Assembly: GCF_000238775.2 (NCBI RefSeq) | Contig: NZ_AFEJ02000001.1 | Location: 1,302,001 to 1,366,000, forward strand | Length of the DNA stretch: 64,000 nt | Source of the DNA: Acaryochloris sp. CCMEE 5410 | GTDB lineage: Bacteria; Cyanobacteriota; Cyanobacteriia; Thermosynechococcales; Thermosynechococcaceae | Direction of reading: 5' to 3' | Shown: piece after piece, positions 1-64,000 of the stretch | How positions within the stretch are numbered: the first letter of the stretch is position 1 | How the letters are laid out: each line of letters starts with the position of its first letter | Program-made: the position numbers and the translations under genes | The notes under the pieces: generated by a model | Databases searched by the model: none | What the model was told of the DNA's origin: nothing | Seen by the model: the letters and a program-made list of their open reading frames with translations, nothing else

Positions 1-338
1 TCCCCGATTCTGTGCTTACGCCCGTGATGGCCAGCTTTAGCTCTCTGAAGATGCTCAATCTGTGTGATTTTCTCGTTCAGTATGTTTGATTCGGTAAGTC
101 TACAAACGACTTGAGTACGCTCAGAAAAAAATGAATCAACGGGTGTATGATTACAACTTAAATGTACCCTGGGAGAGAAGATATTTCCGCAAAGGATAAT
201 TAACACACCAATAACAGGAAAAGCTCTGATTACAAATATGCCCCGACAATGGTCATACCATTCCTGTAAATCGACCTTTAAAATTTTATTAGTGTGTTTC
301 GTAATCAGCATTCGTTTTGATACTCTGTCTCCATCCAT
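1..338 (-). CDS. Membrane protein, C-terminus cut by window edge
   Basis: An open frame runs on the minus strand from an ATG at 336-338 to base 1 with no stop, giving at least 112 residues; the rest lies outside the window. One hydrophobic helix spans about residues 34-54. After it comes an extracytoplasmic-looking stretch with two cysteines (about 62 and 79). An in-frame TGA just upstream fixes the ATG as the first possible start. The RHH gene ends 15 bases upstream on the same strand, so the two are probably co-transcribed. The Cys/Thr-rich segment after the helix recalls small cyanobacterial membrane proteins, but I cannot name a family. No strong ribosome binding site is visible. Confidence 0.55.
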   Translation of the reverse strand, partial: MDGDRVSKRMLITKHTNKILKVDLQEWYDHCRGIFVIRAFPVIGVLIILCGNIFSPRVHLSCNHTPVDSFFSERTQVVCRLTESNILNEKITQIEHLQRAKAGHHGRKHRIG

Positions 339-353
339 TCTGATTCATATAAG

Positions 354-611
354 TCATGAATGCCGCTTTTTGAGATAGCTGGCAATAGCTTGCTTGCGAA
401 CCGATCGTTCTGATAAATCAGGTGGCGCATCTTGCAACAGATACTTGGGATGCCCTCCTCGACGTTCGACAAAAGGACGGTCTAAATAAAGCGTGAGCCA
501 GCGCTCTTTGAGCAATCGCTTAATTAACTCACTCCGATTGCTATCAGGTGCATGGGCAAGGAGATCCGCTAGTTGCTGCTCTGTTTCAGGATCTAATCTG
601 ACAGTTAACAT
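354..611 (-). CDS. Ribbon-helix-helix (CopG-like) small regulator
   Basis: This 85-residue protein opens with MLTVRLDPETEQQL and continues with SNRSELIKRLL. That is the strand-helix-helix pattern of RHH/CopG DNA-binding proteins, which bind operators as dimers. The C-terminal half is basic and matches nothing I know. The frame is open further upstream to 734, but the ATG at 609-611 starts the RHH fold exactly. RHH proteins are often antitoxins or autoregulators. The gene immediately downstream is a membrane protein rather than a recognisable toxin, so a toxin-antitoxin role is only a possibility. Confidence 0.6.
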   Translation of the reverse strand: MLTVRLDPETEQQLADLLAHAPDSNRSELIKRLLKERWLTLYLDRPFVERRGGHPKYLLQDAPPDLSERSVRKQAIASYLKKRHS

Positions 612-755
612 GGCTGCTTGTACGACATGTAAGACAACTATAGATGCTCGAATTATTTTGACTAGCTTACAGTTGTCTGCAATATCCAGCTGACAGGGAT
701 CCAAGAATCTTCTACGCTGGAAAGTGAGCCACAAAATATTTGCTATTCACTCCCC

Positions 756-1082
756 ATGGCCAACCTTAAAATCATTGATAACTTTGATGGCAGTTTCACC
801 CTTGATCCTGAGATCAAAGCAGCTTTGTTCAATCTGCTCAACAATGAAGGATTCCTCCAGCAAGTCGCCCGTGAATCTCAGTCAGAAGCCGTTGAGTTTA
901 CCGAATTAATTTTTCAGCCCGTTCCCTACAGCGAAAATACCCCCAAAGGGATGCCCCAGCTGTTTGAGCAGTATCACGAGTCAGAAGATTACGTGATCAT
1001 CAACGTGCCCCCCAACTTTATGTTCCAGGCCAAAGTATTTTCTCCCAGTCGCCTTTGTGCGATCTATCGCCGGATCTCGTAA
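756..1082 (+). CDS. Conserved-looking hypothetical protein
   Basis: A 108-residue soluble, acidic protein starting MANLKIIDNFDGSF, with no transmembrane helix and no motif I recognise. It is divergent from the RHH gene (145 bases between starts) and upstream of a DedA gene on the same strand. The balanced composition and uninterrupted frame support a real gene. No function is proposed. Confidence 0.55.
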   Translation: MANLKIIDNFDGSFTLDPEIKAALFNLLNNEGFLQQVARESQSEAVEFTELIFQPVPYSENTPKGMPQLFEQYHESEDYVIINVPPNFMFQAKVFSPSRLCAIYRRIS

Positions 1083-1190
1083 AATTAGTTAACGTGGCTT
1101 TAAGGCTTACATGGACTTGGATTGACAAAGTTAGAGTCCACAAGCCAAGATTGAGAAACGTAACATTGTTAACAGTTTGTATAAAGGTCT

Positions 1191-1832
1191 ATGGACTGGA
1201 TTTCGTTAGACACTTTGCAAACATTAGCCCACCAGTATGGCTATTGGGTTGTCTGCTTCGGAATAATGCTCGAAAATTTGGGAATTCCTTTACCAGGTGA
1301 AGCAATTGTTCTGGTAGGCGGCTTTCTTGCAGGTGAAGGGGATCTGAATTACTTTGGCGTATTGGGCAGTGCGATCGCAGGTTCAACCATCGGCGGCACC
1401 TGTGGCTATTGGGTGGGACATTTTGGCGGTTGGTCTTTGTTATCGAGGGCGGGTCGCCTCGTCAATATGTCTGAAGAGCGTCTTTTAGAAATTAAAGACG
1501 GGTTCAGCACGAATGCCGCTCGGACCGTCTTAATCGGGCGATTTGTGGCGCTACTGCGGATTTTTGCCAGCCCTCTCGCGGGTATTGCTGAGATGCCCTT
1601 TCCCCGCTTTGCGTTTTTCAATACCTTAGGGGCCTGCTTGTGGGCCTTGGTGATGGTAACCCTGGCTTACTTTGCCGGTGAAATCATTCCCCTATCCCGC
1701 TTGGTTAGCAGCGTGTCTCAGTTTGGACTATTTGTATTGCTGGCAATTGCGGCCTGGCTACTCTGGCCTCGTCTCCACAACCTGATTCGTCGCACAGCCT
1801 TACAAGAAGCGAGTGAGTCTGACACGCCCTAG
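1191..1832 (+). CDS. DedA family (SNARE-associated) membrane protein
   Basis: A 213-residue integral membrane protein with the DedA/VTT layout. An N-terminal amphipathic part leads to ENLGIPLPGEAIVLVGG. A glycine-rich re-entrant region (GTCGYWVGHFGG) follows, then the conserved GRFVALLRIFASPLAG segment and two further hydrophobic helices. DedA proteins affect lipid-carrier or phospholipid scrambling and membrane-potential homeostasis in the cytoplasmic membrane. The next gene starts 30 bases downstream and is also membrane-bound, so they may be one transcript. Confidence 0.9.
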   Translation: MDWISLDTLQTLAHQYGYWVVCFGIMLENLGIPLPGEAIVLVGGFLAGEGDLNYFGVLGSAIAGSTIGGTCGYWVGHFGGWSLLSRAGRLVNMSEERLLEIKDGFSTNAARTVLIGRFVALLRIFASPLAGIAEMPFPRFAFFNTLGACLWALVMVTLAYFAGEIIPLSRLVSSVSQFGLFVLLAIAAWLLWPRLHNLIRRTALQEASESDTP

Positions 1833-1861
1833 TACCCCTACCCAAACGGTTCATCATCCCC

Positions 1862-2323
1862 GTGGAACAACCCCCTTTTACGCCGCAAGAACGGGTTGAG
1901 TCCCTCAAAGCTGGGGGATTGTGCGCCAGTGGGGCAATATTGGTTTTTACGATTTTGCTAGTCATGAATAAGGGGCTGGCAAAATGGCCCATCGCAGTCT
2001 CAATATTGCCAGAAAGCTGGATTACCCTGAGTGGCTCTCTTGCGAGTGTAGCGATTTCTGGGCTGCTATTTGGGGTGACGTATCGCTATGCCATTCGCCA
2101 AGATAAGAACCCCCAACTTAAATCTGGTGTTGTCTTGGCTTTTAGTCTGGTTCGAGGGCTGGCTCAGATTGATACGGGATTTGGTATCACTGATGCGGTA
2201 TTGCCGTTTGTGCTGATGGCTGTAGAGAGTTGGGTGGTGTTTAGTTGCGATCGCATCATCCTCGATCAAGCTCTAAATCGAGGATGGCTGAAGCCTTTTT
2301 CTACAAATTCACTTAACCCATAG
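1862..2323 (+). CDS. Hypothetical integral membrane protein
   Basis: A 153-residue protein with four predicted hydrophobic segments: about 18-36, 53-71, a weaker one near 88-100, and 112-128. The only suitable start in frame is GTG at 1862. It follows dedA by 30 bases on the same strand. The segment RQDKNPQLKSG forms a polar loop between helices. I recognise no family. Its cyanobacterial character is inferred from context only. Confidence 0.6.
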   Translation: MEQPPFTPQERVESLKAGGLCASGAILVFTILLVMNKGLAKWPIAVSILPESWITLSGSLASVAISGLLFGVTYRYAIRQDKNPQLKSGVVLAFSLVRGLAQIDTGFGITDAVLPFVLMAVESWVVFSCDRIILDQALNRGWLKPFSTNSLNP

Positions 2324-2364
2324 CACATTCTTGCAGAGCAGGGTAGGTATATTAACGTTAATAC

Positions 2365-2637
2365 CTACAGATATATCGTTTTACTATTTGTGAGGGGAAC
2401 ATCATCACAAATAACAGGCTCAGACGGAGTGTAGGTCGTTTTGGGGTTAAGAGTCGCTTGTTCTGCCTCTGGATGACAAGATGCCCAAACCTCTCCCATC
2501 ACTTGCATTGCAACCTCTTTGGGCAATTTCTCGATGGTCTTGCTGTGATGGAATTTGAGAGCAATGGCTAGCTGCTTTTTCAGCACAGCGATTTCCTTAG
2601 TTAGATCTTGATGAGGAAAGACTGCTTGCTCAGACAT
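2365..2637 (-). CDS. Small hypothetical protein
   Basis: A 90-residue soluble protein from the ATG at 2635-2637 (MSEQAVFPHQ). It has a short amphipathic helix rich in Leu/Lys (EIAVLKKQLAIALKFHH) and no known motif. Nine more codons are open upstream, but this ATG gives the natural N-terminus. It converges on the membrane-protein gene that ends at 2323. A different frame overlapping its 5' end (2601-2792) also looks somewhat coding, so the annotation here is tentative. Confidence 0.4.
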   Translation of the reverse strand: MSEQAVFPHQDLTKEIAVLKKQLAIALKFHHSKTIEKLPKEVAMQVMGEVWASCHPEAEQATLNPKTTYTPSEPVICDDVPLTNSKTIYL

Positions 2638-3112
2638 ATGGAGTGAATGGGTGTAACAACACAATTACATTCTAAACAGAGAATAGTTGATAACTCAATC
2701 ATTTCTATTCTTTTCTGTTCAGCATCAATGAAAAGAGCCAAAATCGATTTGTTTTGATTATCTTGTAAAACTTGATACAACCCATAGCCCAAACCTTAAT
2801 AACTCTAGACGTTGGTATAGCATCGTCTGCAAGCTACTTGAGATTACGGGATCGTGTCAAGGAAATATCTAGCAGTTGATCTAATCTCCATTCTAAACTA
2901 CAGAGAAATAACGGATATAAACGCCCTCAAAATAAATTTTTATCTAAGACCTGATCCGAGTAAGCTGGGATAATTTTTGCTGGCATAAATGAACAAAAAT
3001 GGCAAAAACAGGCTAATTTTCTATTGATATCTGGCTGGACGAGGTATAGGTTTAAATTCTGGAGATCACACATAGTGCAGAAGAGGATTGTGCCACTAGC
3101 AAAGTCCGAAAG
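2638..3112. other. Gene-poor gap before IS4-type element
   Basis: About 475 bases with no convincing gene. A minus-strand frame at 2601-2792 and a frame reaching 2927 have acceptable protein composition but no recognisable motif, and they overlap either a neighbouring gene or the IS. The right end carries the first copy of the IS target duplication (GTCCGAAAG, 3104-3112). Confidence 0.4.
3104..3112. repeat. Target-site duplication, left copy (IS4-type)
   Basis: GTCCGAAAG directly abuts the left inverted repeat of the IS and is repeated identically at 4425-4433 after the right inverted repeat. Confidence 0.9.
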
Positions 3113-4424
3113 CTGACTGCCTGACAGATCTTTGTATTCCATAGCTCATAAAGCTTTGCACTGTAGAGAGCGGATACGAGAGAACCAGATTTTGTTGTAG
3201 TGTTTCTTTTGAGCTTTTTTAGAGGCAAAACACGGTTGCGGATCCTTGGTGAATAAGGGGACTGGCATCAACAACTCCCGTCCTTTATGGACCACCCCCT
3301 TGAGCCACCGCAATCCAATCTTGAGATAGCTAATGCCTCTGTGCCAATGGGGATCAACCTGTTGGCGTAGCCCTTTAATATGAACAGCCATCCCCTGAGC
3401 CGTGCTGTATAGCAGTGCCACAGCAGCAATCAGGTACAGCCTCTCCAGAGCATCAGCACAGCGAATTTTCGACTCTTCAAGCTCAAACACACCAGATTTA
3501 CTATCGAGGAATAATTCTTCCACCCGAAACCTCAAGGCGTATTGCCACAAGGTTTGTAACGAGGGTGATTCATCTGTAATCACTGCCCATGGTTCTTTTA
3601 CGCCTCGGATATTCGCCAGTACCAAATTGCACCGATAGAGGCCATCATCCCAAAGCCCGACATTACGGTAGAGGAGAGCTTCTCCTTTGGATGGCCATAA
3701 CCTACGGACTTCTCTTGGACATTGACGGGGGCCATGGAGAAGGACATCACATGGGATACGCAGACAGTAATGCCAACGGCTCTGCTGTAACCAGCTCATC
3801 AGTTGATGGTTCGCGAACCCACGATCTGCTAACAACATGACATCTGGATGCTGCCGTAATAACCAACGGGCCTGACGCAATAGCGGTTGATATTCCTCAA
3901 AAGCAACCGCCGCACTCTTGTGCTCTAATACTTTCCATAACAACGGTACTGCTCTGCCACAGCAGACAACGGATACATGAATCATGCAGTATTCATTCCA
4001 TAAAACCGTGGTATCCATCGCTAGGTAAAGGCGATGGGTTCGCCAGTTCTTAAGCGCTAGAAGGACCAAAGGGACATACAGTTTGTGGACATCAATGAGC
4101 GGATTGCACAGAAAGCGTTGCCAGCGACGCTCGACACTTTGGGCTTTTTTTGCTCGGCAGGGGACATAGGATTCCCAAGCAGATAAGCATAATCGTTCAC
4201 TGCAGATTAAGGCGCTCACCATCCATCCCAGGGTCATGAGATGACGCAAATCTCGATAATGGCTGTGTTGACGTAAAAAGGAGAACAGTTGACGATAAAT
4301 TTGGGTGGAGCCTGACATTTGAGTAACGCTGATTTGTGCTTAAATCTAGCTTCACATGTCGCTCCACTCTTTTCTCAAAGACTATGAAAATAAAGGCTTT
4401 GAGATACTTCTGTCAGGCAGTCAG
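3113..4424. mobile_element. Complete IS4-type insertion sequence, 1,312 bp
   Basis: Both ends are visible. The left end reads CTGACTGCCTGACAGA, and the right end (4409-4424) is its exact inverse complement. The element is flanked by 9-bp direct repeats GTCCGAAAG at 3104-3112 and 4425-4433. It carries one intact transposase gene on the minus strand. Intact ends, intact gene and identical duplications indicate a recent insertion. Rejoining the flanks does not rebuild an obvious gene. Confidence 0.92.
3146..4318 (-). CDS. IS4-like DDE transposase
   Basis: A 390-residue transposase of the DDE/RNase H-fold type. The three catalytic regions are visible: LAMDTTVLW (first Asp, about 101), LLADRGF (second Asp, about 163) and RVEELFLDSKSG (Glu, about 271, with the YREK-like following residues). 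The C-terminus is basic, as in this group. It fills the IS between the two inverted repeats and appears full length, so the element is probably autonomous. Confidence 0.85.
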   Translation of the reverse strand: MSGSTQIYRQLFSFLRQHSHYRDLRHLMTLGWMVSALICSERLCLSAWESYVPCRAKKAQSVERRWQRFLCNPLIDVHKLYVPLVLLALKNWRTHRLYLAMDTTVLWNEYCMIHVSVVCCGRAVPLLWKVLEHKSAAVAFEEYQPLLRQARWLLRQHPDVMLLADRGFANHQLMSWLQQSRWHYCLRIPCDVLLHGPRQCPREVRRLWPSKGEALLYRNVGLWDDGLYRCNLVLANIRGVKEPWAVITDESPSLQTLWQYALRFRVEELFLDSKSGVFELEESKIRCADALERLYLIAAVALLYSTAQGMAVHIKGLRQQVDPHWHRGISYLKIGLRWLKGVVHKGRELLMPVPLFTKDPQPCFASKKAQKKHYNKIWFSRIRSLQCKAL

Positions 4425-4433
4425 GTCCGAAAG
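4425..4433. repeat. Target-site duplication, right copy (IS4-type)
   Basis: Identical to 3104-3112. The 9-bp length fits the IS4 group. Confidence 0.9.
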
Positions 4434-4615
4434 ATATGGCGAAGACCAGTCCTCTCCGAATGGTGGTTTGAAGACACGCACTCTTGTTTAGCGTACTGAT
4501 ATGGCCTTGTACCGGGCTAAAAATTCTGGATAGAAAACGATTAGTCCTATCCCACCAATGCCATAGTGAGGAAATTGTCATTCATACCAAATCTATTGAA
4601 GAAGCATCACTTTGG

Positions 4616-5425
4616 CTATTGGGAAAGGTTTTTCTGAGCATCTACAGCAATCTCTAAAAATGTTTGCGGCGAAGGACCACTGCCTTCTTGCTGTAGCCAT
4701 AACAAGAACTCGATGTTGCCCTTCGGGCCAGGTAAGGGGGACCAGGTTACACCTGCATAGTGCCAGCCCAACGCTGATGCAGCTTGGTAGACTTGTGCGA
4801 TCGCATCTCGATGCGCGTGTGAATCTCGCACAACACCATGTTTTCCCACTCGGTCCTTCCCCACTTCAAATTGGGGTTTCACGAGCAAAACCATTTCCCG
4901 TGGTGGTTGTAAAAGCTGCCAGAGGGCAGGCAACACTTTCGTTAGAGAGATAAACGAGACATCAATCACGCCTAAATCAGGTATAGAGGCTTCTTCTGGA
5001 TATAAATCAGCAGGCTGAAGATAGCGGAGATTGGTGCGCTCCTTGAGGATGACCCGAGGATCATTGCGGAGCTTCCAGGCCACCTGCCCATAGCCCACAT
5101 CAATGCCATAGACCTGTTTGGCTCCGGCCTGCAGCAGACAGTCCGTAAACCCCCCAGTGGAGATGCCGCCATCCAAACAAATCCGATCCTGTATCTGAAT
5201 GGCAAACTCAGCCAAAGCCTTTTCTAGCTTATGGCCACCGCGAGAGACAAAGGGAGATTTTTGTTTAACCTGAATCTCTGCCGTTAGTTGAACTTCTGTG
5301 CCTGGCTTATCAATAATTTGGTCATTGACCTTCACTTCTCCAGCCCGGATGACCCGTTGGGCTTGCTGCCGAGAGGTGCATAACTCTAATGAAACCAGTA
5401 AGGTATCCAGTCGCTGTTTAGCCAA
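4616..5425 (-). CDS. tlyA: TlyA family rRNA methyltransferase/putative hemolysin
   Basis: A 269-residue protein with an N-terminal S4 RNA-binding domain (residues about 1-60, with TSRQQAQRVIRAGEVKVN). A FtsJ-like Rossmann methyltransferase domain follows (SRGGHKLEKAL; LDGGISTGGFTDCLLQAGA as the SAM-binding motif; VIDVSFISL; LLVKPQFEVG). TlyA proteins 2'-O-methylate ribosomal RNA and are often mislabelled hemolysins. The Gly in LDGGIST replaces the more usual Asp-Val-Gly-Ala/Ser, a minor variation. Length is typical. It stands alone between the IS4 element and a methyltransferase gene on the same strand. Confidence 0.88.
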   Translation of the reverse strand: MAKQRLDTLLVSLELCTSRQQAQRVIRAGEVKVNDQIIDKPGTEVQLTAEIQVKQKSPFVSRGGHKLEKALAEFAIQIQDRICLDGGISTGGFTDCLLQAGAKQVYGIDVGYGQVAWKLRNDPRVILKERTNLRYLQPADLYPEEASIPDLGVIDVSFISLTKVLPALWQLLQPPREMVLLVKPQFEVGKDRVGKHGVVRDSHAHRDAIAQVYQAASALGWHYAGVTWSPLPGPKGNIEFLLWLQQEGSGPSPQTFLEIAVDAQKNLSQ

Positions 5426-5510
5426 GGCAGGGAGGATTTGTGAATACTACTTTTCCAATTCTAAGAGCCTGCATACCCCAAAGTACGAGTATCAATCCAC
5501 TAGGGTTATC

Positions 5511-6263
5511 CTAGGCAAGCTTTCTAGCAATATAAAAGCCGTAGCTAAAGTATGCTTTGAACGTTTCGAACACTTTGATTTCCTGCTTTTCAGCCTCTAC
5601 TAGGGCTTGCGCGTCATCGCTATCGGCATGGCAACTGAGAAACTCATCAAATCTGCTTTGCAGCGGATGGTAGTAATTGTCTAACCAACAGTGTTCTGGC
5701 AGCATAAAGTAACCCAATGGAGCGTAGCCCGCTTTTTCCAGAAGTTTCATTTTCGCCGAAGCAGTATCTATCTCAGGGTACTGAGTGTCCCAATAAGATT
5801 GAATTTCATCGGGTCGGTGGTCTGTCAGCCAAGTAATTTCCGATACGGCTAGTACCCCTTTGGGTTTCAGGAATTTTCGCCAATAGTGAATCCCTTTTTC
5901 AAAACCAATATTGTAGATAGCCCCTTCAGACCAGATAACGTCTAGCTCATTGTCTGCAAATGTCAGATCATCTATGGAGCCGACTTTGGGGTGAATATGC
6001 TGGCTCAGATTGTTAGCTTCCGCGTTCCGTCGCAATATCTCAATAAACTCAGGTATAAAGTCCACTGCAGTGATGTCTGCATCTAGCTTGTTTGCTAAAC
6101 ACAATGTAGATGCCCCAGTCCCACAACCCAAATCCGCAATTTTCAGATGCTGTGACTTGTCGAGAGCTGCCAGAGTGATGGCACGTTCTGTTTCGGGCCT
6201 GCCACCCGGCCCTTGACGGTCATTATGCTGATGCAGATCGATTAAAAGTTCTAGATTCTCCAA
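5511..6263 (-). CDS. Class I SAM-dependent methyltransferase
   Basis: A 250-residue protein with SAM-binding motif I IADLGCGTGASTLCLA (about 43-58), acidic motif ITAVDF, and the later motifs FADNELDVIWSEGAIYNIGF and FLKPKGVLAVSE. It has the fold of small-molecule methyltransferases of the UbiE/ubiquinone type. The substrate cannot be read from sequence. It is separated from tlyA by 85 bases on the same strand. Confidence 0.8.
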   Translation of the reverse strand: MENLELLIDLHQHNDRQGPGGRPETERAITLAALDKSQHLKIADLGCGTGASTLCLANKLDADITAVDFIPEFIEILRRNAEANNLSQHIHPKVGSIDDLTFADNELDVIWSEGAIYNIGFEKGIHYWRKFLKPKGVLAVSEITWLTDHRPDEIQSYWDTQYPEIDTASAKMKLLEKAGYAPLGYFMLPEHCWLDNYYHPLQSRFDEFLSCHADSDDAQALVEAEKQEIKVFETFKAYFSYGFYIARKLA

Positions 6264-6905
6264 CGGATATTCCTGAGTGCTGTAATAACCCTAACGCTTG
6301 AATTTAGAGGCATGTTCGGAGTTGCAGCCTATCCGAAATTTAATCATACGCCACTTCTCATTATCAACGAACAACCAGCGGCAAATTGGGTGTCAGGCAT
6401 GTTGTTGTCTTTCCTTTCCTTCATTGAACGTAAGCACTATGTTGTGAGATTCAATTAGTCGCAACGAAGCCCCTTCACATTTTTCAACTGCCTCTAAGCT
6501 ACCGGAATTCCCATTTGCGCTTCTGTAACAGAAATATGCTGATTCGTTCTTTGCCTCAGATGCATCACACACGTACAGCAGCTCCAACACTGAATTTTTG
6601 ACAAAGAATCTACGGTTTTCCTGCCCTGTCCGACATGAATTTTTGGATTCTCCTCAACTGGTCCAACTCAGGGCAAGCTCCCAGCACCAGAAGCGTCTGG
6701 GAAAGAAGTGGTGGAGCTCAATAGTCATAGCAAGTCTGTGTTGCAAGAACCGACAAGCAATACATCAGATGCAATACATGAGGTATTGTCTGGCAAAATA
6801 AGTCATATGATACGGTGCTGCTTAACATATCGTGCGTTAAGGGCGGCACGAGTTTGCCACGAGTGCAAACGAGGTGGCAGTTAGCACATTAGTTCCAACG
6901 AGGCG
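6264..6905. other. 640-bp gap without a confident gene
   Basis: Short frames occur on both strands (for example 6393-6590 minus and 6598-6801 plus), but none has a recognisable motif or a good ribosome binding site. Near 6840-6910 short GC-rich repeats appear (CCACGAGTGCAAACGAGGTGG, and ACGAGGCGTC occurring twice at about 6899 and 6989). The stretch may be decayed accessory DNA. Confidence 0.35.
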
Positions 6906-7448
6906 TCAGGCACCAGCATCGGGATTCTCAACAGTTAAATAAATTTCTGCTGTTGCGGGCTGCGCTTGCGCTGCTATGTTTAAGCCGACGAGGCGTCTAA
7001 ATTCTCCCGAGGATTCGGCTTGTTTGATTAAGATGCGTATTAGTTTTATCTTTGTATCGTCGAATTTATATCTCTCTAGCTTAGCTTTGTAGTTATTCCT
7101 CAAAAGGCTGAGAATATATTCATCGCGTGCATTCTCGGACAAACTCTCCAAGTCGGACTGAAAGAAACAATATAGACCAGAGTCAGCAGCTGATTCTTCA
7201 ACGTAGAGAAATAAGACAAATCCTGCGGTAACATAAGACTTCGGAAGTTTCACATTGGAATTAGAATTTGCAAGCGATCGCCCTTTACATTGAATTCGGC
7301 AAAATTTGACGTTATCACCCATGTCTAAGAAAGCGAGAAGATCAGTTCCTTCCCGGTCGAATTTGGGCTTGGCTACCAGAATTCCAGACTGCTGCAATTT
7401 ATGGGAGATCAGGTCCTCCGCTGTGTACTCAAGACGGGAGGTATCCAT
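6906..7448 (-). CDS. PD-(D/E)XK-like nuclease-fold protein
   Basis: A 180-residue protein. Its N-terminal third shows the restriction-endonuclease-like core: an early helix with a Glu (EDLISHKLQQSG), then FDREGTDLLAFL (Asp), then FCRIQCKGRSL, where Gln-x-Lys stands in the metal-site E/Q-x-K position. DUF4365-type proteins have the same layout. The C-terminus is helical and unassigned. Whether it cuts DNA is unknown, and no methylase or specificity subunit lies beside it. A defence role or a fragment of an island are both possible. Confidence 0.55.
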   Translation of the reverse strand: MDTSRLEYTAEDLISHKLQQSGILVAKPKFDREGTDLLAFLDMGDNVKFCRIQCKGRSLANSNSNVKLPKSYVTAGFVLFLYVEESAADSGLYCFFQSDLESLSENARDEYILSLLRNNYKAKLERYKFDDTKIKLIRILIKQAESSGEFRRLVGLNIAAQAQPATAEIYLTVENPDAGA

Positions 7449-7762
7449 TACTGGGTGCCTAACAATCCTAAATAAGTAGAAGAAAAATTTCCTTCCAACA
7501 TGAAATAAGCAAATAGCTTGTCTACTTCTTGAAGCCTTGCTGTCACTACACTAGTACCTCTAGCTTTATCCTAATCTTGGGCAAGTTACAGAGTCCACAA
7601 TGGCATAACAGTAACATCGACTGGCCAGAGCAGAGCTTCCAAAGGATACATAGAGTTAACCTATATTGAGAAGACTAATTACTTTGTAGTCTATCGTTTG
7701 TCCTTTCTTTATCCATAATTCAAGTTAGATCAACCCACCGTATCTATTTTTGACATAACCCT
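7449..7762. other. 314-bp intergenic stretch, nothing recognised
   Basis: A divergent intergenic region between the nuclease-fold gene (minus) and the SRPBCC-like gene (plus). AT-rich, with no convincing small gene. Promoters for both neighbours presumably lie here. Confidence 0.4.
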
Positions 7763-8155
7763 ATGTTTGGCAGTTTTCAAACCAGTAAGCTCAGAATTGA
7801 AATAAATGCTTCTGAAGCAGCCTTGCAAGATGCCTTAACCAAAGGATCACAAATTAAACAGTGGCTATGGCCCCAGACCTTTTCAGATGATTTGCCCACA
7901 ACCTTAAAACCAGGAGCCGTCTTTACCAGTTGGCTGGGTCCCGTCGAAATTCAGCACCATATTGATGTGGTGGATAGCAACACCCTACGTTTCATCTTGA
8001 GCAAAGGGGTGGATGGCTTTCAAGAATGGTCTTGGGGCGAAAGATGGGTGCAGTCTCGTCTAGAGGGTGTTTCCTTGCTACCCCTCAATGCTGGTCAGAG
8101 TTTGACGCTTTTGCGGCTAAAAGCTTTCTTAGAATGGCGGCAATCTAACCTCTAA
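7763..8155 (+). CDS. SRPBCC/START-like small protein
   Basis: A 130-residue protein with the strand pattern and Trp/Gly-rich turns of SRPBCC (Bet v1-like) ligand-binding domains: PGAVFTSWLGPVEIQHHIDVVDSNTLRFILSKGVDGFQEWSWG. Such proteins hold a hydrophobic ligand. The specific role is unknown. Its TAA stop overlaps the TAG stop of the convergent universal stress gene within the tetranucleotide CTAA. Confidence 0.55.
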   Translation: MFGSFQTSKLRIEINASEAALQDALTKGSQIKQWLWPQTFSDDLPTTLKPGAVFTSWLGPVEIQHHIDVVDSNTLRFILSKGVDGFQEWSWGERWVQSRLEGVSLLPLNAGQSLTLLRLKAFLEWRQSNL

Positions 8156-8568
8156 CGCACCACCATTACTGAGCAGGAGGCATCACTGACGACTTGGCTA
8201 CTGACAGAACGTTGGAGAATTCGCGTGACTCCCGTAAGCCCTCGACTACCAATGAGGATTAAATCAGCGTCATAGATATTGGCGACCCGGATAATTTCTT
8301 CGGCTGGATCACCCGTTACGATTTCTAAGCTACTGTCACAGGGTAGCGATGCTTTATAGGTTTGTAGTTCTTCTTCGATATGCCGAAATACGCCTTGTGG
8401 ATCGGAGTAAGGACGATCTGCAGGCTGCTCTTCTCCTGTTTCGTTAGTAGAAATGACGTGAGTAAGAATCACTTTCCCCACAGTATCCAATTGAAAACTT
8501 TTGAGAGCCAGCATGACCCGTTCAGAAATTTCAGGGCTATCTAAGGCGACCAGGATGGTATTGAACAC
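8152..8568 (-). CDS. Universal stress protein (UspA family)
   Basis: A 138-residue single-domain USP. The N-terminus MFNTILVALDSPEISERVM carries the conserved Asp. The C-terminus holds the nucleotide-binding loop IGSRGLTGVTRIL followed by SVSSQVVSDASCSVMVVR. The last Gly-Ser of the classical ATP-binding signature is replaced by Arg-Ser, so ATP binding is likely but not certain. USPs act in general stress survival. It ends convergently with the SRPBCC-like gene. Confidence 0.88.
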   Translation of the reverse strand: MFNTILVALDSPEISERVMLALKSFQLDTVGKVILTHVISTNETGEEQPADRPYSDPQGVFRHIEEELQTYKASLPCDSSLEIVTGDPAEEIIRVANIYDADLILIGSRGLTGVTRILQRSVSSQVVSDASCSVMVVR

Positions 8569-8705
8569 TCAACGTCACTCCTGTTGAACCAACGACTCTT
8601 ACTCTGAGATTAGTTATCCCACCCAATAGACTTGCACTGTCTCGACATCTTCAGGTTCTATTAACTACAATTCTTAATTTTGGCAAGAGAAGTAGACTGT
8701 TAGGT

Positions 8706-9344
8706 ATGCTTTCTCCAGACTCCAAGCCCCGTTGCTTACTTCATATGGATGTCAGTGCCCGCGTCCAAGGCTCTTACTCCCGCCAGCTTACCCAAAAATT
8801 TGTCTCTCAATGGCAACAGGCCAACCCCCATCACCAGATCATTTATCGCGATATTGGCCGTTTCCCCATTCCCCATATTGATGAGACTTGGGTTGCAGCT
8901 TATGAATCTGAACCAGAGGACCGTACAGCTGAGATGCAGGCTGCGATCGCACTTTCCGATACCCTGATCGATGAGCTGTTTGCAGCCGACTGCTATGTGA
9001 TGGGGATGCCCATGTACAACCTAACGGTGCCGTCTACGTTTAAGGCGTATCTGGATCAGGTATTTAGACGCGATCGCACCTTGCAAATCGTCAATGGCAT
9101 CCCCAAAGGACAACTAACCGACAAAAAGCTATTGGTAATCACCACTCGAAAATATAATTACCGGGTAGGTTCAGGACGAGAAGATCGAGATTTTCTAGAA
9201 CCGTATCTCAGTGCCATTTTTAAGGTCATGGGGCTGACTGATATTTCGTATATTCATGCTGACCAATTAGCATCAGCCCTGAATAAAGATCAATCTCTGG
9301 CTCATGCGACCCAAGCAATTCATCAACGAGCCTTACGCTTTTAA
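8706..9344 (+). CDS. azoR: FMN-dependent NADH-azoreductase/quinone reductase
   Basis: A 212-residue flavodoxin-fold protein of the AzoR family. The N-terminal phosphate loop region (DVSARVQGSYSRQL) is followed by MPMYNLTVPSTFKAYLDQVFR, the hallmark of the family around the FMN site. AzoR enzymes use NAD(P)H to reduce quinones and azo compounds and are linked to electrophile and quinone stress. The frame begins with ATG at 8706. A perfect hairpin at 9361-9386 follows the stop. Confidence 0.82.
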   Translation: MLSPDSKPRCLLHMDVSARVQGSYSRQLTQKFVSQWQQANPHHQIIYRDIGRFPIPHIDETWVAAYESEPEDRTAEMQAAIALSDTLIDELFAADCYVMGMPMYNLTVPSTFKAYLDQVFRRDRTLQIVNGIPKGQLTDKKLLVITTRKYNYRVGSGREDRDFLEPYLSAIFKVMGLTDISYIHADQLASALNKDQSLAHATQAIHQRALRF

Positions 9345-9360
9345 TCGCTTCTAACATGAA

Positions 9361-9386
9361 GGCTGGAAAGCATCTACTTTCCAGCC
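9361..9386 (+). terminator. Perfect hairpin after azoR
   Basis: GGCTGGAAAG (9361-9370) and CTTTCCAGCC (9377-9386) form a 10-bp perfect stem with a 6-nt loop, 17 bases after the azoR stop. No U-tract follows on the plus strand. It may act as a transcript-end stabiliser or a weak terminator. Confidence 0.55.
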
Positions 9387-9469
9387 CCATGGATTGCTTG
9401 AATTCCAATAAGTTGTACCCGTCACCCTGCCAGCACAATTGCGAAACAAGACTGAAATGGGTATTTTGA

Positions 9470-9832
9470 TCAATCGTCTTGTTGCTCAAGAATACCTGCA
9501 AATTGCTCTTTCACACCTTCCAATAGATTGGGCTGGTCGCCTTCAACCTGTGGCAAAAGGCCAGCCATCTGTTTCGACTCTTCCAAGGCCATAAACATAA
9601 CGACCAGTTTTTCTTGGGTTTTTTGCACTGCCTCCGCGAGTTGTTCTCGATTTTCCGTCATATTGTCAATCTGATTGGTTAATGACGAAATTTGATCTTG
9701 GGTTTCTTCTAGTTCTTTCTCCGTAACTTGCTGTTTAACAATTGAACGAGATTGTAAAAAAATGATGAGAATAATAGCCCCTATGAAAGCGAGGAACAGA
9801 AAATCTGGAGCCATGGTTTCGTTCGCAGTCAT
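9470..9832 (-). CDS. Membrane-anchored coiled-coil protein
   Basis: A 120-residue protein with an N-terminal hydrophobic helix (about 8-26, DFLFLAFIGAIILIIFL). A long Glu/Gln-rich heptad region (about 33-80) and an acidic tail follow. The architecture suggests a single-pass scaffold or assembly factor, but no family is recognised. It lies downstream of ftsH on the same strand, beyond a strong terminator, so it probably has its own promoter. A start at Met7 is also possible. Confidence 0.6.
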   Translation of the reverse strand: MTANETMAPDFLFLAFIGAIILIIFLQSRSIVKQQVTEKELEETQDQISSLTNQIDNMTENREQLAEAVQKTQEKLVVMFMALEESKQMAGLLPQVEGDQPNLLEGVKEQFAGILEQQDD

Positions 9833-9978
9833 ATTAACCTTCCTTGTTTATAAGTAATGCACGCGCCTATTTATGGGTTACCACTTTGTGGAATCAACTG
9901 TAAAGCGTTCATCTAGATCTACCTAATTGTCCGCAAATACTGACAACAGAAAAAGTTTTCTGAATCACATCTCGATCG

Positions 9979-10006
9979 AAAAAGGCCCCATGCTTAACAT
10001 GGGGCC
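9979..10006 (-). terminator. Rho-independent terminator of ftsH
   Basis: A 9-bp perfect stem (GGCCCCATG 9984-9992 with CATGGGGCC 9998-10006) and a 5-nt loop. On the minus strand it is followed by five T residues (9979-9983). It sits 29 bases after the ftsH stop. Confidence 0.85.
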
Positions 10007-10035
10007 ACCCAAAGGAATATTTTTTCTATATCAAC

Positions 10036-11931
10036 CTAGACCGCTACAGGCTCTTCTGTCTGCTGGACATGGGATTCAGGATGAACCTTAGCCAGCATCT
10101 GTCGCAGACCCTCGCCTTCAATCACCTCTGACTCCAGTAGCTGCTCCGAAATCGTCTCCAGCAATTCCTTATTCTCCTTGAGAATACTCAGAGCTTCCTG
10201 ATGAGCCGTTTCGACAATGCCCTTGACTTCCTTATCAATGGCCTTGGCTGTTTCATCACTGACCATTCGTCTCGCATTCATGCCGCCACCGAGGAAGTTG
10301 TTCTGCTGACCCTTGTCATAAGCCAGGGGTCCTAATACTTCACTCATGCCATAGGAGGTGACCATTTGCTCGGCTAGGTCCGTGGCTCGCTGTAAGTCGT
10401 TGGAGGCTCCCGTGGTAATGCTGCCAAAGATGACTTCTTCTGCAGCTCGTCCACCGAGTAGAGTAGCAATCTGACCTCTGAGTTCAGCTTCGTTTAACAA
10501 GAAGCGGTCTTCTGTGGGGACCTGGAGGGTGTAGCCTAAGGCTGCCATACCTCTAGGAACAATGGATATCTTCTCCACTTGATCCGTGCCGGACATCTTG
10601 GCACCAACGAGGGCATGACCGACTTCGTGATAGGCGACAATCTTCTTCTCTTTGTCGTTGAGGACTCGGCTCTTTTTCTCTAGTCCGGCGACGACGCGCT
10701 CAATGGCTTCGGCAAAGTCTTGGGTTTCAACCACCTTGCTGCCTCGACGGGCGGCTAATAGGGCGGCTTCATTGACCAAGTTGGCGAGGTCTGCGCCAGC
10801 AAAGCCTGGGGTACGGGTGGCCATGGCTTTGAGGTCAACGTTTTCACCGAGCTTGACTTTCTTGGCGTAGATTTCCAAGATGGCTAGACGACCGGTGAGG
10901 TCAGGACGGTCGACGAGGACTTGGCGATCAAATCGACCGGGACGCAGGAGGGCGGGGTCTAGGGTTTCAGGGCGGTTGGTAGCAGCCAGGACGATAACGG
11001 TAGCATCTCCAGCCCCAAAGCCATCCATTTCTGTTAAGAGCTGGTTGAGGGTTTGCTCTCGTTCATCGTTACCGCCGACAAAACCATTTCCACCTGCTCG
11101 AGATTTACCGATGGCATCGAGTTCGTCAATAAAGATGATGCAAGGAGCTTTCTTTTTGGCTTGTTCGAACAGGTCACGGACTCGGGCTGCACCGGTACCG
11201 ACAAACAGTTCAACAAATTCTGAACCAGAGATACTGAAGAAGGGGACGCCTGCTTCACCAGCGACGGCTTTGGCCATGAGGGTTTTACCGGTTCCGGGAG
11301 GACCTACGAGAAGGACGCCTTTGGGAATCTTGGCTCCAATTTCGGTGAAGCGTTGAGGGGATTTGAGGAATTCGACGATTTCTTCGAGTTCGGTTTTAGA
11401 TTCTTCGACGCCTGCAACGTCATCAAAGGTGACTTTGTTGTCGTCGCCTTCGACGTAGACTTTGGCTTTGTTTTTGGTGACGGAGAGGGCACCTTGGGGA
11501 CCACCGCCACCGATGCCGCCTCGGCTAAAGAATTGGAAGATGGCCACGAAGATGACGGGGGGGATGACCCAGCTGAGGAGGGTGGTAAACCAGCGGTTGC
11601 TGGGTGGAGGGGTGGCGGCGAATTCGACGCCTTTGGATTCGAGAAGCTTGGGCAGTTCTAGGTCGAAGATCGGGGTGGTTTCTAAGAGTTGCCCTGCTTG
11701 ATCATCCGCATTTTTGATTTGATACCGAATAATGTCCTGGCCAACCGAAACTCTGGCGACTTCTTCATCTTGAACTTGCTCAAGGAAGAAGCTGTAGGGC
11801 ACTTTGGGAATGCGTGGTCCTGTAATAAAAGGAACAACTAGGTTCACTATCAGCAGAATTGCAGGGACAAACAGCAAAATACTGGTGATGGGATTCGGTC
11901 GTGGACGTTGAGGCTTTTCATTGACTGGCAT
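10036..11931 (-). CDS. ftsH: FtsH membrane-bound AAA+ zinc metalloprotease
   Basis: A 631-residue ATP-dependent protease. Two N-terminal transmembrane helices flank a periplasmic/lumenal domain (about 16-36 and 112-135). The AAA+ module has Walker A GPPGTGKT, Walker [12 protein letters not shown] and the second region of homology [20 protein letters not shown]. The peptidase domain has the zinc site HEVGH. In cyanobacteria FtsH hexamers degrade photodamaged PSII subunits such as D1 and need Psb29/Thf1, which is also in this window. The 203-bp-distant HLR1 element upstream suggests light control through RpaB. The paralogue number (FtsH1-4) cannot be assigned reliably here. Confidence 0.96.
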
Positions 11932-12133
11932 TGTGGCTTTCCTTTGGGGATAGAGTTTTGAAATGTTTCTACTAAAAGATGAGGTTACTAATAGTGCTTA
12001 GATGGGGCTTGACTCAAACTTGGCTAGCATTGCGGCTTATTCAATGGCAGAAACACTAGAGGCAGAGTGTAAAGACGCCTTTTCTAAAGTTGAATAGTGG
12101 GTGAACATCAATACTGACCACAACGAAATGACT

Positions 12134-12151
12134 TTTGTAACGTTATGTAAA
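12134..12151 (-). promoter_or_regulatory. HLR1 light-response element upstream of ftsH
   Basis: On the minus strand the sequence is TTTACATA-AC-GTTACAAA. It matches every position of the HLR1 consensus (G/T)TTACA(T/A)(T/A)NN(G/T)TTACA(T/A)(T/A), the binding site of the response regulator RpaB in cyanobacteria. It lies 203-220 bases before the ftsH start codon. Confidence 0.72.
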
Positions 12152-12459
12152 CTATATTAACGTTTTTGTTACAAACCGTCAATCGAATTCCTGTTTATAT
12201 GGATTAGGACAGGGGTTGACAGTTCATATATTGGGATCACAATCGTCGATTTATGGGCAATACACCCTAAACATGAAGACGATTAGGGCGTTAACCGTTT
12301 CTATCTAGAGTCGAAGTTCCGATCTCTAAGTAATGATGCTGGTGTTGAATATGGGCCGAGGATTGCCCCCCATGTCTGGATAATCGCTGGCAAAAAAAAT
12401 ATCCTTACTCAAAGCGAGCAAAGATATTGGAAATTTGATAGAAATTGGCTAATCAGCTA

Positions 12460-12484
12460 GAGAATGGCAGCAATGCTGCTTCTC
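12460..12484 (-). terminator. Hairpin after the Hli gene
   Basis: GAGAA-TG-GCAGC / GCTGC-TTCTC forms a 10-bp stem with a 2-nt bulge and a 3-nt loop, 35 bases past the Hli stop on the minus strand. No clear U-tract follows. Confidence 0.4.
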
Positions 12485-12518
12485 AATGAGAAGAGTCACA
12501 CAGTTGTGCTACTAAACT

Positions 12519-12677
12519 TTAGTAACTAAATAGGGAAAGAATTTGTGCAAGCATTCCTTCGCCAGAAATGACTTCAGTAACAAAGCCTAGGAAAAAACCA
12601 AGCATTGCAAGGCGACCGCTGAAGTTTTCAGCAAAATCAGTGAAGCCCCACATTGGTTCTGGATCTGATGGGTTCAT
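12519..12677 (-). CDS. hli: High-light-inducible protein (one-helix Lhc-like)
   Basis: A 52-residue protein, short enough to be missed by length-filtered gene calls. It reads MNPSDPEPMWGFTDFAENFS, then GRLAMLGFFLGFVTEVISGE, then GMLAQILSLFSY. AENFSGRLAMLGF is the chlorophyll-binding ExxNxRxAMxGF motif shared with LHC helices 1 and 3, here with Gly before Arg, and it sits at the start of the single membrane helix. Hli/Scp proteins bind chlorophyll and carotenoid, protect PSII assembly intermediates and work with FtsH during repair. The gene precedes ftsH on the same strand and carries an HLR1-like element upstream. Confidence 0.93.
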   Translation of the reverse strand: MNPSDPEPMWGFTDFAENFSGRLAMLGFFLGFVTEVISGEGMLAQILSLFSY

Positions 12678-12692
12678 AGGATCAAGGCTCCG

Positions 12693-12710
12693 TAAGTACC
12701 TTAATGTAAC
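12693..12710 (-). promoter_or_regulatory. HLR1-like element upstream of hli
   Basis: On the minus strand: GTTACATT-AA-GGTACTTA. The first repeat is a perfect HLR1 half, and the second matches 6 of 8 bases of the first at the correct 2-nt spacing. It lies 16-33 bases before the ATG, close to a TAATAT that could be the -10 box, so RpaB bound here could block transcription in low light. Confidence 0.45.
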
Positions 12711-12880
12711 TTTATATTAAGTATATGATATTACGTGTGATTTTTGTGGGTTGAGTACATACGTCTTTGAACATTTGCACTCGTAGCCAATAGTATCAAT
12801 TTCTTCAAGGTAAAGATAGCTCGCCACCCTTAGATTTGAGGTGCCTCTTCTAGAAAAATGAACAGGGTGAAAAGTTTTAT

Positions 12881-13240
12881 TCAAGACCGGTTTCGCGTTA
12901 TTTCGATGGTGATACGACCCGAAAAGTCAGGAATAGGAGCAGCAACTTTCGTCAGTTTGACGCTGACCTTTTCAAGGCTGGAGTGGTGCAGTAGCTGTTC
13001 AGCGATGGCAGTTGCTAGGCGCTCGATTAACGCATATTTGGACTGGTGAATCAGCTGTTTTACCTGCTCAATAGTTTGGCGATAATCCACCGTATCTTCA
13101 ATGCGATCGCTCCGACCCGCCGCGGCTAAATCTACCCACAAGACTAAATCAACTTCAAACCACTGCCCCAAAACTTGTTCTTCTGGTAAAAACCCTGTGT
13201 ATCCGTAGCTGCGGATGCCGTTCAAGTGTATACAATCCAT
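12881..13240 (-). CDS. folB: Dihydroneopterin aldolase
   Basis: A 119-residue protein starting MDCIHLNGIRSYGYTGFLPEEQVLGQWFEVDLVL, the diagnostic N-terminal strand and Glu of FolB. It continues with DTVDYRQTIEQV and ALIERLATAIAEQLL. FolB converts dihydroneopterin to 6-hydroxymethyl-dihydropterin in folate synthesis. Length and motif spacing are normal. It stands alone upstream of the Hli gene on the same strand, about 200 bp away. Confidence 0.93.
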   Translation of the reverse strand: MDCIHLNGIRSYGYTGFLPEEQVLGQWFEVDLVLWVDLAAAGRSDRIEDTVDYRQTIEQVKQLIHQSKYALIERLATAIAEQLLHHSSLEKVSVKLTKVAAPIPDFSGRITIEITRNRS

Positions 13241-13455
13241 CCGGATACCTCTAAAGTTGTGGATTATAGTCCCTCATAGACATAAAGTTGATAGATGAAT
13301 AATCAACTTAAGAAATAACTACTCGAATTAACCTCAAATCAGTCATACTTGTGAGTAGTGGTAACTGTAGTTTTAGCGATTTTGTCTTTAGATTTTAGTC
13401 TTTTCAACGTATAGCATGGCTATTGTTACTCCTTGACCTTGCATAGCATTTGTGG

Positions 13456-14211
13456 ATGAGTGCACAACAACTGCGTCGATTTGTCATCGGGGATATTCAT
13501 GGTCACTATCAAGGGTTACTTGATCTAGTATCCCTACTTGAGATTGGCGAATCTGATCAAATCTACTTTTTAGGTGACCTTATTGATCGAGGCCCTGATA
13601 GCTCTAAAGTCGTCGATTTTGTCCGAGAACAGTCTTACACCTGTTTGTTAGGAAATCATGAGCAGCTGATGGTAGCGGCTTTGGCGAATCTTTCCCCAAA
13701 TTCATCCGTGTTGCAAATGTGGTTACAGGCAGGGGGGCGAGAAACCCTGCAAAGCTACAGCTCCAAACAGCATCTTTGGGAGCATTTGAGTTGGATTAAA
13801 ACCCTGCCAAATCATCTCGATTTAGGAGATTATTGGCTCGTCCATGCTGGGATTAACCCAGATCTGCCGTTAGAACGTCAGACGGCCCAGGAATTCTGCT
13901 GGATTCGACGGGAATTCCACAATATGCCACAGCCCTATTTCCCAGACAGAATGATTATTACCGGCCATACCATGACCTTCACATTCTCAGGGGTTGAACC
14001 TGGCCAGATCGTTCAAGGAGCAGGCTGGCTCGGGATTGATACAGGCGCTTACCATCCAGGCAGTGGTTGGTTAACAGCCCTGGAACTTTCCTCGTCCACC
14101 GTGTATCAGATCAATGTCCATAGCAATGTCTCTCGGGTCAAGCCCCTGGCAGATGTGTTGGTGTCTTTGCCCCATGGTCAGGACACACTATCAATGCCAA
14201 TGCCCAGTTAA
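13456..14211 (+). CDS. PPP-type metallophosphatase (Ser/Thr phosphatase-like)
   Basis: A 251-residue protein with all metal-site motifs of the PPP family: GDIHGH (11-16), GDLIDRGPDS, LLGNHE, and later LVHAGI and ITGHT. Small bacterial PPP enzymes of this size act as protein phosphatases or as ApaH/PrpE-like nucleotide hydrolases; which applies here cannot be decided from sequence. The ATG at 13456 is preferred over the in-frame TTG at 13450 because the conserved fold begins directly after it. Confidence 0.85.
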   Translation: MSAQQLRRFVIGDIHGHYQGLLDLVSLLEIGESDQIYFLGDLIDRGPDSSKVVDFVREQSYTCLLGNHEQLMVAALANLSPNSSVLQMWLQAGGRETLQSYSSKQHLWEHLSWIKTLPNHLDLGDYWLVHAGINPDLPLERQTAQEFCWIRREFHNMPQPYFPDRMIITGHTMTFTFSGVEPGQIVQGAGWLGIDTGAYHPGSGWLTALELSSSTVYQINVHSNVSRVKPLADVLVSLPHGQDTLSMPMPS

Positions 14212-14213
14212 CC

Positions 14214-14250
14214 CAAAAAAATCAGGCGTTGAGAGCAGCCCCAACACCTG
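14214..14250 (-). terminator. Terminator of prk
   Basis: On the minus strand the stem CAGGTGTTGG/CTCAACGCCTG (14223-14250, with G-U pairs) is followed by a run of seven T residues. It lies about 30 bases past the prk stop and shortly after the convergent phosphatase stop. Confidence 0.75.
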
Positions 14251-14278
14251 AATCTAGAAGTCTATAGATAGGAATGGG

Positions 14279-15283
14279 CTACACGCCAACTGTTTCCGAC
14301 GTCTTGGTTGCAGTCAATTTCTCATAGGTCGCCCGCATCTTTAATCCAGCAATAACCTGGAACAAGCCAGAACCATTGTTAGATCCGGGATAATCCCGAT
14401 GCTTGAGCAGCAGCTCCGTCATCTCACCTTCAAACTTGGTTGAAGTGTTGCTGAGATGGCCTTCAATGTAGATGACCTCATCCAGCTTCTCGAATTGACC
14501 GTCTACTTCTAGAACAGATACAGCGTTACCGTAGTAATCATCGGGACCATAGGCCATCCGAATACCAGGATAAGAACAGGTTAACTTACGGCCACAAGGC
14601 ACCCAGTTGATCGTAGATCCTTCATCAAAGAGATAGACCGGGGCAAAATCAGGCACACCGTCTTTTTGAATCAGTCGGACCCGCAGAATGCTGCCAGGCT
14701 TCTCTTCCTTCAGAAGTTGAGTTGGCAAGATCTGAATCACAACATCGGCATGTTGTTTTTGTGGGTCAATATAAGCCTCAAAGTCAGGGCGACGAGCATT
14801 GATAGAGGCCAGAACATCTTCGTAGGTATGACCCCGCTCTGCCATGTCTCGCTGAATCTTCCAGGCAATTTTGACTTCATCGCTGATGTCTAAATAAACG
14901 CTGAAATCAATCAATTCCCGAACCCGCTCATCATAGAGAGGGTGCAGACCTTCAATCACGATTACGTGGTTGGGGTCGATGCGTTCAGGGGGATCAATGA
15001 GACCTGTTTCGTGGTTGTAAATGGGCTTATCGATTGATTGACCACCTTTGAGGGTTTTGATTTGTTCGTACATCAAATCAAAGTTATTCGCTCTAGGGTC
15101 TAGAGCAGTAATCCCCGTTTCCTTCCGTTGATAACGATCCAAGCTGTGGTAATCATCAAGGCAAATAACCGTGATGAATTGCTCCCCAAACAGATCCTCC
15201 AGTCGACGCAGGAAAGTAGATTTACCGCATCCAGAGTCACCGGCAACGCCGATTAGAACAACACGGTCTGGTTTAGTGGTCAT
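14279..15283 (-). CDS. prk: Phosphoribulokinase
   Basis: A 334-residue Calvin-cycle enzyme that phosphorylates ribulose 5-phosphate to RuBP with ATP. The P-loop GDSGCGKST and VICLDDYHSLDR each carry one cysteine of the regulatory pair that forms a disulfide in the dark and in the CP12/GAPDH complex. IVIEGLHPLYDERV carries the Walker B acid. The frame is open upstream, but the ATG at 15281-15283 has a ribosome binding site (AAGGAAA) and matches the known N-terminus. Redox control fits the NTRC gene 0.7 kb away. Confidence 0.97.
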   Translation of the reverse strand: MTTKPDRVVLIGVAGDSGCGKSTFLRRLEDLFGEQFITVICLDDYHSLDRYQRKETGITALDPRANNFDLMYEQIKTLKGGQSIDKPIYNHETGLIDPPERIDPNHVIVIEGLHPLYDERVRELIDFSVYLDISDEVKIAWKIQRDMAERGHTYEDVLASINARRPDFEAYIDPQKQHADVVIQILPTQLLKEEKPGSILRVRLIQKDGVPDFAPVYLFDEGSTINWVPCGRKLTCSYPGIRMAYGPDDYYGNAVSVLEVDGQFEKLDEVIYIEGHLSNTSTKFEGEMTELLLKHRDYPGSNNGSGLFQVIAGLKMRATYEKLTATKTSETVGV

Positions 15284-15524
15284 AACTACGATTTCCTTTA
15301 TAAATCCTATCTCAACAGCAACTAACCCCAGGCACCAACCCGTATGAGAGGGGGTTTGCACAGATAGAGCATTAAATTGCTCCTTTCTGATATTACTAGG
15401 CGTTTGTACCCTCTGGATAGCCAAACCTAGAAGAGACCCCAATCGTATGGCCGTCCATTCAGAGACTGGGGATAGCGCAAATATTTTTAGTAATTCCTAT
15501 GCTACCAAGATTAGAGCGGTTAAC

Positions 15525-15872
15525 TCACGATGATTGTTCAGACTGATCGACGGGGTCAGGTTCAGAAGGTGTAGGGGACGATGTGAGATTTTGCCAGAAG
15601 ATCTGGATGGATAGAGCGCCTAAGCCCAGGGCTGCCATGCAGAAAATTCCGGTGGCTAAGGTGCTTAACCCCACCACTAAGGTCTTAAGGGCGATGGCGA
15701 TTTTGACGGCTGTTTGATTATCTGAGGTGAAGGGATGTTCCGCAAAAGACTGGGCAATCTTAGAAGACAGCTTGGCCAGAGGAAACGCAATGGTGCCAGC
15801 TACAACAGCGCCAGACAGGGTTCGCCAAATGCTGGGAGGAGTAGGTTTATTTGTAGAGGGGGACTCAGACAT
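15525..15872 (-). CDS. DUF3082-like cyanobacterial membrane protein
   Basis: A 115-residue protein with two hydrophobic segments (about 20-38 and 67-93) between Pro/Ser-rich tails, matching the small DUF3082-type membrane proteins of cyanobacteria and plastids. Function is unknown. The ATG at 15870-15872 is preferred over a TTG two codons earlier. It is divergent from NTRC with about 146 bp between starts. Confidence 0.65.
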   Translation of the reverse strand: MSESPSTNKPTPPSIWRTLSGAVVAGTIAFPLAKLSSKIAQSFAEHPFTSDNQTAVKIAIALKTLVVGLSTLATGIFCMAALGLGALSIQIFWQNLTSSPTPSEPDPVDQSEQSS

Positions 15873-16018
15873 GGGCAAACTTTTTAAGCGGATGATGGCA
15901 GCGGAATAATTTCACTATAGTAAAGCGTTGGAGATTTTTTGAGTCAAAGGCTTTAGAACAATTGCAAAACGGCTCAAAAAGCCAATGCTCCATCCGCAGC
16001 CGTTACCTTACTGTTCTT

Positions 16019-17389
16019 ATGAGTGAAGCGATTGAAAACTTGGTGGTCATTGGATCAGGGCCCGCTGGCTATACGGCGGCTATTTACGCTGCCCGAGCAA
16101 ACTTAAAGCCCTTTATGTTTGCCGGATATCAGGCTGGGGGACTACCGGGTGGGCAACTAATGACGACCACAGAAGTGGAAAATTTCCCAGGTTTCCCGGA
16201 TGGGATTACCGGACCACAATTGATGGATCAGATGAAGCTACAAGCCTTACGTTGGGGAAGCGAGATTGTCACAGAAGATGTCATATCCGTTGACTTCCAA
16301 CAGTTCCCGTTTGTAATCCAGTCTGAAGAAAGAACGGTGAAGGCCCATAGTGTAGTTATTGCGACCGGGGCAACGGCCAAACGATTGGGCTTGCCGTCAG
16401 AAAAAGAGTTTTGGAGTCGAGGAATTTCGGCCTGCGCCATTTGTGATGGGGCAACACCTATTTTCAAGAATGAGGAGCTTGCCGTAGTTGGGGGAGGAGA
16501 TTCTGCGGCTGAAGAAGCGGTTTATCTGACGAAATATGGTTCCCATGTGCATCTACTGGTTCGCTCAGAGCAGATGCGAGCGAGCAAAGCCATGCAAGAC
16601 CGGGTGATGCGAAATCCTAAAGTTACTGTCCATTGGCAAACCGAGGTGGTGGATGTCTTTGGCGATACACAGCTGCAAGGACTCAAAATCAGGAATCGCC
16701 AGACTTCAGAGATCCAAGAGCTGCAGGTGCGGGGGCTATTCTATGCCATCGGCCACCAGCCCAATACCCAACTCTTTACCCAGCAGCTGGATTTGGATGG
16801 GATGGGCTACATCCTGACTCAGCCCGATTCGGTCAGCACCAATATTCCCGGTGTGTTTGCGGCTGGAGATGTTCAAGATCATGAGTTTAGACAAGCCATT
16901 ACTGCTGCTGGAACGGGGTGTATGGCGGCTTTATTAGCAGAGCGCTGGTTATCGTCTCAGGATTTGATAAACGAGTTTCACCAATCGGAAGCCTCTGAAC
17001 AAACGGAAGATGGGACCCATCCGCCGGAGTACAAGCTGTCGGCAGCGTTTGATCCCAACACCACTCGCCATCAAGGGGCATTTGCCTTGCGGAAGCTGTT
17101 TCATGAGAGCGATCGCATCATCGTAGTCAAATATGCCTCTCCCACCTGTGGCCCCTGCCATATCCTCCAGCCGATCTTGAGTCGCGTCATTGATGAATTT
17201 GAAGGACAGGTGCACTACGTGGAGATTGACATTGCCGAAGATCCAGATATTGCCGAATCTGCCTCCATAACAGGAACCCCAACAGTGCAGGTATTCCAGG
17301 ATAAATCCTTATTACAGGAGTTCAAAGGGATTAAAGCAAAGCAAGCGTACAGGGACGCGATCAACGAACTGCTGGCGGCAACTTCATAG
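16019..17389 (+). CDS. NTRC: NADPH-thioredoxin reductase/thioredoxin fusion (NTRC)
   Basis: A 456-residue fusion. The N-terminal reductase domain has FAD-binding GSGPAG (12-17), the redox pair CAIC (139-142) and NADPH-site [12 protein letters not shown] linker leads to a C-terminal thioredoxin domain with CGPC (377-380) and cis-Pro GTPTV. NTRC passes NADPH electrons to 2-Cys peroxiredoxins and to thioredoxin targets. It is found in oxygenic phototrophs. The ATG at 16019 is chosen over the upstream TTG because the Rossmann strand starts right after it. Its neighbour prk is a classical thioredoxin-type target. Confidence 0.95.
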
Positions 17390-17506
17390 AGATTTGAATT
17401 CCTGATGGGTTATAAACCCTCTTGTAAACGAAGAGAGTTACAATGTGATAAGCATATGTAAAATTTTGTAATCTTTATTTCATAACCGTCTGAGATAAGC
17501 AAATCA

Positions 17507-18478
17507 ATGACCTCAGTAACATCCCTTTTTGATCCAGTTGAAGCCGATTTAGCCATATTGGTGGATAACCTCAAAGACCTGGTACGCGCCCAACATCCAG
17601 TTCTTTTCGCTGCGGCTGAACATCTGTTTCAAGCTGGAGGGAAGCGGATGCGCCCAGCCATTGTGCTCCTCCTCTCTAGAGCGTTACTCCCGGATCAAGA
17701 CCTCACCCCTCGACATCGACGGTTGGCAGAGATCACCGAGATGATTCATACTGCCAGCCTTCTCCATGATGATGTGGTAGACGATTCAGGGGTTCGTCGT
17801 GGAGTACCGTCGGTCCACAGCCTGTTTGGCAACCGCATAGCTATTCAAGCAGGGGATTTTCTGTTTGCCCAAGCATCTTGGTATTTGGCGAACTTAGATA
17901 ACCTAGAGGTGGTCAAGCTCCTGTCTGAAGTGATTAAAGATTTCGCGGAAGGAGAAATCCAGCAGGGTATCAACTGCTTTGACACATCCTTGACCCTAGA
18001 AGCCTATCTGGAGAAGTCCTACTATAAGACCGCTTCCTTAATGGCAAACAGCGCCAAGGCTGCGGGAGTCTTGAGCGGCACCTCCTTGCAGGTCAACCAA
18101 GATTTATATGCCTATGGTCGCTGTGTCGGCTTAGCCTTCCAAATTGTCGATGATATTTTGGACTTTACCGGGTCGACAAATGCCCTGGGCAAACCCGCTT
18201 GTTCGGATCTACGCAGCGGGAATCTAACAGCCCCGGTCCTGTTTGCAATTGCAGAAAAGCCCTATCTCAAAGTCTTGATTGATAGGCATTTGGAAGAGGA
18301 AGAAGACCTAGACGAAGCCATTGCCCTTGTGAATGATAGTCAAGGAATTCCTAAATCTCGGGCCCTGGCTGAACAATTTGCCCATCAGGCCGTTCATCAT
18401 TTGGACTTCCTTCCCGCTTCTGATTCCCGACAAGCTCTAATTGATTTAACGGAATATATCCTCAAACGACTCTACTGA
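17507..18478 (+). CDS. sds: Solanesyl diphosphate synthase
   Basis: A 323-residue all-helical trans-prenyltransferase. The two aspartate-rich motifs, HDDVVDD (about 90-96) and DDILDFTG, bind Mg-diphosphate. GGKRMRPAIVLLLSRA binds IPP. The sequence pattern follows cyanobacterial long-chain (C45) synthases that make the plastoquinone side chain. An exact chain length cannot be proved here. It lies between NTRC and lepB on the same strand. Confidence 0.9.
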   Translation: MTSVTSLFDPVEADLAILVDNLKDLVRAQHPVLFAAAEHLFQAGGKRMRPAIVLLLSRALLPDQDLTPRHRRLAEITEMIHTASLLHDDVVDDSGVRRGVPSVHSLFGNRIAIQAGDFLFAQASWYLANLDNLEVVKLLSEVIKDFAEGEIQQGINCFDTSLTLEAYLEKSYYKTASLMANSAKAAGVLSGTSLQVNQDLYAYGRCVGLAFQIVDDILDFTGSTNALGKPACSDLRSGNLTAPVLFAIAEKPYLKVLIDRHLEEEEDLDEAIALVNDSQGIPKSRALAEQFAHQAVHHLDFLPASDSRQALIDLTEYILKRLY

Positions 18479-18527
18479 GGAGTACCCTAGTGATCTAGAA
18501 GATTGTCCATTTTACGAGAGAACCCCT

Positions 18528-19124
18528 ATGACCTCAGAGGATCGGCCCACACCTGAGGCAGCCCCCATTCCCCCGTGGCGTAAACTGTGGCAATCCCAGA
18601 AAGACAATATCCTCACCCTTGCGATCGCACTAATCCTCGCCCTACTGATTCGGGGATTTGTGGCGGAGTCTCGCTACATTCCTTCCGTCTCCATGGAGCC
18701 CACCTTAACGCCTGGTGATCGAATCGTGGTTGAAAAGCTTTCCTATCGACTCCGCCAACCTGAAGCCGGTGATATTGTCGTCTTCCATACGCCATTACCC
18801 TTGCAAGCCGTGGGTTATGCACCTGAACAGGCATTTATTAAACGAGTGATTGGTCTAGGGGGGCAAACTGTTGCTGTTCAAAATGGCCAAGTCTATGTGG
18901 ATGGTCAACCCCTCTCTGAAAATTACATTGCAGAAGCCCCTCAGTATGAATTAGCCCCCGTTCGAGTACCTGAAGGCCACCTTTTTGTGATGGGGGACAA
19001 CCGCAACAATAGCAATGACTCCCATATTTGGGGGTTTTTACCCTTATCGAATTTAATTGGTCGGGCCAATCTGCGATTTTGGCCTCTGGAGCATATCAAC
19101 TGGCTTCGTAGTCCATTGCCTTGA
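18528..19124 (+). CDS. lepB: Signal peptidase I
   Basis: A 198-residue type I leader peptidase. One N-terminal transmembrane helix (about 26-44) is followed by the catalytic serine in PSVSMEPTL and the catalytic lysine in FIKRVIGLGG. The box E signature GDNRNNSNDSHIWG follows. It removes signal peptides from secreted and thylakoid-lumen proteins on the periplasmic/lumenal face. It starts 49 bases after sds. Confidence 0.96.
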   Translation: MTSEDRPTPEAAPIPPWRKLWQSQKDNILTLAIALILALLIRGFVAESRYIPSVSMEPTLTPGDRIVVEKLSYRLRQPEAGDIVVFHTPLPLQAVGYAPEQAFIKRVIGLGGQTVAVQNGQVYVDGQPLSENYIAEAPQYELAPVRVPEGHLFVMGDNRNNSNDSHIWGFLPLSNLIGRANLRFWPLEHINWLRSPLP

Positions 19125-19201
19125 ACGGATTAACGCCCCTGAACAACCATATGGCACAATGGAAAACACTGGATATATAAGCTACTAAATCAGGTATTTC
19201 T

Positions 19202-20287
19202 GTGAGTTCTACTGCGACCAAAGCGCCTACACGCGCTGTTTTCCCATTCACGGCGATCGTCGGCCAAGAAGAAATGAAGCTGGCGCTGATCCTCAACACC
19301 ATTGATCCTCGAATTGGTGGCGTGATGATTATGGGTGATCGTGGTACCGGCAAAACCACAACCATTCGAGCTTTGGCCAACTTGCTGCCCGAGATTAATG
19401 TGGTGGCGGATGATCCCTTCAACAGTGATCCCACAGATCCAGAACTGATGAGCGATGAGGTTAAAGCCTTAACTGCCAGTGGCCAAACCCCAGTCATCGC
19501 TCAAATGCAGGTGCCCATGGTGGATTTGCCTTTAGGGGCGACGGAAGATCGGGTTTGCGGCACCATTGATATTGAAAAGGCCCTGGCAGAAGGGGTTAAA
19601 GCCTTTGAACCCGGATTATTGGCAAAGGCCAACCGTGGCATCCTTTACGTGGATGAGGTCAATCTTCTGGACGATCACTTGGTTGACGTATTGCTCGATT
19701 CAGCTGCCTCTGGGTGGAATACCGTTGAACGAGAAGGGATTTCGATTCGCCATCCAGCTCGCTTTGTGTTGGTGGGGTCTGGTAACCCCGAGGAAGGAGA
19801 GTTGCGTCCCCAGCTTCTTGACCGCTTTGGAATGCATGCCGAAATTCATACGGTGAAAGATCCAACTCTGCGAGTGCAAATTGTGGAAGAGCGCTCTCAG
19901 TTTGATCAAGAGCCCAACGCTTATTTGGACAATCATACGGATAACCAAAAGGCACTCCAGGAGAAGATTGTTAATGCTCAAAACAATCTTGCGAACGTCA
20001 ATATTGATCATGAGCTACGGGTAAATATTTCGCAGGTATGTTCCGAACTAGACGTCGATGGTCTGCGAGGTGATATTGTTTCTAACCGTGCAGCTAAGGC
20101 TATTGCGGCCTTTGAAGGACGGACAGAAGTCACGGTTGATGATATTCGTCGAGTGATCACCCTTTGCCTACGTCACCGCCTCAGAAAAGATCCCCTCGAG
20201 TCGATCGACTCTGGTTACAAAGTCAGCAAGGTCTTCCGTCAAGTCTTTGGTTTACCCGATGAAGAAGACGCTGACATTGCGGCTTAA
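19202..20287 (+). CDS. chlI: Magnesium chelatase ATPase subunit I
   Basis: A 361-residue AAA+ ATPase. Walker A is GDRGTGKTT, Walker B is GILYVDEVNLLDDHLVD, and the sensor/arginine region reads GNPEEGELRPQLLDRFGMH. ChlI forms the hexameric motor that, with ChlD and ChlH, inserts Mg into protoporphyrin IX, the committed step to chlorophyll. The only good start is the GTG at 19202. Length is typical of cyanobacteria. It appears monocistronic, followed by a hairpin at 20324-20344. Confidence 0.97.
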   Translation: MSSTATKAPTRAVFPFTAIVGQEEMKLALILNTIDPRIGGVMIMGDRGTGKTTTIRALANLLPEINVVADDPFNSDPTDPELMSDEVKALTASGQTPVIAQMQVPMVDLPLGATEDRVCGTIDIEKALAEGVKAFEPGLLAKANRGILYVDEVNLLDDHLVDVLLDSAASGWNTVEREGISIRHPARFVLVGSGNPEEGELRPQLLDRFGMHAEIHTVKDPTLRVQIVEERSQFDQEPNAYLDNHTDNQKALQEKIVNAQNNLANVNIDHELRVNISQVCSELDVDGLRGDIVSNRAAKAIAAFEGRTEVTVDDIRRVITLCLRHRLRKDPLESIDSGYKVSKVFRQVFGLPDEEDADIAA

Positions 20288-20323
20288 ACCGTAGCCCCCA
20301 TCAATCCCATCAATGTTTGGCTA

Positions 20324-20344
20324 CCCCTTCTCGGTAAGAAGGGG
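20324..20344 (+). terminator. Hairpin after chlI
   Basis: CCCCTTCT (20324-20331), loop CGGTA, AGAAGGGG (20337-20344): a perfect 8-bp stem 37 bases after the chlI stop. No U-tract follows. It may serve chlI and the convergent gene. Confidence 0.5.
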
Positions 20345-20434
20345 GGCAGTATATGCTAGTCTCCTGATTTACTCAGGTTGGACAGTCGATCCCCTATTTG
20401 CATGGGCCGAAGAGCCATTCCGCAGTGATGGTGG

Positions 20435-21739
20435 TTAAAGAACGGATACGTAAGAATAATCAAACTTACCGAAAATACCACACCAAGCTAAATTCAACTT
20501 CTCAAAACAGTGCACTAACCATTGTACAGAAGCTTGTTTCTGGGATTCATAGTGATTAAACAGCAGTGCAAACCGTTTTTCTAAGTAGGGCTTAATTTTC
20601 TTACAAATTAAGACCACCTTGAGCACTAAGCTAACGGTAGAAGTAGACCCGACATTGTTAATCAAATCCATGAAAATCCAATGCTTGGGTTTTTGACGAC
20701 TCTCAATAACTAGGAAATTTAAGACCTGCTGGCAGGTTCTCACCATCAAAAAGTCGTTCATGGTGCGATCGTTGCTTTCAGGGAACATGTTCTGCAAGGA
20801 TTGATACAGCTGGTTATTAAACCGACATTGGCCAAACTTGGTATCGATGGATGAGACTAGATACTCATAAAAGTCATTTTTAAAATGTTTATAGGTTGAA
20901 GTAGCGGCATGCTGCTGCATCAGAAACTGTTTGGCTAAGTCCTGATGAGTATTGCGTGCATCCACTTTGCCGACAAAATGTTTGAGGGAGCCGCGTAGAT
21001 CTGAATCACTTAACAGAGTGGGGTTATGAACGGGCTGAATAATTTTTCCCTGCTGTGGATGGGGTTGTCCAACTGTTTGAATTAACGGTTGAGGATCTCG
21101 GGTTTGTCGCTTTAAGAGATCCGTCATGTACAGAGATAGATCCACCTCAAATTTTTGCTGGGCTTGAACCTGAGCTTGATGAATCACTTGCTGATGTTCT
21201 TGGGTATCCCCTTGTGAAACCAAGCAATGCTTGTACAGGTAAGGATATCGCTGTAATAGAGTGACTAGGGGTTGCTGCCCAGATGCGGCTCCCCCTGGAT
21301 TCATAAAATCTGCAAATCGACGTAATCTCTGAAAGTGCTGGCTTTTAGTAAAGTGCTTGACGAGCAACCGTAGCCGAGTCTTTGTCTGAGTTCGACCTAA
21401 GCTAGCTGGCATACCGCTTGCCTGGCCTAGAAGATCAATCAGTTGTGAAATGGCATAACGACAATCAAATTGGGTTTGCCAACGGTTGACTAAAATATAG
21501 CAACATCGATTGAGAAATAAACAAAACTCATCTTGTTTGGTCGTAGATTTGACAATGGCATTGATTGCTTGCCTAATCTCAGGTTCTTGGTATCCTGATG
21601 TGCCTAGAAATAGAGACTGAAATCGGTGTAAAACATCTTGTGGAGATTCAGAGCGGACACAAGCAAGAAGATGATCATAAACTCTCTGCTCATTAGAAAC
21701 AGACCGGGAATGATGATGATAAGGCAACTGGGTGTTCAC
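20435..21739 (-). CDS. 434-residue protein of unknown function
   Basis: A soluble, mostly helical protein rich in Gln, His and Leu. There is no signal peptide, no transmembrane helix and no catalytic motif I recognise. Features seen are the N-terminal stretch YHHHSRSVSNEQRVYDHLL, a Gln-rich centre (about 182-235) and a C-terminal block rich in aromatic residues. It has uninterrupted coding character over 1.3 kb and a long AT-rich upstream region. I suspect a cyanobacteria-specific family but cannot name it. Confidence 0.7.
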   Translation of the reverse strand: MNTQLPYHHHSRSVSNEQRVYDHLLACVRSESPQDVLHRFQSLFLGTSGYQEPEIRQAINAIVKSTTKQDEFCLFLNRCCYILVNRWQTQFDCRYAISQLIDLLGQASGMPASLGRTQTKTRLRLLVKHFTKSQHFQRLRRFADFMNPGGAASGQQPLVTLLQRYPYLYKHCLVSQGDTQEHQQVIHQAQVQAQQKFEVDLSLYMTDLLKRQTRDPQPLIQTVGQPHPQQGKIIQPVHNPTLLSDSDLRGSLKHFVGKVDARNTHQDLAKQFLMQQHAATSTYKHFKNDFYEYLVSSIDTKFGQCRFNNQLYQSLQNMFPESNDRTMNDFLMVRTCQQVLNFLVIESRQKPKHWIFMDLINNVGSTSTVSLVLKVVLICKKIKPYLEKRFALLFNHYESQKQASVQWLVHCFEKLNLAWCGIFGKFDYSYVSVL

Positions 21740-22218
21740 TGGATTTCTGGAGAATAGGGCTTACAGTTAAGTGATCAGGACAACAAACACGGGTGCTTGA
21801 GTTAACTGCTTCCTAATTCAAGGTGCTCCCCAACTTCCTGAATTATGTAGCGTGTGATTAGTATGCCCAAACTTGTAATCAAATTACAAAATATATTTCT
21901 AATTTAGGTGTGATCAAACGCACGTTAATAAGTGATCCAGGTCACTGAAACGCTCTGGGGATGACAAGCCTAGAAAGACTAATCTGCTAATCATAATTAG
22001 CGATTAATTTATCTGTATAAGAAAGAGGCATTTTGACTATCAAAAAAGACTAAAAAACTAGATCTTATATATAAGATGTACGTAAGTTAGACATTTCCTA
22101 AAATGGGCTTAACACTTACAAAAGTGATGACTTTCTTGATTTTTAGCTGATCAAAATTCAAAAAAAGTCAAAAAGACTTATTTTTTTTCTCTTAATGGTG
22201 GTGTAAGATTGCGTTTCT
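21740..22218. other. AT-rich intergenic region, 479 bp
   Basis: No gene is seen. The region is rich in AT runs and presumably holds the promoter of the 434-residue gene (minus). At 22165-22188 AAGTC-AAAAA-GACTT followed by ATTTTTTTT could form a short plus-strand terminator-like hairpin, although no plus-strand gene precedes it. Confidence 0.45.
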
Positions 22219-22656
22219 TTAACTTATGAGCTGGTGAATGGCATCCTGTAAGACCTGAGGAGGGGTCCGCAGAATCCGTCCATTTTCAGAATTAACAGGT
22301 ACAAGGGTAACGCGCCCCAACACACAAGGTTTTTCAGTATTGATGCAGAAAATATCTTGATCCCAGAAAAGTCTAACCTTGTCCAATTTGCTAATTCTAG
22401 TTTTAACGATGACCTCATTTCCCATCTGGATGGCTTTTTGATATCGAAGGGATAAGTCAATGACGGGGAGATCACAGCCTAATTGGACTAATGCTGAATA
22501 TTCCAGCCCCACGGAGCGAAAAGCAGCAATGCGAGCAGCTTCCATCCATTCTAGATAGGAGCCATGCCAGACCACTCCGGCATAATCCGTATGACAAGGC
22601 TGAACCCAAACGGGATATTCAAACCATGGACTGGAACCTTGAGGGGAAGCATTCAT
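22219..22656 (-). CDS. Hotdog-fold acyl-CoA thioesterase
   Basis: A 145-residue single hotdog domain of the 4-hydroxybenzoyl-CoA thioesterase type. The signature HTDYAGVVWHGSYLEWMEAARI contains the catalytic Asp. The related cyanobacterial enzyme is DHNA-CoA hydrolase of phylloquinone synthesis, which is a plausible identity but not distinguishable here from other small acyl-CoA thioesterases. The ATG at 22654-22656 is preferred to the upstream TTG. Confidence 0.75.
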   Translation of the reverse strand: MNASPQGSSPWFEYPVWVQPCHTDYAGVVWHGSYLEWMEAARIAAFRSVGLEYSALVQLGCDLPVIDLSLRYQKAIQMGNEVIVKTRISKLDKVRLFWDQDIFCINTEKPCVLGRVTLVPVNSENGRILRTPPQVLQDAIHQLIS

Positions 22657-22698
22657 GAAAAATCGCGGCAAATAACGGCTTGCCCCACCTAAGATACA

Positions 22699-23001
22699 TC
22701 AGTCCTGAATGGGCACTGCATCAACATCAACGGTTTCTTGGCTATCGGCCTCATTGCTCTTCGGCTGTGTGTTTACTTGGCGCTTTTTATAGTCTTCAAT
22801 AAACAACTGAGAGAGTTCAGAGATAAAGAGCGTTAGTAAGGCAAGATCATCAATTTGACCGATGAGGGGAAAGACATCCGGAGAAATATCGAAGGGACTT
22901 AAGAGGTATGCCAAGGTACCGGCAATAATCCATCCCCGATACTTCGGATTACGCAGACTGTTTCGATACCAGTTATAAAGTGCTTTGATCGAAAAATTCA
23001 T
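22699..23001 (-). CDS. YkvA/DUF1232 small membrane protein
   Basis: A 100-residue protein with the DUF1232 core YLLSPFDISPDVFPLIGQIDDLALLTLFI, two short hydrophobic helices around a conserved Pro-Phe-Asp and Asp-Asp pair. The tail is acidic and disordered-looking. DUF1232 proteins are membrane-associated and of unknown function. It lies 42 bases upstream of the thioesterase gene on the same strand. Confidence 0.8.
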   Translation of the reverse strand: MNFSIKALYNWYRNSLRNPKYRGWIIAGTLAYLLSPFDISPDVFPLIGQIDDLALLTLFISELSQLFIEDYKKRQVNTQPKSNEADSQETVDVDAVPIQD

Positions 23002-23300
23002 TAGCTTATATCTCCTTTGCCCTACTATCTTGTCAGAAATTAGATAACAGATCTGGTGTGGATTCCCGTCAGAGTGCTCTCTACATGTGATGGGACAAAA
23101 TTGGCTTAATATGGTTCTTTAAATCGGTAATACTTATATTTGTTCTTCTAATAGAGCAATATCGGGGAATTGATGGCCGACTAGATTTATTTCATAAATG
23201 AATAAGTCATGCTATATCTTATACTTCATGATGAGACAGAACTAGACAGAAAACGTCGAACATCATTGATCTCATCGTCGGATTGGGCAAAGGAAGTATC

Positions 23301-23969
23301 GTGAATATTATCGAGCTATTTGAGAAGGGAGGGCCCACAATATGGCCATTGCTTGGACTCTCTATATTAGCGATTGGAACTGTTTTTGAGCGGTTATGGT
23401 TCTGGAGCAATCTTCTCAAAGGAGAACGAAAAACAGCGAAGCAAATTCTGGATGCTGCCCGCCGAGATTGGGATGAAGCGACTCACCTAGCTCGACAATT
23501 TAGCAATCAACCTATCGGTCGATTTCTGTTTACTCCGTTACGGTTAGCGAATCAAGAACCGGAAATTTTTCGATTAGCTCTAGAAGCCTCTGCTGATGAA
23601 GAGCTGACAGCTATGCGCAAGGGCAGCAAAGTTCTAGAAGCTGTGATTGCTTTATCTCCATTACTGGGACTATTTGGTACTATTTTAGGCTTGCAAAATT
23701 CCCTAGGTAAATTAAATTTTGAGGAATTTGGTCAAATTGTTGGTAATCCAGCTTTAGGAATTGACCAGGCTTTAACCAGTACATTGGTAGGATTGGCCAT
23801 TGCGATTGTTTCCCTGACCTTTTATCGGCTATTTCAAGGATTGGTCTTTAATCAGGCGCGCATTTTTCGACGGACGGGGAATGAACTAGAGCTGGTCTAT
23901 CGACAGTTTTGGCTGCAGCCCTCCGAAACACGGCCTGCCCTGCCCCCTCAAAACGATTCTCAAGAATAA
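23301..23969 (+). CDS. exbB: ExbB/TolQ/MotA-type proton channel subunit
   Basis: A 222-residue membrane protein with three transmembrane helices (about 12-32, 110-130 and 150-172). The conserved MotA/TolQ/ExbB core is LEAVIALSPLLGLFGTILGL ... GIDQALTSTLVGLAIAI. With ExbD it converts proton flow into mechanical energy for TonB-dependent import or envelope functions. The GTG at 23301 has an AAAGGAAG ribosome binding site, better than the TTG at 23283. exbD follows 33 bases later. Confidence 0.88.
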   Translation: MNIIELFEKGGPTIWPLLGLSILAIGTVFERLWFWSNLLKGERKTAKQILDAARRDWDEATHLARQFSNQPIGRFLFTPLRLANQEPEIFRLALEASADEELTAMRKGSKVLEAVIALSPLLGLFGTILGLQNSLGKLNFEEFGQIVGNPALGIDQALTSTLVGLAIAIVSLTFYRLFQGLVFNQARIFRRTGNELELVYRQFWLQPSETRPALPPQNDSQE

Positions 23970-24002
23970 TACGTTGCCTGTTGAGTGCCAGTTTGAATTC
24001 CT

Positions 24003-24605
24003 ATGAAAACATTTTTAGACAATGAAGATGCAGATATTCAAGTTGAGCTAATTCCGCTGTTGGATGTTGTTTTTTGTCTCCTGGCGGTGTTTATTTTGGG
24101 GACGGTAGGTTTGAGTCGCCCCGAAGGGATTAACCTTAATCTTCCCAAGGCAGAAACAGGAACGCCCCAATTTAGCAGTAAGTTTAGGGTGCAAGTTGGC
24201 ATCCTCGGGGAGCTGTTGGCTAATAATCAACCGGTGAATCAAACTCAGTTGAAGCAGTTGGTGAGCCGCTATTTGCAAACGACCCCTCAAGGGGTTGTGA
24301 TTTTGAAGGCGGATGGGGGTGCTACTTACGACCAGGTGATTACGGTTTTGGATATGCTGCGGTCTGTGGGCGGAGAGCGGGTTGCCTTAGAGACAGTGAA
24401 AAGTGATCCAGTCACCCCTCCCGGTCAGATCCCTGGTCAACCACCCGGTCAAAATGATGTGTTACCCGTGCCGTCTGTGGATGGTCCGAATCCAGGATCA
24501 TTTCCTACGGTGCCCAATCAGCCATCTACGACGACGCCTTTGCCAGGACAACCCCTTGCTCCTTTGCCGGGGTCTCAACCCCAACCTAGTCCAGCTGCAC
24601 CCTAA
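24003..24605 (+). CDS. exbD: ExbD/TolR-type protein with Pro-rich tail
   Basis: A 200-residue single-pass protein. The N-terminal helix carries the essential Asp in the ExbD motif VELIPLLDVVFCLLAVFIL. A periplasmic domain follows (TTPQGVVILKADGGATYDQVITVLD). The last 60 or so residues are Pro/Gly/Gln-rich and are an addition to the usual ~130-residue ExbD. That tail may span the peptidoglycan or substitute for a TonB-like linker. No separate tonB lies here. It converges on the K+ channel gene 11 bases away. Confidence 0.86.
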   Translation: MKTFLDNEDADIQVELIPLLDVVFCLLAVFILGTVGLSRPEGINLNLPKAETGTPQFSSKFRVQVGILGELLANNQPVNQTQLKQLVSRYLQTTPQGVVILKADGGATYDQVITVLDMLRSVGGERVALETVKSDPVTPPGQIPGQPPGQNDVLPVPSVDGPNPGSFPTVPNQPSTTTPLPGQPLAPLPGSQPQPSPAAP

Positions 24606-24615
24606 GAGATTGCCG

Positions 24616-25650
24616 TTAGCTCTGAGGCGATAAGGCTTGGTTGAGGGCTTGCAGTTGCTGGGTAGTTCCCATGCAAATCAATAGATCTTGGCTGCGAAAT
24701 TCGGTTTGCGCTGATGGCGCCCCTATCAGTTCACCGTTAGCTCGACGGATGGCGAGGATGGAGGCACCGGTTTGCGATCGCACATCCGCAACGCCCAAAG
24801 TCTGGCCCACATAAGGGCAGTTATCTGCATCAATCAGCAGTTCTTCAATATAAAAGCCGGGTTCACTGCCCGTTAACGCCACATCCATAAAATTGACGAC
24901 TTGGGGCCGTAAAGCCGCGGCAACCATCCGTTTGCCAACGGTCATATAAGGAGAAACAACCGCATCTGCTCCCACTTGCTGCATTTTGGCGAGGGCATCT
25001 TCGCTATTTGCCCGGACAATGGCTCTGATGGAGGGATTGATGTTCTTTGCAGACAACACCGCATATAGATTGTCGGCATCAGATGCAAGGGTGGTGACGA
25101 TACCGCTAGCTCGTTTGATACCGGCTTGTAATAGGGTTGGATCTTGGGTCGCACCACCTTGAACAGTGACATAGCCCAAGTTCTGGGCCATTTCAACCCC
25201 TTCTTCATCCTGATCAATAATCACAAAGGGAATATTCTCTGAGGCGAACTCCTGGGCAATCTGTTGGCCGGTGCGGCCAAACCCACAGAGCACAAAGTGT
25301 TCGGAGACATCTTCTAGGAGCCTTCGCTGTTGCTGTAAACGGACGCCGTCTCGGAAATACCCTTGAATGACTGCTTCCGTAAAGCGATTGGCAATGTAGC
25401 CGAGCCAGATCACCCCCACGATAATCAGGACAATTGTGAAGACCCGACCGCGATCACTAAGAGGATTCACCTCCATAAAGCCCACGGTGGAGAGGGTAAT
25501 CACCGTCATATAGAGAGCATCGATGAGCGGCCAATGTTCGACGACCCAGTACCAAAGGGTTCCTAGGACAATGACGCCCCCGAATGCCCCGATTCCTAAA
25601 AATAACTCTCGTTGAATCTGCTGATATTTTTTCTCCAAAATCGAGTACAC
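24616..25650 (-). CDS. Two-helix K+ channel with RCK (TrkA-N/TrkA-C) domains
   Basis: A 344-residue protein from the GTG at 25648-25650; the frame stays open 15 codons further, to a TTG at 25695. Two transmembrane helices flank a pore helix with filter TLSTVGFMEV. An RCK_N Rossmann domain (VLCGFGRTGQQIAQE, about 123-137) and an RCK_C domain follow. This is the MthK-like architecture, in which four subunits form the pore and the RCK ring gates it with ligand. The filter has Phe where most channels have Tyr (TVGYG) and Met where Gly is usual, so selectivity may be relaxed. Confidence 0.85.
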   Translation of the reverse strand: MYSILEKKYQQIQRELFLGIGAFGGVIVLGTLWYWVVEHWPLIDALYMTVITLSTVGFMEVNPLSDRGRVFTIVLIIVGVIWLGYIANRFTEAVIQGYFRDGVRLQQQRRLLEDVSEHFVLCGFGRTGQQIAQEFASENIPFVIIDQDEEGVEMAQNLGYVTVQGGATQDPTLLQAGIKRASGIVTTLASDADNLYAVLSAKNINPSIRAIVRANSEDALAKMQQVGADAVVSPYMTVGKRMVAAALRPQVVNFMDVALTGSEPGFYIEELLIDADNCPYVGQTLGVADVRSQTGASILAIRRANGELIGAPSAQTEFRSQDLLICMGTTQQLQALNQALSPQS

Positions 25651-25986
25651 GGCAATCGTCCGTCGACAATAGTGACTTGAACATCTTGAAACCAAGATAT
25701 TCGCCTCTAAATAGTATGTCTAGATTGGTGTATTTTAGAGTGCCATTGGGATAAGTTGAGTTACTCAACGATACGCTTCCAGCTCAAGCGTATGAATAAG
25801 TATTTCCTTTTTTATAAACAAATCTAAATATTCTGGGGTTTAGTAGCAAATAATACGGTAGGAGTATTAGGAATCTGAATCAAAAACGGTAGTCACTAAG
25901 TGTGGAGTAATCCACGGGGGGACTTATTACGAGTGACTCTACTCTGTTAGTCATCAACCAATACTCTACCCGAGGAGGATAGACAA

Positions 25987-26415
25987 GTGATTCCATTAGC
26001 ATGGGGCGTCAACACAATCCTAGGACTCATCCTGAAGCTGATTGTGACCGCCATTAGTCTCTTCATTATTTCCAAATTGCCATTTGTGGGGGTTGAGATT
26101 GATAGCCCCGGTAAGGCTGTCTTTTCTGCCTTTATCTTCGGTATCCTGAATGCTTTGGTCGTACCGTTATTCGCTTTATTGGAGTTAGGACCGAAGTTGA
26201 CCGATATTGTGATTGCTGGCCCCATTCACTTTGTCTTGAATATCATTATTTTTGCGCTGGCCGCCGCACTGGTCCCTGGATTTAGCCTGAAAAATAAGAT
26301 TTTAGATCCCATTGTGGGCTCCATCCTACTCACCATACTGAATACAGTGATTAACCACCTCCTCCCTTTTGGTGGAACGGCAAAAGCCGCATTGGTGGTG
26401 GCTGGAATCGGTTAA
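25987..26415 (+). CDS. Phage holin family 4-type membrane protein
   Basis: A 142-residue protein with four hydrophobic helices typical of the family named after holin family 4, which is widespread in bacterial chromosomes with no proved lytic role. The GTG start at 25987 follows an excellent GAGGAGG ribosome binding site. No phage genes are nearby, so a housekeeping membrane role is more likely than lysis. Confidence 0.75.
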   Translation: MIPLAWGVNTILGLILKLIVTAISLFIISKLPFVGVEIDSPGKAVFSAFIFGILNALVVPLFALLELGPKLTDIVIAGPIHFVLNIIIFALAAALVPGFSLKNKILDPIVGSILLTILNTVINHLLPFGGTAKAALVVAGIG

Positions 26416-26434
26416 TCGTTCCACTGGCTAGCCA

Positions 26435-28144
26435 TTAGGTCTCAACGGATACAGGCTGAGCTGCTGTAGGTGGCCAAGTGGTTCGAGCCGCAATGGGCAT
26501 ACGCCAACCTGTGCCAAACGCTCGGTCCGTAATCTTGAGTCCAGGAGGGGCTTGGCGGCGTTTGAACTCAGCCCTTTTGACCATTTGAATAATTCGGTCC
26601 ACGATCGCGGCGGGGTGACCTGCCGCGATTATTTGTTGGCCCGATTGGTGGTGATCGACATAGCGATAGAGAATATCATCAAGAACGTCATAATCAGGCA
26701 AAGAGTCTTGATCCACCTGGCCGGGCTTAAGTTCAGCGCTAGGGGGTTTGGTGATCACAGAGTCAGGAATGATGATACCCTTTTCTCCCAGTTCAGGTGG
26801 CGTGTGGGTATTCAGCCAACGGCATAGCTCGTAAACCCGGGTTTTAGGCACATCTGCAATGGCTGCTAAGCCCCCGTTCATATCCCCATAGAGGGTGCAG
26901 TAACCAACCGCCATCTCCGATTTATTACCAGTGGAGATCAGCAAACGGCCAAATTTATTAGCAATGGCCATCAGCAAATTGCCCCGAATTCGGGCTTGAA
27001 TATTCTCTTCTGCTACACCGGGCTCGGTCCCGGCAAAAACGGGATCTAGGATCTGGTCATAGGTTTGCATTGCTGGTGCGATCGCTAACTGTGTCGTCGG
27101 CATTCCCAAGTTCTGAGCCAGATCTTCCGCATCCTTGATGGAATGATCAGAGCTATAGGGGGAAGGCATCAGCACACCCAATACATTCTCTTGACCCAGA
27201 GCGGCAGTGGCAATGGCAGCCACTAGGGAAGAGTCAATACCGCCACTCAATCCCAGAACGGCTTGGCTAAATCCACATTTTTGGGCATAGTCTCGCAATC
27301 CCAATACCAAGGCTGACCAAATTTCAGCATTGATATCCGATACCGCAGACTCGATTCGACTGGGCAGCAGATCATGAGCCTCGTAATCGAAGAGCAACAA
27401 GTCAGGTGCAAAGCCCTTGGCCCGTCCCACCACATCTCCCTGGCGGTTGACGGCGACACTGCGGCCATCAAAAATCAAGTCGTCATTGCCACCCACCTGA
27501 TTGGCATAGATCAGGGGACAGTGGTACTGCTGAGCATGGTGCCGTAACATCGCTTCTCGCAGTTCTTGTTTGCCGACGCAGAAGGGAGAGGCAGATAAGT
27601 TGATGATCAAATCCACGTTGTAGCTCATCAGTTCAGCAACTGGATCCACGGCGTAGGCTTGTTTCTCCCAGAACTCTGAATTATTCCACAGATCTTCACA
27701 GATAGTGACCCCAATTTTGCCTTCTTTCAAGTCCAGGACATTGGGCTGGTGGCCGGGTTCAAAATAGCGATCTTCATCAAACACATCGTAGGTGGGTAGC
27801 AAATGCTTATGAAAGCACTGCTGAATCTCGCCGTTATGCAAATGAACAATGCTATTGAATAGGGGTTTGCCCCCCTGAGCCGCGTTCTCCTGCACGCTGC
27901 CCACCAGCACATGGAGCTTGGCTGGTAACTGAGTGGCCAGCTGTTCTAAGGCAGTTTGAGCCGCTGCCACAAAACTGGGGTCGAGCAACAAGTCTCTAGG
28001 GGGATAGCCACATAGGGACAGCTCTGGGGTCAAGAGTAAGGTAGTCCCCTGCTGTTCGGCTGCCGTGGCCGCCGCTGCAATAGCTTCAGCATTTCCCACC
28101 AGATCACCAATAGTGGGATTCAATTGTGCGATCGCAATCTTCAT
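26435..28144 (-). CDS. nadE: Glutamine-dependent NAD+ synthetase
   Basis: A 569-residue two-domain enzyme. The N-terminal nitrilase-like glutaminase domain has the Glu in LLLTPELSLCGYPPRD, the Lys in CFHKHLLPTYDVFDE and the Cys in IGVTICEDLW. The C-terminal synthetase domain has the PP-loop LSGGIDSSL and ISTGNKSEMAVGYCTLYGDMNGG. It amidates nicotinate adenine dinucleotide to NAD+. It is last in the pncB-nadD-nrtR-nadE operon, 9 bases after nrtR. Confidence 0.97.
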   Translation of the reverse strand: MKIAIAQLNPTIGDLVGNAEAIAAAATAAEQQGTTLLLTPELSLCGYPPRDLLLDPSFVAAAQTALEQLATQLPAKLHVLVGSVQENAAQGGKPLFNSIVHLHNGEIQQCFHKHLLPTYDVFDEDRYFEPGHQPNVLDLKEGKIGVTICEDLWNNSEFWEKQAYAVDPVAELMSYNVDLIINLSASPFCVGKQELREAMLRHHAQQYHCPLIYANQVGGNDDLIFDGRSVAVNRQGDVVGRAKGFAPDLLLFDYEAHDLLPSRIESAVSDINAEIWSALVLGLRDYAQKCGFSQAVLGLSGGIDSSLVAAIATAALGQENVLGVLMPSPYSSDHSIKDAEDLAQNLGMPTTQLAIAPAMQTYDQILDPVFAGTEPGVAEENIQARIRGNLLMAIANKFGRLLISTGNKSEMAVGYCTLYGDMNGGLAAIADVPKTRVYELCRWLNTHTPPELGEKGIIIPDSVITKPPSAELKPGQVDQDSLPDYDVLDDILYRYVDHHQSGQQIIAAGHPAAIVDRIIQMVKRAEFKRRQAPPGLKITDRAFGTGWRMPIAARTTWPPTAAQPVSVET

Positions 28145-28153
28145 GTTTCGTTC

Positions 28154-28918
28154 CTACACAAACACTAGCGGTTTATCTCGAAAAGGGGCAAAGGCTTCCA
28201 CATCAAAGCGATATAACGTGGCCGGACGGCCTGCTCCCCGGCAGATTTTCTCCCCCGTATCGGCCAAAAATCCTAATTTCAACAGTCGCGATCGGAAATT
28301 AGAGTAATCCGTAAAGTTCTCCCCCAAAACCGTGCTGTATAGCTGATAGAGATCCGCTAGGGTAAAGCGATCGGGCAATACTTCAAAGGCCACGGGGCTG
28401 TACTCCAATTTGTTACAGAGCCGCCGATGGCCATAGGCAAGGATGTCGGGGTGATCAAAGGCGAGAGTGGGTAAAGTCTCCACCGGATGCCAATCGATTT
28501 CACAGCCTTCATCCACGATCAGCATGGCATCTTCAAAGCGGACAAGGGCAAAATAGCTAACGGATAGATAGCGGACCCCATAACTGTCTGGTGCTTCTCG
28601 GGGATCTCGGTGGGGACCACCAAAACTATAGAGCTGTTCTAAATACAGGTTTTCTACCCGTAGCTTTTCCGCCAGAATCCGATAGGCGGCAGCCTCCAGG
28701 GATTCGCCCTCCTGCACTAAGGTTCCGGGTAAGGCCCAATCCCCAGCATAGGGATCGCTATTGCGCTTGACGAGGAGAGCCAGCAGGCGATTTTGAGCCG
28801 TGTCCACAGAAAAGATGACATTATCGACGCCAACCTTAAACTCCGCTAGGGCAGGGGTGGGGTAGTCAAGAGTAGAGGTTGTGGACTCTCGTCGAGATGA
28901 GGATGGGGCACGTTCCAT
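28154..28918 (-). CDS. nrtR: NrtR-type NUDIX transcriptional regulator
   Basis: A 254-residue protein. The N-terminal NUDIX domain is a degenerate box (LPGTLVQEGESLEAAAYRILAEKL). The C-terminal winged helix (about 165-245, FRSRLLKLGFLADTGEKICRGAGRPATLYRFD) binds DNA. NrtR repressors sense ADP-ribose and control NAD genes, and its position inside an NAD operon supports this strongly. The first 70 or so bases overlap the end of nadD. The ATG at 28916-28918 is the only Met start. Confidence 0.88.
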   Translation of the reverse strand: MERAPSSSRRESTTSTLDYPTPALAEFKVGVDNVIFSVDTAQNRLLALLVKRNSDPYAGDWALPGTLVQEGESLEAAAYRILAEKLRVENLYLEQLYSFGGPHRDPREAPDSYGVRYLSVSYFALVRFEDAMLIVDEGCEIDWHPVETLPTLAFDHPDILAYGHRRLCNKLEYSPVAFEVLPDRFTLADLYQLYSTVLGENFTDYSNFRSRLLKLGFLADTGEKICRGAGRPATLYRFDVEAFAPFRDKPLVFV

Positions 28919-29478
28919 GAGTACAGATGATGTTGTTGAATATAGGCGGCAATAGCAGGCGGGACATCGTTAATATCCCCCGTATGGCGGTAATGGCTGG
29001 AGGAGACGGGTGGGCCTTGGAAATTTGCGATTGCAAACCGAGCCCCCAACCGTTGCAAGGCTGTTAAGGCATTCGGATCGAGCTGTGCATCGGGACGGTG
29101 CAAAATCAGGAGCTGGACCTGCTGGAATAAAGTTTCAACCCCGTACCAATGGGGCAAGGTTGTCACCACATCTGAACCGACTACCAGGGTAAGCTCAGCC
29201 TGGGGCCAAAGCTGTTGGGCCTGCTGCACCGTGAACAGGGTCTTGGAATGACTTAACTCTGGCCGTAAGCCTACCTGTTGATGTCGCTGCTGTGAATCCT
29301 GAACGAGCAGCGACAACATGCGTTGGCGTTCAGACAAAAGAGACTGATGCTGTTTAAAGGGGTTATCTGAGGCCCAGACGGCCACATAATCGTAGAGCCC
29401 AGCTAACCATTCAATAATGGATTGATGTCCCACGGTGGGCGGATCAGCACTGGTGCCAAAAAGTGCAATTTTTGTCAT
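28846..29478 (-). CDS. nadD: Nicotinate-nucleotide adenylyltransferase
   Basis: A 210-residue nucleotidyltransferase. The N-terminal GTSADPPTVGHQSI is the (T/H)xGH-type ATP-binding motif, and VVGSDVVTTLPHW is also conserved. The usual ISSTxIR near the C-terminus is changed to VSSSHYR, so the second nucleotide-binding motif is altered. It joins ATP to nicotinate mononucleotide. The C-terminal 24 codons overlap nrtR, a tight translational coupling. Start Met at 29476-29478. Confidence 0.85.
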   Translation of the reverse strand: MTKIALFGTSADPPTVGHQSIIEWLAGLYDYVAVWASDNPFKQHQSLLSERQRMLSLLVQDSQQRHQQVGLRPELSHSKTLFTVQQAQQLWPQAELTLVVGSDVVTTLPHWYGVETLFQQVQLLILHRPDAQLDPNALTALQRLGARFAIANFQGPPVSSSHYRHTGDINDVPPAIAAYIQQHHLYSWNVPHPHLDESPQPLLLTTPPLP

Positions 29479-29518
29479 AGATCGAATCATCTGAGCGAAC
29501 TGGGCAAGAAGTTAAGGG

Positions 29519-30901
29519 CTAAGCAGTCTTTGATGTCCGGCGAGTCGCCGCCGTTAGGGCTTGTAAATCGGTCGATAACTGCATGGGTAAAGAAACTGGA
29601 TTAACCACAGAACGGACGTCTGCTGGCAAGCTCTGCACAGAGTCTAAGGTGCGCTGGGCAATGGTTTCTAGAGATTCTGGGGTTTTGAGTCGTTGTCCTG
29701 CTTTCATCATCAGCTGCAAGAGAGGTTGACCCTCTGGAGCCGAATCGTTGACTAATCCCAGGTGATCTTGACTAACCTGCCCCTGATGAAACTGGCGAAA
29801 AATTTGTTTGCGCCCCGGATAAGTGATTTTGCCATTGGCCTCCTTCATCACGGGATTGCCATCGATATCGACGAGCTTATATACCCCGTTGACAGGACTG
29901 CCCGTCACCAGCTTCGTCCCGACGCCATAGCCGTGGATATGGGCTCCCGCTTGGCGAAGTCGAAGAATTTCTGGTTCATCCAAATCTCCACTCACCACAA
30001 TTTTGGCTTCCGGCAAGAGCTGATGAATCTGTTGGGATAATTCCACTAAATCCCCTGAATCTAGGCGAATCGCCGGTACCTCCAGTTCCCCCGCATTAAC
30101 CTTCTCCGCCAGAGTTTGGGCTGCTGCGAGGGTGTCATAGGTATCAATCAACAGCGCCGCCTGAGGAAAGGTGCGGTGAAAAGCGGTAAAAGCCTGAAGT
30201 TCAGTCCCTTGAGTGGCCGTCATGGCCATGACTAACGCATGGGCCATCGTTCCACTGGGCTGTCGGCCCAAAAGTTGGGCCGCTAAGACATTCGAGGTGG
30301 CATTTAATCCGGCAGCCAAGGCAGCTCGGGCCGCCCATACAGACGCCTGCGGTCCAAATGCTCGGCGGGTTCCAAATTCTAAAACTGTGGCATCAGGACC
30401 GGCCACATCTCGCAACCGAGCCGCACGAGTGGCGATTAAGGTTTGATAGTTGATGGTATTGAGGATAAACGTTTCTACCCACTGGGCTTGCCACAAGGGC
30501 GCTTCAATCCTCAAAAAGGGTTCGTTGGCAAAGATGGTTGTTCCTTCCGGGACCGCCCACACGTCACCAGTAAATTTTCCTTCTTCTAACATGCGCCAAA
30601 ACTGAGTAGGGGCATGACTAAATAAATCGGTTCCTTGAAGATACTGAATTTGCCGAGCCGTAAATTTTAGGTTTTGTAGGTAATCTAAAACCTGTGCTAA
30701 ACCCATGGCGACTAAATAGCCGAACTTGTCAGGTAAGCGCCGAACCGTTAACTCGAAGCTTGCCGGTATTTCCGCCAGATTCTCATTTAAATAGCAAGCA
30801 GACATGGTGGCTTGATATAAATCAGTCAAGAGATTATAGTCACTGGCAGAGAGGTTTAAAGATTGATCAGCTACCTCAGGGGGCTTAACCAGTTCTAACA
30901 T
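29519..30901 (-). CDS. pncB: Nicotinate phosphoribosyltransferase
   Basis: A 460-residue PRTase of the type II fold. Typical segments are DYNLLTDLYQATMSACYL, the catalytic-His-region equivalent LEFGTRRAFGPQASVWAARAAL, and IRLDSGDLVELSQ with VVSGDLDEPEI. It makes nicotinate mononucleotide from nicotinate and PRPP (Preiss-Handler salvage). It is first in the NAD operon, 40 bases before nadD. The ATG at 30899-30901 is used instead of the GTG one codon earlier. Confidence 0.95.
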   Translation of the reverse strand: MLELVKPPEVADQSLNLSASDYNLLTDLYQATMSACYLNENLAEIPASFELTVRRLPDKFGYLVAMGLAQVLDYLQNLKFTARQIQYLQGTDLFSHAPTQFWRMLEEGKFTGDVWAVPEGTTIFANEPFLRIEAPLWQAQWVETFILNTINYQTLIATRAARLRDVAGPDATVLEFGTRRAFGPQASVWAARAALAAGLNATSNVLAAQLLGRQPSGTMAHALVMAMTATQGTELQAFTAFHRTFPQAALLIDTYDTLAAAQTLAEKVNAGELEVPAIRLDSGDLVELSQQIHQLLPEAKIVVSGDLDEPEILRLRQAGAHIHGYGVGTKLVTGSPVNGVYKLVDIDGNPVMKEANGKITYPGRKQIFRQFHQGQVSQDHLGLVNDSAPEGQPLLQLMMKAGQRLKTPESLETIAQRTLDSVQSLPADVRSVVNPVSLPMQLSTDLQALTAATRRTSKTA

Positions 30902-31229
30902 CACTGGACTCCTCGTAAATATCCATGAAATTCCTGTACAGCCAGGAATCAGCGCTGATCAAAAAAACAATTTTTAATTGATTAAGCAGCGCTTGTCTTA
31001 ATTATAGTAAAAACTACCATAAATGCAAAGAGCCTTGAATATTAGTCAGATAATCTCTATAGCCTGATTTACCCTAACGGAACAATTTTAGGGACCTGGA
31101 TCGTCAAGCAGATTGTTCAAGTGCAGGGTCAAGGATTCAAGGGATCTTTGCTATGACAGCAAATGATAAGATGACCAAAACCTGAACTGATTACGTCAGC
31201 GTCCTTACAGAGTTTATCGAACAGTGTTT
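30902..31229. other. Divergent promoter region of the NAD operon
   Basis: A 328-bp gap between pncB (minus) and a secreted-protein gene (plus). At 31005-31016, TAGT-AAAA-ACTA is a small palindrome that could be an operator for NrtR, though I cannot verify the local consensus. Nothing else is recognised. Confidence 0.35.
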
Positions 31230-31874
31230 ATGCAACCTTCCCGTTCATTCATCCCCGGTAACCGATATTTAGCCCTATTGGTTGCGTCTGTCTCTTTTGT
31301 CTCCTTCTTGCCTGTATCAGTTCAAGCCCAACGTGCAGGAGATCTAGATGGATCTGGTGCGCCCCCATCCTCTGATTTAGATAATGTTGAAGTATTGAGT
31401 CCCAGGATTACAGGGGGGTTGTTCAGTATTCCAGCGGGAAAACGCTTGATGACGGAGGCCGAAGGGGCCTACGATTCTCAGAATTTCGATTTGGCGGCAA
31501 ACAAGCTTCAAGATGCTCGTCAAATCATGAACCAGCTTTCTAATTTCTACTCAACCCTGACCTCCAGTTTTTTAGGCGTTGACCGCCGTGTTTCCGAAAG
31601 CCATCGGAAAAAAGCACTAGAAACGGCACAGCTTAGAGACAAATCCACCTATCAGCTGGCTTTGGTCTATCGCGCCCAGAATAAGCCCGAGAAAGCGATT
31701 CCCCTATTAATTGAGATTATCCGTAGCCAAAACCCGTCTCGTGATTTGGGTAAAAAATCTTATCAGCAGTTGGTGGAACTCGGCTTTTCTGACATTCCCT
31801 ATCCTCGGACTCCAGGTGCCAAAACCTCTACTTCCCCTGAAACATCTTCTGAAACACCTGAACAACCCAAGTAA
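31230..31874 (+). CDS. Secreted helical-repeat protein
   Basis: A 214-residue protein with a signal peptide (about 1-33, hydrophobic LALLVASVSFVSFLPVSVQAQ ending AQA). TPR-like helical pairs follow (about 70-180: AEGAYDSQNFDLAANKLQDAR; STYQLALVYRAQNKPEKAIPLLIEI). The tail is Ser/Thr/Pro-rich. It probably acts outside the cytoplasmic membrane as a scaffold. The ATG at 31230 is chosen over a GTG two codons upstream. It is followed by the bolA/grx pair. Confidence 0.68.
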   Translation: MQPSRSFIPGNRYLALLVASVSFVSFLPVSVQAQRAGDLDGSGAPPSSDLDNVEVLSPRITGGLFSIPAGKRLMTEAEGAYDSQNFDLAANKLQDARQIMNQLSNFYSTLTSSFLGVDRRVSESHRKKALETAQLRDKSTYQLALVYRAQNKPEKAIPLLIEIIRSQNPSRDLGKKSYQQLVELGFSDIPYPRTPGAKTSTSPETSSETPEQPK

Positions 31875-31972
31875 ATCCTCTTCTCATCCGCTTCTTGGCC
31901 TATTGAGGCTGCATAATGGACTCATAGTTTAAAGCTAGACTAGTGACGTTCTTATTTTCCTCAAGCATCTAG

Positions 31973-32244
31973 ATGATTAACCCGGATGACCTTACTGCAA
32001 TGATTCAAGCTGGTTTGCCTGGGGCTGAAGTGTTCGTTCAGGATCTAACGGGGGGGGTGATCATTATCAAGCGACGATCATTTCTGCCGAATTTGAAGGC
32101 AAAACCCTAGTCCAACAACATCAGTTGGTCTATCGCTCAGTCAACCAAGTGATGGCCAGTGAGCAGCTGCATGCCCTAGCGCTGAAAACATTCACGCCTG
32201 AAAAGTGGCAGGCCCAACAAGCCGATGTGGTGCAGCCTTCCTAA
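31973..32244 (+). pseudogene. bolA: Frameshifted bolA
   Basis: The frame from ATG 31973 reads MINPDDLTAMIQAGLPGAEV and FVQDLTGG. After a run of eight G (32050-32057) it shifts, ending early with a stop near 32110. Adding one G restores DLTGGGDHYQATIISAEFEG, then QHQLVYRSVNQ, then MASEQLHALALKTFTPEKW, a normal 90-residue BolA with the His-rich/QLVY motif. BolA binds monothiol glutaredoxin through a shared [2Fe-2S] cluster, and grx is directly downstream. The defect may be a true mutation, a phase-variable tract or a sequencing error. Confidence 0.82.
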
Positions 32245-32300
32245 AGGTGCCCCACCCCAATGATTAACCTCCTGATTAGACGTATTATTTGGATCCTGTT

Positions 32301-32624
32301 ATGACACCTGAATTGAAAGAACGCCTGGATAGCTTAGTTCAAACCAACAAAATCCTTGTGTTTATGAAAGGCTCTAAGCTGATGCCTCAATGTGGATTTT
32401 CCAATAACGCGGTTCAGATCCTCAATAGCCTTGGCGTTCCTTACGAAACAGTAGATGTTTTAGAAGACTACGATATTCGTCAAGGGATTAAAGAGTATTC
32501 CAACTGGCCGACTATTCCCCAAGTCTATATCAATGGGGAATTTGTAGGAGGTTCCGATGTCTTGATCGAACTGTACCAGCAGGGTGAGTTGCAGCAGTTG
32601 GTCGAGGTTGCCCTAGCTTCGTAA
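32301..32624 (+). CDS. grxD: Monothiol glutaredoxin (CGFS type)
   Basis: A 107-residue Grx4/GrxD protein with the CGFS active site in [14 protein letters not shown] (Cys33 or so), [18 protein letters not shown] as the glutathione-binding cis-Pro and GG motifs. CGFS glutaredoxins bind [2Fe-2S] clusters with glutathione, alone or with BolA, for iron-sulfur trafficking and iron sensing. The ATG at 32301 is used rather than a TTG four codons upstream. It starts 56 bases after bolA. Confidence 0.95.
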
Positions 32625-32675
32625 CTCATGTCCTCATGATGTTCCAGTTACGGGCTTTTCAGCCATTAAAATGAC

Positions 32676-33698
32676 TTAGCTCATGGATGGGAAATCATCC
32701 AGATAGTCACTGACATCTGCATCTGGTAGCACTAAAGTCGCCCGTTCACTGGCAATGGGTGCTTTGGGCTTATCAGGGGTAGGTGTGGAGGGCGTGTCTG
32801 GTTCTGGATCGTCGCTAGAAGTAGGTCCTGCTTGGCTCATCAACGTTTTTAAGAGCTTCCGACTGAGTTCCATGTAGGACGTCGATTGGTCTTGGGAGGA
32901 GGTTCTTTCAGGTAAGATGACCTTCTGCATCAGGTACTCAATGGTCTCTTCTTTGACCCAGCCTCTACGGACCAGTACTTCTCCCAAGCGCATACCAGTG
33001 ATTTGCTGATCGGCCAGGGCTACTTCGATCTGTGCTGAGGTTAATAACCCAGCTTCCATTAGATAATTGCCGAGTTTCTTGCTATCGGCAAAGTTCTTTT
33101 GGTTGGTATTATCTGAATTCGTTTGCGGGACGAGCTGGCTTAAATTATCTTCCCAACCACATTCTTGACAATCCCAATAAACGGGCGGTGGATCTTGTTG
33201 AATGTAAGGGCTACCACACCGAGGACACTTACCTGTAAAGAATGGATGATCCTTGAGAACTTTAAGATCCTCCAAACTACTCATGTGGAGCAGGACTTCA
33301 GCGACAGACGATCGCTGAGGGGTTGGTGCAGCCTGACGGTGGGAAGAAACAGGTTGAGGCGGACTAGGGGTAGGTGCAGCCTGGCGGGCGGAAGCTGCCG
33401 TATTGAGTCCAAACTCGTGAATAAGGCTGGCTGTCTTTTTCCCAGGGTGCGGGTTATAGATCTTGACTGCACTAAACCCAGCAGGGTGGAGCATCAAAAG
33501 CTGATCCCGGAGCATTTGAATCAATGTAGATTGCTGCGCTTTTTGAGGGGTATGCAGAAGAATCTGTAAGCAATCGTCTTTATGCTTCACTTTGATATGA
33601 GCACCTTTGGGCATCAGGTGACGATTGAGTACCACAGCAATAGCTTGTTGATTTCCTTGTTGAGCGAGTTTCAGAATTTTTGTTTGATCAACGTCCAC
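32676..33698 (-). CDS. Protein with zinc ribbon and GspE-N-like domain
   Basis: A 340-residue unknown. Parts in order: an N-terminal alpha/beta region (about 1-85), a Pro/Ala/Ser linker, a CxxC...CxxC zinc ribbon (CPRCGSPYIQQ ... WDCQECGW, about 158-182), and a GspE/MshE N-terminal-like domain (LGNYLMEAGLLTSAQIEVALADQQ ... LGEVLVRRGWVKEETIEYL, about 210-262). An acidic Pro-rich tail follows. In T4P/T2S systems such domains couple to c-di-GMP or assembly ATPases. No secretion ATPase lies here, so the role is open. Confidence 0.6.
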   Translation of the reverse strand: MDVDQTKILKLAQQGNQQAIAVVLNRHLMPKGAHIKVKHKDDCLQILLHTPQKAQQSTLIQMLRDQLLMLHPAGFSAVKIYNPHPGKKTASLIHEFGLNTAASARQAAPTPSPPQPVSSHRQAAPTPQRSSVAEVLLHMSSLEDLKVLKDHPFFTGKCPRCGSPYIQQDPPPVYWDCQECGWEDNLSQLVPQTNSDNTNQKNFADSKKLGNYLMEAGLLTSAQIEVALADQQITGMRLGEVLVRRGWVKEETIEYLMQKVILPERTSSQDQSTSYMELSRKLLKTLMSQAGPTSSDDPEPDTPSTPTPDKPKAPIASERATLVLPDADVSDYLDDFPSMS

Positions 33699-34073
33699 TA
33701 CAAATTTCTACCCTAGATTTGCTGTTCTCACCTATAGTTATCCTACCCATTACAGGGTGTGAAATATCCTAGTTCTTGAAATATCATCAATATGGTGGGT
33801 TATGGTGACTGAATTTAGCCTTGGATTAGTTTCCCTTGAGAGGTTAAACATTCAATCGCAAGTATCTGTTAACCTAACAGACGATAGCCAACAACAATAA
33901 ATGGACGTTTAGTCCTCTGTCTGTCCAGATTCTAAAACCAATCTAGGTTATTGACCACACTGATGTAGAAAGACTGAAGTTTTATTATTCTAAGACCTCA
34001 TGGTTTTCTTCTCACCTAGTGACCCACCGATTTCGCTGAGTTAATATTTGTAGTTTTTCTTTTTTCCCTTATT
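33699..34073. other. 375-bp divergent gap before psb29
   Basis: Presumed promoter region for psb29 and the zinc-ribbon gene. A 33-codon frame at about 33801-33900 exists but has no recognisable features. No RNA gene is seen. Confidence 0.4.
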
Positions 34074-34817
34074 GTGAATAACCTGCGTACTGTTTCTGAC
34101 ACAAAACGAGCTTTTTACTCTATTCATACCCGTCCCGTAAATTCAGTGTATCGAAGGGTGGTAGAGGAGCTCATGGTAGAGATGCATCTACTGCGGGTGA
34201 ATGAAGATTTTCGCTACGATCCTATTTTTGCATTGGGCGTGACGACATCCTTTGACCGGTTTATGGATGGGTATCAGCCTGAGAATGATAAAGATGCAAT
34301 CTTTAGCGCCATCTGTAAGGCCCAGGAAGCCGATCCCGTCCAAATGCAGAAGGACGGCCAGCGCTTAACTGAATTGGCCCAGTCGAAATCTGCCCAGGAA
34401 ATGCTGGATTGGATTACCCAAGCGGCAAACTCCGGGGGCGATGAGCTGCAATGGCAGCTACGAAATATTGCTCAAAACCCTAAGTTTAAATACAGTCGTC
34501 TATTTGCGATTGGGTTGTTTACCCTTTTAGAACTCAGTGAGGGGAACATCACCCAAGACGAAGAATCTTTGGCAGAGTTTTTACCTAATATTTGTACAGT
34601 GCTCAATATCTCTGAGAGTAAGCTGCAAAAGGATCTAGAAATCTATCGAGGTAACTTGGATAAAATTGCCCAAGTTCGTCAGGCCATGGATGATATTTTG
34701 GAAGCCCAGAAGAAGCGTAGAGAAGCAGACCAGGCTAAAAAAGAGGGCTCTGATGATACGCCTACTACCGAGGCGAGTACCCCAGATTCTGAACCCACCT
34801 CTGAAGTCTCTAGTTAG
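34074..34817 (+). CDS. psb29: Photosystem II biogenesis protein Psb29/Thf1
   Basis: A 247-residue helical protein with the family N-terminus NNLRTVSDTKRAFYSIHTRPVNSVYRRVVEELMVEMHLL. A C-terminal coiled-coil tail is rich in Lys/Glu and Ser/Thr. Psb29/Thf1 supports accumulation of FtsH complexes and PSII repair. FtsH and Hli are 22 kb away. The start is GTG at 34074, conserved in position for the family. It heads a five-gene run on the plus strand. Confidence 0.94.
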   Translation: MNNLRTVSDTKRAFYSIHTRPVNSVYRRVVEELMVEMHLLRVNEDFRYDPIFALGVTTSFDRFMDGYQPENDKDAIFSAICKAQEADPVQMQKDGQRLTELAQSKSAQEMLDWITQAANSGGDELQWQLRNIAQNPKFKYSRLFAIGLFTLLELSEGNITQDEESLAEFLPNICTVLNISESKLQKDLEIYRGNLDKIAQVRQAMDDILEAQKKRREADQAKKEGSDDTPTTEASTPDSEPTSEVSS

Positions 34818-34841
34818 TTTGCTGTGTAAAGGAGTCATGCC

Positions 34842-35804
34842 ATGACCTCATCTGTCAGCCTTACTCCGGCTCATAGCTATGAGCAACCTTCCCTAAAGGA
34901 ATCCCTGGAATCGGTGCTGGCACCGTTGGGAGGGATGGCAAAATTTGTTACCCCAGGGGATCGGGTTTTGCTCAAACCCAATTTATTGACAGGGGGGCGT
35001 CCCCAGAACGAATGTACGACTCGATCGGAAGTGGTTGCGAGGGTGGCAGAGATGGTCATCGCAGCCGGGGGGCATCCTTTTATTGGGGATAGTCCGGCTT
35101 TTGGGAGTGCTCGGGGGGTAGCAGAGGCCAATGGTTATGAGCCGATGTTAACGGCCCTCAGTATTCCTATTGTGGAATTACATGGGAGCCGTTATCCCAC
35201 GGAAAGTCAGACGTTTGATCATCTGAGGCTGTCGAAGGAAGCGATGGAAGCCGATGTGATCATTAACCTACCGAAGGTAAAATCCCATGTTCAGCTAACG
35301 ATGACGTTGGGGGTTAAAAATTTATTCGGTTGCGTCCCCGGCAAAATGAAGGCCTGGTGGCATATGGAAGCCGGTAAGGATGTGGATCGGTTTGGAGAAA
35401 TGTTGGTGGAAACCGCCCGAACCCTCTCTCCTCATCTGACCATTGTGGATGGCATCATCGCCCATGAGGGGAATGGTCCTAGTAACGGTGATCCGAGACC
35501 TCTAGGAATATTGGCAGCTTCTGCTGATGTTTTTGCATTAGACCGAGCGATTCTAGAAATGTTGCAGGTGGCACCTGAACAGGTACCCACAATGGCGGCA
35601 GCGCTTCGCCTGGAATATTGTCCAGACTGGCAAGATATTCAGTTTCCTTTGTGTCATCCCCATGATTTGCAGGTCAAAGATTGGCGATTACCGGATAATT
35701 TAATGCCCATTGATTTTGGTGCACCACGAGTGTTGCGGTCGACCTTTAAACATCTCTACATCCGCTGGATTAAAGAACCGATGGCAGCCTATGCTCAGCG
35801 GTAG
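34842..35804 (+). CDS. DUF362 domain protein
   Basis: A 320-residue protein with the DUF362 core: DRVLLKPNLL near residue 45, FIGDSPAFGSARGVAEANGY, ADVIINLPKVKSHVQLTMTLGVKNLFGCVPGKMK, and DGIIAHEGNGPSNGDPRPLGIL. The conserved Lys/His/Asn residues suggest a catalytic or cofactor site, but the family's reaction is not established. There is no ferredoxin domain, unlike longer members. It starts 24 bases after psb29. Confidence 0.82.
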   Translation: MTSSVSLTPAHSYEQPSLKESLESVLAPLGGMAKFVTPGDRVLLKPNLLTGGRPQNECTTRSEVVARVAEMVIAAGGHPFIGDSPAFGSARGVAEANGYEPMLTALSIPIVELHGSRYPTESQTFDHLRLSKEAMEADVIINLPKVKSHVQLTMTLGVKNLFGCVPGKMKAWWHMEAGKDVDRFGEMLVETARTLSPHLTIVDGIIAHEGNGPSNGDPRPLGILAASADVFALDRAILEMLQVAPEQVPTMAAALRLEYCPDWQDIQFPLCHPHDLQVKDWRLPDNLMPIDFGAPRVLRSTFKHLYIRWIKEPMAAYAQR

Positions 35805-35824
35805 GTGACGATAGCTTTTTCACT

Positions 35825-36472
35825 TTGACGCAAAATCTTTGGTTAAAGACGGTGAGACATCATCGTGCAATTGGTGTAGTTCGGGCTCCCGAGTTAACCC
35901 TGGGTGTTCGCATGGCGGAGGCGATTGCCCAAGCCGGGATGACGCTAATCGAAATTGCCTGGAATAGCGATCAAGCCGCGACCCTGGTGACTCAGCTCCG
36001 GGAAGCTCTACCCAACTGTCATATTGGTGTGGGCACGATTCTGACGGTTGATCAGCTACGGGTTGCGATCGCAGCGGGCGCACAGTTTTGTTTCTGCCCC
36101 CATGTCAACCTGGACATTATTCAGGCAGCAGTGGCTCAAGATATCCCCATTATCCCTGGAGCCTTATCTCCCACTGAGATCGTTACGGCCTGGCAAGCAG
36201 GGGCCAGTAGTGTCAAGATTTTTCCGGTGGAAATGATGGGAGGCAGCCAATATATCCAGAGTTTGCAGGGGCCTTTGGGACATATCCCTGTGATTCCCAC
36301 GGGGGGCGTAACCCTAGAGAACGCGGTGGCCCTGATTAAAGCAGGAGCGGTGGGTGTGGGGCTTTCGAGTTACTTATTTCCCAAAGCAGCGCTCCAAGCT
36401 GAGGATTGGCCAGCGATCATCCGTAGGACAAACCAGCTATTGCAACAATTACAGGACTGCTGCTGCGATTAA
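35825..36472 (+). CDS. eda: KDPG/KHG aldolase
   Basis: A 215-residue TIM-barrel class I aldolase. Conserved parts are IEIAWNSDQAATLV with the catalytic Glu, GVGTILTVDQL, FCFCPHVNLDII and SSVKIFPVEMMGG, whose Lys forms the Schiff base. It cleaves 2-keto-3-deoxy-6-phosphogluconate (Entner-Doudoroff route). The likely start is TTG at 35825, 20 bases after the DUF362 gene, because the next Met cuts into the fold. Confidence 0.92.
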   Translation: MTQNLWLKTVRHHRAIGVVRAPELTLGVRMAEAIAQAGMTLIEIAWNSDQAATLVTQLREALPNCHIGVGTILTVDQLRVAIAAGAQFCFCPHVNLDIIQAAVAQDIPIIPGALSPTEIVTAWQAGASSVKIFPVEMMGGSQYIQSLQGPLGHIPVIPTGGVTLENAVALIKAGAVGVGLSSYLFPKAALQAEDWPAIIRRTNQLLQQLQDCCCD

Positions 36473-36580
36473 TGGAGCGGCACAACTGGTCAAACAGCGC
36501 TCTCGTGAGGTTGGTTACAATGACGGGGAGCGATATGTTGGGAATGGATGATTATCGTGTTGATACTGGGGAGCTGAGAC

Positions 36581-37165
36581 ATGATTGCCAAGGCAGAGTT
36601 ACTGGCTGCGATCTCAGGAACAAATCGAGGCGTGATCACCACCGAAGCCAATCGTAGCCTAGTGCTGGATAAAGTCGTTCAGCTCGAAGTTCAAAATCCC
36701 ACCCCCCAGCCCTTAAATGAACGAGAACGCCTCAGTGGGGTTTGGCGATTAATTTATACCACGAGCCCTGACCTTTTGGGCTTGGCGCGTTTGCCCGTGG
36801 TGCCTGCCGGACCCATTCATCAATGCATCCGAGGACAAGAGCTGAAGCTCTATAACGTTTTGGAGCTACAGGGCATCCCATTCTTAGAAGGAGTTCTGTG
36901 TGTGGCAGCTCGGCTGACCCCCGTATCGGAGCGACGAGTCCAGGTCAATTTTGAGCGGACGATTGTGGGGGTGAAGGGGCTTATGAATTATCCGTCCCTG
37001 GATACTCTGATCTCTCGCTTGGAAACCCAGAGTCCAGTTGCAGCCCTCTCCGTTCCCTTGGATACCGATCGTTCGGCGGGTTGGTTAGAAACCACCTATC
37101 TAGATGAGGACTTACGCATTGGTCGAGGCAATAATGATAGCCTCTTTGTGTTGACAAGAGTCTAA
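36581..37165 (+). CDS. PAP/fibrillin (plastid lipid-associated) protein
   Basis: A 194-residue lipocalin-like protein. LSGVWRLIYTTSPDLLGL is the PAP signature, followed by beta strands, and the C-terminal LETTYLDEDLRIGRGNNDSLFVLTRV carries the conserved Asp/Arg pair. These proteins bind hydrophobic molecules at thylakoids and help under light stress. ATG at 36581. The glycosyltransferase gene starts 9 bases later. Confidence 0.9.
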   Translation: MIAKAELLAAISGTNRGVITTEANRSLVLDKVVQLEVQNPTPQPLNERERLSGVWRLIYTTSPDLLGLARLPVVPAGPIHQCIRGQELKLYNVLELQGIPFLEGVLCVAARLTPVSERRVQVNFERTIVGVKGLMNYPSLDTLISRLETQSPVAALSVPLDTDRSAGWLETTYLDEDLRIGRGNNDSLFVLTRV

Positions 37166-37174
37166 AGGTTGAGG

Positions 37175-38260
37175 ATGGCCCGACCCACGTTATATGCAGC
37201 GATCACTAACCATGGCTTCGGTCATGCCACTCGTACTGCAGCGGTCTTAGCAGAAATTCAGCGGTTGGTCCCCGATGTGCTGTTGATTGTGGTGACGAGT
37301 GCCCCTCGCTGGCTGATTGAGTCCTACCTGCCTGGAGATTTTATTTACCGTTCTCGGGTCTTCGATGTTGGCGTGATTCAGAAGGATGGCCTGAATATGA
37401 ATATTCCGGCTACCCTAACGCAACTGCAGGAGATTCGAACCTATCAACAACGGTTGGTCGATGCGGAGGTGGACTATATCAAGCAGACGGGGGCTCAGCT
37501 CGTTTTAGCAGATATTCCCCCCTTAGCGAGCGTGATTGCTGAAAAAGCAGGAATACCCTGCTGGATGGCCAGCAACTTTGGCTGGGATTTGATCTATGAA
37601 CAGTGGGAAGAGGATTTTGCAGAGATTGTGGACTGGGTGCGGGAGTGTTTCAGCAAATGCGATCGCTTATTTCGTCTCCCCTTTCACGAACCCATGTCAG
37701 CTTTTTCAAACGTGACTGATATTGGCCTGACGGGCGCTTCACCCCGCTATACAACCCTCGAATTACGCCGCGTGTTTGGGATTACGGCGGATCCCGAGAA
37801 AACCGTACTGCTAAGCTTTGGTGGTTTGGGGCTGGCAAAGATTCCCTACCGCAACCTCCAGCAATTTCCCGATTGGCAATTTATTACCTTTGATCGCCTT
37901 GCCCCAGATATCTATAACAACCTGATCAAGGTGACAGATAGCAAATATCGACCCGTAGATATGATGCCTTTGTGTGGTCGTATCATTAGCAAACCGGGAT
38001 ATGGCACCTTTGCCGAAGCCTGTCTTCTGGATATTCCCATTATTTCCATCCCTAGGGATGATTTTGCCGAAGCGAAATTTCTACTCACCGGGCTACAAGA
38101 CTATAACCATCATTATTTGCTGGCAGAAAACGAATTTACCGAAAGCCAGTGGGAATTCCTCTTTCAGCCTTTACTGCCCCCACGAAAAGACACCTCCTTG
38201 CCCAAAGATGGCACCCATACCCTAGCAACAGCGGTGATTAATTATCTGTATCAGGATTAA
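37175..38260 (+). CDS. MurG-like GT-B glycosyltransferase
   Basis: A 361-residue protein of the GT-B fold. The N-terminus YAAITNHGFGHATRTAAVLAEI is the glycine-rich turn of GT28-like enzymes. VLLSFGGLGLAK opens the second Rossmann domain, and ISKPGYGTFAEACLLDIPII is the nucleotide-sugar site. Donor and acceptor are unknown. The family occurs in cyanobacteria near photosynthesis genes. ATG at 37175 is chosen over the TTG two codons earlier. Confidence 0.75.
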   Translation: MARPTLYAAITNHGFGHATRTAAVLAEIQRLVPDVLLIVVTSAPRWLIESYLPGDFIYRSRVFDVGVIQKDGLNMNIPATLTQLQEIRTYQQRLVDAEVDYIKQTGAQLVLADIPPLASVIAEKAGIPCWMASNFGWDLIYEQWEEDFAEIVDWVRECFSKCDRLFRLPFHEPMSAFSNVTDIGLTGASPRYTTLELRRVFGITADPEKTVLLSFGGLGLAKIPYRNLQQFPDWQFITFDRLAPDIYNNLIKVTDSKYRPVDMMPLCGRIISKPGYGTFAEACLLDIPIISIPRDDFAEAKFLLTGLQDYNHHYLLAENEFTESQWEFLFQPLLPPRKDTSLPKDGTHTLATAVINYLYQD

Positions 38261-38274
38261 CTCAGGAAGGGGAG

Positions 38275-38646
38275 TTAGATCAAATGCTTCAGTCGACGAA
38301 GTCGATCGGAGTAACTTCGCATCACTTCAATGGCAAACATTGGGGTGTTTTGGATCGCAAATAAAAATCGCTCCTGATTCAAGTACACCAAGCTACAGTC
38401 ACTCCGGGCAATGGCTGTTGAGGCTCGCGTCCCAGAGGGTTGAACTAAAGCCCCTTCTCCAAAGACATCTCCTGATTGAATGGTTTCGACGACTTTGCCC
38501 TTGACGACTAAATCGACCTTTCCCGTTAATAGCCCGTACATGACTTCGCCGGCTTCACCTTCTGCAAAAATAGTTTCTCCTGCTTTCTTAAACAGGGGAG
38601 CATCGGCTTTATGAAAGATACTGACGGTTCTTGCAGGTTCTGACAT
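38275..38646 (-). CDS. Stand-alone cyclic nucleotide-binding domain protein
   Basis: A 123-residue protein made of one cNMP-binding domain. GDVFGEGALVQPSGTRASTAIA is the phosphate-binding cassette with Glu and Arg positioned to hold cAMP or cGMP. No helix-turn-helix or channel follows, so it is a sensor subunit rather than a CRP-type activator. It converges on the glycosyltransferase gene 14 bases away. Confidence 0.85.
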   Translation of the reverse strand: MSEPARTVSIFHKADAPLFKKAGETIFAEGEAGEVMYGLLTGKVDLVVKGKVVETIQSGDVFGEGALVQPSGTRASTAIARSDCSLVYLNQERFLFAIQNTPMFAIEVMRSYSDRLRRLKHLI

Positions 38647-38996
38647 AGGAACGATAAATCTCTTTAGATTATTTCAAGGGTACGCCATAATCTTCAGATC
38701 TGCTTTGAACCCATCAGGTTAATTTCATAAATTATATTTCAATGGATTTTATCGCTCACTATGGTTCTGATGACGATTAGAATTCTTGCATAATTCAGCT
38801 AAGGACAGGGTAGAGGACTAAAAATTCAAGTCAGATCGCGGCATAGGTTGAGTGAATAGCCCATCGTGAAATGAAGATTGCCAAAGGTCTACTCAAAAAC
38901 CCAGTTCGACCTTGTAGATCCTGTTCATAAACTAGTGCCGGACAATGCGATTTTACAAGGTGTGGCACCAATCAAGCCTAGTACCAATCCCCTAAT
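38647..38996. other. 350-bp gap, nothing recognised
   Basis: Between the cNMP-binding gene start and the end of the split oligopeptidase gene. No gene, repeat or RNA structure stands out. Confidence 0.4.
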
Positions 38997-39850
38997 TCAA
39001 GCTAAAACATGCCTGACAAAAGCAAGCCGATCGCTGGCTTCTTCTATCTGTTTTTGAGTTGGCTTGCCAGCACCATGCCCTGCTTTCGTTTCAATTCGAA
39101 TTAAAGTTGGAGCCATCCCTGAATGCGCGGCTTGGAGCGCAGCCGCAAACTTGAAACTATGCGCTGGTACAACGCGATCATCGTGGTCTGCGGTAGTAAT
39201 CAAAGTGGCTGGGTAAGAGGTGTCCGCTTGGAGATTATGTAAGGGGGAATAGGCATATAGAACAGGGAAATCCTCGGCATTTTCGGAGCTACCATACTCA
39301 GCACACCAAGCCCAGCCAATCGTAAACTGATGGAATCGCAACATATCCATAACGCCAACCGCTGGCAAAGCGGCACCAAATAAATCGGGCCGTTGTGTCA
39401 TACAGGCTCCAACCAACAATCCTCCATTGCTTCCCCCTGCGATCGCTAATTTGTCTGTACAGGTATATCCTGCTGTGATCAGATACTCGGCAGCCGCAAT
39501 AAAATCATCAAAAACCGTTTGTTTATGGTGCTTCATCCCAGCTTGATGCCACGCTTCACCGTATTCGCCTCCACCCCGTAAAGTGGGTAGGGCAAAGATA
39601 CCGCCCATTTCCATCCAGGCGAGCTGAACCGGGGAGAAGGACGGCGTCAGGGACACGTTAAACCCCCCATATCCATAGAGATAGACAGGAGTTTTCCCAT
39701 CTTTGATCAAGCCTTTCTTATGGCTGAGAAATAAGGGAATTTGAGTACCATCTTTACTGGTAAAGAAGACCTGCTGAGTTTCATACTCCGTGGGATTAAA
39801 GTCAACCTGAGGTTGCCAGTAGAGGGTTGATTCACCGGACTCTAGATCAA

Positions 39851-40989
39851 CAGGACTTACGCATTGACACGGGTTTTATTTTGTGGGTTGAAAGATAAAG
39901 GCCGTTAATGTTCTCCCTCTGTTGCGAATACCCAGCAAGCCTTCAACTGCTCAGTGCACCCAAGACCTTTATGTCCGCTATCTCCTAGCTCAACCCCAAG
40001 GAGATGGATGCAGCCATATGGCAGAAATCCTCAAAGATGTTTCTCACGACAGCATCAACCGCTTTTTGCTTCGAGAACGCTATGAGCCCAAAGATCTATT
40101 TGATTTACTTGCAGACAATGAATGGATTGAGCTGACCGGAGGCGTTTTGAGTGCTGATGATACTGTTCTTGAGAAACTCTACAGCAACCCCAAGAAAATG
40201 GACCTGTTGGGATATTACTGGAGTAGCAAACATAGCAAACCGATTTTGGGAATCCCCTTAATCACCCTGTACTACACCAGTCCCAATGGCTTGAGAGTCC
40301 CCATTAACTATCGTATTTATGACAAACAGGAGGGCAAAACCAAGAATCAATATCTCCAGGAAATGCTCCAAGAGGTTTTAGCTTGGGGGCTTCGACCGAC
40401 GACCTTCACCAGCGATGCTTGGTATGCATCCAAGGCCAATCTCAATTTACTCAAAGACGTGCAATTGGGATTCCTGGTTGGTGTTGCCAAAAATCGACAG
40501 GTGCGATTGGGCCAGAGCCAGTATCAACGCGTGGATACCCTTGTCATCCCTGAACAAGGATTACATGTTTACCTCAAAGGGGTGGGCATCGTGAAGGTTT
40601 TTTGCCAGCGATTCAAAAACGAATCGTGTCGCTATTACCTTCTGTATGCGCCAGACCCGAAGGAGCTTGCTATTGCAGGTAAAGCTGAGTTTGAGCATTT
40701 ACACACACTCCATTGGGGCATTGAATGCTTTCATCGTGCAGGCAAACAATTGTGTGGACTTCAGCGGTTTCGTGTGCGTTTAACTGAGGCTGTTCATACC
40801 CATGTGTTTTGTGCTCTTAGGGCTTTTGTGGAGCTGGAATTACAAGTTTGGCACCAACAGATAGACAACTGGTATGCCCTACAACGCAAGTTATATCAAG
40901 AGGTTGCTCGACAATTCATTCTTGAACAACCACTGCTGGGATGGCTCTCTTGAACATTGGGGGTAATTTCTGTCAATGCGTTAGTCCTG
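39851..40989. mobile_element. DDE insertion sequence in oligopeptidase gene, 1,139 bp
   Basis: Inverted ends CAGGACTTACGCATTGACA (left) and CAGGACTAACGCATTGACA (right, read inward) differ at one base. Five-bp direct repeats ATCAA flank the element at 39846-39850 and 40990-40994. It carries one transposase gene on the plus strand, opposite to the host gene. Confidence 0.92.
39922..40953 (+). CDS. IS4/IS701-like DDE transposase
   Basis: A 343-residue transposase with catalytic segments LSADDTVLEK (Asp), FTSDAWYAS (Asp) and HWGIECFHRAGKQ (Glu). The frame opens with TTG at 39922. An ATG at 39908 lies in another frame, so a lost base near the 5' end is possible, and the real N-terminus is uncertain. 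It otherwise fills the element. Confidence 0.78.
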   Translation: MRIPSKPSTAQCTQDLYVRYLLAQPQGDGCSHMAEILKDVSHDSINRFLLRERYEPKDLFDLLADNEWIELTGGVLSADDTVLEKLYSNPKKMDLLGYYWSSKHSKPILGIPLITLYYTSPNGLRVPINYRIYDKQEGKTKNQYLQEMLQEVLAWGLRPTTFTSDAWYASKANLNLLKDVQLGFLVGVAKNRQVRLGQSQYQRVDTLVIPEQGLHVYLKGVGIVKVFCQRFKNESCRYYLLYAPDPKELAIAGKAEFEHLHTLHWGIECFHRAGKQLCGLQRFRVRLTEAVHTHVFCALRAFVELELQVWHQQIDNWYALQRKLYQEVARQFILEQPLLGWLS

Positions 40990-42189
40990 ATCAAAACGAT
41001 AGATCGAGGTCGGTGTCGTAAAGCTCGTGAAACTGTAGAAGGTTTCCGTTTCGGTTGTCTTGCCATAGAACCCGCTGACACTACCGATCCCAGGCAGTGA
41101 AATCTCTCCCAGCTCTTGCCCATCTAAAGCAAAGCATTTGACTTGCGATCGTGCATCCTTGAGGTAAGTTGCGACAAATTGATGATTAAGAACATCAATC
41201 CCTTCCAGGGTATCGGTGGATTCAGGGATGATCGTTTGCCAGTGCTCTTGGTCAGGGTGATGAAGATCGATGGCAATCACCCGCCCCCGAGGTGCATTTA
41301 AATCCGTTTTGACCCAGAACAGGGACTTTTGATTGCCAATAAAACTGTAGTTCGCTTCAAAGGTGGAAATTAACTCAGTAACGGGAGCTTCAGGCGATTT
41401 AAGATCTTTGTAAAACAACAAATTACGGGCATCTGTCCCCAGCCACACATGGATCAGGAGGTAATCTCCATCTTCTGATACGACGGCTTGGAATCCCCAT
41501 TCTTTTTGGTCAGGCCGTTCATAAATCAGCAGATCTGCCGACTGGGGCGTTCCTAAACGATGGTAAAAAAGCTTTTGATAATAGTTAACGCCTTCAAGTT
41601 TATTATTTTCATCCGGTTCATCGTATCGCCCATAGAAGAACCCCTGATGATCCGGGGTCCACGCTGCCCCTGAGAACTTAATCCATTGCAGTTGCTCCGA
41701 AAAATCTTCGCCTGTGGATAAATCTCGAATGTGCCAGGTTTGCCAATCGGAACCGGATTCCGATAAACCATAGGCTAAATATTGGGCATTATCGCTCAGG
41801 GCTAATCCCGATAGGGCAACCGTGCCATCATCAGAAAGGAGATTCGGGTCGAGAATCATTTCGAGCTCTGAAGTCAAACTCTTTTGGGAATAGAGGACGC
41901 TTTGATTCTGGAGGCCATTGTTTTTGGAGAAAAAATAGCGATCGCCTTTTTTAAAGGGAACACTCAGCTTTTCATAGTTCCACAACTGGGTAAGACGGGA
42001 TTGGATTTGCGATCGCTCCGGTATGGATTCTAAGAACTCAAACGTCAAAGCATTTTGGGCCTGAATCCAAGCGTGAGTGTCAGCACTTTGAGGATCTTCA
42101 AGCCATCGATAGGGATCAGAAACGATTTCTCCATGATAGTTATCGACTTGTTGACCACGGGGAGAGGGCGGATACTGTATTTTCCCCAT

Positions 42190-42594
42190 TCACTTCTGCC
42201 TTTAAGCTGAACCTCAGTTATGACCTAATTAACCTGAGTTTGGGATAAGCTAAAACCCCAATTTTTGCATAGACTCAGATTTACATTCTTCAATAGAAGT
42301 ACCTTAAAAAAATGGGCTTAGGAACACTTGGAGATTACTCTACTTCAGTAGATAAGCTCTCATGTTTTTGAAAGGGTAATTTAATCTGTTCATCCAGAAA
42401 ACAATTATTGTCCAGCTTAATATATATCAATATTCAGTAGCTGAAAACTATATTCCAAAAAAATTAGTGAAATTAAATTATTTTAATTTCCGGTGTAATT
42501 ATCTGGCGGTTAAATTAAGTTTCAAATTGATTAAAATCCGATAATTCACCACCATGAGAAAATAGTTTTTATAGAGCTTGGCACGATTTAAGAT
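42190..42594. other. AT-rich gap before the GST gene
   Basis: A 405-bp stretch without a gene. It probably holds the divergent promoters of the oligopeptidase and GST genes. Composition becomes markedly AT-rich from here into the accessory region. Confidence 0.4.
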
Positions 42595-43230
42595 ATGAAG
42601 CTATATTTTATGCCGACTACACGGGCAGTCCGTCCCCGCTGGCTGCTTGAAGAACTTAATATTTCCTATGAATTAATTCGTGTGACGATGGACATGTCTC
42701 GTTCTAAAGAATATGGCCATCTCCACCCTCACGGCAAAGTGCCGGTATTGATTGATGAGACTGTCACTATTTTCGAGTCAGCAGCAATATGTGCTTATCT
42801 GGCCGATAAATATATCGATCATGGTTTTGCACCAAAACTAGATGCACCCGCACGAGCCTATTACTATCAATGGTTGTTTTATGCTTCTCTAACCTTAGAA
42901 GCACCCGTGGAACAGTATATGTTCCATGTATTACCGGGCTTGCCAGACAAGATACTCCCTAAGCAAGCGCGACAAACCGTTTCCCCTGAAGAAGCTAAGC
43001 AATGGTTTGCTAAAGTATGTGAGCCTCTAAATGAGCAATTAACAACGAATGATTATTTAGCAGGAGACGATTTTACGGCTGCAGATATTGTGACTGGTGG
43101 TGTGTTGTTATGGGCATTAAAACTAGGAATGCTCAAGCAAGAAAGTCCAGTTAAAAGCTACCTCGCTAGACTAATGGAACGCCCTGCTTTGCAGAAGGCT
43201 GATGAAGATGTTTATGCCAAGGTAGATTAG
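42595..43230 (+). CDS. Glutathione S-transferase
   Basis: A 211-residue two-domain GST. The N-terminal thioredoxin-like domain (about 1-80) has MPTTRAVRPRWLLEELNISYE and the glutathione site KVPVLIDETVTIFESAAICAYLADKY. The all-helical C-terminal domain (about 88-205) has LAGDDFTAADIVTGGVL. The early Thr/Ser-Arg-type N-terminus suggests a beta/nu-like class. It probably conjugates or reduces electrophiles. It stands alone. Confidence 0.9.
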   Translation: MKLYFMPTTRAVRPRWLLEELNISYELIRVTMDMSRSKEYGHLHPHGKVPVLIDETVTIFESAAICAYLADKYIDHGFAPKLDAPARAYYYQWLFYASLTLEAPVEQYMFHVLPGLPDKILPKQARQTVSPEEAKQWFAKVCEPLNEQLTTNDYLAGDDFTAADIVTGGVLLWALKLGMLKQESPVKSYLARLMERPALQKADEDVYAKVD

Positions 43231-43448
43231 TACTTAAGGCTTTTTCAAATTTCTGACAGAGAATTTAGTACACATATACTTGTGTATATTGATCCTCGTA
43301 GGTACTTTATAGCAATCTGAAGTGAGTTGTGAGAATCGCATTCAACCTGGATTAGCACTGGCAAGGATTTTAGTCTCACGAACTCTCATAAATGATTTTA
43401 GATTGCTATATACTTTATATAATAAGAAAGTTTTCAGCACTTTTAAAT

Positions 43449-45329
43449 TTAAGAGATAGTCGTTTTTGGAATTCTACACTCGTAAAAAGCATCATAAATT
43501 CGTTTTAAATCATTAAATCTAATATAAAAAGGTATACATATACGAATACAGTAACCTAGTGAAGGTGATAGAACTTTTTTAACGATAATATTTTTACTTT
43601 CAAGATCAGTAACTAAACTGCTTAGGGCAGTATCTTGGTCTCTACAGGTTTTATATTGTAGGATAAATATCCCAGGAGAGCTAGGGAAATACACATTTTC
43701 ATATACTATGTATTCAGGGATTTCAGATATCTTTCTACATAAATATTCGTTGATACTACGCATATTATTTCTTATATGTTCACGGCTTATATCTGTATGA
43801 AATTCATCTAAAGTAATAGTAAGAGAGATTAGTGGGGAAAGACAAATGGTTGATTTAAAGTTCTTAAAGTAGCTTATTTCCCTAGAGCCTATAGAGTGAC
43901 ACTTCATAGCTGAATCAAGGAATTGAGGACTTAACGCTAGAAACTCATGAACTTCTTCAGCAATAATTAAGTTCTTCTTAAAATTTTTATTATTAAAAAC
44001 CAATATACCCAAACTAGGTGATCCAAAAAGCCACTTATGGCCGCAAAAAATATAATAATCGCATGCTAGATTAGATATATTAACTTCAATATTTCCAACT
44101 GCATGAGCACCATCAATGACAATTGTAATATTTGGATTATGATCCTTTATCTTACGGCAGATATCTTCGACGGGCAAAACCCATCCAGTTGATGAACAAA
44201 CGTGACTAAGAAATACAACAAATACTTCTTTTTCAAGTCTTCCTGAATAATCTTCTATAACTTCTTGGATGAATCTTCTAGTAAAAGATTCTTTAGATTC
44301 ATTGATATCATCTTTCCATTTTTCTTTTACAACTTCGACTGGCATTATCTGTGTATTATGGCGATTTTTAATTATAGAGAAAAATTGTTTTTGTGATTCA
44401 TGCTCATGATCAGTAGTAACAACATACGTAGGTCGTATTGCTTCAAGTACAATTTCAATGGCTCTTGAAGTATTGGTAAGAAATACTATATTTTCAGGCT
44501 TTTGTATCCCAATATAGTTCGATATACTATTTCTTAAGTATTCGGATCCTTCCCAAGTATCATTTTGAATTTTCCTTACAATACTTCCATATAACTGATT
44601 TTCACAAGGTTGTATAACTGAGGAAATAACTTCAGAAGTTGGAGTATATTTTTCTACATACTTATTCCAAATATTCAGAGTATCAAAAACTATGGCTAGT
44701 CTTGGAGCTAAAGAGCCAACATTTAGATAGATAACTTTAGTTCTCTGAGAAAAAATCTCAGGGAAATCAACTAACTCAGGGTATGAATGATCCTGATTAA
44801 AAAATAGATTTGTCTGTGGCAATGCAGAATAAATACTACAGAAAGAAGCAAAGACGCTAAACAAAATGCTAATTAGAGATGTATTTTTTGTGTCTATTCC
44901 CCAATAAGCAAAAAGCGTAAAGATGTCTAAGAATATGAAATAGAATGAAAGGCACAATAGAACATTGGTTAAAATAATTATAAGGTTCTCTCTAAAGAGG
45001 GAACCTCTCTTTCGAATAATGTAAGCACTTCTATATTTGTAGCTTTTACTAAAATGTAATACATATAATGGAACGCACAACCATATTGTTATCAATAGAA
45101 TAATTACAAAGCTAGTTACAGGAACTGTATAACTCTCTATGGACATTGCAAGTAAATGTAGAGAAATATAATCAGCAGTTGACAAGCCACTGTGCAAATA
45201 ATATCGAAAAAAAAAGGTAAGAACTACTAAAATCGCTAAAAAAACTAGCAAAATATTTCTAAATATATTTCTGTTTTCGAAAATAAATCCTCTATACTTC
45301 CCTAAGGTAAATGTATTATAAGTTGACAT
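43449..45329 (-). CDS. Membrane domain fused to class V aminotransferase
   Basis: A 626-residue protein with an unusual architecture. Four hydrophobic helices occupy about residues 26-41, 69-92, 115-141 and 152-170. A class V (cysteine desulfurase/isopenicillin N epimerase-like) PLP domain follows from about 195. Key residues are IDGAHAVG (Asp406, His409), CGHKWLFGSP with PLP-binding Lys432, and SHVCSSTGW with His376. Codon use is AT-rich compared with neighbours, suggesting transfer. The downstream receptor-like gene lies on the same strand with AT-rich composition. The substrate is unknown. The fusion itself is clear from one uninterrupted frame. Confidence 0.75.
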   Translation of the reverse strand: MSTYNTFTLGKYRGFIFENRNIFRNILLVFLAILVVLTFFFRYYLHSGLSTADYISLHLLAMSIESYTVPVTSFVIILLITIWLCVPLYVLHFSKSYKYRSAYIIRKRGSLFRENLIIILTNVLLCLSFYFIFLDIFTLFAYWGIDTKNTSLISILFSVFASFCSIYSALPQTNLFFNQDHSYPELVDFPEIFSQRTKVIYLNVGSLAPRLAIVFDTLNIWNKYVEKYTPTSEVISSVIQPCENQLYGSIVRKIQNDTWEGSEYLRNSISNYIGIQKPENIVFLTNTSRAIEIVLEAIRPTYVVTTDHEHESQKQFFSIIKNRHNTQIMPVEVVKEKWKDDINESKESFTRRFIQEVIEDYSGRLEKEVFVVFLSHVCSSTGWVLPVEDICRKIKDHNPNITIVIDGAHAVGNIEVNISNLACDYYIFCGHKWLFGSPSLGILVFNNKNFKKNLIIAEEVHEFLALSPQFLDSAMKCHSIGSREISYFKNFKSTICLSPLISLTITLDEFHTDISREHIRNNMRSINEYLCRKISEIPEYIVYENVYFPSSPGIFILQYKTCRDQDTALSSLVTDLESKNIIVKKVLSPSLGYCIRICIPFYIRFNDLKRIYDAFYECRIPKTTIS

Positions 45330-46680
45330 TTTCTGAATCAGATCCTACCTATTGTTTGGACTTAAAAGCATCAATGTATGTCAATTAATATTAAATGAGG
45401 TTTAATCCACATTTCAGGGAGTTATTAGCCTGCTCCTGAAAAACTTCAAATCCTTGCGGGCAATATTTTTTTCTTCAGAAATATGAACTTTGGTCAAACA
45501 GAAACTCTGTAAGCTTTGAGGCTTCTTTCACCCATCCACCTCACTAACAGAGATAGAAAAGTTAAATATTTTCACCAATTAGTCTACTCCTCAAAAATCC
45601 ACTCATTAAAATTATTAGTATTGAGCTTATATATATAGTTTCTACCCATTATATTATCTCCATCTAAATTAAAGTTGTAAGGTCCAATCATCATGTTTTT
45701 ATCGAAATTTCTATTCTTTTCATTATTCATACACTTCAAAAGCTCTTTCCTTGTTATGCTTGACTTCTCAGAAAGTATTTTTTTTGACAACTCATGAATG
45801 ATACGAATACTATCTGCTCCAAATGGAGCATACGCAAGATCACTAAATTTTGCATCAGGCTCAGAAAGTCGAATCTTCGAAATCAAGGGAGTTACTTTTT
45901 CAATTTTACTAATGTCAGGGGCCAAGAAGGAAATATATAACTCACCAGAATCAGGACCTAAGTAATCAAAAATTTTTGAAACAAAGCAACCATCTGTCAA
46001 GATGATAGGCTTTTTGATTTCCCGTTTGCGAATATCTGATACAAGCTTCCCTCCTTCTTCATAATAACCTGCAAAAATAATAACATCAGAATCTATTTCT
46101 TCTAGGCTCTTGTTGATTTGAGAATAATCACTGTTACTTATACTGCTAAAAACAACCTCTTGATTAGAGAGAGCTTTCTCTAAAGATTCACCAAGATTAA
46201 TGCCATAGGTTGTTTCATCATGAATGATTAACGCTGACTTTTTAGATTGTTTATTTTGATTAGATATTTTTTTCTTAGTAAATTCAGCAATTTTTGCTGC
46301 TTGAAAATTGTCTATAGGGACTAACCTGTATATATTATCCCACTTCTTCTCACTTGAAACTTGAGTTATTTGTGGGTTAGTTGCAACTGGAAGGAAAAGT
46401 GGAACTTTAAAAGTACCATAAATATCAAGAGTGGATAACGTATTTCCTGATGAAGAGTGGCCAATAACTGCAATAACTGATGATTGGAGAGAAAATTTCA
46501 AGGCAATTTTTCTTGCCTTTATGTCATCTCCTTTATCATCTTCTCTGTGAATAATTAGTTCTTTTCCTCTACCTAGCTTTATCTTATCAGCTACAAAATC
46601 AGCTCCTAGAGCAACCGAGTTCCCAATACCTGAATAGTTGCCACTGTAATCACCAACGACAAGTATCGTATATTTATTAG

Positions 46681-47845
46681 CAGGGCTGTTTTAAGTTAGC
46701 AGCGAAAAAATAATATCGACCCGATTAGCCAGCTTAGTCATCGCGGTTTTGAGGGATTGATAGTCGTTTAGCCGCAGGATATTAATCCCAATAGTTCTAA
46801 GCACTGACCAATTGAGCAGTGCTTGTTCATCTTCGAGTCGATAATCATCTTCGCCAAAAACAACATCCTTCGGCCAATGCAACCGATTTTCAATGCCCCA
46901 ATGTTCTCGGACCAGAGATTGCCAATGCTGGGGTGAGGTGGCAGCTGAACTGATGTAATAGGCGGTATTGTGATACTCCTTTCCTTTGCGAGTACCCCAT
47001 CGTTGGACACAAAGTACAGAGCGAATTGCTGTCCATTCTTGTAGGGCTATGCCGACAGGCTCATAAACCTGTATACACCGATGTTCATCTCGTCCTCTAC
47101 TTTGGGCGGAGTGGATGTGCTCAGCCATGGGTTTAAGACACTCAAAGTAAGTCTGGAGGTGGTCGTAAAGTCTTCCCTGGTTGGATTTGACCGCCACGAG
47201 ATAGTCATTACCCGAGGCCACAATCTTCTCAAGTGTTTTTTGGGCGTGTAAGGCATCCATGGTAATCAGTAAGCCATCGAGTTGAAGGGTTTCCAACAGT
47301 GCCTGCACGACTTTGATTTCGCTATTATCCTCCTGAGTGAGGGCTTCGAGCTTGAGGGTGATGCCTGCTTCCACCGCAAATAAACTCACCAAGCCCACAA
47401 AACGCTGCTTCCCCTTGGCATCTGTAAGCCCCTGACGAATCCGTTTGCCATCAATGGAGGCTGCATAATTATCGGGAGAGTGAGTCTGGGCTTTCGAGAG
47501 CATCCATGCTTCAAATTGGTGGCTCAACGCTTGGAAGTCAAGCCCCTTCATCACTCGACGAAAGGTACAGTGAGACGGAACTTCGAGGCTCTCAAGCCCC
47601 AATAGCTCACTTAAAGGCTGGCGATAATCGCTCACAAAGGTTTCTAACGGACGGTACCCTTGATATCCAGCAAGCATGCCCATCACCATCAATAGCAACA
47701 GCAGCCATAACGGATGAATACGGCCATGGGCACTGCGGAAATCCGGGACTTGCTTCAAAGTATCGATTAGATGGCTCATCGGTCTCTCTACTGTTGGTCA
47801 GTAGAACCATCCTATTTTTTCTAGGAGTAACGTAAAACAACCCTG
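46681..47845. mobile_element. ISAs1-type insertion sequence, 1,165 bp
   Basis: Ends CAGGGCTGTTTTAAGTTA (left) and CAGGGTTGTTTTACGTTA (right, inverse) are near-perfect inverted repeats. Ten-bp direct repeats TATTTATTAG abut both ends (46671-46680 and 47846-47855). One transposase lies inside, in the same orientation as the host gene. Confidence 0.92.
46691..47779 (-). CDS. ISAs1 family transposase
   Basis: A 362-residue protein of the H-repeat/ISAs1 group. The N-terminus carries the DUF4338-like FRSAHGRIHPLWLLLLLMVMGMLAGYQGYRP. The catalytic parts are AASIDGKRIRQGL (Asp), LITMDALHAQKTLEKI (Asp) and REHWGIENRLHWPKDVVFGED (Glu). It is full length and ends close to the left inverted repeat, so it is probably active. 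Confidence 0.88.
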   Translation of the reverse strand: MSHLIDTLKQVPDFRSAHGRIHPLWLLLLLMVMGMLAGYQGYRPLETFVSDYRQPLSELLGLESLEVPSHCTFRRVMKGLDFQALSHQFEAWMLSKAQTHSPDNYAASIDGKRIRQGLTDAKGKQRFVGLVSLFAVEAGITLKLEALTQEDNSEIKVVQALLETLQLDGLLITMDALHAQKTLEKIVASGNDYLVAVKSNQGRLYDHLQTYFECLKPMAEHIHSAQSRGRDEHRCIQVYEPVGIALQEWTAIRSVLCVQRWGTRKGKEYHNTAYYISSAATSPQHWQSLVREHWGIENRLHWPKDVVFGEDDYRLEDEQALLNWSVLRTIGINILRLNDYQSLKTAMTKLANRVDIIFSLLT

Positions 47846-47937
47846 TATTTATTAGGGCCTTTATAAGTTAACAACAGAAATGTTGTGACTACAAGAATAG
47901 AAGCAATTGCTGCTAGTATTAAAGATTTTCTATTCAT

Positions 47938-48477
47938 TTCAAGTAACAGCTCAAATGTGCTAAGTACATTTTGTACGGGAAAAATTTAATATTGAATATA
48001 TTTTAATACCTATATTAGTCATCGGCAGAAAATTTACTGAAATTTAAATTCAGTAATCGAATGCTATTTAGAACTTACTAGAAAAATCTGCAAAGGCTCC
48101 CTCCCCTATATAAAAGTTAGAGAAACAAGTAGGTGCAAGGGTAAATCGATTAAAACGTCGAGAAATTGTTAATTGACCATACCCCTCTTTTGTCACATCA
48201 GATAAATGAAATTTGAAGCGACGCAATTACGTTTGGAGTGAATAGCTCAGGTCCTCAGAACATCCGTTTATATGGCTTCTAAAGAATATGGGGCTGAGAT
48301 AAACTCACCTCACTACTCCCCACGCTCCAAATCGATTAATGTCATCAGAAATATTTTGATACTGTTCTATCGATATCAGCATTGAAAATCGACTATCGAG
48401 AAATTTGTTGATATAAAGACTTAAAGAATACTTGCTAAACGTTCGACTGAAGATTTTCTCTATATGTTATCCATGTG
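47938..48477. other. 540-bp AT-rich gap
   Basis: No gene or structured RNA is seen. It presumably carries the promoter of the split receptor gene at its left end. The right part is the end of the accessory island. Confidence 0.4.
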
Positions 48478-48861
48478 TCAAATAGGCTCATTGAAGCAAT
48501 AGCAGAGTCCATCTGGTGCTACGACAAAGAAGACTTGGAATCTTCTTCCATCCCGCTCGTCCACTCGCCAATTCCCGATCTCCACCCCCTTTGCTTCCAA
48601 TTCTGATTTGATGCCCTGAATATTGGAGACCCGTATGGCAGCACCGTCTTGAGACGCATCTCTGCCATTGATGGCGAAACCGATTTTCACATCATCTCTT
48701 GCTAAAACAACGGTGGGATGGGGCTGCTCCTTGCGCTCTACTTCAGCCATGCCGAAGGCTTGGGCATACCAGCTAGACGTGGCATCCAGATCGACGACTG
48801 GTAGGGCTAACACATCCTCTTGAAAGGGGAACGCTGCTTCAAATTTGGGTGGATTAGTCAC
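48478..48861 (-). CDS. VOC (glyoxalase/bleomycin-resistance) family protein
   Basis: A 127-residue single VOC domain: LALPVVDLDATSSWYAQAFGM at the N-terminus and FFVVAPDGLCYCFNEP at the C-terminus, giving one beta-alpha-beta-beta-beta pair repeat. Members bind a metal and modify or sequester small molecules. Substrate unknown. It follows dinB by 46 bases on the same strand and may be the last gene of that operon. Confidence 0.82.
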   Translation of the reverse strand: MTNPPKFEAAFPFQEDVLALPVVDLDATSSWYAQAFGMAEVERKEQPHPTVVLARDDVKIGFAINGRDASQDGAAIRVSNIQGIKSELEAKGVEIGNWRVDERDGRRFQVFFVVAPDGLCYCFNEPI

Positions 48862-48907
48862 TTAGAATCACCTTCCTTTGCTTTTTGTGGGGGTTGCCCA
48901 AACGGTT

Positions 48908-49975
48908 TTAGACAAACCCAATCGATAACTGTTTGGGACTATGGTCTTTGTCTACAAGATTGGCGAGGGTTAGTCCCAAAAGCCGCACCGCCTGCTGTGC
49001 ATCGATATGGACTTGTAATAACTCCTTCCCTAATGCCAAAATTTCATCCACTTCAAACAAGGGATGATCGACCGTGCGACTGCGGGTGATTTGTTGATAG
49101 TTGGCATACTTTACTTTCAGGGTCAGGGTATAGCCAGACCGTTGATTTTCGGCCAACCGCAGGTGAACTTGGGTTGCGATCGCATCCAGTTCTTCCATCA
49201 AAACAGGCAATCCCGAAATATCCGGAAAAAAGCTCCGCTCTGCACCAATGGACTTGCGAATGCGATTGGCCACCACTGGACGCTGATCGATTCCCCTAGC
49301 AATGCCGTAGTAGTAGTGGCCTACCTTGCCAAACTGGCGCACTAATGAAGGTTCAGACCACTGACGCAACTCTGTGCCCGTTTGAATCCCGAGCTGATGC
49401 ATTTTGGCGGCGGTGACCTTACCGATGCCGTGAAACTTCTCAATGGGGAGCTGCTGGACGAAGGTTTCAGCTTGATCGGGAGCCACCAGGGAGAGGCCGT
49501 TAGGTTTTTCCAATCCTGAGGCCATTTTGGCCAAGAATTTATTGATCGATACCCCTGCTGATGCCGTTAAGTGAGTCTCTTGAACAATCAGACGTTTTAT
49601 CTCTCGGGCAATCGCCATTGCTGAGTCTACTTGCGCCTTGTTTTCCGTCACATCTAAATAAGCTTCATCTAGAGAGACTGGTTCCACCCGATCCGTAAAT
49701 TGGTGAAAAATAGCTCGAATCTGCTGAGAGACCTGGCGATAGACCTCAAACCGAGGCGCGACAAAGATCAAGTCCTTGCATTTAGTGGCGGCTACCCGCG
49801 ATGGTGTGGCGGAGAAAATCCCATATTTGCGGGCTTCATAACTGGCGGCGGCGACTGCCCCTCGCTGCTCTGGACGTCCACCCACCACAACGGGCTTGCC
49901 TCGTAGGCGAGGATTATCTCGCTGCTCCACGGAAGCGAAGAAGGCATCCATATCGATATGCAGGATCTTACGCAT
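48908..49975 (-). CDS. dinB: DNA polymerase IV
   Basis: A 355-residue Y-family translesion polymerase. N-terminal MRKILHIDMDAFFASVEQRD holds the first catalytic acids, and VEPVSLDEAYLDVT the second pair. The helix-hairpin-helix region GIGKVTAAKMHQLGI and a little-finger domain follow. It copies past damaged bases. The ATG at 49973-49975 is preferred because it begins at the family N-terminus. It follows the SRAP gene by 16 bases. Confidence 0.96.
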   Translation of the reverse strand: MRKILHIDMDAFFASVEQRDNPRLRGKPVVVGGRPEQRGAVAAASYEARKYGIFSATPSRVAATKCKDLIFVAPRFEVYRQVSQQIRAIFHQFTDRVEPVSLDEAYLDVTENKAQVDSAMAIAREIKRLIVQETHLTASAGVSINKFLAKMASGLEKPNGLSLVAPDQAETFVQQLPIEKFHGIGKVTAAKMHQLGIQTGTELRQWSEPSLVRQFGKVGHYYYGIARGIDQRPVVANRIRKSIGAERSFFPDISGLPVLMEELDAIATQVHLRLAENQRSGYTLTLKVKYANYQQITRSRTVDHPLFEVDEILALGKELLQVHIDAQQAVRLLGLTLANLVDKDHSPKQLSIGFV

Positions 49976-49991
49976 CGTTTTTTGACAGGGG

Positions 49992-50642
49992 CTACAGCAT
50001 CGGCTCAATACATTCAGGCCGATCCACTGTCGGACTGTTGACTAAAGTGGTCACCGGCAAAGCCGATAAATCTTGGACTAAATCCGGGTCAAACAGATGA
50101 AATAGGTGACTCGGGGTTTGTGTATCAAAGTTGAGCCATACCTTATAGTTTTCAGGAGAGATGATCACGGGCATCCGTTGGTGAACGGGGGCCACCACAT
50201 CATTGGGCTGGGTGGTGAGGATAATGCAGGTTTCAATATCGTTCCAAGACTCCCACAGCCCTGCCAGGGCAAAAGGCTGAGGCTTGTGGAAATAATAGGG
50301 TTGCTTCGTGCTTTTATCGACCTTTTGCCATTCATAAAAACCGCTCGCCGGAATCAGACAGCGACGATATTTGATTGCTGAGCGAAAGGAAGGCTTTTCA
50401 TGGGCCGTTTCACAGCGAGCATTAATTAGCTTGTTACCAATACTGGGATCTTTAGCCCAACTGGGAATCAGCCCCCATTGCATCAACCGAAATTCTCGGG
50501 GCTGATGCTGTAGCTGCCGAATCACGGCCACGGGTTGGCTGGGGGCAATATTGTAGCGGGGTGGAAACGGCGGGACATTCTGGAGACCAAAGGCAGTGGC
50601 AATCTCATCTGGGGTTGCCGTCAGGGCAAAGCGACCACACAT
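49992..50642 (-). CDS. SRAP/HMCES-type abasic-site protein
   Basis: A 216-residue SRAP-domain protein. The catalytic Cys2 is exposed after Met removal (MCGRFALTATP). NARCETAHEKPSF, ASGFYEWQ (Glu) and PVHQRMPVI (His) are the other active-site parts. YedK/HMCES proteins crosslink to abasic sites in single-stranded DNA and shield them. It sits between dinB and a small unknown gene, in a unit divergent from recA. Confidence 0.95.
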   Translation of the reverse strand: MCGRFALTATPDEIATAFGLQNVPPFPPRYNIAPSQPVAVIRQLQHQPREFRLMQWGLIPSWAKDPSIGNKLINARCETAHEKPSFRSAIKYRRCLIPASGFYEWQKVDKSTKQPYYFHKPQPFALAGLWESWNDIETCIILTTQPNDVVAPVHQRMPVIISPENYKVWLNFDTQTPSHLFHLFDPDLVQDLSALPVTTLVNSPTVDRPECIEPML

Positions 50643-50644
50643 AA

Positions 50645-50893
50645 TTACTCCACCTCCAGGGACTGTTCAACCAAGTAACGACCGGCAGCCAATGCCATCA
50701 GATGACTTTCATAATACTCACCATCTGTATAAACTTGCCGTTCCGGGGTAATCACCCAACATTGATATCCCTGATCCAAGGTAAAGGACACCCCCACTAG
50801 CCAATTACCTGTAAATCCGATCAGTTCAGCAAGGGTATCCATCTCAACCATCCACACTGGCGGTAAATTTATATCTTTGTGCCGGGTTGACAC
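50645..50893 (-). CDS. Small unknown gene heading the dinB unit
   Basis: A protein of up to 82 residues from GTG at 50891-50893, or about 68 residues from ATG at 50849-50851. Aromatic/Gly-rich ([20 protein letters not shown]) with no known motif. It ends 2 bases before the SRAP start, so the two are translationally coupled. If the GTG is used, its start codon overlaps the -35 region of recA, which favours the downstream ATG. Function unknown; context suggests damage response. Confidence 0.6.
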
Positions 50894-50915
50894 ATTAGTA
50901 GTACAAGTATACTAT
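50887..50915 (+). promoter_or_regulatory. recA promoter, sigma70-type
   Basis: TTGACA (50887-50892) and TACTAT (50910-50915) separated by 17 bp, 37 bases before the recA start codon. The LexA-like palindrome overlaps spacer and -10, so a repressor bound there would block transcription. Confidence 0.75.
50899..50914. promoter_or_regulatory. LexA-box-like palindrome
   Basis: TAGTACAAGTATACTA, a 16-bp imperfect palindrome with 5-bp TAGTA/TACTA arms. It matches 12 of 16 positions of the LexA site recalled from Anabaena (TAGTACTAATGTTCTA). It lies between recA and the divergent small gene-SRAP-dinB unit and could serve both. Confidence 0.62.
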
Positions 50916-50951
50916 ATAAATTCAATCACCTACCTTTCTTTGGAGAGATGT

Positions 50952-52004
50952 ATGGCCGCTATCACTGAAGCATCAGAAAAGCAAAAAGCCCTAGACTTAG
51001 TTTTGAAAAATGTGGAGCGCTCCTTTGGTAAAGGGTCGATTATGCGCTTGGGTGATGCTGCTCGCATGCAGGTCGAAACCATCTCTAGTGGTGCCTTAAC
51101 CTTGGATCTGGCTTTGGGAGGCGGACTACCCCGCGGGCGTGTGATTGAAATCTACGGCCCAGAAAGTTCGGGTAAAACCACCGTAGCGTTACATGCGATC
51201 GCACAAATCCAAAAAAACGGGGGCGTCGCTGCCTTCGTGGATGCCGAACATGCCCTTGACCCAGTTTATGCTGCTGCCTTAGGGGTGGATGTTTCTGAAC
51301 TCCTGGTCAGTCAGCCCGACTCCGGTGAAATGGCTCTAGAAATTGTCGATCAGCTGGTCCGCTCCAGTGCCGTCGATCTCGTCGTCGTAGATTCCGTTGC
51401 TGCTCTCACCCCTCGCGCTGAAATCGAAGGAGATATGGGTGACTCCCATATGGGGCTGCAGGCTCGACTGATGAGCCAAGCTCTGCGCAAAATCACCAGC
51501 AATATCTGCAAATCTGGCAGCACCGTGATCTTTTTGAATCAGCTTCGGCAGAAAATAGGCGTCACCTACGGTAGCCCCGAAGTTACCACGGGCGGCAATG
51601 CCCTCAAGTTCTATGCCTCCGTTCGTTTGGATATCCGCCGCATTCAAACCCTGAAAAAAGGGACAGATATGTATGGCATCCGCGCCAAGGTCAAAGTAGC
51701 CAAGAATAAAGTTGCGCCCCCATTTCGGATTGCCGAGTTCGATATTCTGTTTGGCCAGGGTATCTCCACCTTGGGCTGCTTAGTGGATATGGCCGAGGAA
51801 ACCAATATCATTGTCCGCAAAGGGGCCTGGTATAGCTTTGACGGCAATAATATTGGTCAAGGTCGAGACAATACGATTCAATATTTTGCTGATAATCCTG
51901 AGTTTACCGATAGCGTGGAGCAACAGGTCCGTCAGCGATTAGAGTTGGGAGCTGAAGTTTCTGCCAATTCCGTTACGGCAGTAGAGGTAGACGCAGAAGT
52001 CTAA
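50952..52004 (+). CDS. recA: Recombinase A
   Basis: A 350-residue RecA. Walker A is GPESSGKT (69-76). [37 protein letters not shown] holds Walker B and the L1 region, and INQLRQKIG-type L2 is seen as [28 protein letters not shown]. It forms filaments on single-stranded DNA for recombination and stimulates LexA self-cleavage. The ATG at 50952 follows GGAGAG. Terminated by a strong hairpin at 52027. Confidence 0.97.
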
Positions 52005-52026
52005 TTTTCACAACAGAGACCAATCA

Positions 52027-52054
52027 GGGTATGGGGCTTCCATGCCCTTTTTTT
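52027..52054 (+). terminator. Rho-independent terminator of recA
   Basis: GGGTATGG (52027-52034) pairs with CCATGCCC (52040-52047) over a GGCTT loop, followed by seven T residues. It starts 23 bases after the recA stop. Confidence 0.88.
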
Positions 52055-52057
52055 CAT

Positions 52058-53047
52058 CTAAGCCGATAATGCACATTTCTCTAGGGTTTGCATCGCCTTT
52101 TTGATAATCTGCCGGACCCGTTCACGGCTAATCCCCAACTTTTGGCCGATTTTCTCCATAGACTTGGGTTTGCCATCTTCCAACCCATATCGCTCAGAAA
52201 TCACAAATCGCTGGCGATCATCCAGCAACGCCAAGTACCCAGACAATTCCTCATCCTGCAGCAGCAGATCGAGGTAGGACTGAGTGGAGTCGTTCCCCTC
52301 AATCAGATCCCCTAGGGTTGTATCCTGCTCACTGCCCACAAACTTGTCTAAAGACACCGTCTCTTGCAAGCTATGGAGGTACTTTTTCAAGCGGGTTAGA
52401 TCCATCTCCATGGCGTCAGCTATTTCAACGACAGTGGGTTCTCGGCCCAGCTCTTGGCTCAACTGATGGCGAGTGCGTTTGATCTGATTACCCACTTGCC
52501 AATGTTTCACAGGCAACCGGACGACGCGACCTTTGTTTTGCAAGGAACGGGTCACCCCCTGCAAAATCCACCAGTAAGCATAGGTACTAAACCGATTCCC
52601 TTGCTCCGGCTCAAATTTATCAACGGCAATACTTAAGCCCAAGTTACCCTCTTGAATCAAATCGAGTAGCGGCAAACCTCGGTTCTGATGTTTCTTAGCA
52701 ATCGAGACCACCAATCGGAGATTCGCCTCGATCATTTTTCTTTTTGCGCGAGGGTTACCTGCCTGGACTTGCCGAGCCAGGGTAATCTCCTCCTCATGGG
52801 TAAGCAGCGGAAACCGCCCTATCTCCTTAAGATAGTAATGAAGACTGTCATGTTGAGTCGCCAATTTCTTTTCCCCACGAATAGCTGTTGTAGTGGTAGT
52901 ACCCCAAAACTGAATCGATAGGAAGTTTTCTTCGTATTTCTTAAAAAAAACTGCTGTTTTTAGCAACTTTACTCCCTCTGATGGCAGAGCGACACCTAAA
53001 GAATGGGGGGCAACAGTGGGATTGGAAAATTCTGTTATTCTGCTCAT
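52058..53047 (-). CDS. Sigma-70 family sigma factor, divergent group 2-like
   Basis: Up to 329 residues with regions 1.2 ([22 protein letters not shown]), 2.1-2.4 ([45 protein letters not shown]), 3 and 4.2 ([22 protein letters not shown]). It lacks region 1.1. Region 2.4 is unusual: [22 protein letters not shown] replaces the common IRQAITRAIADQSRTIRLPVH, so promoter choice may differ. From ATG 53047 it would start only 21 bases from the next divergent gene. A TTG at 52864 with a GGGGAAAAG site upstream would give 268 residues and leave room for promoters. Confidence 0.88.
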
Positions 53048-53068
53048 GTCCTTGCAGGTCAGCCAGTT

Positions 53069-54283
53069 ATGAGAATACGGGGATTAGTAAAAGCCTCTAA
53101 TCGCGTCAGAGACCAACTCAAAGTTGGCATCCCCAGTCAGGAAGTTTCTGCTTTCCAGCAATATGTGACAGGGACGATTCAAGCCACTGAACAAATTTGT
53201 GCCCAGGCCCAGATCAAACCCAGTCAACTCCCCGTACCATCCCGCAATGCCTACCAGTTTTTGAAAGGGGTCAATCTCAACCGTCTCCCCATTGTTGAAG
53301 CCCCTGCGGCTCCCGGCTCGCCAATGGGGCAAAAAGAAATTTCCATTCAAGGGATTCGGCGTCAATATCAATATTTTCAGGAGCGAATTGCGGAGCTGCC
53401 TCCCTCCGATGCCAAGGCTGAAAATAGGTTGATTCAAAAACTTAGCCAAAGAACAGCTCAAATTGAACAACTCTGTGCAGAGCAGGGGGCAACCCCTGGA
53501 AATTTGACCCCGCAATCTCAACAGCTTTACGGCTGGATGAAATTTCTACAGAGTGATGACCATCTCCATTTGCATGCTGCTGCCGTTCGTCAAGCCACAA
53601 CGATTGTTCAGCAGACCCTGGCTACTCCGAAGTCTTCTTCTAATGCAAAAACTCGTCCATTCAAAGATCTGAAACATCTTAGTCTAGAATTTACGCCGAT
53701 GAGTGCGTTATATCGCTGTCAATTTAAGCATTCTCACCTCAAAATCAAGATTAATGAAGGATTTATTTTGGCGGATCAAGATATTATCCAAGCGGTGATC
53801 CACTCCATGCTGCTGGACAAGACACCTGAAACATCGACCTTGATGACGGAATACTCCCTATCGGAAACATTTACGGAGCTGCTGTTAGCCCTAGAACTGA
53901 TGGTGGATGATCTACGAGAAACCTCTCAAGGCAATGTCTACGATCTGGCGGCAGTGTTTGCCAGCGTCAATCAAACTTACTTTAACCAGGAAGTAACCCA
54001 GCCTCGCCTGTGCTGGAGCAAAGTCTACAGCCATCGGAAGTTTGGTCATTATGAGCCCAGTCGGGATCGAGTGGTGATCAGCCTTAGCTTAGACTCGGCC
54101 AAGCTCCCCCGCTATGTCATTGAGTTTGTGATGTATCATGAGCTGTTACATAAAGTTCATGGCGGGCGAACTCAGAATGGCCGTCGCTGGGTCCATACGC
54201 CAGAATTTCACCGGGATGAGCGGCAATTTAAATATTTCAGCCAAGCTCAACAGCATTTAGAGCGATTAGCCCGGACTCTTTAG
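53069..54283 (+). CDS. SprT-like zinc metallopeptidase
   Basis: A 404-residue protein. The N-terminal two thirds are helical repeats of unknown fold (two related blocks, about 1-70 and 90-170, each with a CAQA/CAEQ-GxTP segment). The C-terminus has the SprT-like pattern: [15 protein letters not shown], then [15 protein letters not shown] with HELLH (357-361) as zinc site and His376/His381 as further ligands. SprT/Spartan proteases cleave proteins crosslinked to DNA. Its neighbourhood (recA, dinB, SRAP) fits that. A YgjP-like or other peptidase role remains possible. ATG at 53069. Confidence 0.72.
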
Positions 54284-54419
54284 CTAAAGGCTAACCTTTC
54301 TTTAACCCCAGTCTGCTGCTGGGAGGTGGATAGATTGTTGGCATAGAATAGTGGAGCCAAAGGCCGTCGAAGGCAGTGCTAGCAAGCTTATCGTCAATCA
54401 CCATTACACATTCAGGGAT

Positions 54420-55943
54420 ATGGGAATCAAAAGAAGGGAATTTTTGCTGTTTGGTGGCACTTTATTGTCTGTTGGATTTTGGCAACGATCCCTAGCTCAG
54501 GATCGTCGCACCCTGAAAACCCTGGCGAAGAAAGTCACCGTACGGATTGTTACCCAAGGCACGGCTGGATCTGGGGTATTGGTTAGTAAGAATGGAAATA
54601 CCTACTACGTCCTAACGGCAGGCCATGTTCTCCAAGACACGAATCCTGGGGAAGAAGCCTATATTGAAACCTTTGATGGTCAGCAGCATCCCATCGACAC
54701 CTCAGCCATCCAGTCGGGAGGATCCGTGGATCTAGCCCTGTTCACAATCAAAAGCAACATCAATTATGCAGTGGCAACGTTAGCAGGAAAGGATGACCTC
54801 AGTGAGCTAGATGAAGTCTTTGTGGCTGGCTTTCCGTTGCCGGGGCTGGCGATTACTCAGCCCAAGTATACGATTTCCCCCGGACAAGTGACCTCACTTG
54901 GTAAGCAGGATGGAGGCTATGGCATTACCTATACTGCCGTTACCCAACCGGGTATGAGTGGCGGTCCCGTTCTCAACCGCTCAGGCCAAGTCGCAGGCAT
55001 TCATGGTCGCGCAGAAGGCCAAACTGTGGGAAATGTTGCCGTCAAGTCAGGCTTTAATTTAGCCGTTCCCATTGACACAGCCGTGTCTCTATTTTCTCTA
55101 GAGCAACTGTCAACGGACCAGACGGCAGCCGTCTCCGCTTTGGATAGCGCCTTTGCCTATGTACAAGTCAATCCCCAAGGCAAAATTGTCAAACGGACGG
55201 AGGGGAAAGTCCCGGTATTTCAAGAGAATTTGAGCGATAGCGTCACCCTAGAAATGGTTAGCATCCCGGGTGGGACCTTCACTATGGGTTCTCCTGATCA
55301 AGAGTCTGATCGGGAGAGTCACGAAGGCCCCCAACGTCAGGTGACGGTTCCGGCTTTTTCGATGGGGAAATTTGAAGTGACTCAGGCCCAATGGCGGGCC
55401 ATTATGGGTTCCAACCCTTCAAAGGCAAAAGCCTTAAGTCGCCCCGTGGATAATGTGTCCTGGGAAGACGCCGTTGCTTTTTGCAAAAGACTATCTCAGA
55501 AAACAGGGCAGGATTATCGCTTACCCAGCGAGGCCGAGTGGGAATATGCCTGTCGAGCAGGCACCACCACCCCCTTTCATATGGGACAAACCATTACACC
55601 GGAGTTGGCCAATTATTGGGGAGTCCATGCCTATGGCGACGGTCCCAGGGGACAATACCGTAAAAAGACCGTAGGGGTAGGCAGTTTCCCCGCCAATGCC
55701 TTTGGCCTCCACGATATGCATGGCAATGTGAGCGAGTGGTGCCAAGACACTTGGCATGAGACCTATCAGGGCGCACCAACTAATGGTCAGGCCTGGGAGC
55801 AAGAAGGGACCGCCCATCGAGTCATGCGGGGTGGCTCCATGTCGTCCAACCCCACACTTTGTCGATCTGCGTCTCGTACCTACAACACCTCTGGATTTCT
55901 CACCTATGATGTGGGATTTCGAGTGGTTTGCTCTGCTCTATAG
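54420..55943 (+). CDS. Trypsin-like protease fused to FGE-sulfatase-like domain
   Basis: A 507-residue exported protein. The Tat-like signal (MGIKRREFLLFGGTLL ... SLAQ, about 1-27) is followed by a chymotrypsin-fold protease (about 35-225) with triad His in LTAGHVLQ, Asp in GGSVDLALF and Ser in PGMSGGPV. A formylglycine-generating-enzyme-like domain (about 280-505) has MVSIPGGTFTMGSPDQE and GLHDMHGNVSEWCQDTW. The domain keeps one Cys (TLCRSASR) of the two that the sulfatase-activating enzyme needs. It is convergent with a Ser/Thr kinase gene, the stops meeting in CTATAG. Confidence 0.85.
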   Translation: MGIKRREFLLFGGTLLSVGFWQRSLAQDRRTLKTLAKKVTVRIVTQGTAGSGVLVSKNGNTYYVLTAGHVLQDTNPGEEAYIETFDGQQHPIDTSAIQSGGSVDLALFTIKSNINYAVATLAGKDDLSELDEVFVAGFPLPGLAITQPKYTISPGQVTSLGKQDGGYGITYTAVTQPGMSGGPVLNRSGQVAGIHGRAEGQTVGNVAVKSGFNLAVPIDTAVSLFSLEQLSTDQTAAVSALDSAFAYVQVNPQGKIVKRTEGKVPVFQENLSDSVTLEMVSIPGGTFTMGSPDQESDRESHEGPQRQVTVPAFSMGKFEVTQAQWRAIMGSNPSKAKALSRPVDNVSWEDAVAFCKRLSQKTGQDYRLPSEAEWEYACRAGTTTPFHMGQTITPELANYWGVHAYGDGPRGQYRKKTVGVGSFPANAFGLHDMHGNVSEWCQDTWHETYQGAPTNGQAWEQEGTAHRVMRGGSMSSNPTLCRSASRTYNTSGFLTYDVGFRVVCSAL

Positions 55944-57227
55944 GGTCAGCTCCAGGGTGATGCCCGCTAAGGCCGGATTGGGATAGGCATTAAGATAAAC
56001 CTGACTCATTTGCTGCAGGGCTTCGGAATAGCTAAAGGCATAGACTAACTTATCCCAAGTGGGAGTCGTCGAGAATTTAATGCCGTTGGCTTTCGCAACC
56101 TTGCGACACTCGTTATAGGAGCCATATCGACGCAAGAGTTCTTGCTTATCCAGGCGTTGGGGGGCCGAAGCTAGAGGGGGGGATGCCGGAGAAGGTTCTT
56201 TCTCCTTGGCGGCAGTGCCTTTCCCCTCAGTAATGGGGGATTTCTCTACCGATACCTCTTGTTCAGGGATTGCGGGTTTGTCGGCAATGGGTGAATGACC
56301 AGAGAACGGTGAGGGAGGCTTGCGGTTGGGGAGTTCCTGGCTAAAGGCCGGATAAGCCATGCCAGTCCCCAACAAGCCCATGACGCTTAAGCCTGCGGCT
56401 TGCAGTAGACGACGCCGACTCGGAGCTGGGATTTCACCCAGTTGACTGACTGCTTTTAGAGCTTCCTGAGCCGAGGGGTAACGATGCCGATGATCCTGGC
56501 GGACCATGGTGTTGAGAACTTGGGCCAGTTCAGGGCTGATATCGGTTTTATGTTGCCAAAGCAACTCACCTGTATCTGGGTCTGTCGGAAAAGCAGTTTT
56601 GGCCGGATTGATGCCTGTGAGACCTCGGAGGGCAATCATACCGACAGCATAAACATCACTATTGAGGCGAGGTTTGCCCAAAAGTTGCTCAAGGGGCATG
56701 TAACCTTTGGTCCCCACAATGGCAGTATGCTCTGACTGCTGACGTTTCTTGACGGACCCAAAATCAATCAAGACAATCCGCTGGTCGTGATCACGTCTGA
56801 TTAAATTTTCAGGTTTAATATCCCGATGGATCACCTGCTTGCGATGGACAAACGCCAGGGTTTCCAGAATGTCCTGCAAAAAAGCCACTGTTTTGGCTTC
56901 GGTCCAGTGCCACCAGGTCAGCTCGCGACTGAGACTCTGGCCTGTTATATATTGCTCAACTAAATAAAACTGCCGATCTTCTTCAAAGGAGAGAAAAAGT
57001 TGGGGGATACGGTCATGGTTACCCAGCTTTTGGAGGACATTGACCTCCGTTTTGAAGAGGCGTCTAGAGGTCCTGACCGTGAAGGGATCATCGGACTTGG
57101 GCTGCAGCTTTTTGATCACACATCGGCGGTGATCATCCCGCTGTAAATCCTTTGCCAAATAGACTTGGCTAAATCCTCCTGCGCCGAGGTTCTTGATAAT
57201 TTTGTAGCGATTGGCTAACGTGCTCAT
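55938..57227 (-). CDS. Serine/threonine protein kinase with membrane anchor
   Basis: A 429-residue Hanks-type kinase. The catalytic domain (about 8-268) shows GAGGFSQVYLA, VIKKLQ (Lys), HRDIKPENL and IDFGSVK, plus GTKGYMPLEQ. One hydrophobic helix lies at about 281-300 (RRRLLQAAGLSVMGLLGTG), then a Pro/Ser/Glu-rich linker and a C-terminal domain (YNECRKVAKANGIKF ... YAFSYSEALQQMSQVYLNAYPNP). Outside-facing C-terminal and cytoplasmic kinase domains suggest signalling across the membrane. The convergent neighbour is an exported protease/FGE protein, a possible partner. Confidence 0.9.
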   Translation of the reverse strand: MSTLANRYKIIKNLGAGGFSQVYLAKDLQRDDHRRCVIKKLQPKSDDPFTVRTSRRLFKTEVNVLQKLGNHDRIPQLFLSFEEDRQFYLVEQYITGQSLSRELTWWHWTEAKTVAFLQDILETLAFVHRKQVIHRDIKPENLIRRDHDQRIVLIDFGSVKKRQQSEHTAIVGTKGYMPLEQLLGKPRLNSDVYAVGMIALRGLTGINPAKTAFPTDPDTGELLWQHKTDISPELAQVLNTMVRQDHRHRYPSAQEALKAVSQLGEIPAPSRRRLLQAAGLSVMGLLGTGMAYPAFSQELPNRKPPSPFSGHSPIADKPAIPEQEVSVEKSPITEGKGTAAKEKEPSPASPPLASAPQRLDKQELLRRYGSYNECRKVAKANGIKFSTTPTWDKLVYAFSYSEALQQMSQVYLNAYPNPALAGITLELTL

Positions 57228-57407
57228 CACTCTGCCTATTGGATGGGTGCTTACGAAACCGGACTGGGCAGTTAACGGTCACTGGCCCGATACACTCTAT
57301 CTCAAATATTGCTTTACGATAAAGCCTTTGAGTCGAGGGCATTTTTGGGTGCAAGCTTAACGCAGGTGCCTGTCTGCCGGGACGTTTTTCAGAAAAACTT
57401 AACAGAG

Positions 57408-58823
57408 CTAGTAAGCGTTTTGGTGGTTAAAAAACACGAGGGCGGTGCGCAAAATAATTTTGATATCGAGCCACAAGGACCAGTGATTCAAATAGTGAAT
57501 ATCGTATTCCACCCGCTTTTCCATTTTGTCTAGGGTTTCGGTTTCGCCTCGATAGCCATTTACCTGAGCCCAACCCGTTATCCCAGGCTTGACCTTATGG
57601 CGAAGCATATAGCCCTGAATCAGTTTGCGGTAGTGCTCATTGTGGGCAACGGCATGGGGACGAGGACCCACTAGGCTCATGCGGCCCTGCAAGACGTTAA
57701 TAAATTGGGGCAGTTCATCTAAGGAGGTGCGACGCAGAAAAGCCCCTACTTTGGTAATGCGCGGATCGCCTTGGGTGGCTTGGGTGACTTTTGCTCCGTC
57801 TTCCATCACCCGCATGGAGCGGAACTTATAGACGACGATATTGCCGCCATTGAGACCATAGCGCTGCTGTTTGAAGAGGACCGGACCAGGAGAAGACAGC
57901 TTGATTGCGATCGCAATCAGGATCATCAGGGGGGAAATGGCAGTGGAGATGAGGGCTGCGATCGCAAAATCAATACAGCGCTTGATCCAGGCCTGCACCT
58001 TAGAGAAAGGCACTTCCATTACCGCGATCATAGGCAGTCCATTGAGGTCGTGAACCCGAGCCTGCATCAAATTCAGCATCATCAAATTGGGGACAAAATA
58101 CACACAGGCCGTCGTATCTTGTAAAGCTAAAATCAGATCGGAGATGGCTGCTTCTTCACTTAGGGGCAGGGTGATGTAAACCACATCAATACGAGAGCGT
58201 CGGACAAAATCAGGCAGTTCGTCCAGGTAGCCAATCATCGGTCGGCAGCTTTCGGCTTCGAGTTTAGTACCTTTATCAGCAAAGTAACCACAGAACTTGA
58301 TACCTGACTTTGTGCTTTGGCAAAGCTGATCGGCCACTTGCTGGCCCATCTCTCCCGTGCCCGCGATGATGGCGGTACGGTTGTAGTCTCCTGATACACG
58401 CTGCTGTAAAGGGCCACGGATGATGGGGTTTAGAAGAGACAGCCCCAAAGGGGTTAGGAACAGCCAAAGGTGAGTCCCTAGGCTGGAAAGATAAGCGGTG
58501 TGGCTCATATATTCCAAGAACAGCAAGGCGGCTATGACAACTCCCCATCCCAGCCAAATTCTTGAGTAGTCTAGCTTAGGAGGATTGGCAGGCTGAAAGG
58601 TATAGCGCCCAACGCTCTGAAAGATAGTGGGCACGATCAACATCAGAAGCGCACTCAGGGCCATTAGCTCATCGGAGCTAGCTGGGCCAAACGCAAAAGT
58701 CATCATCCAAAGAAGACCGAGGATGACGCATAAATCTAATCCACACACCAGCCCACTTAGTAGGCGTTGATTGCGGGGCAAAACATTCAGCGGGCTGAAC
58801 CGGATCAAATTTTCGGCATCCAT
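57408..58823 (-). CDS. Polyprenyl-phosphate sugar phosphotransferase (WcaJ type)
   Basis: A 471-residue membrane enzyme. Four or five N-terminal helices (about 23-130) and a Rossmann-like central domain (IAGTGEMGQQVADQL) are followed by a C-terminal sugar transferase domain with KFRSMRVMEDG, TSLDELPQFINVLQGRMSLVGPRP and KPGITGWAQVNGYRG. It links a sugar-1-phosphate to undecaprenyl phosphate, the first step of exopolysaccharide repeat assembly. No other exopolysaccharide genes are in the window. ATG at 58821-58823. Confidence 0.93.
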   Translation of the reverse strand: MDAENLIRFSPLNVLPRNQRLLSGLVCGLDLCVILGLLWMMTFAFGPASSDELMALSALLMLIVPTIFQSVGRYTFQPANPPKLDYSRIWLGWGVVIAALLFLEYMSHTAYLSSLGTHLWLFLTPLGLSLLNPIIRGPLQQRVSGDYNRTAIIAGTGEMGQQVADQLCQSTKSGIKFCGYFADKGTKLEAESCRPMIGYLDELPDFVRRSRIDVVYITLPLSEEAAISDLILALQDTTACVYFVPNLMMLNLMQARVHDLNGLPMIAVMEVPFSKVQAWIKRCIDFAIAALISTAISPLMILIAIAIKLSSPGPVLFKQQRYGLNGGNIVVYKFRSMRVMEDGAKVTQATQGDPRITKVGAFLRRTSLDELPQFINVLQGRMSLVGPRPHAVAHNEHYRKLIQGYMLRHKVKPGITGWAQVNGYRGETETLDKMEKRVEYDIHYLNHWSLWLDIKIILRTALVFFNHQNAY

Positions 58824-59238
58824 GGTCAAAAGCGTATGCGAGCAGATAAATTGCGGGAAAAATTGTGCCGGTTATCAATATTTAATTTTTTTAGAGGATA
58901 AAACGACAAATATCGAAGTCGAATGGTTGATCGCAAGATAATGAGAGGGGGAACACAGAAGGAAAAACTGGGGAGTGATTCAGATATGTGCTTATTGTCG
59001 CAAGTCTTTGCTGGAGAGAACAATCGTGAATTTACGGAGTGATTTTATGGAGAACTTCGAAAAGGGATTGTTGAGGGAATAAATAAAAAAATCAGTATTA
59101 TCACGACCGTAATAATACTGACTATTGAGGGTTGGTGTGAGAAGAATGGGATGAAAAACTGAAGAACGATTTAGGTTGAAAATAAGGTTTATAGAGCCAT
59201 TAAGATACGTCTGAAATGTGACAAAAGAGTAGCGTTTT
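58824..59238. other. 415-bp AT-rich promoter region
   Basis: Presumed regulatory region of the sugar transferase gene. AT-rich with several oligo-A/T runs. No gene is seen. Confidence 0.4.
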
Positions 59239-59424
59239 TTAGACAGAAGCTAACCAATCGTAAATCTGGCCCAATTGATCGATGTTGACGAGACCATACT
59301 GCCACAGGATGATCGGAATTTGGGTAGCCGTGCGATCTTGAAACCGAGTGGCTAAAGAGAGCGCATCCTGGGGGAGGGCTAGTTCATCTTGTAGGTATTG
59401 GATAAGTCGCGTTTGCCGATTCAT
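59239..59424 (-). CDS. DUF2949 small protein
   Basis: A 61-residue helical protein with the cyanobacterial DUF2949 pattern: LIQYLQDELALPQDALSLATR ... IPIILWQYGLVNIDQLGQIYDWL. The fold resembles the GspE N-terminal helical domain, as in the zinc-ribbon protein at 32676. Function unknown. It lies upstream of the sugar transferase gene, same strand. Confidence 0.8.
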   Translation of the reverse strand: MNRQTRLIQYLQDELALPQDALSLATRFQDRTATQIPIILWQYGLVNIDQLGQIYDWLASV

Positions 59425-59559
59425 GACAGAATATCGGGTTTGGATCAGGATTGAAATGGATGCTATCTATGCTGATTTAGATAAAGGGAAATAGCCGTGA
59501 TCCGATGCCAATCAGGTGGTGATATCTATAGGTTGACCGGGTGATGGGCATCACAAGGG

Positions 59560-59757
59560 TTAGGCGAGTAACCCCAGCTTTTTGCCGTTGTGATGGGCAA
59601 CTTTGATCAGATGTTGGCGACAAGGCCGCTCTAGTCCAACTGAATCGCAAAACTGATTGATGATTTGGGTATGAGTCGCAATGGCTTTTCCCCGTATTCG
59701 AATAAAGCGCTGATGGCCAAGGGCATGGTCTAATCTGACAACAAGCGGTGCAAACAT
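59560..59757 (-). CDS. pgr5: PGR5-like cyclic electron flow protein
   Basis: A 65-residue protein: MFAPLVVRLDHALGHQRFIR, then RGKAIATHTQIINQFCDSVG, then LERPCRQHLIKVAHHNGKKLGLLA. It matches the small cyanobacterial PGR5 orthologue (the Synechocystis Ssr2016 type) as I recall it, including N-terminal MFAP, RGKAIA and the terminal NGK-LGLLA. PGR5 promotes ferredoxin-to-plastoquinone cyclic electron flow around PSI. No transmembrane helix. A larger frame overlapping on the same strand (59477-59782) is a shadow. Confidence 0.82.
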   Translation of the reverse strand: MFAPLVVRLDHALGHQRFIRIRGKAIATHTQIINQFCDSVGLERPCRQHLIKVAHHNGKKLGLLA

Positions 59758-60035
59758 GATCGATTCCTTCCATGGATTTCATACCTGCACTATCGCGATT
59801 CTAAGGCGGTTCCTCCAGGGAAGATTGGAAGCCTAATCTGGAACTTAAGGAACCTAGGTGATCCGGATCAAACTAGGGAAATGAATGATGGATTCTGAAC
59901 GGTCCTCTTCTGCAATACCAACCCATCGTCACTGAAATCGATACCGTCTGTCAGAAGTTGGGGGGATTTAGAATAGAAACAGCAGCGAATCGCTGTCGGT
60001 TGCAACGATCTTCCATCAATCAAAGGAGAACGGGT

Positions 60036-60659
60036 ATGGGCCAATCTACGAAGTTTTGGGACAAAATTGCTGACCGATATTTGAAACAACCCATTGCCGA
60101 TGTAGCCGCCTACGAGAAAAAGTTACAAGTGACCCAAGAATACTTTCAGCCAGACATGGAAGTCTTGGAGATTGGTTGTGGCACTGGATCAACAGCAATC
60201 GTGCATGCACCTTATGTCAAACATATTCGAGCCATTGATTTCTCTGCCAATATGATTGACATCGCTCAAACTAGAGCCGCTGCTCAAAATATCTCTAACC
60301 TCACCTTTGAACAATCCAGCATTGATGAGTTGGATATCCCCGATCAGAGCCTTGATGCCATTTTAGGTCTCAGTATTCTGCATTTATTGGAAGATAAGGA
60401 AGCAGCCATTGCTAAGGTGTTTGACATGCTCAAACCCGGTGGCATTTTCGTTACCAGTACAGTCTGCTTAGGAGATCAGATGGCCTGGTTTAAATGGATT
60501 GCCCCCATCGGCAAATTTTTGGGATTTTTTCCATTGGTGAAGGTCTTTACGGTAAATGAACTTACAACCAGTTTGACGAATGCTCGTTTTAAGATTGACC
60601 ACCAATGGCAGCCCAACAAAGGCAAAGCTGTATTTATTGTGGCCAAAAAGCCCTCCTAA
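60036..60659 (+). CDS. Class I SAM methyltransferase (UbiE-like)
   Basis: A 207-residue protein with motif I VLEIGCGTGSTAIVHA, IRAIDFSANMIDIA and a later GGIFVTSTVCLGD. WDKIADRYLKQP at the N-terminus is typical of small-molecule methyltransferases. ATG at 60036 follows AAAGGAGA. Convergent with the next methyltransferase. Confidence 0.85.
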   Translation: MGQSTKFWDKIADRYLKQPIADVAAYEKKLQVTQEYFQPDMEVLEIGCGTGSTAIVHAPYVKHIRAIDFSANMIDIAQTRAAAQNISNLTFEQSSIDELDIPDQSLDAILGLSILHLLEDKEAAIAKVFDMLKPGGIFVTSTVCLGDQMAWFKWIAPIGKFLGFFPLVKVFTVNELTTSLTNARFKIDHQWQPNKGKAVFIVAKKPS

Positions 60660-60688
60660 ATCCTAGAAATAATCCAGTCCTCAGGAGC

Positions 60689-61462
60689 TTATGCAGCCTT
60701 TCTCCCTTGGATTGTGTAAATCAGGGGAACGTCTTGTCCTAAATGAGGTAGGTAAAATTTGCCGGGTCCACGCTCTTCAACCCCCTCGAAACAGGGATAG
60801 GGGCTAAAAGGATACTCATTGATGCAACGAATTTCAATTCCGGCATTGGTGAGAGCATTGAACACTGAGCTGAGGGGGTGTGCCCAAGTGATAAGCGTTG
60901 ATTTTAAGTTGCCGCTATTTTCTGTATAGGTGCCTTCTTCTTCAATATCTGGGTCAGGTTGTTCAAAGTAGGAGTAACCCGCGATGAGATCGTAAACAGG
61001 ATGAAATTCCGCCATATAAAAAGTGCCTCCCAGGGCCAAGTTAGCTGAAATAACTTCAGCCCATTGACTCAGGTCAGGAAGCCAGCAAACCACCCCATAA
61101 GACGTAAATACAATGTCATAGAGCGGTTCTGCTCCTCGATCAAAGTGATAAATATCCGAGCAGATAAAGGTTGCATCCAGATTAGCTTTTCGCTTAAGTT
61201 CCAATGCTTTATCGATGGCAACTGGAGAGAGATCGACTCCTGTGCAGAAGGCCCCCATTCTGGCCAAGGAGAGTGTATCTAACCCAAAGTGACACTGTAG
61301 GTGCAATAGTCTTTGTCCAGCTAAGTTGGGGAGTTCGGCTAGCTCAATTTCTGTCAGGGATGACTTGCCAGCCAAGAACCCATCAACGTCATAAAACTGA
61401 GAGACAAAATGCACCTCCGCCCGCCGATTCCAAGATTCCCGGTTAACACTGAGGTAATCCAT
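60689..61462 (-). CDS. Class I SAM methyltransferase
   Basis: A 257-residue protein. RLLHLQCHFGLDTLSLARMGA is the SAM motif I in the variant LQCHFG form, followed by CTGVDLSPVAIDKAL and YDIVFTSYGVVCWLPDL. This subgroup is widespread but of undefined substrate. The ATG at 61460-61462 is used over a GTG four codons earlier. Unrelated in sequence to the convergent methyltransferase gene. Confidence 0.82.
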   Translation of the reverse strand: MDYLSVNRESWNRRAEVHFVSQFYDVDGFLAGKSSLTEIELAELPNLAGQRLLHLQCHFGLDTLSLARMGAFCTGVDLSPVAIDKALELKRKANLDATFICSDIYHFDRGAEPLYDIVFTSYGVVCWLPDLSQWAEVISANLALGGTFYMAEFHPVYDLIAGYSYFEQPDPDIEEEGTYTENSGNLKSTLITWAHPLSSVFNALTNAGIEIRCINEYPFSPYPCFEGVEERGPGKFYLPHLGQDVPLIYTIQGRKAA

Positions 61463-61534
61463 TTCTGCCTCCACAATATCCTGAAGCTGTCCAACACTTC
61501 AGGCCATAAAACGTTGCCTAACTCGGACAAACAG

Positions 61535-62101
61535 TTAGCTCACCAGATGAGATAAAACAAACATATATGGACGGAGTGGCTTAGGCACTTGAGTCTTTGA
61601 GAAACGCACGAAACCACATCGAGTGTAGAAAGGGATCAAACCTTTTGCACAACGAACATAAATTTTCTGTTGAACATCTTGAGCTGCCTGTTGAATCAGA
61701 GCACGTCCCAAACCCTGGCGACGATGTTGAGGATCAATAAAAATAATGGTTAAGACGTATGCTCTCACTTTTGGTCTGAGTTGTAGGTATCCAACACTTT
61801 GATCGCGCCAATCGATTACCCAGACTTTATTTCTCAAGTCATTTTTTACTGTCCAAAACATGCTGGCGAACAATATTACACAAGTGCCACTAACGGAGAG
61901 AACCCCAATACTTTGCGTCTGAGACGCCCATGATGATAATTCCAAAGAGCGCAATATCAGCCATACTTCTCGCACAAAGAATAGTCCTGAAATGATCAGA
62001 AATATACCAATTCTTTTTTTGGCTTTGCAATAATCTGCCTGATATTCCTCTTGCTTATAGGGCCGAATGACATAACCTGATGGGATAGATTTCCTTTTCA
62101 T
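61535..62101 (-). CDS. GNAT acetyltransferase with two inserted membrane helices
   Basis: A 188-residue protein. The N-terminus SGYVIRPYKQEEY starts like a GNAT strand, then two hydrophobic helices intervene (about 31-50 and 65-83). The GNAT core follows with VLTIIFIDPQHRRQGLGRALIQQA, whose R/Q-x-x-G-x-G/A loop (128-133) binds acetyl-CoA, and FYTRCGFVRF. It would place the acetyltransferase at the membrane. A decayed duplicate lies at 63355-63470. Confidence 0.78.
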   Translation of the reverse strand: MKRKSIPSGYVIRPYKQEEYQADYCKAKKRIGIFLIISGLFFVREVWLILRSLELSSWASQTQSIGVLSVSGTCVILFASMFWTVKNDLRNKVWVIDWRDQSVGYLQLRPKVRAYVLTIIFIDPQHRRQGLGRALIQQAAQDVQQKIYVRCAKGLIPFYTRCGFVRFSKTQVPKPLRPYMFVLSHLVS

Positions 62102-62211
62102 ATGCTGTCGACTTCAGACTCTATAATCATGCGATCAAAAGAGGTTCCACGAATTACCCAATACTCCAAGCTCGCTAAAGCTAAATGACTTGGGCAGACA
62201 GTTAGCCTATC

Positions 62212-63354
62212 GGGAGCATGTCACCTTTGCAGATTGTTTTGAAATCGTTCAGGATACAAGTGTTGCCCAGAAGTCTTCATCAATGAACTCCGAAAAAGCA
62301 GCTCAACTCAAAGTCCATCTTGATGCGATAGCCCAATTACTGTACGAAGAAAGCGATCCAGAGAACCTGAAGACGCTAGAAGGTATTGAGATGACGGTGC
62401 GTCAGCAATTCAGACCCATGTCAGTCCCGAACTCGGTCATTTTTATCCGCACAGCTACTGGCACAGCAGCAGGCCGCAACCGACGCCTGAAAAGCACCTT
62501 GGGCGTTCTAAGCATTACAACTCAACAGGCACAGCATCTAGCCGTTTCCCCCTATCGTCAAATCAGTCCTCATTTAGAGAATTGTTGCTTGCGCATCAGT
62601 GCCAATGTCTCCTATGCTCAACTGCTAAAGATGTGGCTTATTTAACTGGGATTCAGGTACCAGCCAAAACCCAGCAGCGATTGGTGCATCAACAACGGTT
62701 TCCTACCCCCCAGGCTCATGAAGCTTTAACCGAAGTGAGTGTAGATGGTGGCAAAGTGCGCATCCGCACCCCTTTAGGACACCCTTGTCAGTGGAAAGAC
62801 TATAAAACCCTGGCAACGCATGTGGGACTCATCGCGGATTATCACAATAATGCCCGGCTCATTGACTGGACTCACCAGCAACCGTTAGCCTCTCCACTGA
62901 CTTGTTTAGGGGATGGTCATGATGGCATTTGGAATATCATTCGTCAGCTGAGCATACCTGAGCAACGGCGAGAGATTCTGGACTGGTACCATCTGGTGGA
63001 AAATCTTCATAAGGTCGGTGGGTCCCTCAAACGTCTGCACCAGGCTGAGCAGCTCTTATGGCAGGGGAAGGTTGATGAAACCTTGGCTCTATTTGAGTCA
63101 TTGAAGAAAAGCAGGCCCAAGTCTTTTGCAACTATGTTCGCAAACATCGGCATCGGATCGTCAATTATGACTATTACCAGAGTGAGCAAATCTGCTCTAT
63201 TGGGTCTGGGGCTGTTGAATCTGCTATCAAGCAGATTAGTCGCAGAGTCAAAATTTCAGGGGCGCAGTGGAATGAAAGTAATGTCCCGCAAGTGCTGGCA
63301 CATCGGTGTGCTTACCTCAATGGCTTAATTGGAATGCAAAGGTGACATGCTCCC
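62212..63354. mobile_element. ISKra4-type insertion sequence, 1,143 bp
   Basis: The inverted ends are 20 bp and perfect, GGGAGCATGTCACCTTTGCA at 62212-62231 and its complement at 63335-63354. Nine-bp direct repeats TAGCCTATC flank them (62203-62211 and 63355-63363). The transposase gene inside needs two frame changes. Confidence 0.9.
62283..63345 (+). pseudogene. ISKra4 transposase gene in three frames
   Basis: The sequence from ATG 62283 (MNSEKAAQLKVHL) follows ISKra4 transposases but stops at 62645. A second frame continues from about 62610 (VAYLTGIQVPAKTQQRLVH ... GDGHDGIWNIIRQL ... ILDWYHLVENLHKVGGS) to about 63105. A third frame then carries NYDYYQSEQICSIGSGAVES through LIGMQR and stop at 63343-63345. 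Both shifts are -1. The first could be programmed, as some ISKra4 elements have two overlapping frames. The second lies at AGAAAAGC and looks like damage. Probably inactive. Confidence 0.78.
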
Positions 63355-63470
63355 TAGCCTATCGGATAGGATAAAACAAACATAAGTCGATGAAGTGGTC
63401 CAGAAACTTGAGCTTTTGGGAAATGCACGAAACCACATTGAGTGTAGAAAGGGATTTAGCTTTTTACCTG
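63355..63470 (-). pseudogene. Decayed duplicate of the GNAT C-terminus
   Basis: Translation on the minus strand gives IPFYTQCGFVHFPKAQVSG and PLHRLMFVLS, aligning with IPFYTRCGFVRFSKTQVPK and PLRPYMFVLS of the GNAT gene at 61535. Weaker similarity goes on to about 63540. The remnant ends at the IS target duplication, so the IS inserted immediately downstream of its stop. It records an older tandem duplication of the GNAT gene. Confidence 0.82.
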
Positions 63471-63606
63471 CTTTAATAAAACTGCTACTCGACATCTATT
63501 ATCGACCTATTCAAAGAGCTGGTCTGGAATAATTTAAGCGATTGCAGATGAATGCCCACGCATAAGTATATTGATGCATATAATAGTGACAACTCCATCA
63601 ATCCAT

Positions 63607-64000
63607 TCATACTGCAACACCGCTAACAAAATCTAAAGTTAAGTCAGATAATACCTGACAACATTTCGTGGGGAGTTGATGATCTGCACCTGGAATAACA
63701 TGCAATGTTGCGTTAGAAATGTTCGCTTCAAGGTGTTTCCCAAATTCAACTGGAATTGTTTCGTCTGACTCGCCGCAAATAATGAACGTTGGAGAATGAA
63801 TGTTTTTTGCAACCTCATGAATCAGTTCATCGCTAATTTCTAGGCGAAATGCTCTTTGTATCCAGGCTTGAAAGACAGGATCATGCAAAAACCTCTCTCT
63901 AATAAACTTGATCTCCTGTACTAGATTTCCAGCCCCTGTCAATTTCAACACAGGGGAGACTAAGCTAATTAACCAATCAACAACTGGTGTTTCCCAAGAG
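63607..64000 (-). CDS. Alpha/beta hydrolase, N-terminus cut by window edge
   Basis: The frame is open to the last base of the window. The visible 130 residues are the C-terminal half of an alpha/beta hydrolase: cap helices, then PTFIICGESDETIPVEF with the acid, and VIPGADHQLPTKCCQVL with the catalytic His. The nucleophile elbow lies outside the window. A start at 63951 would remove most of the fold and is not proposed. Confidence 0.78.
   Translation of the reverse strand, partial: SWETPVVDWLISLVSPVLKLTGAGNLVQEIKFIRERFLHDPVFQAWIQRAFRLEISDELIHEVAKNIHSPTFIICGESDETIPVEFGKHLEANISNATLHVIPGADHQLPTKCCQVLSDLTLDFVSGVAV

Follow-up and report, generated by a model that had tools for sequence, protein, structure and literature searches.

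A gene on the reverse strand of the window (the whole 64-kb stretch of DNA that was analysed, from Acaryochloris sp. CCMEE 5410) joins four predicted membrane helices to a class V PLP enzyme domain within a single open frame. Judged by its sequence, the product belongs to the class V PLP enzymes as a divergent member and is no cysteine desulfurase; the architecture appears to be new, while the enzyme family is known. We favour, as fairly probable, an accessory and probably horizontally acquired gene whose product would be a PLP enzyme tethered to the cytoplasmic face of the membrane, with an amino-acid-type substrate rather than a role in Fe-S desulfuration. The gene and its parts are as follows.

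43449..45329, reverse strand: gene for the 626-aa protein, four-helix membrane domain plus class V PLP enzyme (open frame, Pfam match, simulation control)
44817..45266, reverse strand: four-helix membrane domain, residues 22-171 (hydropathy, loop charges, AlphaFold helices)
43476..44768, reverse strand: class V (fold-type I) PLP domain, residues about 188-618 (Pfam, PDB sequence matches, AlphaFold/Foldseek)
44103..44114, reverse strand: DGAH motif, Asp406-His409, PLP ring contacts (alignments)
44034..44036, reverse strand: codon of Lys432, the predicted Schiff-base lysine, in motif FCGHKWLFG (invariant in a 51-sequence alignment)

The frame runs for 626 codons without a stop or frameshift. First-order Markov simulations of the 5.2-kb island around it (300 in all) gave longest stop-free runs of at most 161 codons (mean 98), and we therefore rejected a chance frame. 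Because no in-frame ATG, GTG or TTG lies between residues 170 and 300, it is not plausible that the enzyme part is a separate downstream gene. The initial annotation of this DNA had considered that the helices might be a mis-joined separate gene; with neither a frame break nor such a start codon, that explanation was discarded. The gene is present in a single copy in the host genome, which holds no closer copy.

Hydropathy analysis placed four hydrophobic segments at about residues 22-42, 69-92, 114-142 and 151-171, and AlphaFold modelled helices at 17-46, 71-104, 111-142 and 150-169 with moderate confidence. When folded by itself, the helix domain was predicted with low confidence (pLDDT 61). 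Lysine and arginine are unevenly distributed: the N-terminal segment has three, and R24 lies where the first helix begins; loop 1 has none, loop 2 (TM2-TM3) seven and loop 3 one. Under the established positive-inside rule, the charges in the short N-terminus and the TM2-TM3 loop would leave both protein ends in the cytoplasm (N-in, C-in), and from this bias we infer that the enzyme domain is on the cytoplasmic side. A twin-arginine motif is absent from the N-terminus, where the four membrane helices are found instead. The helix domain had no relatives in the PDB or PHROGs and nothing significant in Pfam, and a search with this domain alone against 291 genomes of the class returned one chance-level match containing a stop (E 0.009) and nothing else.

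The remainder of the protein matches PF00266 (Aminotran_5) over residues 231-568 (E 8.1e-25) with 88 bits, above the gathering cut-off of 21.5. Structure prediction, which had been suggested as a check, returned a confident class V fold alongside the four helices: pLDDT is about 90 over most blocks of residues 261-620 and lower at 331-370 and 441-510, with the phosphate-contact and substrate loops (residues 465-492) poorly modelled. All PDB structures matched by Foldseek are class V enzymes. The best target-normalised TM-score, 0.78, was obtained for both PvdN (5i90) and C-DES (1n2t), and SufS structures scored 0.71-0.77.

In a 51-sequence alignment of class V proteins from many phyla, H310, D406, H431, K432 and R596 are invariant. 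The class V residue set is present, with K432 as the Schiff-base lysine, D406 as the ring aspartate, H310 as the stacking histidine and R596 as the substrate arginine, and the PLP active site is apparently complete. The initial annotation had reported an unbroken frame joining four membrane helices to a catalytic domain of this class that keeps Asp406, His409 and Lys432, and each of these residues lies exactly at the position it gave. Its observation as a whole is confirmed, and its interpretation is partly supported. Position 409 is histidine as in CefD/PvdN-type enzymes, and glutamine in SufS and C-DES. Two features are unusual: GSPSLG follows Lys432 and deviates from the usual GPxGxG, and Cys429 occupies a position held by serine or threonine in most relatives. 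The segment that carries the desulfurase Cys loop, where the SufS rows read HHCAxP, is gapped in the target.

Because this loop is missing, we do not regard the protein as a cysteine desulfurase, the type to which it had been compared. SufS is the top-scoring NCBIfam family (E 7.8e-22), but its 77.7 bits fall well short of the cut-off of 475.1; the PvdN model NF051467 similarly gave 73.9 bits against a cut-off of 650. A phylogenetic tree grouped the target with non-desulfurase members, on the C-DES/CefD/PvdN-like side, with support of 100/99, although its own branch measures 2.99 changes per column and its exact placement is uncertain. C-DES itself formed a separate 100/100 clade that excludes the target, a result subject to the same long-branch uncertainty. 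The host encodes its own housekeeping desulfurases (SufS, IscS-type) and C-DES elsewhere in the genome, and the target is thus accessory.

Several characterized class V enzymes resemble the target in part. PvdN (PDB 5hh9, 5i90), a Tat-exported enzyme of pyoverdine tailoring, shares the fold and the HEHxS, HKWLFG and DGxH motifs and likewise acts outside the usual soluble cytoplasmic setting, but is only about 20% identical and has a Tat signal where the target has four membrane helices. Pyoverdine is a pseudomonad siderophore. Neither a Tat signal nor a pyoverdine gene context is found at the target, and siderophore genes are absent nearby; its neighbours are a GST, the binding protein described below, a glyoxalase-like gene and dinB. 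C-DES, the cyanobacterial L-cysteine/cystine C-S lyase (PDB 1elu, 1n2t), shares the fold, the GHKW motif and the arginine at the 'CIRxC' position, and also lacks the desulfurase Cys loop; it differs in being soluble and in having glutamine in place of His409. CefD/isopenicillin-N-epimerase-like enzymes (L006, L017) share DGAHAxG, HKWL and GS/GT-R/D motifs, but are soluble and about 21% identical over the aligned region. SufS/NifS cysteine desulfurases have the general fold and PLP residues in common with the target, which differs from them in the absent catalytic Cys loop, in His409 for glutamine and in falling outside their group. The premise that class V enzymes are normally soluble holds in general, with the qualification that PvdN-type members already act outside the cytoplasm; PvdN is loaded with PLP before its Tat export to the periplasm, where it works (PMC6206403).

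We additionally noted two PvdN-like proteins. The host genome encodes one elsewhere, a class V enzyme whose N-terminus is twin-arginine-like (SRRNFL; L003:1048-2322). The best match among 398 sampled genomes was a Pseudomonadota class V PLP protein (L139) that has a twin-arginine-like signal, DGAHGIG and GHKW, and is apparently an exported PvdN-like enzyme.

Class V PLP enzymes form a very large and well-studied family whose members are soluble or exported. Full searches of about 1,300 genomes (145 kin, 390 of the class, and 398 and 395 sampled from two other phyla), and searches of plasmids, phages and viral contigs, revealed no helix-fused relative. We also scanned 85,000 species with a widened-motif alignment and obtained at least 593 matching stretches; an N-terminal multi-helix extension was present at none of the 80 best loci among these. 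The widened alignments (A2, A4) include made-up protein variants, whose sole purpose was to relax the search patterns, and the scanned collections may omit genomes very near the host. Searches of open-licence literature found no description of membrane-fused class V enzymes. These results agree with the statement of the initial annotation that the architecture has no described counterpart, within the collections searched. It is quite possible that a relative lies outside the searched data. Several points weigh against our main reading: no homologue carries the helices, a comparison that might have spoken against recent decay; the phosphate-contact and substrate loops are poorly modelled; GSPSLG and Cys429 are unusual; and the possible partner gene described below is broken.

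The gene lies in an AT-rich island, whose other features are listed below.

43308..43410, no strand assigned: MITE-like element of 103 bp with 27-nt imperfect terminal inverted repeats, at the downstream (left) island edge, the position of which is approximate
45584..46679, reverse strand: 3' part of a branched-chain-amino-acid-type substrate-binding protein gene, ending with the left copy of the 9-bp duplication (Pfam, PRK15404 and PDB matches)
46671..46679, no strand assigned: left copy of the 9-bp target duplication, TATTTATTA (sequence)
46680..47845, reverse strand: ISAs1-family insertion sequence, ISAcma12-like, with its transposase at 46691-47779 (90% identity to an annotated ISAcma12-family element, transposase domains)
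47846..47854, no strand assigned: right copy of the 9-bp target duplication, TATTTATTA (sequence)
47846..47937, reverse strand: 5' part of the same binding-protein gene, with the start codon (47937) and a single hydrophobic N-terminal segment, MNRKSLILAAIASILVVTTFLLLTYKGPNKY (translation on both sides of the insertion sequence)

The stretch that holds the gene has a GC content of 0.306 against 0.464 for the 64-kb window, in agreement with the AT-rich composition reported earlier. A sibling genome (G004) is 84-85% identical at the DNA level over dinB and the glyoxalase-like gene, and this identity ends at window position 48452; past this junction, the place is occupied in G004 by an RT-Toprim retron of type I-C that is broken into two frames (L133:3591-5350). 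The site is thus variable between sister species, and, judging by this comparison and the low GC content, the gene was most likely acquired rather than ancestral, as had been suggested. The MITE-like element at the opposite edge occurs once more in the host genome, at 85% identity, and also on an Acaryochloris plasmid, in more than one copy. The host's place in the Acaryochloris group agrees with the matches of its insertion sequences and small repeats to Acaryochloris plasmids, and its family includes compact genomes of 2.1-2.8 Mb.

Upstream of the enzyme gene, on the same strand and 254 bases away, is the substrate-binding protein gene. Its 3' part matches Peripla_BP_6 (E 1.1e-11), PRK15404 (E 7e-17) and LivJ/LivK-type proteins in the PDB (best E 2.9e-14). 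It thus has the fold family and the leucine/isoleucine/valine-binding relatives of LivJ/LivK-type proteins, but differs from them in being roughly 25-30% identical to its best matches, in having no transporter genes and in being interrupted by the ISAcma12-like element of 1,166 bp. The supposed orphan receptor gene (45584-46501) is part of the 3' portion of this split gene, and given the insertion and its 9-bp duplication we rejected it as an intact partner. The idea of an acquired module accordingly stands as to acquisition, while an interrupted receptor gene lends little support to a functional module today. From the shared strand and the 254-base spacing, the two genes could once have formed a unit. 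No transporter genes lie beside the pair, and no other genome with the enzyme and binding-protein pair was found.

In the mechanism that we propose, the four N-terminal helices would hold a homodimerizing class V domain at the cytoplasmic face of the membrane. PLP would be bonded to Lys432 in the internal aldimine; Asp406 and His409 would grip the PLP ring, against which His310 would stack, and the substrate carboxylate would be bound by Arg596. Because the persulfide Cys loop is missing, we propose that the enzyme would act near the membrane as a C-S/C-N lyase, an epimerase or a transaminase-like enzyme on an amino acid or a molecule that bears one, comparable to C-DES, CefD, EgtE or PvdN, and not in cysteine desulfuration for Fe-S clusters. 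The suggestion of the initial annotation that the protein may process an amino compound at the membrane is likewise an inference. The leucine-binding-type protein, now broken by the insertion sequence, may earlier have delivered the ligand or detected it. A broader version, which we consider unlikely, is that the four-helix domain, the class V enzyme and a dedicated amino-acid-binding protein represent an undescribed family, forming a membrane module on mobile accessory DNA for metabolite handling, signalling or defence. If the enzyme is active, it shows that a multi-helix domain can anchor the class V fold in the membrane, and a substrate or partner would then be expected there. Because this domain order was not found in the collections searched, relatives and their neighbourhoods would be the route to function. 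The single occurrence and the broken partner gene limit the weight of the finding.

The main rival to a membrane-tethered enzyme is that the gene is a relic, acquired but no longer selected, and that its odd sequence reflects drift in a decaying island. We consider this somewhat unlikely. The interrupted binding-protein gene, the adjoining prolyl oligopeptidase gene that is likewise split by an insertion sequence, the extreme branch length (2.99 changes per column), the unusual GSPSLG and Cys429 and the failure to find other genomes with the gene are all consistent with decay. Against this, 626 codons have stayed free of stops in DNA of 31% GC, without a frameshift, and the core PLP residues are all intact. 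Were the gene a relic, it would be a mere curiosity of accessory DNA. That its catalytic domain is instead periplasmic and modifies an exported compound, as Tat-exported PvdN-type enzymes do, seems quite improbable: the seven K/R in the TM2-TM3 loop and the three at the N-terminus predict a cytoplasmic C-terminus, and PLP loading is cytoplasmic. This arrangement would nevertheless fit the twin-arginine-like signals at the start of the DGxH relatives L003 and L139 and the N-terminal hydrophobic segment of the neighbouring binding protein, and PvdN works in the periplasm (PMC6206403).

Defence effectors commonly have membrane helices, and an anti-phage or conflict module at a variable spot, with the helices as effector and the PLP domain as sensor or enzyme, would be in keeping with the AT-rich accessory DNA and with the retron, a known defence type, that G004 carries at the same place. 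One shared spot proves nothing, however; the island has no defence gene, the neighbour is a nutrient-type binding protein, and PADLOC gave only weak matches to SspA and DndA, both desulfurases, with no described defence component matched. A defence role is therefore improbable. Very improbable is a membrane-tethered SufS/NifS-like cysteine desulfurase. While SufS gives the best NCBIfam score and many of the PDB matches, this reading is already contradicted by the absent catalytic Cys loop, and the bit score far below the SufS cut-off, His409 in place of glutamine and the tree position outside the SufS/IscS group all argue against it.

Further traces of mobile DNA were observed around the gene. 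The prolyl oligopeptidase gene (38997-42189) is split into a beta-propeller half (40981-42189) and a catalytic half (38997-39710), with a DDE transposase gene at 39922-40953 between them. On the other side, about 85 bases at 48229-48317 are matched at 81-85% on several Acaryochloris plasmids, and the host genome has one more copy; some of the plasmid copies fall under hypothetical proteins.
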